Shown here: positions 1 to 34,639 of the stretch, one piece after another
Layout of the letters: every line of letters begins with the position of its first letter
Position numbering within the stretch: position 1 is the stretch's first letter
Assembly: GCA_005791255.1 (NCBI GenBank)
Contig: SXXK01000220.1
Location: forward strand, 1-34,639
Reading direction: 5' to 3'
Length of the DNA: 34,639 nt
Source of the DNA: Planctomyces sp.
GTDB taxonomy: Bacteria > Planctomycetota > Planctomycetia > Planctomycetales > Planctomycetaceae
The notes under the pieces: generated by a model
Database searches by the model: none
Told to the model about the DNA's origin: nothing
The model's input: only the letters and a program-made list of their open reading frames with translations
Translations under genes and position numbers: made by a program

Positions 1-630
1 AGCAGGCGGTACATTGCCGGTGCCTTCGATCGTTTCGCCCTGAAAGAATCCGGCACATCCGGCATAGTCATTTCGAGTGAAGCCGGCGACACCATAGCGT
101 GCATTATCACGACGGGTGGGGCAGTAAAAGGCCGGAACAATGGCCTGAGCCACAACGTCTTCGTTGCCGTTGCCGTTAATGGCCGGCCAGAACGGGGGAT
201 CGTCGCGACCCTGGCGAAAGACATTGTCCTGCTCAAGGTACGGCAGCATCTTGAAGAAGTGGTTCCAGCCGTCCTTGTTGGCGGCCCGACAGCAGGTCGT
301 ACCGCCGTAAGCCGGCGGGGCTTCGGTGTAGTTGTAGCCTGCGGGATTTGGATTTCCGGATGTATCTACGGCTTGTGGGTGACCATCAAAAGGGCCCTGT
401 GGCAGATACCCATAGGTGCTTTCGTGGTTCATTGCAGCCAGTCCCAGCTGCTTGAGATTGTTTTTGCACTGAGTGCGGCGAGCTGCTTCGCGTGCCTGCT
501 GCACTGCCGGTAACAGCAGGGACACGAGGATTGCGATGATTGCAATCACCACCAGCAGTTCGATCAGTGTGAAGCCGGCTCGGTTCGATTGCTGTTCGCT
601 CTCGACCGCCGGCAGCCTGTACCTGCGCAT
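1..630 (-). CDS. DUF1559 domain-containing pseudopilin-like protein (partial, C-terminus beyond left edge)
   Basis: The frame is open from an ATG at 630 to base 1, giving 210 codons with no stop, so the gene continues off the left edge. Residues 18-40 hold a classic type IV prepilin signal: a Gly19-Phe20 cleavage site, then [31 protein letters not shown] and [13 protein letters not shown]-like text follow, the hallmark of the planctomycete DUF1559 (SBP_bac_10) family, which usually runs to about 300-400 residues. Members are thought to be pseudopilin-like exported proteins cut by a prepilin peptidase; a candidate for that enzyme lies at the right end of this window. A GGAG ribosome site sits about 9 bases before the ATG. 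The 282-base gap to the next gene is divergent and should hold promoters for both, though I see no clear boxes. Family is sure; individual function is not. Confidence 0.95.
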
Positions 631-912
631 TGTTCAGTTCTCCAAATGACATTGTCGACATGGACACCATCGACAGCGATGACGTCAATCGTGATGTTGA
701 TCTTTCGAGCCGTATGTGAACGATTCACAGCAGGTTTCAGGCGATTCTTCGGAAATTCATCAGATGGCTGACTCTGTGGTTTCGAGTGTGAATTTTCAGT
801 TGGCAGTGGCGCGGTCGCAGTCATTGCTTAACGCAAAATTCAATGTCCGCAGGCATCTTCGAAAAGTGGTTGATGTTATTGACAGAGCGTGTGAAAAAGT
901 CTGTGGGATGCA

Positions 913-1497
913 ATGATGAGACGGCTGCTGACTGCCCTGTGTTTGCTTGCCTGCTGTGTGGTGCCGTTGTCTGCGGATGAAGCGACATCCGTTGAGAATC
1001 CGGTGTATGCTCGCTGGAAAAACCATCCGGTGGGAACGGAAGTTCGTTATCGACAGCACACTCAGGCGCAGGGGGTTGATGAACGCAGGCTGATGGTCTA
1101 TCGGCTGACCGAGAAAACTGCGGACCAGCTGACGGTGGAGATTCGGACGCGGCAGGAAGAAGCGGCTGAGTCAGACGAAACGGTGCAGGTGCAGACGGCG
1201 AAGCGTCTGTTTCGACTGCCACCGGGAGTCACTGCAGAGCAGTTCGGGAAGCCTGCCGGCCGCAAGGCTGAGGGGCAGGAGGAACTGGAGATTCTCGGGC
1301 GTCGGCTGCAGGCTTCGTGGACGCTCTCAGAGGTACGGGTCGAGGCCGGTGTGACGGAAATAAGGACGTGGATTTCGGATCAGATTCCTGGTGGTCTGGT
1401 GCGTTCCGTCAGCACGACACCGGCGGTGAGGTCGAAGACGACCATGGAATTGCTGGAACTGCGTGAATCTGCCCTGCGGAAGGCCGAGAAGCCCTGA
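913..1497 (+). CDS. Secreted hypothetical protein (194 aa)
   Basis: I do not recognise this family. The protein starts with a short basic stretch and a hydrophobic run (LLTALCLLACCVVPLSA, residues 5-21) ending in an SADEA-type signal peptidase I site, so export is likely. The mature part has about 170 residues, is charged and Glu/Arg-rich, and looks like alternating beta strands; no catalytic motif or metal site stands out. Two adjacent ATG codons (913 and 916) follow a GGGA sequence, so the exact start may shift by one codon. It is transcribed away from the DUF1559 gene and followed by about 210 bases without a gene before the GspE-like gene. Small exported proteins of unknown role like this are very common in planctomycete genomes. 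Confidence 0.75.
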   Translation: MMRRLLTALCLLACCVVPLSADEATSVENPVYARWKNHPVGTEVRYRQHTQAQGVDERRLMVYRLTEKTADQLTVEIRTRQEEAAESDETVQVQTAKRLFRLPPGVTAEQFGKPAGRKAEGQEELEILGRRLQASWTLSEVRVEAGVTEIRTWISDQIPGGLVRSVSTTPAVRSKTTMELLELRESALRKAEKP

Positions 1498-1708
1498 GTC
1501 AAGCAGAAATGGTCTGACAGCCGCCCGATTTTCGCGGATTTCGCGTTTCTTTCGTCCCTGATTTCTGCCCGGAAACCGGCAACGGCAGGGCTGGCAGTGG
1601 ATTCGGCCTGTTTTCTTCCTTAGAGTGTTGCGATTGCAGGGCGTTCCGTGGTGGCGGAGCGTCCGGGATCAGATCGCAGGCCTGATTGTTCACAGGGAAA
1701 CCGCAGAC

Positions 1709-3100
1709 ATGGCTGGGAAACCAGACCCGAAGAAGCCGGAGCCTCAGAAGGGTGCTGTCGCAAAAAAGGCAGCCGAAGGGGAGGAAGTTCCGGAGATTGA
1801 ACAGGTACTGTTTCAGGGACCGCTGTTTGGTCGCGAGGCCAACCTGAAAGCGCACGCCAAACTTGTCCAGTCGGCGCTGGTCCCGGTGAAACAATTCGTT
1901 TCGGACGCCATGGAACGCAGGGCTCACACGATTCACCTGGAACCTCGTGAAGGCAAATTCCTGCTGCGGTATGTGATCGACGGTGTGCCGCATCAGGCGG
2001 GTGTCATGCCGGGGCCTCGCGGAATGGCGCTGCTGCAGATGCTGAAAGTGCTGGCGGGGCTGGATCCGGCCGATCGCAGTACGGCTCATTTTGGTGGCAT
2101 CAGCGCGGAACGCGACAAAATCGGGTTCAACCTGATCGTGGATACGACTCCGGTTGGTTCGGTCGAGCGTCTGCGGATCAAGATTGAAAACCGCAAGGTG
2201 CAGCGGCAGCGGCCTCAGGATATCGGCCTGCCCGAGGATCTGAAGAAGAAGATCCGAAATTTCACATCAGAACGCAGTGGCGTTGTGCTGGTCTGCGGTC
2301 CGCCGGATTCCGGCACTACGACTCTGTCCATCGTGGCGCTGCACTGCGTGGATCCGTACCTGTATCAGGTGTACAACTTTGCGGATCTGAAGGGACGCGA
2401 ACTGATCAATGTGACGGATTTCAAGCCCGAACCCGGGCATGATCTGGAGATCACGTTTGACCGAATTCTGCGTCGCGAGGCGGACGTGTTATTCATGGAT
2501 CCGCTGGTGTCTCCGCAGGACGCGCAGGTAATTTTTCAGTACGGAGATCGGCTGTCTTTTATCATGGAAATTCCGGCGAACACGCCGTTTGAAGCACTGC
2601 AAAAGCTGTTGCAGTGGGTGGGACCGGATCTGGTGCTGAAGAATCTCCGCTGCATTCTGACTCAGAAGCTGATTCGCAAACTGTGCGATGACTGCAAGCA
2701 GGCGTTTCGTCCGAATCCTGCGCTGGTGAAGAAGCTGGGGCTGCCTCCGGAAACAACAGTGCTCTATCGTGCTCCGCAGCCACCGCCGCCGGATGATCCG
2801 AAGGCTCCGACAATTGCCGAGCTGTGTGCTCCCTGTGCCGGTGTGCCGTATCATGGCCGGGCGGCAGTCTTTGAAATGCTCGAGATCACTGACGGAATGA
2901 AGGAAGTTGTGGCGACCGGCCTGACTCCTGAAGCCGTGCGGCGACAGATGGCGGCTGACGGCCAGACGACTCTGCAAAAGGACGCCATCCGCCTGGTCGC
3001 ACAGGGTAAGACGTCTCTGGAGGAGGTTCAGCGAGTCTTCAGTCCTCCGGGTGCCGCCAAAAAGAAGCCGGCTCCGCGTCCGCCCGGTCCGCCGCGATAA
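1709..3100 (+). CDS. Degenerate GspE/PilB-type secretion ATPase (probable pseudo-ATPase)
   Basis: The 463-residue protein has the layout of a type II secretion/type IV pilus assembly ATPase. An N-terminal sub-domain with HTIHLEP and YVIDGV (cf. SDIHIEP/YRIDG) comes first, then a LKVLAGLD segment, a P-loop region, and a CxxC...CxxC zinc module with GRAAVFEMLEI (cf. GRxGIYELL) near the C-terminus. Catalytic motifs are broken. The Walker A reads GPPDSGTT (residues 197-204), with Thr203 where the family has Lys. The Walker B/Asp box reads DVLFMDPLV (around 259-267), with Pro where GEIRD has Glu. The STLHTN histidine box is absent. The reading frame is intact, so this looks like a maintained pseudo-enzyme. 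I chose the ATG at 1709, behind AGGGAA, over an upstream GTG at 1625. The tail is Pro/Lys-rich. A structural or regulatory role in pseudopilin assembly is inference. Confidence 0.88.
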   Translation: MAGKPDPKKPEPQKGAVAKKAAEGEEVPEIEQVLFQGPLFGREANLKAHAKLVQSALVPVKQFVSDAMERRAHTIHLEPREGKFLLRYVIDGVPHQAGVMPGPRGMALLQMLKVLAGLDPADRSTAHFGGISAERDKIGFNLIVDTTPVGSVERLRIKIENRKVQRQRPQDIGLPEDLKKKIRNFTSERSGVVLVCGPPDSGTTTLSIVALHCVDPYLYQVYNFADLKGRELINVTDFKPEPGHDLEITFDRILRREADVLFMDPLVSPQDAQVIFQYGDRLSFIMEIPANTPFEALQKLLQWVGPDLVLKNLRCILTQKLIRKLCDDCKQAFRPNPALVKKLGLPPETTVLYRAPQPPPPDDPKAPTIAELCAPCAGVPYHGRAAVFEMLEITDGMKEVVATGLTPEAVRRQMAADGQTTLQKDAIRLVAQGKTSLEEVQRVFSPPGAAKKKPAPRPPGPPR

Positions 3101-3188
3101 GGGCGGGGAAGCGAGTGATTTCGGTTGGTTCCGGAATCCTCGATGGTGTATCACAACGTGTTCAGTCTGTTGAGAAAGCTTTGCACTG

Positions 3189-4418
3189 ATGCGGCCTGTT
3201 CAGTTGCTCAATACGGGTGTTTTTGTTGTGCGTCTGCGGCGGTGGGCGTGGTGCCTGCTGCTTTCCGTTCTGTGCGGCAGCGTAGTTTCGCTGGAAGCAG
3301 CGGCTCAGACGCCGACAGCAGCGTCAGACCAGGGAGTATCGGACCGCAGGCCTGACACGGGGCCGGCAGTGGAATACGAGGGTCGCTGGCTGGTGCCCTA
3401 TGAAGCCACGATTCCGGGGACTGATGTCAGGTTCCGGATGATTCCGATTCCGGGTGGCGAGTATCAGATGGGCAGTGCGGACAGTGAGGCTGGTCGCGGT
3501 GAGGACGAAGGTCCGGTCCGGCGGGTCAGAGTTGCACCATTCTGGATGGGTGAGTGTGAAGTGACCTGGGCGGAGTACAAGCTGTTCATGCAGTTGTACC
3601 GTCATCTGAAGGAGTTTGAGGCGCGTAGTGTGCGGAAAGTGACGGACGACAATCGGATTGATGCCGTGACGGCTCCGACACCGCTGTATGAGCCGGATTT
3701 TACGTTTGAGTACGGTGATGAGCCGCAGCAGCCGGCCGTGTCGATGACGCAGTATTCCGCCCGCCAGTACACCAAGTGGCTGTCGGCAATCAGTGGTCAG
3801 CAGTATCGACTGCCGACGGAAGCGGAGTGGGAGTATGCGTGTCGTGGCGGGACGACGACAGCGTGGTCCTTTGGCAGTGATGTCTCTGCCCTGGGGGAGT
3901 ATGCGTGGTTTGCCGGCAACTCTGAGGGTTCCGGTACCAAAGTGGTGCGTCAGAAGAAGCCCAACCCATTTGGTCTTTACGACATGCATGGCAATGCGGC
4001 GGAATGGGTCATCGATGCTCATGGGGCATACCCTCAGAAGGACCTCGTTGATGCTGCAGCTGACTGGGTTCGTTCGGTCAAACCGGACCCGCGTGTGGTG
4101 CGTGGCGGGTCCTGGGAACTGACGGCGGAACAGAGTCGTTCAGCGGCGCGTCTGGGATCGGATGATGAACGCTGGAAGGAGTATGACCCGAATCTGCCGC
4201 GGAGCCCGTGGTGGTTCACCACTGATCCCGCTCGCGGTGTGGGCTTTCGTCTGCTGCGTCCTGCCAGGGCCATCAGTCGGGAAGCGATTGAAGAGTTTTG
4301 GCAGATTGACTGCGACGACATTCGGTATGATGTGGAGGATCGGCTGAATGAGGGTCGCGGGGTGCTTGGGCTCGTGGATCGAGAGCTCCCGCAGGCCATC
4401 CTGGATCTGCAGAAGTAG
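3189..4418 (+). CDS. Secreted FGE-sulfatase-fold (SUMF1-like) protein without active-site cysteines
   Basis: The 409-residue protein has an N-terminal signal peptide (basic RLRR then WCLLLSVLCGSVVSL, cut near EAAAQ) and then a formylglycine-generating-enzyme fold: MIPIPGGEYQMGS (about 85-97), PFWMGECEVT, YRLPTEAEWEYACRGG, NPFGLYDMHGNAAEW, VVRGGSW and GVGFRLLRPA near 355. About 50 extra residues follow. In true FGE two cysteines just after the GGS motif do the catalysis; here the segment reads GGSWELTAEQSRSAARLG, without cysteine. It is therefore probably a non-catalytic FGE-fold protein, a type planctomycetes carry in large numbers. A GTG at 3228 is an alternative start that would give a more compact signal peptide. 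SUI1 follows after 9 bases, so these genes may be co-transcribed. Confidence 0.9.
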   Translation: MRPVQLLNTGVFVVRLRRWAWCLLLSVLCGSVVSLEAAAQTPTAASDQGVSDRRPDTGPAVEYEGRWLVPYEATIPGTDVRFRMIPIPGGEYQMGSADSEAGRGEDEGPVRRVRVAPFWMGECEVTWAEYKLFMQLYRHLKEFEARSVRKVTDDNRIDAVTAPTPLYEPDFTFEYGDEPQQPAVSMTQYSARQYTKWLSAISGQQYRLPTEAEWEYACRGGTTTAWSFGSDVSALGEYAWFAGNSEGSGTKVVRQKKPNPFGLYDMHGNAAEWVIDAHGAYPQKDLVDAAADWVRSVKPDPRVVRGGSWELTAEQSRSAARLGSDDERWKEYDPNLPRSPWWFTTDPARGVGFRLLRPARAISREAIEEFWQIDCDDIRYDVEDRLNEGRGVLGLVDRELPQAILDLQK

Positions 4419-4427
4419 GGGTGTATC

Positions 4428-4766
4428 ATGGGACTGCTGGCCGGCACGATCTATGACCGTCCGCCGCGGTGTGAGCACTGTGGACTGCTGGAATCTGAAT
4501 GTCGCTGTGTGCCGCCGGAGCCTGAGCCGCGTGCGAAGTCCGGTCGTTCATTGCGACTGGGAGTGGAAAAGCGGAAGCACGGTCGGATGATGACAGTGGT
4601 GCGTGATCTGGGGCCGGACGATGATGCAGGTGTGCTTCTGACGCGATTGAAGAACTGCTGCGGTGCGGGAGGTTCGGTGCAGGACGGTGTTCTGGAGATC
4701 CAGGGAGCGCATGCTGATCGAGTGCGTGCGGAGCTGCTGAAGCTGGGTTATCGGGTGCGTGGCTGA
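4428..4766 (+). CDS. SUI1/YciH-family translation initiation factor-like protein
   Basis: The 112-residue protein matches the bacterial YciH/eIF1-like family. An N-terminal Cys module (CEHCGLLESECRC, residues 15-27) resembles the zinc-like head seen in some members. A linker leads to the SUI1 core: LRLGVEKRKHGRMMTVVRDLG, LLTRLKNCCGAGGSV, VLEIQGAHADRV and LGYRV at the C-terminus. In archaea and eukaryotes the homologue monitors start-codon selection; bacterial YciH affects initiation fidelity and stress translation. It lies 9 bases after the FGE-fold gene and 21 bases before a small unknown gene, suggesting one transcript. The G-rich GGGTGT just before the ATG may serve as its ribosome site. 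The family assignment is firm; the cellular role in this organism is inferred. Confidence 0.92.
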   Translation: MGLLAGTIYDRPPRCEHCGLLESECRCVPPEPEPRAKSGRSLRLGVEKRKHGRMMTVVRDLGPDDDAGVLLTRLKNCCGAGGSVQDGVLEIQGAHADRVRAELLKLGYRVRG

Positions 4767-4787
4767 GTTTATCTGCGGAGTGCCGGC

Positions 4788-5045
4788 ATGGAAGACCTGA
4801 CGGGCAGACAGGTGGTGGTGGACGTGGAATCGCCCTTTGTGTATGTCGGCAGACTGCATGAAGTGCGTGAAAAAACGCTGGTGCTGAAGCAGGCTGATGT
4901 CCATGATCTGCGGGATTCCACAACAACGCGGGAAGTCTATGTGCGGGATTCCCGAGTTCATGGAATTCAGGCCAATCGTAAGCTGGTGTACGTGCGGCTG
5001 GACAAGGTGGTCAGTGTGTCGCTGCTGGAGGATGTGATTCCGTAG
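4788..5045 (+). CDS. Small conserved-looking hypothetical protein (85 aa)
   Basis: I cannot name this family. The protein is short, soluble and beta-rich, with alternating hydrophobic and charged residues (RQVVVDVES, FVYVGRLHEV, TLVLKQADVHDL, KLVYVRLDKVVSVSLL). That pattern would fit a small SH3- or Sm-like barrel, but this is only an impression. No signal peptide, membrane segment or cysteine is present. It sits 21 bases after the SUI1 gene and 41 bases before ligA on the same strand, which together with its clean start supports a real gene within a run of housekeeping genes. Possible RNA or nucleic acid binding is speculation from fold and neighbours. Confidence 0.75.
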   Translation: MEDLTGRQVVVDVESPFVYVGRLHEVREKTLVLKQADVHDLRDSTTTREVYVRDSRVHGIQANRKLVYVRLDKVVSVSLLEDVIP

Positions 5046-5050
5046 CGTGA

Positions 5051-7156
<2,106 letters not shown>

Positions 7157-7428
7157 CTGAAGTGTCGGCAGGCTGGAATTGGATGCTCGGGCACTGTGGG
7201 CGGCTTGTGCGTTTTCGGTTGAGTTGGCCGTTGTTTCCGTCTTTAGCTGGAAATCCGGTCACAGTGGCCTGCAAAAGCCTGCGGATTGGTACGCCTGTAT
7301 GACGAATCAAGACGCGCGGGACTGCACTCGGGCATGTCCTGAGAAGTTGTTTTGTGTGGGCGGGCGTCATGGATGACCGTACGGCAGATTCTGCCGGAGC
7401 AAACCAGTTGCGGAGCAGGGGCCTGCGG

Positions 7429-9105
7429 ATGTTAACTGCATCCGTGTCGTGGTCCCGTTTTGCGCAGTGCACTGCTGGAAGTGTGCTGTTGCTGGTTGTC
7501 GTCGCGTGGCAGCGAACGCTGGTCAGTGGGGCTCAGGTCGAGCCGCCTGAGTATCGTACGCAGGCAACGAGTGCCGAGCCGCGTGAAGTGGCTGAGCCGG
7601 AGATGGAGATTATTCCTCGTCGTCTGTTGGCACCTGATGCTGACTACCGGCCTCCGGTGAACTATCGAAAGGCTGAGCCGCCATTATCACCACCGGCGAC
7701 TGCGTTCCCGTCTCGCAAGGCCCCTTCGCTGCGTGAGCAGTTGTCTGATACGGATGTCCCATCGCAGCCAGAGTCCCCGCGACGCAGGCGGGTTGTCGAT
7801 CGTGATGAAACCGCGGAAAAGTTGGTGCGACCGGCGCCGGTTGCGGAGCGTGCGGAACCGCTGATGCTGCATGGTGGTCGGCGACGGGCGTCTGTGAGCG
7901 GTCCCGGGGCAAAGCACGGGGAAATTGCCGTGCCTTTGATACTCGGTCCGGAGGACAGGGTTCCGCACGGAGTACCGCAGGATCTGGAAGAGGTGCTGCC
8001 GTCCGCTGATGAACCAATGCCGGAGGAACCGCCTGCAAGTGCCCCGATCGCTGAAAAGCCGCCTTTGGTGGTGCGTGAGGAAATGCCTTTCTGGGACCCG
8101 AAGTTTGCGATACCGGCAGCACCGTCTCCATTGTTGCCGGAGAGTGGTTCGAGGGTGCCGGTGGCTGAGATTGCCGTACCGGCTCCGGATTCCGCCGCGG
8201 TTATTCATTCGACTCCGCTGGCTGCAGGCGGTGCCGAGACTGCTGTGCCGCCGGAACGACGGTCCGCTGCCGGAAACATGCAGATTCCGGGTGCTGCGGC
8301 GGTTACACAACCCATGCTGCAGCCTCCGCAGTGGCCGGGGACCAATTCGGCCGGAGTGGTCGGTCCCGCGGGTGCTCCGGCTGCTGAAAGCAGTGGTGGC
8401 ATGCCAGTGTTGCCGAATGCCGGCTGGACGGCTGGATCAGTGGAAAACCGTTATGGTGGAATGCCAGGTCCTGCGGGAGCAGGGGGCTGGCAACCGACAC
8501 TGCCGCAGCAGTTTCCTGGTTACCAGTTGCCGATGCGTCCGGACAGTTATCGATCCATCACGAGCGGCGGCATGACTGCCGGGGGGATGAGTGCGGGCAG
8601 TCGTTACGGGCAGCTTGCCGGCTCGGGACGACAGGCTGAAGTCCCGACACCGCCGGGATCGCGGTACGGTTCGCTGCCGTCAGCCAGAGCCTCTGTGCAG
8701 GCACCGCCACCGGCCATTTCCCGCTATGGGTCGGGGTCCGTTTCGGGAGGTCGCACAGGCATTGCCTATGCTGGCAGACCGACAGTACCGCAGCCGATGC
8801 CGCAATATGTGCAGATGCCCCAGCAGCCGCAGCCGCAGACGCGGTATGGCGCAGTTGGTTCTGTGGCGAGTAATGGTCGTCCGTATGTTGGGTACGGGGC
8901 TGTGCCGCAGACTGTGCCGCAGATGCAGCAGGCTGTCGGTCCGGCTGCGGGCCGGAGTCCCGGGGTGTCGACGGCCGGTCGCTCGCAGCCACTGCCGTCG
9001 GGAGCAGCGGGGGCTGCTGGTATTCCAACCCGGGCCGCTCCTGTGAGTTCGTCGCGGTATGGTGCACCTGCGGCGACTGGTGTGCGGGGATCTGTGCAGC
9101 GGTGA
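7429..9105 (+). CDS. Exported proline-rich low-complexity protein with repeated RYG motifs
   Basis: I do not recognise a named family. From the ATG at 7429 (AGGGG seven bases upstream) the product is 558 residues: an N-terminal hydrophobic export segment (GSVLLLVVVAW), an acidic/Pro-rich first half and a Gly/Pro/Gln/Ser-rich second half. The second half carries a recurring (S/T/N)RYG motif at 8446-8457, 8599-8610, 8659-8670, 8719-8730, 8839-8850 and 9052-9063. Four of these are spaced by exact multiples of 20 residues. No enzymatic domain is visible. ATG 7369 and GTG 7354 are alternative starts. A long disordered, possibly envelope-associated protein is the most cautious reading. A hairpin terminator lies 20 bases after the stop. 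The roughly 270 bases between ligA and this start hold nothing I can identify. Confidence 0.75.
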   Translation: MLTASVSWSRFAQCTAGSVLLLVVVAWQRTLVSGAQVEPPEYRTQATSAEPREVAEPEMEIIPRRLLAPDADYRPPVNYRKAEPPLSPPATAFPSRKAPSLREQLSDTDVPSQPESPRRRRVVDRDETAEKLVRPAPVAERAEPLMLHGGRRRASVSGPGAKHGEIAVPLILGPEDRVPHGVPQDLEEVLPSADEPMPEEPPASAPIAEKPPLVVREEMPFWDPKFAIPAAPSPLLPESGSRVPVAEIAVPAPDSAAVIHSTPLAAGGAETAVPPERRSAAGNMQIPGAAAVTQPMLQPPQWPGTNSAGVVGPAGAPAAESSGGMPVLPNAGWTAGSVENRYGGMPGPAGAGGWQPTLPQQFPGYQLPMRPDSYRSITSGGMTAGGMSAGSRYGQLAGSGRQAEVPTPPGSRYGSLPSARASVQAPPPAISRYGSGSVSGGRTGIAYAGRPTVPQPMPQYVQMPQQPQPQTRYGAVGSVASNGRPYVGYGAVPQTVPQMQQAVGPAAGRSPGVSTAGRSQPLPSGAAGAAGIPTRAAPVSSSRYGAPAATGVRGSVQR

Positions 9106-9125
9106 AGCTGGTTGGATCCTGCAGC

Positions 9126-9163
9126 CCGAATAAGCGGAACAATCCGCTTATTCGGAAAATTTT
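9126..9163 (+). terminator. Perfect 12-bp hairpin, candidate transcription terminator
   Basis: CCGAATAAGCGG (9126-9137) and its exact reverse complement (9144-9155) flank a six-base loop, AACAAT, and are followed by AAAATTTT (9156-9163). It lies 20 bases after the stop of the RYG-repeat gene. The T run is short, so termination may be partial. The perfect stem is clear; the function is inferred from position. Confidence 0.65.
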
Positions 9164-9301
9164 GCCCTGCATTCTCTCATTCTCTGTTTTTCCTGCTTTG
9201 TGCAGACGTCAGAGGCTCCGGCAGCGGGAAGAATTTACGGATTGAGGCTTTGGCGTGCAGCCCGAAGTTCCTGCGACCCAGTAAGGTTCCCGAGCAGCCT
9301 G

Positions 9302-10261
9302 ATGTTACAGCGGCATCTGACAATTTTGGGAAACGATCAGCCGACACTGCAGTTGTCGCTGGCGGCGGTACGCAGCGGGCATCCGGTGCGCTGTGTCTTT
9401 CCGGAGGTCCGTCATTCGGCCTGGCTGATTGGTCAGGCGCTGCGTCGACTGCTGCTGCGGCTGCTGGCAGATTCGCCGGCATCCCGACGAACTCTCAACA
9501 GTACCGGTGGTGGCATGCCTCTGCTGCGTGCCCTGCTCAGACGAGCCCTGGCAGACGAGGTGATAGATCAGCGCTCACAGTTGTCTGCAGCCGGTGTGAC
9601 GGTGTTGTTCGGTGAAGCGGCATTTCGTCGACCGGGACAGCTGACGCTGCACAGCAGTCAGCGGAGGCAGCCTGCGGTCATGGACTTCACCTGCTGTGTG
9701 ATTGTTTCGGGTGTCAGGCACCTGCTGCCGGAATCAGATGCTCAGCGGAATATCATGGACACAGAGCGTCTGTTTCAGCAGGCTCATCAGCCGCCGGAGC
9801 TGTGTGTGCTGGGTGGCGACGAGGTGTCACTTGGCGTAGCCGCACTGTTCAGTCTGTTTGGTTCTTCGGTCGAACTGTTTGCAGAGGGTGATTTGCCTGA
9901 AACGATGGCAGAACTGGCGGAGCACGCGGGTGTACGCATTCGGGCCAGGATGGCGACTGCTCCTTTGTCAGCAGGCATTCAGGTTCCTGCTGAACGCACC
10001 GTACTGGATTGTCGGCGAGCGGTCGGTTTTACTGAGCATCTGAATCTGACATCGATTGGCGTGGAAACGGATGATTGCGGTCGCCTGTGGTGTTCCAATC
10101 GCCTGGAGACCTGGTGTCAGCATGTATTTGGTGCCGGTGCGGTGGTAGGATTCACTGCTGCTGGTTTCTCCAGTGTCACGGCACAGATTGAAGCCATTCT
10201 GCAGCAGGTGGCCACCAGTGAATTGTCGCGTCCCGGCAGGTCTCAGAGTTTGACCCGCTGA
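9302..10261 (+). CDS. Truncated, degenerate SthA-like pyridine nucleotide-disulfide oxidoreductase
   Basis: The 319-residue protein follows the fold order of soluble transhydrogenase/dihydrolipoamide dehydrogenase but with broken motifs. The N-terminal FAD loop reads ILGNDQPT instead of IGSGPAG. An FxxxVIVSGVRHLLP segment replaces the ATGSRP motif. The NAD loop reads VLGGDEVSLGVA instead of GxGxxG. The second FAD motif reads VFGAGAVVGF where the family has AAGDVIG. LNLTSIGVETDDCGRL matches the SthA-type segment well. No CxxxxC disulfide is present, and the C-terminal dimerisation domain (about 100 residues) is missing. The start at 9302 puts the first beta strand at the N-terminus as in relatives; a GTG at 9200 would add 34 unconserved-looking residues. 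The open frame argues against simple decay. FAD binding and catalysis are doubtful. Confidence 0.78.
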   Translation: MLQRHLTILGNDQPTLQLSLAAVRSGHPVRCVFPEVRHSAWLIGQALRRLLLRLLADSPASRRTLNSTGGGMPLLRALLRRALADEVIDQRSQLSAAGVTVLFGEAAFRRPGQLTLHSSQRRQPAVMDFTCCVIVSGVRHLLPESDAQRNIMDTERLFQQAHQPPELCVLGGDEVSLGVAALFSLFGSSVELFAEGDLPETMAELAEHAGVRIRARMATAPLSAGIQVPAERTVLDCRRAVGFTEHLNLTSIGVETDDCGRLWCSNRLETWCQHVFGAGAVVGFTAAGFSSVTAQIEAILQQVATSELSRPGRSQSLTR

Positions 10262-10281
10262 CAGTCTCAAGGAGCACAGAA

Positions 10282-11181
10282 ATGCTGGCGAACTGGCTGG
10301 CGTTGGCGGTCTGTCTGCAGACGTTCGTGATGCCGGATGAAGCACAGACCCTGGAGTGGAAGATGGAGACACAGCGATGGCGGGAATCGCGTGATCGCAG
10401 TCTGCGTTCCCCGGACGGCTGGCTGGCAGTGAGCGGTCTGTTCTATGTGCAGCCTGGCCGCCATAGTTTTGGGTCCGGCATGGATTGTCCGGTTCGTCTG
10501 ACATCACAGTCATCGCCGTCACTGGCCGGGACTCTGCAGGTCACTGCTGATCAGGTGACGTTCACTGCGGCGGACGGAGTTTCTCTGCTGCTGAACGGTA
10601 CTGAGGCTCAGCAGGGGCAGCTCAGGATTGATCTGCTTGCAGGGGAAGCGGATTCCCCTGACCGTTTGCAGGTTGGTACGACGACTTTGCAGATGATTCG
10701 ACGCAGTGGTCGGCTGGCAGTGCGGCTGCGGGATTCACAAAATCCGCTGAGGCTGTCATTCCGCGGTGAGCAATGGTATCCGATTCAGGACGAGTATCGT
10801 GTCGTGGCAGAATGGGTACCGTATTCTCAGCAGCGGCTGATTCAGATTGAGAACGTCAAGGGTGGCAAGTCTGAGGGGCGTCTGGCGGGCAGGGTGGAGT
10901 TTGAACTGCAGGGGCAGCGATGCACACTGGAGGTTCTGGAGGAGTCCTCTGACAGCCTGATGATCGTGTTTCGAGACCAGACCAGTGGCAGGGATACTTA
11001 CGGTGCCGGGCGATTTCTGAGTTTTCCGATTCCGCAGGGCAACACCGTGATTCTTGACTTCAATCGGGCTTACAATCCGCCGTGTGCGTGGAATCCCCAT
11101 ACACTGTGTCCGCTGCCGCCGAAGTCCAACCATCTGCCGATATCCGTTTCCGCGGGTGCTCGAAAGCCATCCGATCCATGA
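10282..11181 (+). CDS. DUF1684 domain-containing protein
   Basis: The 299-residue protein carries the DUF1684 signature: W..SRDRSLRSPDGWLAVSGLFYVQPGRHSFGSG near the N-terminus (about residues 33-63), then TYGAGRFLSFP, VILDFNRAYNPPCAWNPHTLCPLPP and NHLPISVSAGA at the C-terminus. The family's biochemical role is not established. The N-terminus is hydrophobic (MLANWLALAVCLQTFVMPDEAQ) and may be a signal peptide. A strong AAGGAG ribosome site (10269-10274) fixes the ATG at 10282. The stop codon overlaps the ATG of the following GHL10 gene as ATGA (11178-11181), so translation of the two is probably coupled. Twenty bases separate it from the degenerate flavoprotein gene, so all three may share one transcript. 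Confidence 0.92.
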   Translation: MLANWLALAVCLQTFVMPDEAQTLEWKMETQRWRESRDRSLRSPDGWLAVSGLFYVQPGRHSFGSGMDCPVRLTSQSSPSLAGTLQVTADQVTFTAADGVSLLLNGTEAQQGQLRIDLLAGEADSPDRLQVGTTTLQMIRRSGRLAVRLRDSQNPLRLSFRGEQWYPIQDEYRVVAEWVPYSQQRLIQIENVKGGKSEGRLAGRVEFELQGQRCTLEVLEESSDSLMIVFRDQTSGRDTYGAGRFLSFPIPQGNTVILDFNRAYNPPCAWNPHTLCPLPPKSNHLPISVSAGARKPSDP

Positions 11182-12650
11182 GACAGTGTCTGCTGGTGGC
11201 ACTGTACTGCGCGTGCTGTGCCGCTTCACTGCGGGCTGATGGGGAACCGCCGACTGCTCCTCGCGAATTTCGAGCGGTCTGGGTGGCGACGCTGGACAAC
11301 ATCGACTGGCCTTCTCGCAGTGGGCTCAGTGCGGATCAGCAGCGGCAGGAAGCAGTGCAGATCCTTGACCGAGTGGTCGAGCTGCATCTGAATGCGGTGA
11401 TCCTGCAGGTACGCAGTGCGGCAGATGCCATTTACCCGTCGCAGCTTGAACCGTGGAGTCGATGTCTGACGGGAGTACAGGGGCGAGCTCCTGAACCGCA
11501 CTGGGATCCCCTGCAGTACTGGATCGAGCAGGCTCATCAGCGGGGGCTTGAACTGCACGCGTGGCTGAATCCCTGCAGAGCTCATACAGGTCGCAGCGAG
11601 CTTGCCGAATCTCATATAGCCAGACGCAGACCTGAATTGGTTTGTCGTTATGGAGATCTGCTGTGGCTGGATCCGGGACGCAGTGAGACCACACAGCATA
11701 CTCTGAATGTCGTGTCTGATCTGCTGGGGCGATACGATGTCGACGGCCTGCATGTGGATGATTACTTCTACCCGTATCCGATCGAGCAGAAGGGGGGAGG
11801 GACGCTGCCCTTCCCGGACGATGATTCGTGGGGGTTGCGGCAGCAGGCAGAATCTCAGCAGTCCCGAGCAGACTGGCGTCGCAGTAACGTGAATCGGCTG
11901 GTGCAGGGATTGTGGACGCGCGTGCGCAGCGAACGTCCCGAAATTCGTTTTGGAATCTCGCCATTCGGGATCGGCCGTCCTGGGCGAGTACGGGGTATCA
12001 CAGGGTTTGATCAGTATGATGGGATTTTTGCAGATCCCGAGTACTGGCTGGAGCAGGGCTGGTGTGATTACATGGCGCCGCAGTTGTACTGGTCAATTGA
12101 CCAGCCGGCGCAAAGCTTTCCTGTGCTGCTGCAGTTCTGGCTGGAACAGTCGGGTGGTCGGATTCCGATCTGGCCGGGGCTGCTGACAAGTCGAGTCGGG
12201 GCGACGACGAAGAAGTTTCCGGCAGAGGAAATCCTGCGACAGGTGGCGGTGACTCGCAGAATTCTGTCCAGTCCGGGACAACTGCATTTCAGTATGAAAA
12301 CCCTGCTGAAGAATCCGGAAGGAGTGACCGATCGACTGGCAGCGGAGGTGTATTCCACTGCGGCGCTGACACCCATCCATCGGCGTGATCAGGGTGGACG
12401 TCCGCCGGTTCCGCTGGCGCGATTATCACCGGATCAGTCACGATTGGTTCTTCGATCCGCGGACGAAGGTGCTGTTCGGCTGTTTGCGGTGTGGCTGCAG
12501 TTCGAGGACTGCTGGAGTTTTTCTGTGGTGCCGCCCATGCTCGCGGAACTGGAACTGCCCCCGGGGACCAGCCGATGTCATGTGACTGCGGTCAGTCGAA
12601 CTGGTGTGGAGAGTGCACCGGCTGTGCTGGAAATCAAGCCTGTTCGCTGA
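11178..12650 (+). CDS. GHL10-family glycoside hydrolase-like protein, exported
   Basis: The 490-residue protein starts with a signal peptide (MRQCLLVALYCACCAASLRADG). A GHL10 (formerly DUF187) TIM-barrel domain begins at EFRAVWVATLDNIDWPSR. Further landmarks are LNAVILQVRSAADAIYPS, WIEQAHQRGLELHAWLNPCRA, the conserved YDVDGLHVDDYFYPYP acidic motif (about residues 190-205), RFGISPFGIGRPG and CDYMAPQLYWSID. Family members are predicted to cut cell-envelope or extracellular polysaccharides; the true substrate is unknown. About 100 C-terminal residues form a separate, fibronectin-like beta module (FAVWLQFEDCWSF ... GVESAPAVLEI). I chose the ATG at 11178, overlapping the DUF1684 stop as ATGA, because it starts exactly at the signal peptide; a longer frame opens at 11082. 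The gene ends 18 bases from a convergent antiporter gene. Confidence 0.93.
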   Translation: MRQCLLVALYCACCAASLRADGEPPTAPREFRAVWVATLDNIDWPSRSGLSADQQRQEAVQILDRVVELHLNAVILQVRSAADAIYPSQLEPWSRCLTGVQGRAPEPHWDPLQYWIEQAHQRGLELHAWLNPCRAHTGRSELAESHIARRRPELVCRYGDLLWLDPGRSETTQHTLNVVSDLLGRYDVDGLHVDDYFYPYPIEQKGGGTLPFPDDDSWGLRQQAESQQSRADWRRSNVNRLVQGLWTRVRSERPEIRFGISPFGIGRPGRVRGITGFDQYDGIFADPEYWLEQGWCDYMAPQLYWSIDQPAQSFPVLLQFWLEQSGGRIPIWPGLLTSRVGATTKKFPAEEILRQVAVTRRILSSPGQLHFSMKTLLKNPEGVTDRLAAEVYSTAALTPIHRRDQGGRPPVPLARLSPDQSRLVLRSADEGAVRLFAVWLQFEDCWSFSVVPPMLAELELPPGTSRCHVTAVSRTGVESAPAVLEIKPVR

Positions 12651-12668
12651 TGAAACCTGGCCCGCTGA

Positions 12669-14312
12669 TCAGGCGGGATTTAGTGCACGCAGCCTCGAGA
12701 TGGCTGCAGCGAGAGCCTGACCGACTTCTGCTTCGTCTCCTGCCACGACGTCAGCCCCGGCAGCGAGGAACTCGGGCTGGTGCAGACTGTAGCGGGATCG
12801 AACAATGACTGTGGCATTGGGAGCCATGCGTCGGATCTGCTGCAGCATGGCCATGGAGTCGTGAAAGCCGGGAACGGTAATGACCACCAGTTTCAGCCGT
12901 TCCAGATGCAGGTGCTGCAGAACTTCTCCGGAAGAGGCGTCAGCCTGCATGGCATGAAAACCGGCGGCGTGGGCACTGCGTACACCCTCAGCACCGAGAT
13001 CTATCACCATGACCTTTTCAGCACGATGAGTCAGCGCTGTTCCTGCACCTCGACCGGCCGGACCATAACCGATGATCAGGCAGTCGCACTGCTGTTTTGC
13101 CAGTTGCTGTCGCGAACTGCCGTCCAGTGGCTCATTGACTCGTCCGTTCAACCATGCTGCCAGACCTGGAGCCACAGTAATCAGTGTGGGTGTCAGTATC
13201 AGGCTGACAATTGAGGCCGAAACAATTGCGTTGAAGTGCGACTCCGTGAGCAGTCCAGCATCAATTGCCTGGCCTCCCAGCACAAATGCAAACTCTCCGA
13301 CTGAACCCAGACACAGACCGGTAGCCAGTGATGTTCCGGCCGGAGTTCCAAAGGTGCGAAACAAAACCGCCACGACCATGACTTTGACCGTCAGGATCAT
13401 CATCGCGAGTGCCAGTACTGTCGTCAGGTTCCGGAACATCCAGACCGGATCAGCCAGCAGCCCAACAGTTCCGAAGAACAGTGTCAGCAGGACAATTTTC
13501 AGGGATGCCACATCAGCACGAATCTGCAGGGCGAAGGGCGAGTTTCCGAGGTACATACCGGCCACAAAAGCGCCCAGAGCCGGCGACAGTCCGGCGGCAT
13601 GAGCAGACCATGTGGCGCCCAGTCCCACAATCACGCTGAGCAGAACCATCAACTCACGATTCTGGCCAATGGAACGCGTCTTCATAACCCGTACTGCCAG
13701 CAGATTCAGCAGCAGGTAGAGAGCAGCCACGACACCGCCACCCGCCAGGATGATTCCAAATACTCGCGGCAGCATGGTGCCGCTGCCTGACGTGTTTCCC
13801 AGCAGCGGAATCAGCACTGCGAGGGGAACGACCGCCATATCCTGAACCAGCAGAACGGCGATCGAATTGCGACCCATCGGGGAATCGAGGAGCGCACGAT
13901 CAGCCAGAACGCCCACGGCTGTGGCGGTACTGCTGAGCGTAATCATGGCACTGCAGGCGACACTGCCGGCGAACCCCAGGCCCAGGCTGAGACCGAGCAA
14001 AGTAAACACTGCCATCGTTACCAGCACCTGCAGGACGCCGACGATCAGAGTTTTGGTGCCCAGCCCGAGAACTCGCTGCCACGAAAATTCCAGACCAAGA
14101 CTGAACAGCAGCAGAGCGACACCCAACTCCGCCAGACCCTCGATCTCAGACTCGGCCCTGACAATTGCAAAACTGCCGGGCCCGCCCACGATAAGGCCTG
14201 CCAGCAGAAAACCAACCAGAGGGCTCTGTCGCAGCATGGCCATCACGCCACCGGCTGCAAAACACGCCAGCAGCAGCAGAACAATCTGCAGCAACAGGTC
14301 CCAGGTATCCAT
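12669..14312 (-). CDS. Kef-type monovalent cation:proton antiporter (CPA2) with TrkA-N domain
   Basis: The 547-residue membrane protein has about 12 hydrophobic segments over residues 1-385, starting with LLLQIVLLLLACFAAGGVMAM. Typical CPA2 stretches follow: GFLLAGLIVGGPG, ELGVALLLFSLGLEF, SSTATAVGVLAD, GAFVAGMYLGNSP. A cytoplasmic RCK/TrkA-N domain follows (about 405-525), with the nucleotide-binding GYGPAGRGAG and acidic MVIDLG. Members exchange K+ or Na+ for H+, gated by nucleotide or redox ligands; which ion is used here cannot be read from sequence. It begins only three bases after the stop of the DUF1573 gene and is surely co-transcribed with it. A short hairpin (12661-12677) lies in the convergent gap with the GHL10 gene, without a T run. 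Confidence 0.95.
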   Translation of the reverse strand: MDTWDLLLQIVLLLLACFAAGGVMAMLRQSPLVGFLLAGLIVGGPGSFAIVRAESEIEGLAELGVALLLFSLGLEFSWQRVLGLGTKTLIVGVLQVLVTMAVFTLLGLSLGLGFAGSVACSAMITLSSTATAVGVLADRALLDSPMGRNSIAVLLVQDMAVVPLAVLIPLLGNTSGSGTMLPRVFGIILAGGGVVAALYLLLNLLAVRVMKTRSIGQNRELMVLLSVIVGLGATWSAHAAGLSPALGAFVAGMYLGNSPFALQIRADVASLKIVLLTLFFGTVGLLADPVWMFRNLTTVLALAMMILTVKVMVVAVLFRTFGTPAGTSLATGLCLGSVGEFAFVLGGQAIDAGLLTESHFNAIVSASIVSLILTPTLITVAPGLAAWLNGRVNEPLDGSSRQQLAKQQCDCLIIGYGPAGRGAGTALTHRAEKVMVIDLGAEGVRSAHAAGFHAMQADASSGEVLQHLHLERLKLVVITVPGFHDSMAMLQQIRRMAPNATVIVRSRYSLHQPEFLAAGADVVAGDEAEVGQALAAAISRLRALNPA

Positions 14313-14315
14313 GGG

Positions 14316-15332
14316 CTACGGGATAATCGTGCCGGAGACCACGAACTCAATCGGTTCCGCTCGATTCTTCACGAACAGCTGAACTTTCTGCGTGAATCGT
14401 CCGGGACGGTCAGGAGCGGTGAATTCCAGCTCCACACGATGCTGCTTGTCGGCCTTGTCACTGAGATTTGCCCGGAGGTCATTCTTCAGATCACCGGCGT
14501 CAATTCTTTCAACCACAAACGGCTTTTCACCGACCACAACCAGCCGCGTCTTCTTTGACTGGCCGACTTTGACCGACTGCAGAGTAATGCTGGGGTTGGA
14601 AATGGTAATGTCCGACCTGACCTCACCCTGAACAAGCAGCGGCACATAGGGATTGCGAGAATCATCGGTGACGATCGTGATGTATTCGGCAATGCGGCCA
14701 ACCTTTGCTTTGGCAGACAGCTTCACCTGCAGTTGATAGATCACATTGATTCCGTCAGCAGGTGCCTGTTCACGCTTGATTTCCTTGAACTCGGCTGTCA
14801 GATCCGGGTTGGTCACTTTCAGTTCCCGGATCTGCCATTCCGGGCGACCGGCATAGTTGATGGTCACGCGCCGATTGACCTCCGTGCCATAGCTGACTCG
14901 ATCCAGATCGACCTTGCCCGGATCAAACACGACGTCAGTCCGAATGTATGCAGAAATCGGTACTCTGACTTCCGCAGACTGCGGCGCATCAATGAAGATG
15001 GAGAGCGTGGTATCGCGCTGCTTTTCAAAGTTCGTCGTGTTCATGCGAACTTCGATGGTGGCTTTTTCTCCGGGCTGCAGCAGAGTCTTTGAGGGATTTT
15101 GGGCTTCCGCACAACGGCAGGCCGTTGACACACCCTGGATGTGCAGGGGCGCCCCGGTGCTGTTGGTCAGAGTGACAGAGCGGGCAGCGGCAGAGCCGCG
15201 AGCAATCACACCGAATTCCAGACGACCCGGCTGCACGAGGCCGTCTGCCCAGCTTTGCTGAGCACTGGCCACCGAGCAGTTGCCGATCGCAAAGGCAAGA
15301 AACAGGCATGCCAGTCTGCAAATGTTCCTCAT
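14316..15332 (-). CDS. DUF1573 domain-containing exported protein
   Basis: The 338-residue protein begins with a signal peptide (CRLACLFLAFAIGNCSVASA, cut near AQQSW). A DUF1573 immunoglobulin-like domain follows: LEFGVIARGSAAARSVTLTNS, IQGVSTACRCAEA, LLQPGEKATIEVRMNT (about residues 35-110). Two more beta-sandwich modules follow, one ending in VPLLVQGEV and the last in EFVVSGTII. The CRC cysteines around residue 73 are typical. Planctomycetes encode many such proteins; their biochemical job is unknown, with adhesion or envelope scaffolding as common guesses. GGAAG six bases before the ATG is a good ribosome site. The antiporter gene follows after three bases. Upstream lies a 217-base gap to trmL; its AT-richer part (15410-15430) is the likely promoter zone, but no boxes are convincing. 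Confidence 0.93.
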   Translation of the reverse strand: MRNICRLACLFLAFAIGNCSVASAQQSWADGLVQPGRLEFGVIARGSAAARSVTLTNSTGAPLHIQGVSTACRCAEAQNPSKTLLQPGEKATIEVRMNTTNFEKQRDTTLSIFIDAPQSAEVRVPISAYIRTDVVFDPGKVDLDRVSYGTEVNRRVTINYAGRPEWQIRELKVTNPDLTAEFKEIKREQAPADGINVIYQLQVKLSAKAKVGRIAEYITIVTDDSRNPYVPLLVQGEVRSDITISNPSITLQSVKVGQSKKTRLVVVGEKPFVVERIDAGDLKNDLRANLSDKADKQHRVELEFTAPDRPGRFTQKVQLFVKNRAEPIEFVVSGTIIP

Positions 15333-15549
15333 GGCGACTTCCGATCAGGACACATGATGGCGGAACTTTCAGGGTGCTATGAACAGCGATTACCCCGCTG
15401 GAGTCTGGCATTTTATTAGAGAAAACGCTACCTCAGAGCCTGAAATCGGCAGATTGTGAGAAGATGGGTGAGCTGACGGCCGTTGCCCGTTCCGCAGAAA
15501 AACGGACTTTTAACTGGTCTTTTGTGCAGATTCCTCGGGTGCTATCGGC

Positions 15550-16029
15550 TTACTCATCCAGAGACAGGCCACCAAACTGACGCACGGCTTCATAGGCCAC
15601 AGTGTTGACGGTGCTGGCCAGGTTCAGGCTGCGAACCAGTGACCGCATGGGCAGCCGCAGATTTCGGGCCGGGGATTCCTGCAGGATGGAGGCCGGCAGG
15701 CCGCGTGATTCGCTGCCGAACAGCAAAATATCACCTGCTGCGAAATCCACTTCCCAGGGCGCTTTGGAGCCGGATTTTGTGAGGCACCAGACTCTGGCCT
15801 GTGGCAGCTTTCGCTGGACTTCCGCCCAGCTGTCAACAACTTCCCAGTCCAGATGCTGCCAGTAGTCCAGTCCGGCGCGCTGCAGTGATTTGTCATCCAC
15901 CAGAAATCCCAGCGGTCGAATCAGCCACAGTCGGGCACCGATGGCGACACACGTGCGACCGATATTCCCGGTGTTCTGCGGGATTTCGGGCTCATGCAGT
16001 ACGATGTGCAGCAGCGGACTGGCAGCCAT
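15550..16029 (-). CDS. trmL: tRNA (cytidine(34)-2'-O)-methyltransferase TrmL
   Basis: TrmL methylates the ribose of the wobble nucleotide in tRNA-Leu isoacceptors using S-adenosylmethionine. The 159 residues match the compact single-domain SPOUT family. Visible are [20 protein letters not shown] (residues 8-27), [15 protein letters not shown], the knot segment [11 protein letters not shown] and the C-terminal [24 protein letters not shown], with the Arg and Ser/Asn residues that bind cofactor. It follows the stop of the putative lipoprotein gene by two bases (TGATCATG), so both are on one transcript. That pairing with an unrelated lipoprotein looks like convenience rather than function. Identification is strong. 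Confidence 0.95.
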
Positions 16030-16031
16030 GA

Positions 16032-16979
16032 TCAGATTTTCCCGGCAGCCTGCGGGCCGGGGCGGAAACCGGGATCGCTGCGGCCCTGCAGAGTCTCAAT
16101 GGCGTTCATGCGGACCATCAGAATGCGTTCTGTGGCACCCGGTTCAGAATATGGCTGAAAGAACAGGCTGCCGACTGTCCATTTCTGCGGATCCTGTGCA
16201 GCGTACCGGCCCAGCACAGCGATTTCTCCGGCCAGCAGGCGGACCTGCAATTGCTGTTCGTACAGTGGCAGCATGTTTTGTCGAATCGGCAGTTTCTCGG
16301 CATTCTGCTCGATCGTAAGTCTGGCTGTGGAGGACCCGGAATAGATGATGGGCAGCAGATTCAGAAGAACCCAGTCGGATGACAAGTCCCGAACGGACAG
16401 TTCCAGCACACAGCGAATCTGAGATGGATTCCGCAGTGTTGCCAGCTGCGGGATCTGCTGAAGAGGCAGACGCGATTCGTCGAGGTCACTCTGAATTTCA
16501 AGATAGCTCTGGCCGCCCTGCAGCAGCGTGAAGACGGTCCCAAATCCCCCGTCCGCAGCATTTGCAGGAACCGGTGGCGTACCAGGGGTCCCATCGGTTG
16601 CGGCTGGTCGCACTGCATCCTCAGCAAGACTTTGAACGGCCCAGGGCGTCGAACTTCCGGCCACTCCAAGGCGAAATCCGCTGTCATTCAACCGCTGTCG
16701 CTGTTCCGGGGCCATCAGGCCGCTTTCGTCCAGTTCTTCCCAGACGAGTTTCCGTGTTTTGTGGTCATTGAGCGGACGACTGGCGATGCAGGCTTCCAGG
16801 CGAGCCATGCGGATGGTTGCTGCCGGCGAACCGGCTTTGTCACCCGGTTTTTCCAGTGGTGGCAGCATGGTGGTCAACGGCGACTTTCCGTCTCCCAGCG
16901 AACGAAACAGGTCGCATCCGGTGGCTGTCAGAAACAGCCCGGCCAGCGCCTGTCGTCGCGAACAGAAGATTGCCGACAC
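16032..16979 (-). CDS. Putative lipoprotein of unknown function (315 aa)
   Basis: I do not recognise a family. The N-terminus has [16 protein letters not shown]: twin arginines, a hydrophobic run and a Cys at residue 22 in a loose lipobox (ATGC), so this is probably a lipoprotein, perhaps exported folded. Early residues are Pro-rich. A middle stretch from about 130 to 150 is low complexity (Pro/Ala/Gly/Thr). The C-terminal half is a beta-rich domain ([53 protein letters not shown]). No catalytic signature is visible. Translation starts at a GTG (16979) behind a GGGGG sequence. It heads a two-gene unit with trmL and is transcribed away from ispF across a 308-base gap. Confidence 0.8.
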
Positions 16980-17287
16980 TCGATGCTTACCCCCGTGAAC
17001 AGAATGCTGAGCCCTTTGCTGCCGGGCTGGCCATGGGGGAAACTACGGGCAGCGGGAATTGGCCGTCAACGTCAGGATTGGCCTGAGGCACGTGATTCAC
17101 GGATTCTGTCGGTAAACCGTGAGCTGATGGACCAGGAATGTCGCTGCAGCGGCAGAATCTGCAGATTTACCGAGAAATCACTGCGTCTGTTTCCGTGTTC
17201 TCCGCCGGCGTTTTTTGGATTATGCTGCCAGTCCGGCCAGGGGTTGGCAGATGTGGGTGGCAGGACGCAGCATGCTCGGGGTGTGAT
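16980..17287. other. 308-base divergent intergenic region
   Basis: This gap separates the lipoprotein-trmL unit (minus) from ispF-ruvC-ruvA (plus), so it must hold promoters in both directions. A TATGCT at 17221-17226 after a run of T could be a -10 box toward ispF, but the matching -35 position (TTCTCC) is poor. I see no riboswitch, tRNA, repeat or strong hairpin. The ispF frame stays open upstream to 17138, but the encoded residues do not resemble the family. Confidence 0.5.
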
Positions 17288-17791
17288 ATGTCAGCATTGA
17301 CACTGAGAATTGGAGAGGGTCACGACACGCACCGCACGATCAGCGGTCGTCCTCTGGTCATTGGCGGGGTGGTGATTACCGGAGTTCCTTTTGGACTGGA
17401 CGGTCACAGTGATGCCGATGTGCTGCTGCACGCAGTGACCGATGCCCTGCTGGGGGCCGCGGGCCTTGGAGACATTGGGGAGTGGTTCCCGAATACGGAT
17501 GAGCGCTGGCGCGGCGCTGACTCTTCGCTGCTGCTGCAGGCTGTCCTGCAGGAACTGGAACGACAGGGCCTGCATGTCATCAATCTGGACTGCACGGTCC
17601 ATGCTGAGAAGCCCCGGATGGGGCCTTGGAAACCGCTGATTCGGCAGCGTCTGGCAGATCTGCTGCGGGTGGAGCTGCTGCAGGTCAACGTGAAGGCCAA
17701 GTCGGGTGAGGCAGTCGGACCTGTGGGGCGAGGCGAGGCGATCAGCGCTTCGGCGGTTGTACTGCTGCGGCAGGTGCCTGCAGCCGGCTGA
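17288..17791 (+). CDS. ispF: 2-C-methyl-D-erythritol 2,4-cyclodiphosphate synthase IspF
   Basis: IspF closes the cyclic diphosphate in the MEP (non-mevalonate) isoprenoid pathway, releasing CMP. The 167-residue product is close to the usual length of about 160. The zinc ligands are visible: Asp13 and His15 in RIGEGHDTHR and His48 in HSDADVLLHAVTDALLGAAGLGDIGEWFP. NLDCTVHAEKPRMGP, VNVKAKSGEAVGPVGRGEAISA and the usual C-terminal AVVLLR follow. GHDTH replaces the common GYDVH, a mild variant. The ATG at 17288 aligns with homologues. The ruvC start is 24 bases downstream, suggesting a shared transcript. Other MEP pathway genes are not in the window. Confidence 0.97.
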   Translation: MSALTLRIGEGHDTHRTISGRPLVIGGVVITGVPFGLDGHSDADVLLHAVTDALLGAAGLGDIGEWFPNTDERWRGADSSLLLQAVLQELERQGLHVINLDCTVHAEKPRMGPWKPLIRQRLADLLRVELLQVNVKAKSGEAVGPVGRGEAISASAVVLLRQVPAAG

Positions 17792-17815
17792 TGGCGCTGG
17801 AAGAGGAATCTGCCG

Positions 17816-18310
17816 ATGGCTGTCAGTAATCGTTATCTGGGGATTGATCCGGGCCTTGGCCGCACCGGGTATGCGCTCGTGGAGAGAACGGGCAGGGGGC
17901 CGCTGTTGCGTGAAGGGGGCGTCATCCAGACAAAAACCGACCAGCCTCTGCATCTGCGTCTGGGGGAAATTGCGAGGGAGATGCGGGAAATCCTGAATGA
18001 GCTGAAGCCTGGTGCTGTGGGAATTGAGCAGGTTTTTTCGCATGCCCGCAATGTTCGTTCGTCATTGCTGCTGGCTCACGCGCGAGGCGCGATTCTGGCG
18101 ACAGTTGCCGAGCAGGCTGTACCTCTGGTTCAGTACAGCCCCACTCAGATCAAGCAGATGCTGACCGGCAGCGGGCGTGCCGGGAAGGAGCAGATGCAGC
18201 ATGCCGTGCGCGCTGAACTGCGTTTGGCCGAGATCCCTGAACCACACGACGTGGCAGACGCTGCTGCTGTGGCCCTGTGTCTGTTTCATTCGCTGCGATT
18301 TGCCACCTGA
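17816..18310 (+). CDS. ruvC: Holliday junction endonuclease RuvC
   Basis: RuvC is the dimeric, Mg-dependent nuclease that resolves four-way junctions during recombination, working with RuvAB. The 164 residues match the family length of about 170. Catalytic acids are all present: Asp11 in GIDPGLGRTGYA, Glu71 in GIEQVF, and Asp145 and Asp148 in PHDVADAAAVAL with His144. The SPTQIKQMLTGSGRAGKEQM DNA-binding stretch is well conserved. An AGAGGA ribosome site lies just before the ATG at 17816. It follows ispF by 24 bases and precedes ruvA by 125 bases. Confidence 0.97.
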   Translation: MAVSNRYLGIDPGLGRTGYALVERTGRGPLLREGGVIQTKTDQPLHLRLGEIAREMREILNELKPGAVGIEQVFSHARNVRSSLLLAHARGAILATVAEQAVPLVQYSPTQIKQMLTGSGRAGKEQMQHAVRAELRLAEIPEPHDVADAAAVALCLFHSLRFAT

Positions 18311-18435
18311 AGTGCACGCGGCACAAACACTTCGCGCAAACAAGGTCATTCTGTGTTTGGTCTCCCGGTTGATGCGGCAATCTGCCATAATGCCGCTGCC
18401 GATTCCTGTAAGATTTCCCGTTCGGACGACAGCAG

Positions 18436-19059
18436 ATGATCAATCGCATCACCGGGCAGCTGGTTGCCATCAACGAAACTCATGCATCGATCCGCATTGG
18501 TGGACTGGATTACGAAGTGCTGCTTCCGGATGTGGTTCGCAGGCAGCTGCAGTCAAAGCTGAACAGTGAAGTCAGTCTGCGAGCCATTGAGTATCTGGAG
18601 GGGAATCCGCAGCAGGGGCGCATGGTGCCGCGAATTGTCGGGTTCATGAACGATGCCGAGCTGGAATTTTTTGAGTTGTTTTGTTCGGTGGACGGTGTGG
18701 GCGTCAAGAAGGCCCTGCGTGCCATGGTGCGGCCTGTGCGGGAGATCGCAGTTTCCATCGAAGAGCAGGATGCCAAAGGCCTGAGCGCCTTACCGGGAAT
18801 TGGCCCGGCAATGGCGGAACGCATCATCGCCAAACTGCGCCGTCGCATGACACGGTTTGCGCTGATGATCGCCAGTCGAGTGCCCGATGAAGCCGATCCG
18901 AAGTCCGATTTGGTTTCGGAAGCCTACGAGGCACTGCTGAGCGTTGGGCATTCCCCGCAGGATGCCCGCGAGCGAATCGAGACCGTGGTGCAGCCAGGAC
19001 GCAAATTCAAGTCGGTGGAGGACATTCTGACGGAGATCTACCAGAAACAACGCCGCTGA
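18436..19059 (+). CDS. ruvA: Holliday junction branch-migration protein RuvA
   Basis: RuvA binds Holliday junctions as a tetramer and loads the RuvB motor. The 207 residues show domain I (OB fold; [25 protein letters not shown]), domain II helix-hairpin-helix pairs ([40 protein letters not shown]) and a C-terminal domain III ([22 protein letters not shown] ... [11 protein letters not shown]) that contacts RuvB. The ATG at 18436 matches homologues directly. ruvB is not within the window; a ruvCA order with ruvB elsewhere occurs in several phyla. The gene ends 10 bases from the convergent M20 peptidase gene, with no visible terminator between. Confidence 0.97.
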
Positions 19060-19069
19060 TTGAATGATT

Positions 19070-20200
19070 TCAGCAGCACCATCGGCGAATAGCTGCTGCA
19101 TACAGCTCTGTGCCGCGTTCCAGCTGTTGCAGACTGATCCATTCGTCGTCTGTATGAGCCTGCGCGATGTCGCCGGGGCCCCAGACCGCCTTGTTTGTCA
19201 GTTCCGTCAGTACAGCTCCGTCAGTACCGTAGGCCACGGTCTCTGCATGTTGCGTGCCGCTGATCTGCAATAACTCCGCAATGAACGGTGACTGCGGGTC
19301 TGTATACAGGGGTTCGCTGCAGAACGTGACTTCGAACTGCAGCCCGCAGCGCACTGCGGCAGCCTGCATCCGGGACACAAGTTCATCCGCCGGCTGGCCT
19401 GGCATCGGGCGAAAATAGGCATGGCAGGATGCCAGCGGAGATGTGATGTTGATGCCGGTGTTGGTGTCGTGCAGCAGCAGATTCAGTGTCGGGGTGGGTG
19501 GGTGGAAGCGGGCATCGTGCCACTGTGGCTGAGTCTCCAGCTCCTCGTTGATGCAGCGAATCTCTTCCAGAAACGGAATCAGTGCCATACAGGCATTCCG
19601 ACCGAGCCCCGTGCTGGAATGTGCTGCTCGCCCCCGGGAAATTGCCGTCACCGTACGCCCCCCTTTGTGAGCATACACAACTCGCAGACCTGTCGGCTCA
19701 CCGATGATGGCCCCGGCTGCCTCGGCAACGATGCTGCGGTACAGCCGTGAGTCTGCCGCCACGCTGCGCGCTCCCAGCATGCCCACCTCTTCATCAGCAG
19801 TGGCCACAAACCAAAGGGGAGCCCGCTGCTGTTCAGGGGCGATCGTGGCAGCGGCAGCCAGCAAACAGGCCACCGGCCCCTTCATGTCGCAGGAACCACG
19901 ACCGTACACTCGGCCATCCGCCTCGTATGCCTGCCATGGGCCGGAATGCGGATAGCTCCACGAATCCACGGGTACGACATCAGTATGCCCGAACCATGCA
20001 AGTCCGGCACCCGAATTCGGACCACGGCGCGCCACCACGCTGGTTTTCAGCACCCCCCGTGAGTCCCTGTAGCTGATCCGCTCCGTTTCAAAAAACAGTC
20101 TGCGCAGCCACTGTTCCACGCAGTCTGTGATGTCGACGTTCGATACCGAACTGACGCTGGGAAAGGAGATCAGCTCGCGAAGATATTCCAGAGCCTGCAT
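19070..20200 (-). CDS. M20-family metallopeptidase (ArgE/DapE-like deacylase)
   Basis: The 376-residue enzyme belongs to the two-zinc M20 family that includes acetylornithine deacetylase, succinyl-diaminopimelate desuccinylase and carboxypeptidases. Metal and catalytic residues are visible: His72 and Asp74 in WFGHTDVVP, Asp105 in RGSCDMKGPVA, Glu137-Glu138 in TADEEVGMLGA, an acidic ligand in GEPTGL and a late His in AQAHTDDEW. The central lid domain (HKGGRTVTAISRGRAAHSS) is typical. The pattern is closest to ArgE by impression, which would place it in arginine synthesis, but no arginine genes are nearby, so I leave the substrate open. It may lie in a transcript with the RNA methyltransferase gene, 95 bases upstream. 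Confidence 0.9.
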   Translation of the reverse strand: MQALEYLRELISFPSVSSVSNVDITDCVEQWLRRLFFETERISYRDSRGVLKTSVVARRGPNSGAGLAWFGHTDVVPVDSWSYPHSGPWQAYEADGRVYGRGSCDMKGPVACLLAAAATIAPEQQRAPLWFVATADEEVGMLGARSVAADSRLYRSIVAEAAGAIIGEPTGLRVVYAHKGGRTVTAISRGRAAHSSTGLGRNACMALIPFLEEIRCINEELETQPQWHDARFHPPTPTLNLLLHDTNTGINITSPLASCHAYFRPMPGQPADELVSRMQAAAVRCGLQFEVTFCSEPLYTDPQSPFIAELLQISGTQHAETVAYGTDGAVLTELTNKAVWGPGDIAQAHTDDEWISLQQLERGTELYAAAIRRWCC

Positions 20201-20295
20201 GTGGCACCATTGAAGATAGCGCTGAGACGTTTCAGCGAAAATTCTCCGATTGCCGGCAAAAACGCAAGCCTGGGCCTGACTTCAGACTACCGGAC

Positions 20296-21099
20296 TCAGG
20301 CGTCAGCAGGTGTGCTGCGGTACTGATGCAGGAAAATGCCGGCAGAGACGGCGACATTCAGTGAATCCGTTCCGTTGAACATCGGGATGGTCAGTCGTGA
20401 ATCGGAGACCCTGCGGACAGCTTCCGAGATACCGTCGTATTCGTTTCCGAATACGAGTGTTGTTCGTGCAGCAAAGTGATGCTGGTGCAGCGGTCGGGCT
20501 GTTGCGTCCAGTACGGTCAGGCAGATGTCCATCGCGTACTGCTGCTGCAGTTTTGCCAGCAGCCCGGCAAGATCGCCAGTTTCCACAATCGGCAGGAACA
20601 GTCCGTTACCCATCGAAACTCGCAGCACGCGGCGCGAGAATGGGTCAGCAGAACCCTCGCCCAGCACAATTCCGGCAGCGCCGAAGGCCGCCCCGATCCG
20701 GATCAGGGCGCCTACGTTTTCCGGATCGGTCACCCGGTCACCGGCGACCAGCAGCGCCGGACCCGCCGCCGGCAGCCACGTTTCCAGCGGCTGCGGCGGA
20801 CGCCGTTCAGCGCAGGCCATCACACCGCAGTGGAAGGCAAATCCCACCAGTTCCTCCGCCTGCACCTGCGTCAGACGGTAAACCGGAACATCTGCCGGCA
20901 GTCGCGGTTCAAAAGCCGCGAACTTGCGGTCGCTGATCACCACGCTGCGGACACGAAAGTCACTGCGCAGCACGCGTTCGACCACCGTTGGGCCTTCTGC
21001 GATAAACAGCTGCGCATCTCGCGTGGCGTTGGTGGATTTCAGGCTGCGATAAACATCCAGTCGCGGATCCGCCAGTGATTCCATGCGTTCGGACAGCAT
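20296..21099 (-). CDS. SpoU/TrmH-family RNA 2'-O-methyltransferase
   Basis: The protein has an N-terminal RNA-binding substrate domain (LFIAEGPTVVERVLRSD) and a C-terminal SPOUT knot domain with the three family motifs: GDRVTDPENVGALIRIGAAFGA, LVFGNEYDGIS and LTIPMFNGTDSLNVAVSAGIFLHQ. It should methylate ribose in rRNA or tRNA with S-adenosylmethionine; the target nucleotide cannot be told. I place the start at ATG 21099 (267 residues), which shares its A with the TGA stop of the upstream RbsD-like gene (TGATG). A longer frame starting at 21147 would overlap that gene by 49 bases. The one-base overlap suggests translational coupling. Confidence 0.92.
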   Translation of the reverse strand: MLSERMESLADPRLDVYRSLKSTNATRDAQLFIAEGPTVVERVLRSDFRVRSVVISDRKFAAFEPRLPADVPVYRLTQVQAEELVGFAFHCGVMACAERRPPQPLETWLPAAGPALLVAGDRVTDPENVGALIRIGAAFGAAGIVLGEGSADPFSRRVLRVSMGNGLFLPIVETGDLAGLLAKLQQQYAMDICLTVLDATARPLHQHHFAARTTLVFGNEYDGISEAVRRVSDSRLTIPMFNGTDSLNVAVSAGIFLHQYRSTPADA

Positions 21100-21551
21100 C
21101 ACTGACCTGACTGTCGCACGCCGACTGTGAGCAGCAGATTGGCCCACAGGGCCTGATCACCAGTCTGGATCGTCAGCACGTGATCACGCGAATCCACAGC
21201 ATCATAAAAGTCCCAGCGGGAAATTGGCTGCAGTGGAATTGACAGTCCGGCCTCCGTCAGGATCGATCGATACTGGTTCCAGACCGGGGGATCATGCGGC
21301 AGACGGTACGGGTCATCGTCAGGCATACCCATCGTGCTGACTGCTTCGACGGGAATCGCTGTCAGCAGCACCTGCAGCACCTGAGCGACCGTGACGAGGC
21401 CCGGAGCGAGGTTCAGGCTGACCAGCTCGGCTCGCGGTCCAATCGCCGATGATGCCGGATAATTGCCATCGGCAATCAGAATCTTTGCACTGTGTCCGGC
21501 GCGGGCCAGCACTTCAGAAATACGCGGGTGAATCAGTTGTGATTTCAGCAT
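21099..21551 (-). CDS. RbsD/FucU-family sugar mutarotase-like protein
   Basis: The 150-residue protein matches the RbsD/FucU family, which interconverts the anomers of ribose or fucose. Characteristic text includes LIHPRISEVLARAGHSAKILIADGNYPAS (residues 6-34), with the conserved catalytic His20 and Asp28. Further matches are LVSLNLAPGLVTVAQVLQVLL, MGMPDDDP and the C-terminal TGDQALWANLLLTVGV. Sequence style is nearer FucU than RbsD. No sugar transporter, kinase or regulator is adjacent; instead the gene overlaps a SpoU methyltransferase gene by one base. Which sugar it handles is therefore unknown. It lies 48 bases after the DUF6513 gene on the same strand. Confidence 0.92.
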   Translation of the reverse strand: MLKSQLIHPRISEVLARAGHSAKILIADGNYPASSAIGPRAELVSLNLAPGLVTVAQVLQVLLTAIPVEAVSTMGMPDDDPYRLPHDPPVWNQYRSILTEAGLSIPLQPISRWDFYDAVDSRDHVLTIQTGDQALWANLLLTVGVRQSGQ

Positions 21552-21599
21552 GAACAGGATACCCGAAACAGGATGGCAGTCCGGAGCAGGCCTGAATGC

Positions 21600-23012
21600 T
21601 CAGGTGCCCGGATCGGACTGATGGTTGTGTACTGCGGAGGATGCCCCCCACTGACCAGCAACTCCGAAGTTCATCGGAGCATCCTGAACATACTGTTTTC
21701 CCAGCAGCAATGCGACCTCAGCCCGGGCAAGTTCGTAGCCAAGATAAAATGCGTGCTCTGCTGAGACGGAATTCTGAGAACGCTGCCGACGCGCCGCCAG
21801 CAGTGCCTGTTCAAAAACCTGAAAACCGCTGCTGCCACTCCAGCAACCCTCCGAATTCATCAGATGCACCTGTCCCTGCTCGGCGAAGATGCGGTAATTC
21901 GGGTCCGTCAGAGATTGCGCCAACTGGTCCAGCGCCGCCTGTGACGTCCTGCGCAGCCGTCCGTCCCGCAGCATGGTCAGCGAGCCATCAAGATTTTTCG
22001 GAATGGTTCCGGCACTCAGTGCATAATGCACCAGTCGCCGCGCCGCGGCCAGCTCCGACACTGCTGTCCGACACCAGTTGATCACCTGAGTCGTCAGCAC
22101 ACTCTGAATCCCCAGTTCCTCGCAGATCGCCGCCAGCAGCATGTTGACGCCCGCCGAATCCACCTCCGTCAGCTCGGACACATTTCCCACACCCATCATC
22201 ATCGCTGTTTCAGGGTGCCTGCGACGCGTCCGCATGTAGCGTTCAAGCGACGCAGCGAAACCCATTCCGATCGGTTCCAGAATCGGGTCCAGCCGAAATC
22301 GACACCCGCGGTCCGTGAGCTGTTCGGCCAGCCGGTCCAGCGAATCTGCATCCTGGGGAGTTTCCGGAACGGCCACTACTTCCACTCCCAGTCTGCTGAC
22401 CCACTCGAGGTTGGACTGATTGCAGCTGAGTATCAGTTCGGCACCCGCCGCCACTGCCGCTTCCACCTCGGTCTGCTCGAAGCTGTCGATGGACACGCGA
22501 TGTCCGGCATTTCGCAGCTCGCGCACAATTTCACCCATATGCCGGCACACCTGTCCGGGGACAGCGCCCACGTCAATCAGATCCGCCCCGGCGGCTCGCA
22601 GCTCGGCCGCCTGCTGCAGGATCTGATCCAGTGAAAGCAGCGGGGCATGATTCAGCTCCGCCAGAATTTCGATGGACCAGCGGCTCAGGTCTGCCGCCTT
22701 CCGGCGTCCGACACCAAAATACTCGGGCAGGTCGTGCAGATCCTTCGGACCGCGTGCAAACGGTCGACCAAAATGCGATTCCAGTTCCGACAGGTCTCCC
22801 TGACACCAGCCGGGGACAATCACCTGATCAATGTGGTCCGGTACGGTCAGTCTGCGTTTCAGCAGCCCGGTATGCAGCAGTGCGGCGACCTGGATCCCCG
22901 GAACTGTGATTTCGAAATGGAATCCCGCCAGCGGAGCGATCGACTGCAGAACATCCCGCAGGCTGCCCTCAGCCAGACGTCCGGTAACGAACAGCAGAGT
23001 TTTTTCGGTCAC
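21600..23012 (-). CDS. DUF6513-type dihydropteroate synthase-like protein
   Basis: The 470-residue protein has an N-terminal alpha/beta domain (LLFVTGRLAEGSLRDVL; GWCQGDLSELESHFG) and a central TIM-barrel like dihydropteroate synthase (about residues 130-330). Barrel landmarks are AELRAAGADLIDVGAVPG, VSIDSFEQTEVEAAVAAGAELILS, FRLDPILEPIGMGF, MMGVGNVSELTEVDSAG and NMLLAAICEELGIQSVLTTQ. A C-terminal region follows (RLVHYALSAGTIPKNLDGSL). From memory, such proteins occur in archaea, methylotrophs and planctomycetes with tetrahydromethanopterin-linked C1 genes; a role in making that cofactor is inference. Start is a GTG behind AAGGCAG. The upstream SDR gene ends 23 bases away, so the pair is probably an operon. 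Confidence 0.88.
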   Translation of the reverse strand: MTEKTLLFVTGRLAEGSLRDVLQSIAPLAGFHFEITVPGIQVAALLHTGLLKRRLTVPDHIDQVIVPGWCQGDLSELESHFGRPFARGPKDLHDLPEYFGVGRRKAADLSRWSIEILAELNHAPLLSLDQILQQAAELRAAGADLIDVGAVPGQVCRHMGEIVRELRNAGHRVSIDSFEQTEVEAAVAAGAELILSCNQSNLEWVSRLGVEVVAVPETPQDADSLDRLAEQLTDRGCRFRLDPILEPIGMGFAASLERYMRTRRRHPETAMMMGVGNVSELTEVDSAGVNMLLAAICEELGIQSVLTTQVINWCRTAVSELAAARRLVHYALSAGTIPKNLDGSLTMLRDGRLRRTSQAALDQLAQSLTDPNYRIFAEQGQVHLMNSEGCWSGSSGFQVFEQALLAARRQRSQNSVSAEHAFYLGYELARAEVALLLGKQYVQDAPMNFGVAGQWGASSAVHNHQSDPGT

Positions 23013-23035
23013 CTGCGGCTGCCTTTTTCTGGAGA

Positions 23036-23794
23036 TCAGCGAACAGCGCCGCCGTTGACGTTGAGCACCTGTCCGGTAATCCAGCCAGCTTCGTCGCTGA
23101 GCAGAAAGCGGGCCATGCAGGCGATGTCCCGTGGTTCACCCCACCGCTGCAGTGGCGTTTCTCGCAGCACCCGCTGCTGCCAGTACTCGCTGGCCGTTTC
23201 GCCCCACGCCGTACGAATCCAGCCTGGGGCAATGCAGTTGACACGCACAGAAGGTGCGAGGCTGACAGCGAGCGAACGCGAGAATCCCATGACTGCGTTC
23301 TTCACTGCCGCAAACAGCTCACCACTGTCACCCTCCATGCCGCGGTCCGACTGATCCCAGCCGATCGTCAGAATCACGCCATGTCCCGCTTCCTGCATGC
23401 GACGTCCCAGCGCTCGTGACAGTTCCACGGTCCCTTCCACATCGGTACGCAGCAGGGCCGACAGCTTTTCCGAGAAGGATGCCTGGCGAAGTTCTGTTGT
23501 CAGAGTATCAGCACCGGCACAGTTCACCAGTGCGTCCGGGGCCCCGGACTGGCAGGCCTGCTCGATCAGTCGACTGCGATCCTGCGGGCAGCCGACATCA
23601 GCGACGAGGATGTCCGCCCGGACTCCCATCCGGGTGATCTCCGCGGCTGCCTCGTGGGCGAGCTGTACGGATCGTCGACAGTTCAGAATCACATGGGCGC
23701 CGGCGCGGGCACACTCCATCGCAATCTCCCGGCCAATTCCCGAAGATGCCCCTGTAATCAGAATTCGACGTCCGCTGAGTGATGCAAATGACAT
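23036..23794 (-). CDS. Short-chain dehydrogenase/reductase with altered active site
   Basis: The 252-residue protein is a classical-length SDR. It shows a TGASSGIGREIA cofactor loop (residues 15-26), LVADVG, LVNCAGAD (the NAG motif), an AVKNAVMGFSRSLAVSLAPSVRVNCIAPGWIRT segment and the C-terminal WITGQVLNVNGGAVR. The catalytic YxxxK is FAAVK: the Tyr codon is TTT (Phe) on the coding strand near 23320. The usual Ser-containing strand reads ILTIGWDQSD rather than ISS, so normal oxidoreductase chemistry is doubtful, while NAD(P) binding seems intact. Located directly upstream of the DUF6513 gene, it may work with it, perhaps in pterin metabolism. No clear ribosome site precedes the ATG. Confidence 0.92.
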   Translation of the reverse strand: MSFASLSGRRILITGASSGIGREIAMECARAGAHVILNCRRSVQLAHEAAAEITRMGVRADILVADVGCPQDRSRLIEQACQSGAPDALVNCAGADTLTTELRQASFSEKLSALLRTDVEGTVELSRALGRRMQEAGHGVILTIGWDQSDRGMEGDSGELFAAVKNAVMGFSRSLAVSLAPSVRVNCIAPGWIRTAWGETASEYWQQRVLRETPLQRWGEPRDIACMARFLLSDEAGWITGQVLNVNGGAVR

Positions 23795-23942
23795 TTTGAA
23801 AAGCTATTCTGCGAGTTTGACGCGGCACAGCAATGCTGCTGCGGAACTTCCAAACTGCTTTATACACCAATTCCCGCCGCATCGGAAAACGCTTTCGGAC
23901 TTTCCGAGTGGTTTCACCCGCCGATTTTCAGGAGCCTCGCCT

Positions 23943-24974
23943 GTGAGATCCCGTCTGCTGCTGGTCGTCCTTCTGGCCCTCATCTGTCAAACGTCGGTAT
24001 CCCTCAGGGCGGATGAAAAAGTTCAGCAGTTTCGCGTGGGGATGATTGGTCTGGACACCTCACACTGCCTCGCATTCACTGAACTGCTCAACAAAGCCGG
24101 GGATGATCCGCTGCTCGGTGGCTGTAAAGTTGTACTGGTATATCCCAAGGGAAGTCCCGACATCGAAAGCAGCGTGAAGCGAGTTCCCGAGTACACTCAG
24201 AAGATTCGAGCACTTGGCGTGGAGGTGGTTGAGGACCTGGCCAGTATGATTTCTCAGGTGGATGTGGTCCTGCTTGAGACCAATGACGGACGTCCCCACC
24301 TTGAGCAGGTGATCCCCGTGCTGAAGGCTCGCAAGCCGGTCTTCATTGACAAGCCGGTGGCCGGTTCACTGGTGGATGCCATTGCCATTTATCGACTTGC
24401 TGAGCATTATCAGACTCCCGTGTTCAGTTCGTCATCGCTGCGTTTCGCTGCTGCCGCTCAGGCTGTACGCAGCGGCGCAATCGGCGAAGTGCTGGGCTGC
24501 GACGCTTACTCTCCCTGCAGCCTTGAAGCCACACATCCGGATCTGTTCTGGTACGGGATTCACGGCTGCGAGACGCTGTTTACAGCCATGGGGCCGGGAG
24601 TGGAGTCGGTTGTGCGAACATCCACGAAGGATTTCGATGTGGTCACCGGTGTCTGGAAGGGCGGACGGATCGGCACATTTCGTGGCATACGTGCCGGCAG
24701 TGCCGGCTATGGCGGGACAGCATTCGGTACCAAAGGCTCGGCTCAGATGGGGCCCTATGACGGCTACAAACCTCTGGTGGTCGAGATTGTGAAGTTCTGG
24801 CGCACGGGGACACCGCCGGTGTCCGCTGAGGAAACTCTTGATCTGTATGCCTTCATGGAGTCGGCCGATGAGAGTCGCCGGCGTGGATTTGTGCCGGTGC
24901 AGGTCGCCGATGTGCGTAAGCAGGCCGCCGCTGCCGCTGATCAGAAGGTTCGCTCCATCCTTGCCTCGGAATAA
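23943..24974 (+). CDS. Exported Gfo/Idh/MocA-family oxidoreductase
   Basis: The 343-residue protein starts with a signal peptide (RLLLVVLLALICQTSVSLRAD). A Rossmann fold follows with a relaxed loop, VGMIGLDTSHC, in place of GxGxxG. LLETNDGRPHLEQVIPVLKARKPVFIDKPVA carries the DKP motif that stands for the usual EKP lysine-proline pair. The C-terminal beta-sheet domain covers SLEATHPDLFWYGIHGCETLF to the end. The GIHGCE stretch holds the His that takes part in proton transfer in relatives. Planctomycetes have many such exported or Tat-dependent members, presumably acting on sugars or sugar acids; the substrate is unknown. Start is a GTG at 23943, AGGAG about 9 bases before it. It is divergent from the SDR gene and meets tilS tail to tail with only three bases between stops. 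Confidence 0.92.
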   Translation: MRSRLLLVVLLALICQTSVSLRADEKVQQFRVGMIGLDTSHCLAFTELLNKAGDDPLLGGCKVVLVYPKGSPDIESSVKRVPEYTQKIRALGVEVVEDLASMISQVDVVLLETNDGRPHLEQVIPVLKARKPVFIDKPVAGSLVDAIAIYRLAEHYQTPVFSSSSLRFAAAAQAVRSGAIGEVLGCDAYSPCSLEATHPDLFWYGIHGCETLFTAMGPGVESVVRTSTKDFDVVTGVWKGGRIGTFRGIRAGSAGYGGTAFGTKGSAQMGPYDGYKPLVVEIVKFWRTGTPPVSAEETLDLYAFMESADESRRRGFVPVQVADVRKQAAAAADQKVRSILASE

Positions 24975-24977
24975 TTC

Positions 24978-25973
24978 TCAGCCGCGTCTCAGGATCAGCA
25001 GATCGGCTCGGGATTCCGCCAGCAGGCCCTCGGGCAGTGATACGGAAGAGTTCTGGTTCAGCAGTGCTGTTGTCCGCAGCCAGTGTGCTGCCGTCATTCG
25101 CTGGCGCGGCCAGCCCTGCTGATCCCACAGGCGGATCAGAGCATGCCGAACCAGCGGCTCAGGAGACTGCCGCAGGCGACTGCGGCTGAGTCGGATAATG
25201 GACTCGGAAGATTCGAGGAGGGTTTGTTGCAGCAGTTGATCGGCCAGAGCATCGAGACAGGCGAGCTGTTCGCCCGCCTGTTTCGCCAGCCGCACCAGTG
25301 CCTGATCAACCCCCGGATTCAGGCTGTCTCGCAGTGCCGGCAGCAGCTGATGCCGAATTCGATTGCGGGTGAATTCCGGACTGCTGTTAGTCGCGTCCTG
25401 TGCGTGCGAAATGCTGCGGTCGGCGGCGAAGGTCGCCAGGTCAGCTCTGGAGAAATCCAGCAGCGGACGCACCAGCTGCACCTGTGATGACAGTGCCCGA
25501 CGATCTGACATGCCCTTCAGTCCGGCCAGTCCCGTTCCTCGGACGATGTTCAGCAGCACCGTTTCCGACTGATCATCACTGTGGTGAGCCACTGCCACGA
25601 AGTGAAAATCGTGTTCCCGTGCCGTTCGTTCGAGGAATGCGTAACGCGCCGCACGGGCGGCTTCTTCCAGGCTGCCGCTGCTGGCGGTTTTCAGGGCATC
25701 GTCCGGCAGCGTTTCAGCAAAACATTCCAGTCCGAAATCTGCCGCCGCCGCCCGCACCAGCGCAGCATCCTGCTGCCCGGCGTCACCGCGCAGTCCATGG
25801 TTCAGATGAGCAACTGCCAGACGTCGAGGTTCTTTGGCAATCGCCTGCACAGCAAGGTGCAGCAGCACCATGCTGTCAAGGCCCCCGGAGACTGCCAGCA
25901 GCAGACCGGCACTGTCAGGCACCAGCTCCCGAATGCGAACCCGCGTCTGATCAATCAGCCTGTCAGGCAGCAC
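24978..25973 (-). CDS. tilS: tRNA(Ile)-lysidine synthetase TilS
   Basis: TilS attaches lysine to cytidine 34 of tRNA-Ile(CAU) using ATP, so that it reads AUA. The ATP PP-loop SGGLDS is at residues 29-34 with the start used here. AVAHLNHGLRG, SLEEAARAARYAFLER, VAVAHHSDDQSETVLLNIVRGTGLAGLKGM and ATNSSPEFTRNRIRHQLLP, all family marks, follow, then a C-terminal alpha-helical region. I chose the GTG at 25973, behind GAGG and overlapping the mscS stop by 11 bases, because it places the PP-loop at the normal distance from the N-terminus. A GTG at 26036 would add 21 residues unlike the family. At about 331 residues it is shorter than the E. coli enzyme and probably lacks its C-terminal domain. Confidence 0.94.
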   Translation of the reverse strand: MLPDRLIDQTRVRIRELVPDSAGLLLAVSGGLDSMVLLHLAVQAIAKEPRRLAVAHLNHGLRGDAGQQDAALVRAAAADFGLECFAETLPDDALKTASSGSLEEAARAARYAFLERTAREHDFHFVAVAHHSDDQSETVLLNIVRGTGLAGLKGMSDRRALSSQVQLVRPLLDFSRADLATFAADRSISHAQDATNSSPEFTRNRIRHQLLPALRDSLNPGVDQALVRLAKQAGEQLACLDALADQLLQQTLLESSESIIRLSRSRLRQSPEPLVRHALIRLWDQQGWPRQRMTAAHWLRTTALLNQNSSVSLPEGLLAESRADLLILRRG

Positions 25974-26940
25974 TGGCCGCAGCCTCAAACACAGTCTTTG
26001 CTGATTCGGTGCCGGAGTGATGAATAAACACGTCACGGGATGGGAATGGGATCGTCAGGCCACGGTCATCAAAGCCCAGCTTGATCTGTTCTGTCAGTGA
26101 GAACTTCACGGCGTGATAATCGGCACTGCGGACCCACGGGCGAACCACAAAGTTGACACTGCTCTCGGCCAGCTCCGAGACCGCAATGACAGGAGCCGGA
26201 TCAGCAAGTATTCGGGGTTCAGCAGCGACAATCTGCTCCAGCATCCGTCGAACATCCCGCAGCGGGTCGTTGTAACTGCAGCCGATCACAAGGTCGATCC
26301 GGCGATTGGGTTCAGCCGATAAGTTGCGAATTGTGCCGCCTGTAATGGAAGCGTTGGGCAGAATGATACGTACATTGTCCGGACTCAGCAGCAGCGTATT
26401 GAAGATCTGAATCTCGACAACTCGACCGATGTGTGCCCCTACTTCGATGGTGTCGCCCACGCGGAACGGTCTGAAGAACACCAGCAGCACGCCAGAGGCG
26501 ACGTTGCCGAGTGAGCCCTGCAGTGCCATGCCGACAGCAAATCCTGAAGCGACAAGAACTGCGCTCAGTGAGGTGGTATCGATGCCAAGGCAGCTCAGTG
26601 AGGCAATGCAGACGACCAGCTGCAGAATGATGGAAGCAAAATTGCCCACGAATTTCGCCAGCGTTTCATCCATGCGGGCACGACGGGATGCCTGCTCGAT
26701 CATGCTCACAGCCAGCCGCACCAGAATCCGGCCGAACAGAAATACCGCTGCAGCAGCAGCAATTGCGGGCAGCCAGTGCGTCAGTACGCGCAGCAGCATT
26801 TCACGGCTGAGGTCAGCTGTGAGTACGTCACGGACCTGCTGCAGCAGGTCAGCGGATTCTGTGGGTGCTGCAGCAGGCGTGTCCTGCACTGCGAGTTGTG
26901 GCAGCAGGTTGAAAATTCGGCCGAATGTCTGGAGTGTCAT
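25963..26940 (-). CDS. MscS-family mechanosensitive channel
   Basis: Small-conductance mechanosensitive channels open under membrane tension and release solutes on hypo-osmotic shock. The 325-residue protein has about three membrane segments (LPAIAAAAAVFLFGRILVRL; NFASIILQLVVCIASLSCL; the pore helix LVASGFAVGMALQGSLGNVASGVLLVFFRPF). The conserved beta domain (VGDTIEVGAHIGRVVEIQIFNTLLLSPDNVRIILPNASITGG) and a cytoplasmic alpha/beta domain with NFVVRPWVRSADYHAVK follow. A Pro/Ala-rich N-terminal extension precedes the first helix. I placed the start at ATG 26940, with AGAGG seven bases before it, rather than 48 bases upstream. It overlaps tilS. The 180 bases upstream are AT-richer and likely carry the promoter. 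Confidence 0.95.
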   Translation of the reverse strand: MTLQTFGRIFNLLPQLAVQDTPAAAPTESADLLQQVRDVLTADLSREMLLRVLTHWLPAIAAAAAVFLFGRILVRLAVSMIEQASRRARMDETLAKFVGNFASIILQLVVCIASLSCLGIDTTSLSAVLVASGFAVGMALQGSLGNVASGVLLVFFRPFRVGDTIEVGAHIGRVVEIQIFNTLLLSPDNVRIILPNASITGGTIRNLSAEPNRRIDLVIGCSYNDPLRDVRRMLEQIVAAEPRILADPAPVIAVSELAESSVNFVVRPWVRSADYHAVKFSLTEQIKLGFDDRGLTIPFPSRDVFIHHSGTESAKTVFEAAASAA

Positions 26941-27120
26941 CCCTGAACCTCTGCGACCTTCCTGGTCATACGAACTTTCGGAGCCCATTGTCCGCCGGTT
27001 GTCCGGTGTGGCACTCCGGACGCAATTTAACGAGCCCCGGATTGCCGGTAAATGCGGTTTTTTTGTTGTTTTTCTGCAACAAAGCGGCAGGTTCGCAGAA
27101 CAGCGGAACCGATCAGCGAT

Positions 27121-27975
27121 TTACTGCGGATTTTCCTTGAAAATGACGGGCGAAGTGATCTCTGCCGGGGGCGGATCGCTTTCTCGGCCCGCCGGCATCT
27201 GAGAAAAGTACCAGACTGTCAGCGTAATTCCGATCCCGATAACGATTTTTCGGACCAGGCGTTTGTCCAGTCGTCGGGCCCACGTGGCACCGGCCCAGCC
27301 ACCTGCCATGGCCGATACAATCATCGGGATGGCCAGTGGCCAGTGCACGCTGCCATCAGCAATAAAGATCACCATTGAAACGCCGTTGATCAGTCCGGCC
27401 AGGATCGTTTTCAGGCCATTGATCTGATGAATGCTGCCGGCATTCAGCAGGCTGAGGCTGCTGAGCATGAGGATGCCGATTCCAGCGCCGAAATAACCAC
27501 CGTAGATGCCAATCACCAGTTGCAGTCCTGTGACCAGCCAGCGGTAGTCGGCTGGCTGGGCGTCGGGCGGGGACTGCAGCATAGCTGACAGTCTGGGCTG
27601 GAGCACGAACAGGGCTGTGGCGAGGCAGATCAGCCACGGCACCATCGCCCGAAACATCTGTTCTTCACCGGTAATGACCAGCCACGAGCCCAGAGCGGCC
27701 CCGAGCACGCTGGGCAGGGCCAGCAGTTGCGTCCAGCGCCACAATTCGCGGACTTCGCGGCGATAGCCCCAGGAACTGGAAAATGAGCCGGGACAGAGTG
27801 CGACGGTGTTCGTGCCATTGGCCAGGATCGCCCCGCTGCCCGCGCCTGAAATTGATTCCAGCACCAGCATCAATGCCGGAAATGTGACCAGAGTTCCTCC
27901 GCCGGCGATCGCATTGATCGCTCCACCGACCGCCGCAGCGGGACACACAATCAGACAGGCCTGCCAGTATTCCAT
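27121..27975 (-). CDS. TauE/SafE-family permease (sulfite exporter-like)
   Basis: The 284-residue integral membrane protein has seven to eight hydrophobic helices and the family's two related halves. The first half carries VGGAINAIAGGGTLVTFPALM and the second IGIYGGYFGAGIGILMLSSLSLLNAG, then INGLKTILAGLINGVSMVIF and SAMAGGWAGATWARRL. Members move sulfite, sulfoacetate and other organic or inorganic anions; the substrate here cannot be told. I use the ATG at 27975, where the first helix begins; an ATG at 28014 would add 13 residues. Neither has a clear ribosome site. It runs away from the Tat-protein gene on the other strand and lies about 180 bases from mscS, so it is likely its own unit. Confidence 0.92.
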   Translation of the reverse strand: MEYWQACLIVCPAAAVGGAINAIAGGGTLVTFPALMLVLESISGAGSGAILANGTNTVALCPGSFSSSWGYRREVRELWRWTQLLALPSVLGAALGSWLVITGEEQMFRAMVPWLICLATALFVLQPRLSAMLQSPPDAQPADYRWLVTGLQLVIGIYGGYFGAGIGILMLSSLSLLNAGSIHQINGLKTILAGLINGVSMVIFIADGSVHWPLAIPMIVSAMAGGWAGATWARRLDKRLVRKIVIGIGITLTVWYFSQMPAGRESDPPPAEITSPVIFKENPQ

Positions 27976-28100
27976 TGTGGCAGCATAGCACAGCCGGACT
28001 CCGCCCGGCAACATCTTGCGGCGATTGCCGTGTCAGATCTATAGTGCGAACGGAATTGGTTCGGGCGGTGATGCCGACGAAAGTCTGCGGAGGGGCAGCC

Positions 28101-29591
28101 ATGAATGTGAGTGGGACGCAGCCAGCAGCGGCAGGTGGTCGCAGGCAGTTTCTGGCTTTCGGAGCAGCCGGCATGCTTGCCGGCCGCGGGCTGTCGGCGT
28201 GGGCAGGCAGCGCGGATGAGCCCGTGCCGGGCAACACTGCGATCGAACTGATACCGGCGACTGATCGTTGTGTCCGGATCAGTTACAAAAGCTCCATCGA
28301 CGGTGTGCTGTCGACTCCGGATGGTCAGCGACAGACGGTATTGTCCGTCGTCGGCAGCAGTCAGTTTGAGTTTGATCAATTGCAGCAGGGTGGTGCAGCG
28401 CGGCAACTGGAAGGCATGCGACTGAGTCGTCGTTACCGGCGGGCGTCTGTCAATACGCGAGTTGGGCGGGGGCATGAAACGTCCACCGTGCTGCCGTCCG
28501 GCACCAGCCTGATGCATGTCTACGGGAATGACGGGCAACTGGTGCAGCTGAGTCCTGAGGTGCGGCTGACAAGATCTCAGTTGGATCTGCTGCAGTTTCC
28601 GTGCGATCCCGCAGGTGCTGCAGGACTGCTGCCTGGTCGCAGCCTCGCCGCTGCTGACGAAAAATGGAATGCTGATCCATGGGTGTTTCCGCTGCTGACG
28701 GGAATTGACGCGGCGATCAGTCAGAGTGTCAGCGGAAAAATTCTGGAGCTGTCGGAACAGGAAGCGAAGATTGGGTTTGAGTGTCGCGGGAGCGGTGCTG
28801 TGACGGGGTCTGCCACTGAAGTGACCCTGACCGGTACCCTGTTATTTGATCGAAAATCTCTGATGATTCGACGTTTTGATGCGGTTCTCGATGAGAATCG
28901 CAGCGCGGGACCGGTCAGCCCGGGACTTAAGGTCAAGGCGTCCATTTCGTGGACGCAGGATCCTGCGGATTCCGATGGTCCGCTCTCCGCTCTGATTCCC
29001 GCGGGATTTCCGGAATCCGGGCGTCTGCTGCTGACGCTGGTCACGCCGTGGCGTTTGGTGCTGCTGCACGATCGGCGCTGGCATGTGTTTCAGGAGACCG
29101 CTGATTTGGTCATTCTGCGGATGCTGACCAACGGAGCTTTGACAGCTCAGTGCAATCTTGCCGCTGCGCCGCAGATGCCGGCCGGACGATTTACGGAGGA
29201 AGGAAAATTTCTGTCGGAGATTGAGCAGAAGATCAGTCCGTGGAAGGGGGCAATTGTGGATTCTTCGGTGGAATCTGATCGCCAGGGCTGGCGCGTGCAC
29301 CATGTCCGTGCGGAGGCGGAAGTTCAGCCGGCGGTGGCCGGGGCTGCACTTGCCAGTAACGCCGCTGCAAACGGGGCAGGGCCGGCAGCGGCAGAGAAGT
29401 CCGCGGAAAAACGTTCACTGCAGAAGATTCTCTGGGATTACTATCTCTGTACAGCGAAGTCCGGGGAACAGTTTTCGATGGTTTTTTCGCATGCTGCAGA
29501 GGATGCCGCGGAATTTTCCGGGGTGCCGGATCAGTTTCTCAGTCGCATGTCCATCAGGACTGCGCGACCCGGTGTTCCGCTGCCGCGATGA
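28101..29591 (+). CDS. Tat-exported protein of unknown function (496 aa)
   Basis: I do not recognise this family. The N-terminus carries a twin-arginine signal (GRRQFLAFGAAGMLAGRGLSAWAG, residues 13-36), so it should cross the membrane folded. The rest is a large beta-rich protein (ISYKSSIDGVLS, LIFD-type strands, VTLTGTLLFDRKSLMIRRFDAVL, LLTLVTPWRLVLLHDRRWHVF). A low-complexity Ala/Gly stretch lies around residues 410-430 (VAGAALASNAAANGAGPAAAEK). No catalytic motif or cofactor site is obvious, though Tat export hints at a cofactor or a fast-folding protein. The start ATG at 28101 follows GAGGGG. The prc gene begins about 200 bases downstream on the same strand, with nothing recognisable between. 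Confidence 0.85.
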   Translation: MNVSGTQPAAAGGRRQFLAFGAAGMLAGRGLSAWAGSADEPVPGNTAIELIPATDRCVRISYKSSIDGVLSTPDGQRQTVLSVVGSSQFEFDQLQQGGAARQLEGMRLSRRYRRASVNTRVGRGHETSTVLPSGTSLMHVYGNDGQLVQLSPEVRLTRSQLDLLQFPCDPAGAAGLLPGRSLAAADEKWNADPWVFPLLTGIDAAISQSVSGKILELSEQEAKIGFECRGSGAVTGSATEVTLTGTLLFDRKSLMIRRFDAVLDENRSAGPVSPGLKVKASISWTQDPADSDGPLSALIPAGFPESGRLLLTLVTPWRLVLLHDRRWHVFQETADLVILRMLTNGALTAQCNLAAAPQMPAGRFTEEGKFLSEIEQKISPWKGAIVDSSVESDRQGWRVHHVRAEAEVQPAVAGAALASNAAANGAGPAAAEKSAEKRSLQKILWDYYLCTAKSGEQFSMVFSHAAEDAAEFSGVPDQFLSRMSIRTARPGVPLPR

Positions 29592-29795
29592 TCAGGTCGG
29601 GCATGTTTTGCCTGGAATTCCGACATGAATCAGGAATTTCCATGTGCCAGTCGCTCCGTGCGGCAACAATCCGGAGGGCTGAGGAAATCCCAGGAATGCC
29701 GACCTTGCCCATTCTGTACCAGTTGTCCTAGGATGCGTCGCCCGCTCGCGGGTTCGCAGGTTTTGTCGCGAAGCGTTTTGAAGAAAGCAGCAACG

Positions 29796-31826
29796 ATGTC
29801 CAGGGGTTATCTTTGCGGTTTGGTTCTGGCGGCTGGCAGCATGCTGGCTGCGGGAGTGCAGGCTCGCGAAAAAGTCGAATTGTCCGCTGAAGACGGCAAG
29901 ACTGCTCAGATGGTCGCTTCGATGGTTTCGTCGCGGCACATTAACCATCCGCCGATTGACGATGCTCTTTCGGAAAAGCTGTTCCAGCGGTACCTCGAGG
30001 TCTGGGATCCGCAGAAACTGTATTTTTTGCAGTCCGACATCGATCAGTTCGCTGCTGAACAGGACAAGCTGGACGACGGAATTCTGAAGGGCGACGTAGG
30101 TTTTGCCGCCGTTGTGTTTGAACGATTTCGTGAACGCATGACCGCGCGTGCGGAGAAGATTCCGGCCGTTGTTGACGCCGAGCATGATTTCACTGTGGAT
30201 GAAGAGATTCCGCGGGATGCTGACGAGCTGCCATGGGCGGCCAGTGAAGCAGAACTGGACGAGCGCTGGCGGAAGCGAATCAAATTTGACCTGCTGATGC
30301 TGAAGCTCGAAGACAAAAAGGATGATGATCCGCGCAAGCGACTGAAGACGCGATATCGCACAAATCAGGTGTACATTGACCAGACGGAACCGCATGAAGT
30401 GCTGGAGCTGTATCTGTCGTCGATGACGCACTGTCTGGATCCGCATTCCAGCTACATGTCGCCACAGACTCTGGATGACTTTGAAACAACGATGAAGCTG
30501 AAGCTGGAAGGCATTGGTGCCCGGCTGAAGTATGAAGACGGCTACACGACGGTGGAAGAGGTGATTCAGGGTGGTGCAGCCGCAGCTGATGGCCGTTTGA
30601 CGAAGGGTGACCGAGTGATCGGAGTATCCGCCGACGCTGTGAGTGATTACGTCGATGTTGTTGAGATGAAGCTCAACAAGGTTGTCGACATGATCCGCGG
30701 CAAAAAGGGCACAAAAGTCCGTCTGAAGATTCGGAAGGAAGCCGGTGGCATCGAAGAGATTGAACTGACTCGTACCGAAGTCAAGATCACTGAAGATGAA
30801 GTGAAGGGCAAGGTAATCGAGGCCAGTGACTGGACTCCCGGTCGCAAGGCCAGGATCGGTGTGCTGCGAATCCCATCGTTCTACAGAGACTTCCAGGGAG
30901 CGAATCGTGGTGGCGATTTCAAGAGCACGTCAAAGGACGTGAAACTGGTTCTGGACGACTTCAAGCGGGAAGGCGTCGAGATGTTGATTGTGGACCTGCG
31001 CTGGAATGGTGGCGGGGCTCTGCAGGAAGCCATTGAAGTATCCGGGCTGTTCATCCCTGACGGTGCGGTTGTGCAGGTCAAGGAACCTGGGGACAGCGTG
31101 CAGACGCTGGCGGATGAAGATGCCGACGTGTACTGGCGTCGTCCGATGGTCGTGGTCTGCAATCGTTTTTCCGCATCGGCTTCCGAGATTTTTGCCGGAG
31201 CGATCAAGGATTACCGACGCGGGATTGTGGTCGGCGACCGCACAACGCATGGCAAGGGCAGCGTTCAGAACGTGGTGCCTGTTGCCAGTCGTCTGTCCCT
31301 GTTTGCTCAGGATCGCGGGGCACTGAAGCTGACCATCAGCAAGTTCTACCGCGTGAATGGCGACAGCACTCAGAATCGCGGCGTGACTTCCGATATCACT
31401 CTGCCATCGCTGCTGAATCATCGTGAAGTGGGCGAAGAGTCACTGGATAATGCACTGGAATTCGACCGGATTGCCCGGGCCGAGTACCGCCAGTCGTCGA
31501 ATGTGAATGACGCGGTGGTCACCCAGCTGCGAAGTCAGAGTGAATCCCGGGTCGCAGAGGACGCCGATTTTGCTCACATCAGCAAACTGATTGCTCGTTT
31601 CGAACAGCGGAAGAACGACAAAGTGATCTCGCTCAATGAAAGCAAACTGCGAGCGGAGGAAGAAGAGCTGAAGCAGGAAAAGAAGGAAGAGGAAGAGGCG
31701 ATGAAGCAGGCTGCGGGCAGCGCTGACAAGGACATCTTCCCGAATGATTATTACAACAAGGAACTTGTCAACATCACGGCAGACTATCTGCAGGTGCTGA
31801 CCAATATCCAGGCATCACGCAAGTGA
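29796..31826 (+). CDS. prc: Carboxy-terminal processing (tail-specific) protease Prc/Tsp
   Basis: This periplasmic serine protease of family S41 cuts proteins from their C-terminal ends. The 676 residues match the long Prc type. In order: signal peptide (YLCGLVLAAGSMLAAGVQA), N-terminal helical domain with the Prc mark YLEVWDPQKLYFLQSDIDQF, LTHCLDPHSSYMSPQ-like text (SMTHCLDPHSSYMSP), a PDZ domain (about 240-330; VIQGGAAAADGRLTKGDRVIGV), and the protease core with NRFSASASEIFAGAIKDYRR (Ser461) and HGKGSVQ (Lys487). KFYRVNGDSTQNRGVTSDI and a Glu/Lys-rich coiled C-terminus follow. The catalytic Ser-Lys pair is present. The start at 29796 is directly before the signal peptide; a longer frame from 29625 lacks one. 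A strong terminator follows the stop. Confidence 0.95.
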   Translation: MSRGYLCGLVLAAGSMLAAGVQAREKVELSAEDGKTAQMVASMVSSRHINHPPIDDALSEKLFQRYLEVWDPQKLYFLQSDIDQFAAEQDKLDDGILKGDVGFAAVVFERFRERMTARAEKIPAVVDAEHDFTVDEEIPRDADELPWAASEAELDERWRKRIKFDLLMLKLEDKKDDDPRKRLKTRYRTNQVYIDQTEPHEVLELYLSSMTHCLDPHSSYMSPQTLDDFETTMKLKLEGIGARLKYEDGYTTVEEVIQGGAAAADGRLTKGDRVIGVSADAVSDYVDVVEMKLNKVVDMIRGKKGTKVRLKIRKEAGGIEEIELTRTEVKITEDEVKGKVIEASDWTPGRKARIGVLRIPSFYRDFQGANRGGDFKSTSKDVKLVLDDFKREGVEMLIVDLRWNGGGALQEAIEVSGLFIPDGAVVQVKEPGDSVQTLADEDADVYWRRPMVVVCNRFSASASEIFAGAIKDYRRGIVVGDRTTHGKGSVQNVVPVASRLSLFAQDRGALKLTISKFYRVNGDSTQNRGVTSDITLPSLLNHREVGEESLDNALEFDRIARAEYRQSSNVNDAVVTQLRSQSESRVAEDADFAHISKLIARFEQRKNDKVISLNESKLRAEEEELKQEKKEEEEAMKQAAGSADKDIFPNDYYNKELVNITADYLQVLTNIQASRK

Positions 31827-31868
31827 TGCGGCTGATGGGTCGCAGGGCCTGTCGGTGACAGAGTTTTC

Positions 31869-31904
31869 AGGGGGCGGACACGAGGTGTCTGCCCCCTTTT
31901 TTTT
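31869..31904 (+). terminator. Rho-independent terminator after prc
   Basis: A 13-bp stem pairs 31869-31881 (AGGGGGCGGACAC) with 31885-31897 (GTGTCTGCCCCCT) around a GAG loop. It has one G-U pair and no mismatch, and runs straight into eight T residues (31897-31904). It lies 43 bases after the prc stop and ends 19 bases before the convergent CobW gene's stop, which it should insulate. Confidence 0.93.
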
Positions 31905-31922
31905 GATTGGAGTGGAATCGAT

Positions 31923-33167
31923 TCAGGCCAACTGATCGGATTCCGGAGATCCGCCCCAGGAAGGGAATGGATCGGGCAGCTGCAGCCATGCAGGCGGCCC
32001 CGGAAGATATTCCTCGGGAGTCAGTTCGCAGGCTTCCAGACTGCTGCGGATGGCCTGCTCGTCCAGCCCGATTCCGATGAATACAAGTTCGTTGCGGCAG
32101 TCCCCGGTGCGCGGATCCCAGTACTTCATCAGTGCTTCTTCAAAGCCTTCCATCTCGGGCCATTCTTCGCGCGGCACGGCAGCCCACCATCGGCCCGCGC
32201 CACTCAGGCGAGCGGTGCGACCCGCCTGCGACCAGACCCCGATCCGGTCAACTCGAGTTGCCAGCCAAAAGAAGCCTTTGGATCTGAGCACTCCGGGCCA
32301 TTCCCTGTAAAGCTGTTCGTGGAATCGCTGCGGATGGAAGGGGATGCGCGAGCGATACACAAAGCTGCGAATTCCGTATTCCTCCACCTCACTGGCACCG
32401 TCGTCGCGCAGCGCCAATTGCCAGCCGCGACTGGTTTTTGCTCGTTCGAAGTCGAATCTGTGTGTCCCGAGGATGGCTGACAGGGGAACCTGTCCGTGCT
32501 GGCTGCGAATTTTTCTGGCATACGGGTTCAGCTGCTCAAGAAAGCCTTCGATTCGGGCCAGTTCATGGGCATCGACCAGATCCGTCTTGTTCAGGATCAG
32601 GACGTCCGCGAATTCCGCCTGATCAATCAGCAGGTCGGCGACAGTACGGACATCGTCCGGTGCGGCCTGTCGCCCCTGCGTCTGCAGCTCTTCGCTGAGG
32701 CGCAGATCATCCAGAAAGTTACGACAGTCAATGACGGTCACCATGGTGTCCAGTGAGGCCAGATCCAGCAGCGACTGGTCTTCGGTGACGGCATGTGTGA
32801 ATGTGTCGGCCACGGGAGCCGGTTCGGAGATCCCGGTGGATTCGATCAGCAGGTAATCAAATCTGTTTTCTCGAGCGAGTGCGGCGACTTCTGTCAGCAG
32901 ATCTTCTCGCAGAGTGCAGCAGATGCATCCGTTGGACAGTTCCACCAGTTTTTCGTCTGTTCGACTGAGTTTTGCGGCCCCGGTTTCGATGAGTCGGGCA
33001 TCGATGTTCACGGCACTCATGTCGTTCACAATGACGGCGACCTTCAGTCCTTCGCGGTTGCTGAGGATGTGGTTCAGCAGAGTCGTCTTTCCGGCTCCGA
33101 GGAATCCTGAGAGTACAGTCACCGGCAGTCGGCTGTCGCCGGCTGCCTGAAATCGAGTATCCGTCAT
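31923..33167 (-). CDS. CobW/COG0523-family metallochaperone GTPase
   Basis: The 414-residue protein is a G3E GTPase of the COG0523 family, which delivers metals (often zinc) to client enzymes. Its Walker A reads GFLGAGKTT (residues 21-29). The metal-binding GCICC motif has Cys82, Cys84 and Cys85. [14 protein letters not shown] is the Walker B region, and [11 protein letters not shown] carries the NKxD specificity motif. A CobW C-terminal domain (about 255-395) includes [18 protein letters not shown] and [15 protein letters not shown]. The sequence is intact. The client is unknown; no zinc-uptake gene or obvious Zur box is nearby. It runs toward prc and lies 87 bases after the prepilin peptidase gene on the same strand. 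Confidence 0.95.
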
Positions 33168-33254
33168 GGAGTGAGGGCCAACAGTTCGTTGTGGTAGTTT
33201 TGTTACTGAGCAGACCCGAAGATAGTAGCAGTTCTGCTGGTCAGGTCCTATTCA

Positions 33255-34639
33255 TCACACTGTTGGGATCCATATCCAGTGCAGTCGCCACGTTGCGTGG
33301 TGCAGCAGCAGGGCTGCCAGCAGCCATGCGGGGCCCCAGCGAGAGCCGTCGGTCAGCCACCGGCAGAACAGCAGCAGTGCCAGAGCGAAGACTAGGAATG
33401 TGGCTGCCGACTGCCAGCCCAGAACGGCTCCGACGAAAGCAAACATCCACTTCAGATCACCCGCGGGCAGCCGCTGTTCGCTGGGCATTCGAGTGCGTTG
33501 ACTGAACCACGAGAACAATTGTCCTGCCGCAGCCCCGCCGGTAAGTCCCGCAAGGCTGAACAGCAGGCAGGCAGGTGGAGCGTGAGTCGCCGAGTAACTG
33601 CCTGTGGGAATAGCCGGAAACGCGGGTATGAGTATCAGGGTTGGGAACAGCAGCGGACTGATGGCGGCCAGTGTGAGTGTGAACAGTTGCAGTCGTCGCG
33701 GAAGTCTGTATCTGTCGTGGATCATCAGGACCGCAGCCAGAACAGTGGCCAGCATAAAACAGTGATACAGGTACAGACCGATCAGGTCCCATTTTGCGAA
33801 CATCACGGTCCAAAGAACTCCGCGATACAGGTTGATCGTCCGCAGTGGCAGTGCAGCGCCGCCGGAGATCAGCTGCAGAAAGTAAAACAACAGAAAAATG
33901 CCGCCGGTCAGGGCTTCTACTTTCGGATAGCGACTGGAGATCGCGGACTGGCAGCTGCGGCAGCGGCCACCGAGCCACAGCCAGCCGAGGATCGGGACAT
34001 TGTCACGCCGGCTGATGCTTTTTCCGCAGCCTGGACAGCAGGAATCGCCTGAGACGATCGATCGTCCCTGCGGCAAACGCCAGGCGACAACATTCAGGAA
34101 GCTGCCTATATTGGCACCCAGAATGAAAAAGCAGAGGGTGACAAACGCTTCGCCGCAGCGAAACCCAATATGCTGCGGCAACGTCATTCGCTCCAGCTGC
34201 ACTGCTGAGTCCGGGTGGCCCTGACGGTACAGTTCGGTGGCGATCGGCAGTCCCACACCCCACAGCGTAAACAGTCCGCAGACCACCAACACGACTCGCA
34301 GGCCGTCGCGGCGACGACGTAATTCCGGAGCGATGTGCTGATTCTGCACGTGCCTTATGTCCAGCACATCGCAGCAAAACAACACCGCCGACAGCAACGC
34401 AAGGGTCGCCGGAGACGCCCAGCTGGCGGCCAGCCAGGCGGGCACATTCCCGACGGCGGAAAGCCACAGCAGCAGCGCCATCGCCGTGACGCAGGCCGAG
34501 ACCCAGCCGGCTCGGAATTCTCCGGCCATGCCCCCAACCGCGCGGAATGCGGTCCAGCAGCACCCTGTTATCATCACTGCAGAGGCCACGGGGCTGGCAG
34601 TTCCAAACAGCAGCCAGAGCAGCCCAATCGCTGCGGAGA
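33255..34639 (-). CDS. Prepilin peptidase (A24 family), 5' end beyond right edge
   Basis: The enzyme cuts, and usually N-methylates, type IV prepilins and pseudopilins. The N-terminal cysteine domain is clear: [37 protein letters not shown] and [15 protein letters not shown]. In the A24 region the second catalytic site [17 protein letters not shown] is preserved. The first region reads [11 protein letters not shown] instead of IDLDxxxLPD, so one of two usual acidic residues is missing. About 140 residues with several extra hydrophobic helices precede the cysteine domain, unlike the compact PilD form. A GTG at 34589 could start it, but the frame stays open to 34639 and encodes another hydrophobic stretch ([13 protein letters not shown]), so the gene probably begins outside the window. 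Substrates may include the DUF1559 protein. Confidence 0.88.

Follow-up and report, generated by a model that had tools for sequence, protein, structure and literature searches.

The window analysed here is a stretch of 34,639 nucleotides of planctomycete DNA (contig SXXK01000220.1). On its forward strand it carries a gene for a GspE/PilB-like protein, in which the following features were located:

1709..3100, + strand: gene of the putative GspE/PilB-like pseudo-ATPase; ATG start, 463 aa, without N1 domain and without membrane anchor
1805..1825, + strand: strand near the N-terminus, VLFQGPL; 31 orthologs all have Phe35 and Gly37
2297..2323, + strand: P-loop GPPDSGTTT; residue 203 (codon ACT, 2315-2317) is Thr instead of the Lys of GspE/PilB
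2381..2389, + strand: Asp box ADL (residues 225-227) instead of EDP; Glu replaced by Ala, the Mg-coordinating Glu being gone
2486..2503, + strand: Walker B VLFMDP(L); residue 265 (codon CCG, 2501-2503) is Pro instead of the catalytic Glu
2567..2581, + strand: His box remnant EIPAN instead of TLHTN; HTN changed to PAN at residues 289-291
2684..2695, + strand: first CxxC of the zinc module (C326, C329), present in 97 of 98 orthologs
2825..2836, + strand: second CxxC of the zinc module (C373, C376), present in 97 of 98 orthologs

A longer reading from a GTG at 1625 was considered and found to be unneeded; the ATG at 1709 lines up with the start of the close orthologs. According to our reading of the alignments, the VLFQGPL strand would take the position of the GPPIRFxGKS stretch of membrane-anchored relatives, which lies just past their membrane part.

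The protein matched the Pfam family T2SSE (PF00437) over residues 60-442 with 106.9 bits, above the gathering cut-off of 24.9. The scores with the NCBIfam equivalog models were below their cut-offs for GspE (TIGR02533, 133.6 against 630 bits), PilB (TIGR02538, 110.4 against 676) and TfpB (NF053534, 120.4 against 850). The AlphaFold2 model (pLDDT 85.6) gave Z scores of 30-34 against PilB, PilF and GspE for residues 54-446, and residues 1-29 were disordered in it. No Pfam match to the N1 (MshEN) domain was found in the protein, and only about 50 residues precede N2. The fold, the N2 domain, the zinc tetracysteine module and the C-terminal region are shared with the GspE/PilB (PilF) assembly ATPases, whereas N1, the Walker A Lys, the Asp-box Glu, the catalytic Glu, the His box and gsp/pil neighbours are missing. 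The zinc module is a mark of assembly-type motors. In EpsE, it is required for function (PMC5061722).

The initial annotation had described Thr in place of the P-loop Lys, Pro in place of the Walker B Glu and the loss of the His box, within an intact frame that keeps the four-Cys zinc module and matches the family. All of this was confirmed by translation and by the Pfam match. At the positions of the two arginine fingers of PilB, which were assigned by alignment, the window protein has Ile at the first (Arg in 16 of 98 orthologs) and Lys at the second (Arg in 44, Lys in 36). In PilB the Mg is held by the Asp-box Glu, and mutations in these catalytic motifs disrupt the activity of PilT-like ATPases (PMC5424180). 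Since the P-loop Lys, the Mg-holding Glu, the catalytic Glu and the His box are all gone, the standard PilB cycle is impossible. What the protein retains is its fold, the backbone of the P-loop, two arginines of the core and, most notably, the zinc module.

Orthologs were collected from a sample of 297 genomes of the class, 84 of them from the same family (Planctomycetaceae). Each of these 84 carried an ortholog with E<1e-145, and the homologs ranked next came only at about 1e-102. In a second, overlapping sample it was found in 35 of 37 genomes, the two others being drafts. Alignment of the motifs in 98 distinct orthologs revealed that none keeps the P-loop Lys, in whose place stands mostly Val (59), Thr (17) or Leu (12) and once Arg, and that none keeps the His-box His; the catalytic Glu occurs in five. 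The recurrence of the motif loss in 98 distinct orthologs shows that it is due neither to chance nor to sequencing error. Pairwise dN/dS values in and near the genus of the window, which is Fuerstiella or lies close to it, ranged from 0.01 to 0.13, with several dS values near saturation, so that the ratios are numerically readable for the closer pairs only. The former ATPase core was as low as the N2 domain, and between the window and its nearest species no amino-acid change was found in the core at a core dS of 0.50.

The loss of three separate motifs could in principle point to a gene that has recently begun to decay or is being lost, or to a fault in the assembly. The losses are however common to orthologs across the family, with open frames and low dN/dS, and this explanation was ruled out, its chance being practically nil. 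Orthologs with both Lys and Glu, which the initial annotation had named as counter-evidence, did not turn up. The proposal of a maintained pseudo-ATPase is well supported by the absence of the Lys from all orthologs, the rarity of the catalytic Glu and the strong purifying selection; judged from sequence, the window gene is very probably an old pseudo-ATPase of the GspE/PilB type that selection has maintained. What appears to be new is a natural, family-wide dead protein of this type, fixed in Planctomycetaceae. To our knowledge, no family-wide, naturally maintained and catalytically dead member of GspE/PilB has been known. A literature search of open papers returned neither a planctomycete pseudo-GspE nor a natural, family-wide dead GspE/PilB.

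The regions under constraint were compared in 14 Planctomycetaceae genomes that encode the dead protein together with an active paralog, which is GspE-like and belongs to the same branch. Between genomes, the identity of the Asp box, Walker B and His box was 30, 36 and 37% in the dead protein versus 89, 83 and 93% in the active paralog. In the zinc segment (residues 320-355) the values were 65.7% and 63.4%, respectively. The motifs have fallen while the zinc segment has held, which indicates that selection still acts on the zinc region and not on catalysis. Each of the zinc Cys occurs in 97 of the 98 orthologs; the sole ortholog that has lost all four of them is encoded at 4929-6269 of locus L041 (genome G035).

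The P-loop was the least eroded catalytic motif of the dead protein, with 59% identity, the other motifs having 30-37%. Gly197, Gly202, Arg255 and Arg323 are invariant in the 98 orthologs, Thr204 is kept in 94, and the position one before the lost catalytic Glu is often acidic (Asp in 53, Glu in 9). These features would suit a nucleotide-sensing switch, by which nucleotide is still bound and perhaps hydrolysed weakly or in an unusual way. Nevertheless, the Lys, the Mg-coordinating Glu, the catalytic Glu and the His have gone together, most orthologs have no Arg at the first arginine finger, and changes in the same motifs are those that disrupt activity in the PilT-like enzymes cited above, which makes such a switch clearly improbable.

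The closest relatives of the protein form a planctomycete GspE-like branch, which is separated from canonical GspE/PilB in the tree with a support of 100/100. In the alignment its members are mostly 580-800 aa long and carry N-terminal membrane helices. When one of the dead long forms was modelled (pLDDT 74.5), helices were found at residues 2-20, 54-80, 85-105 and 109-134; read from their hydrophobic sequence, these are predicted to cross the membrane. In most loci examined, the long GspE-like gene lies directly 3' of a gene for a PilT-type ATPase, and the stop of the PilT-like gene often overlaps the GspE-like start by one base. In some families the branch protein is canonical and looks catalytic. 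In nine other families (group codes f5, f7, f9, f10, f11, f13, f14, f16 and f17) the Lys is gone in 36 of 37 copies, and the PilT-like gene adjoins in 35 of 36 loci. The proteins of these operons are the nearest relatives of the window protein, from the same branch and dead in nine families; they differ from it in being mostly 580-800 aa long, membrane-helical and PilT-linked, whereas the window protein has 463 aa, no such helices and no linkage. Like the window protein, some copies of the nine families (439 and 463 aa, loci L310 and L311) also have no membrane part. The Fuerstiella PilT-like protein scored above the PilT/PilU family cut-off (379 versus 319).

Further genes recur in these loci. 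The gene hisF adjoins the PilT-like/GspE-like pair, or the PilT-like gene, in several of them. A gene for a CvpA/colicin V production-like membrane protein follows the long GspE-like gene immediately in several families (for instance L047, 4173-4943, and L053, 3250-4032). Three long forms, in L277 (G042), L276 (G055) and L181 (G041), have the Lys and no His box, two of them being also without the catalytic Glu; they look like steps toward the dead state.

In Planctomycetaceae the surroundings are different. No gsp or pil genes were found beside the window gene or its orthologs in 84 loci, searched up to about 8 kb on each side. The dead gene does not adjoin the PilT-like gene in this family, and its neighbours are metabolic: genes for DapA and a 3-hydroxyisobutyrate dehydrogenase-like protein in other genera, and for a phosphodiesterase-like and a formylglycine-generating-enzyme-like protein in Fuerstiella. 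Two genes downstream in the window, at 4428-4766, lies a gene for a small protein of the SUI1/YciH family (translation initiation factor-like) with several N-terminal Cys. The metabolic neighbours, together with the missing N1 domain, could mean that the protein has left the pilus/secretion machinery for another job, such as a regulatory one or one at the envelope. It has nevertheless retained the fold in full as well as the zinc module, and the related branch remains paired with a PilT-type motor; a departure of this kind was considered very unlikely.

It had also been proposed that the protein is a non-hydrolysing partner of a true GspE. In a wider form, the dead subunit would pair with a canonical GspE/PilB motor, either by joining it in mixed hexamers or by tuning it from outside as a cap or brake. 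Six other GspE/PilB-type paralogs are encoded in the draft genome, all of which keep the Lys, and the most conserved part of the dead protein is the zinc module of assembly-type motors. Tuning has a precedent in Acinetobacter baylyi, where PilB activity is adjusted by the bound inhibitor CpiA (PMC8213720). Against such a pairing stand the lack of gsp/pil linkage in the 84 loci and an identity of only 23-27% to the canonical paralogs, which lie on the other side of the 100/100 division. In addition, the active long form, which among active GspE-like proteins is the closest relative, is missing in all 18 Fuerstiella genomes and in the genera g6, g45 and g58, one genome among these being complete in a single contig, and the dead protein is retained there; and the ATPase linked to this branch in other families is of the PilT type, not GspE. 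The proposal of a true-GspE partner thus found no positive support. The dead protein may still have a role with a canonical PilB/GspE paralog, and this was judged unlikely.

As the dead protein is kept where the active long form is absent, it is independent of the active GspE-like paralog. Both the dead protein and the PilT-like gene are kept in Fuerstiella, g6, g45 and g58, with the exception of two drafts. One of them is the draft of the window itself (88% complete), in which searches did not find the PilT-like gene, and a near-identical species has one; in one further draft the gene is present as a fragment. Owing to this co-occurrence and to the linkage in other families, the PilT-like ATPase is a better candidate partner, and we propose it tentatively. 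Its separate location from the dead gene in Planctomycetaceae counts against this pairing, and so does the observation that, in genomes with both, the PilT-like gene can adjoin the active long form.

The dead protein of Planctomycetaceae is probably a scaffold and not an engine, and its place is rather likely to be in a pilus or secretion machine. We infer the formation of a ring, the partner and the machine served. The dead GspE-like ring would act as a docking and transmission platform, and the PilT-like ring would be the source of ATP turnover. As a whole, a model in which a dead structural or adaptor ring belongs to a type IV pilus or type II-like machine, with a PilT-type ATPase doing the work, seems possible, with nearly as much in its favour as against it. 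A broader version is more doubtful: across many Planctomycetia families the GspE/PilB-type subunit might be a permanently dead ring, membrane-anchored or soluble, with all the work done by the PilT-type ATPase.

A partial precedent is found in Vibrio cholerae, in which PilU needs PilT to be present, and PilT broken in Walker A or Walker B still lets PilU power retraction (PMC6762196). Both cases would have in common that a dead motor supports a live one. In V. cholerae, however, the two proteins are both of the PilT type and the inactivation was done in the laboratory (PMC6762196), whereas here the dead state is natural, of the GspE type and fixed in Planctomycetaceae. If the model is true, Planctomycetia possess a natural dead-motor/live-motor pair in a machine of the pilus or secretion type. 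Such a dead protein would separate the structural role of the ring from its ATP-burning role, with selection showing that the zinc module is valuable without catalysis. It would also provide a natural test of a question to which PilT and PilU have given rise: can hexameric pilus motors act in stacked pairs, one dead and one live?

The origin of the short dead protein was addressed with a tree from which the catalytic motifs were left out. The short protein and the dead long forms were recovered as one clade with a support of 58/48, and its placement as sister or duplicate of the family's own active form was not rejected (p-AU 0.276). The tree thus leaves both origins standing, a common one with the dead long forms or a duplication of the active form of the family. 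It was also considered whether the dead protein evolves more slowly in genomes that have lost the active form; after scaling by the divergence of the PilT-like protein, the effect was not clear. At 2728-7101 of locus L309 (G137), a PilT-like gene, a long dead GspE-like gene and a short GspE-like copy of 439 aa with the P-loop Lys stand in tandem, and this short copy is possibly an intermediate between the long and the short forms.

Follow-up and report, generated by a model that had tools for sequence, protein, structure and literature searches.

A Tyr-less short-chain dehydrogenase family that accompanies tetrahydromethanopterin genes in planctomycetes, a candidate pterin reductase

Pterin reductases with a short-chain dehydrogenase (SDR) fold are represented by PTR1 and FolM. 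Excerpts on the mechanism of PTR1 assign its Lys to positioning the nicotinamide, an Asp to drawing a proton from solvent and the Tyr to passing the proton to the substrate in the first reduction, and name water as the proton source of the second (PMC8996148). According to the same excerpts, mutating residues of this triad, Tyr included, costs significant activity, which disfavours an easy loss of the Tyr. E. coli FolM, in the text excerpted from PMC1971073, reduces dihydrobiopterin and not oxidised biopterin, and TGX3RXG is given there as the FolM/PTR1 fingerprint. Taken together, the water-derived proton of the second PTR1 step and the substrate range of FolM suggest that an SDR performing only the dihydro-to-tetrahydro reduction might dispense with the Tyr.

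The reaction proposed below for a planctomycete SDR is shared by DmrA of Methylobacterium and by AfpA/DmrB of archaea and beta-proteobacteria, which, as far as the excerpted sources describe them, belong to protein families other than the SDRs. DmrA is described in these excerpts as a non-homologous substitute for Afp in Methylobacterium (PMC5020050) and as sharing 26–34% identity with two M. extorquens dihydrofolate reductases (PMC6193120), and the excerpt of Chistoserdova 2016 (PMC5020050) reports that the Afp gene was not recognised in planctomycete genomes. No title or abstract opening describing the SDR gene was found among the papers listed on planctomycetes, dihydromethanopterin reductase, tetrahydromethanopterin (H4MPT) biosynthesis, dihydropteroate synthase and short-chain dehydrogenase, and no mention of DUF6513, the family of the neighbouring gene, was found in the literature.

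Active-site residues of the SDR and their conservation

The SDR gene lies at 23036–23794 (minus strand) of the window, by which we mean the whole 34,639-nucleotide stretch of Planctomyces sp. DNA analysed here. A preliminary description had singled it out for FAAVK in place of YxxxK and a Ser strand with TIGWDQSD, and both motifs are present in an intact ORF of 252 aa that runs from ATG to stop and matches adh_short_C2 (Pfam PF13561; 148.8 bits against a cut-off of 27). The cofactor loop and NAG motif, which had been judged functional in appearance, also appear intact by alignment: the NAD(P) glycine loop reads TGASSGIG (residues 14–21; 23732–23755, minus strand), the NAG motif is NCAG in the window's protein (NNAG is commoner among orthologs), and G15, G19, G21, A93 and G94 are invariant in 48 aligned family sequences, which have 37 invariant columns altogether. 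Around the active site, Phe161-Ala-Ala-Val-Lys165 (23300–23314, minus strand) replaces YxxxK, and the Ser strand ILTIGWDQSD contains Trp146-Asp147-Gln148 (23351–23359, minus strand), with Trp146 aligned to the canonical Ser in the alignment with paralogs. Asp118 (codon 23441–23443, minus strand) occupies the position of the canonical catalytic Asn, so that the fourth tetrad residue is replaced as well, which the preliminary description had missed. By alignment, the classical N-S-Y-K tetrad has thus been changed to Asp118, Trp146 and Phe161, and only the Lys remains; of the hallmarks of a classical SDR, the catalytic Ser and Asn are absent from the family and YxxxK from all but one ortholog.

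Sequence search of a class panel of 99 genomes (the organism's own and relatives of the same class) detected a clear ortholog in 92, the own genome's included and two of them as incomplete matches (L108 and L122); the boundary lies at an E-value step from 8e-40 (the last ortholog, partial) to 3e-33 (the next SDR). All 92 orthologs have F161, K165, D96, D118, W146, D147, W192, W197, W205, R208 and W218, and 90 keep Q148. Eleven more orthologs from a sample of 199 evenly drawn Planctomycetota genomes retain the same residues (Asp118 and Lys165 in 11/11, Phe161 in 10/11), the sole deviation being a Tyr for Phe in one genome (G227, locus L230), which keeps WDQ and Asp118. Across the orthologs of this and other planctomycetes, Phe161 stands in 102 and the Trp-Asp of the Ser strand in all of 103. 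An ortholog with a normal YxxxK, the observation that the preliminary description had named as contrary to its reading, occurs once, in G227, against Phe in all the others, and is consistent with a position where Phe and Tyr are both allowed. The best 80 of 485 loci from a contig search have Phe without exception; these overlap the 92-genome panel and are excluded from the ortholog counts, and no title among them names an organism that we recognised as non-Planctomycetota, two saying just 'bacterium'.

SDR paralogs of the same genome were aligned at the Phe161 column, and 0/19 have Phe and 17/19 have Tyr (the set comprised 21, of which L260 and L271 were not recovered by phmmer). The absence of Phe from these paralogs and its invariance across the 92 class orthologs argue that the variant is not due to chance. 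A pseudogene or a sequencing error was rejected on the ortholog counts given above and on the lack of internal stops in the listed matches. The variant active site is real and nearly invariant, as the preliminary description had supposed. After β2, His38 (68/92 orthologs), Arg40 (66/92) and Ser42 (57/92) resemble the His-Arg-Ser that grips the 2'-phosphate in PTR1, which suggests NADPH as the cofactor; the window's own protein has Asn38.

Kinship to known SDR and pterin reductase families

The AlphaFold model of the SDR (mean pLDDT 94.8) has a FabG-like fold, which together with the PF13561 match places the protein in the broad SDR superfamily. FabG (2uvd) is closest to the model in overall sequence and fold (35% identity, Z 34.4, rmsd 2.1 over 242 residues). 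Foldseek and VIA-align returned FabG-like chains, and FolM/PTR1 were not among the 50 matches listed, which excludes nothing. Among the best 25 of 225 NCBIfam matches of the window's SDR, none reached its cut-off, the best being glucose 1-dehydrogenase PRK07231 (167 bits against 215). The top-scoring profiles, FabG and glucose dehydrogenase, all stay under their cut-offs, and an automatic annotation would therefore leave the role of this SDR hidden. Compared with such classical SDRs, the family has its tetrad reduced to the Lys and is further set apart by WDQ, a longer loop before Phe161 and an invariant Trp-rich C-terminal part. A role in defence was rejected, as no PADLOC match was obtained.

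With FolM/PTR1, including Brucella FolM (5tgd/5bt9), the family shares the SDR fold, an acidic side chain at the Ser position or next to it and the proximity of pterin genes, and a short LAPxVRVN loop is common to it and the FolM proteins of E. coli and Brucella. Unlike FolM/PTR1, however, it has a TGX3GXG loop in place of TGX3RXG (Gly at the Arg position in 91/92 orthologs, a gap in one), and it has Phe for Tyr and Asp for Asn, the Tyr of the Asp-Tyr-Lys triad being absent from 102 of 103 orthologs. Membership of FolM/PTR1 was rejected on the absent fingerprint. Trp146 aligns with both the Ser position and the FolM Asp, which leaves Asp147 one residue later, and another alignment shifts the stretch by a residue. 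In a maximum-likelihood tree of a small sample with weak deep support, which omitted six divergent paralogs of the own genome and a duplicate of the query, the family did not join the FolM clade, to which a separate SDR of the own genome (L280) belongs. TmpR, an SDR dihydrofolate reductase (NF012208), ranks fifth among the NCBIfam matches of the G227 ortholog (147 bits against a cut-off of 325) and is not among the best 25 of 225 NCBIfam matches of the window's SDR. Regarding the described dihydromethanopterin reductases, the five Pfam families matched by the SDR include neither a flavoprotein family, as expected of AfpA/DmrB, nor PF00186 (dihydrofolate reductase), as expected of DmrA. We class the family with none of FolM, PTR1, DmrA and AfpA.

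Co-occurrence with H4MPT genes and gene neighbourhood

Methenyl-H4MPT cyclohydrolase (MCH) was used as the marker of H4MPT-linked C1 transfer. The SDR profile splits the phylum sample into 17 genomes at E ≤ 2e-101 and the rest at 4e-54 or weaker, and the SDR was found in 17/18 MCH-positive and 0/181 MCH-negative genomes (Fisher p 1e-23, not corrected for shared ancestry and descriptive only, because related genomes are not independent). The sole exception among the 18 is G277, in which MCH and DUF6513 are present and no SDR ortholog was found. MCH occurs in 89/99 and Mtd (PF09176) in 92/99 genomes of the class panel, and when a match to either was taken as H4MPT-positive, the SDR was present in 91/95 positive genomes and in 1/4 negative ones, this one being 61% complete (G017). 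The fit tightened with completeness, to 82/83 positive and 0/3 negative genomes at ≥90% and to 69/69 and 0/2 at ≥95%; the H4MPT-positive genomes without the SDR are G012, G015 and G016, all under 90% complete, and G034 (91%). With MCH as the sole marker the fit loosens, since no MCH match was obtained in seven SDR genomes (G001, G006, G013, G017, G031, G047 and G053), of which G001, G006 and G047 are 97–100% complete and all except G017 have Mtd. These observations make it highly probable that the SDR belongs to the H4MPT pathway. They likewise support the suggestion in the preliminary description of a specialised reductase, or a non-reductive function, in the metabolism of pterins or C1 cofactors, of which the catalysis and the substrate are putative.

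In the window, the SDR is followed on the same strand by a DUF6513/TIGR00284-like, dihydropteroate-synthase-like gene (21600–23012, minus strand), which, as listed, begins 23 bp past the SDR stop and is a probable operon partner, in agreement with the operon assumed earlier. This ORF matches DUF6513 (71.2 bits, cut-off 23.9), Pterin_bind and DUF4346 in Pfam, and TIGR00284 in NCBIfam at 186.5 bits, under the cut-off of 256.65. Downstream of it on the same strand lie an RbsD/FucU-like ORF (21099–21551, minus strand) and a SpoU methylase ORF (20296–21147, minus strand), which overlap each other by 49 bp as listed. A Gfo/Idh-type ORF (23397–24974, plus strand) overlaps the SDR gene on the opposite strand as listed; its Pfam match begins at residue 213, so its true start is probably downstream.

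In the class panel, 89 genomes have both the SDR and DUF6513, three the SDR alone, two DUF6513 alone and five neither. Of the 89 genomes with both, 37, from five families, have the two genes on one strand and no more than 500 bp apart; in another 20 the genes are on one contig and more widely separated (~510 bp to several megabases, some in one-contig genomes), and in the remaining 32 they are on different contigs. The linkage supposed in the preliminary description is thus conserved and not universal, and presence and absence with H4MPT genes is the stronger evidence. One genome (G069; L124, L286) encodes a DUF6513 protein and gave no match for MCH, Mtd or this SDR family.

Outside the class, an operon of G160 has the order MCH, RimK-like ATP-grasp, CitG-like, PTPS, SDR, DUF6513 and PabB-like. 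The operons of G212 and G227 have the same order plus a pterin-4a-carbinolamine dehydratase (PCD) between SDR and DUF6513, as does G242 by sequence comparison. The comparison covered 99 loci, of which 98 contain the SDR. PCD is a direct neighbour of the SDR in at least 14 of the 98, and PabB comes after DUF6513 in at least 18; both counts are minima, as the flanks of 30 loci extend no farther than 1.5 kb. The remaining 84 SDR loci, the G160 operon included, yielded no PCD. In the H4MPT cluster of G277, which is without the SDR, PCD adjoins DUF6513. Within the class, an HPPK–SDR fusion occurs in 12/92 orthologs (all 11 panel genomes of one family, f3, and G095), with HPPK as the N-terminal and the SDR as the C-terminal half, and it is the sole HPPK found in those 12 genomes.

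Some further features of these clusters were noted. PCD recurs in the H4MPT module beside DUF6513 or the SDR in L249, L250, L252 and L253 and in 11 class loci. A CitG-like triphosphoribosyl transferase and a RimK-like ATP-grasp protein accompany MCH in the five H4MPT clusters examined (L249–L253), CitG being fused to PTPS in L249. The last of these, L253 from G277, represents a planctomycete with MCH, FTR and DUF6513 and no SDR ortholog.

Proposed role and alternative readings

A Tyr-less SDR kept nearly unchanged in planctomycetes with H4MPT genes is a good candidate for a reductase step of this pathway. We propose, with our confidence evenly balanced, that it reduces a pterin with NADPH in planctomycete H4MPT synthesis and is most likely the dihydromethanopterin reductase of the final step from H2MPT to H4MPT, where it would substitute for the archaeal-type flavoprotein AfpA/DmrB and for Methylobacterium DmrA. 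The AfpA model TIGR02699 gave no match over its cut-off in the class panel (0/99) or the phylum sample (0/199); weak partial matches below cut-off occur in 112/199 genomes, the best at 33.9 bits against 192. DmrA was searched for solely through the DHFR_1 model, which matched 18/99 panel genomes. About its activity as an enzyme, its substrate, the placing of residues in the pocket, the preferred cofactor and the mechanism, we infer the following. NADPH would sit in the intact glycine loop, its nicotinamide ribose gripped by Lys165, and the dihydropterin would stack on the nicotinamide in a pocket with the invariant Trp residues and the acids Asp96, Asp118 and Asp147. The hydride would go to C6 and the N5 proton would come from water, a proposal under which the carbonyl-activating Ser and the proton-donating Tyr would both be dispensable and could both be lost. 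The working mode would resemble the Tyr-independent second reduction of PTR1.

Conservation, gene context, the HPPK fusion, co-occurrence with H4MPT genes and the lack of an AfpA match over cut-off support a pterin reductase. Against the proposed role stand the activity that PTR1 loses on mutation of its triad, the missing FolM/PTR1 fingerprint, the apparent placement outside the FolM clade and the alignment of Asp147 off the Ser position, and the genome survey adds that G277 and four H4MPT-positive class genomes are without the SDR, that three SDR genomes have no DUF6513 match, that the two genes are megabases apart in some one-contig genomes and that AfpA has the weak partial matches given above. 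Co-occurrence and operon structure give the pathway and not the choice between a late dihydropterin reduction and another step.

H4MPT synthesis includes a ribofuranose ring-opening step, to which, to our knowledge, no enzyme has been assigned. The classical Tyr is also dispensable in phenylcoumaran benzylic ether and pinoresinol reductases, which transfer hydride onto a quinone-methide-like intermediate. By analogy, the SDR might act on the DUF6513 product and reductively open its ribofuranose ring, giving the ribitol chain found in H4MPT, with the hydride going onto a quinone-methide-like aryl intermediate. We regard this as unlikely, and as a shade less likely in the fuller version, in which the Tyr-less, Ser-less SDR opens the ring through such an intermediate and the HPPK fusion and DUF6513 operon serve to pass the intermediate along. 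The SDR adjoins the coupling-type DUF6513 enzyme in the 37 genomes counted above, chemistry of this kind should need neither Ser nor Tyr, and a 2011 review, as excerpted, estimated seven unknown methanopterin proteins in two methanogens (PMC3087415). Ring opening should, however, be common to all H4MPT makers, yet no ortholog was found in MCH-bearing G277; the lineage-variable step described in the excerpt of PMC5020050 is that of Afp/DmrA, and the HPPK fusion and the proximity of PTPS and PCD point to the pterin ring.

PCD, directly beside the SDR in some loci including the operons of G212, G227 and G242, would be its partner if the SDR were a quinonoid dihydropterin reductase that repairs oxidised H4MPT. 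We consider this more doubtful than ring opening: most SDR loci, the G160 operon among them, yielded no PCD, the same gene lies beside DUF6513 in SDR-less G277, and the biosynthetic reductase would remain missing.

The same low probability is given to a pterin-general rather than H4MPT-specific enzyme, that is, a dihydrofolate or early-pterin reductase of the FolM or sepiapterin reductase kind. It would accord with the fusion to the only HPPK found in 12 genomes, with the 81/99 panel genomes without a DHFR_1 match and with the TmpR match of the G227 ortholog, although that match is below cut-off. However, the SDR follows MCH and Mtd and does not track DHFR (17/18 DHFR-positive and 75/81 DHFR-negative panel genomes have it), and the loss of Ser and Tyr would speak against an early-pterin role, as C=O reduction would normally need both. 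Moreover, the own genome has a separate FolM-type SDR (L280:1489–2277; G000:C395) with TGX3RXG, an Asp at the Ser position and YxxxR for YxxxK, whose best NCBIfam matches, PRK09134 and the pteridine reductase PRK09135, are below cut-off; as the own genome has no DHFR_1 match, this SDR may be its dihydrofolate reductase. FolM-type SDRs were also found in four DHFR-less relatives (G035, G038, G045 and G055), and none was found in the regions around DUF6513 and HPPK of G069 and G093. Folate reduction may thus be handled elsewhere than by the Tyr-less SDR, whose identity as a plain DHFR replacement was rejected on the missing correlation with DHFR and the separate FolM-type SDR. In G038, G045 and G035 (L282, L283 and L284), the FolM-type SDR lies close to an additional HPPK, probably as a folM–folK pair.

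The replacement of three of the four catalytic residues would also suit a protein of SDR fold that has no catalytic function and partners DUF6513 or HPPK as a scaffold or pterin channel; this is very improbable, because the invariant columns include Lys165, residues of the glycine loop and a number of acidic and Trp residues and a conserved cofactor loop would be needless in such a protein. Least credible is a methylene-H4MPT dehydrogenase working beside MCH by pure hydride transfer without acid or base, which the H4MPT linkage, the operons with MCH, a chemistry that should require no proton donor and three SDR genomes without an Mtd match (G017, G019 and G082, 99% complete) would allow, and which was rejected because the classical Mtd already fills this slot in nearly all panel genomes.

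Planctomycetes carry the H4MPT-dependent C1 pathway, and in the excerpted text of PMC5020050 the usual dihydromethanopterin reductase gene is unrecognised in them; the SDR family offers one concrete, nearly invariant candidate for it. If the proposed role is true, the family would illustrate how the proton-donor Tyr of an SDR can be lost when the enzyme turns from C=O to C=N reduction.
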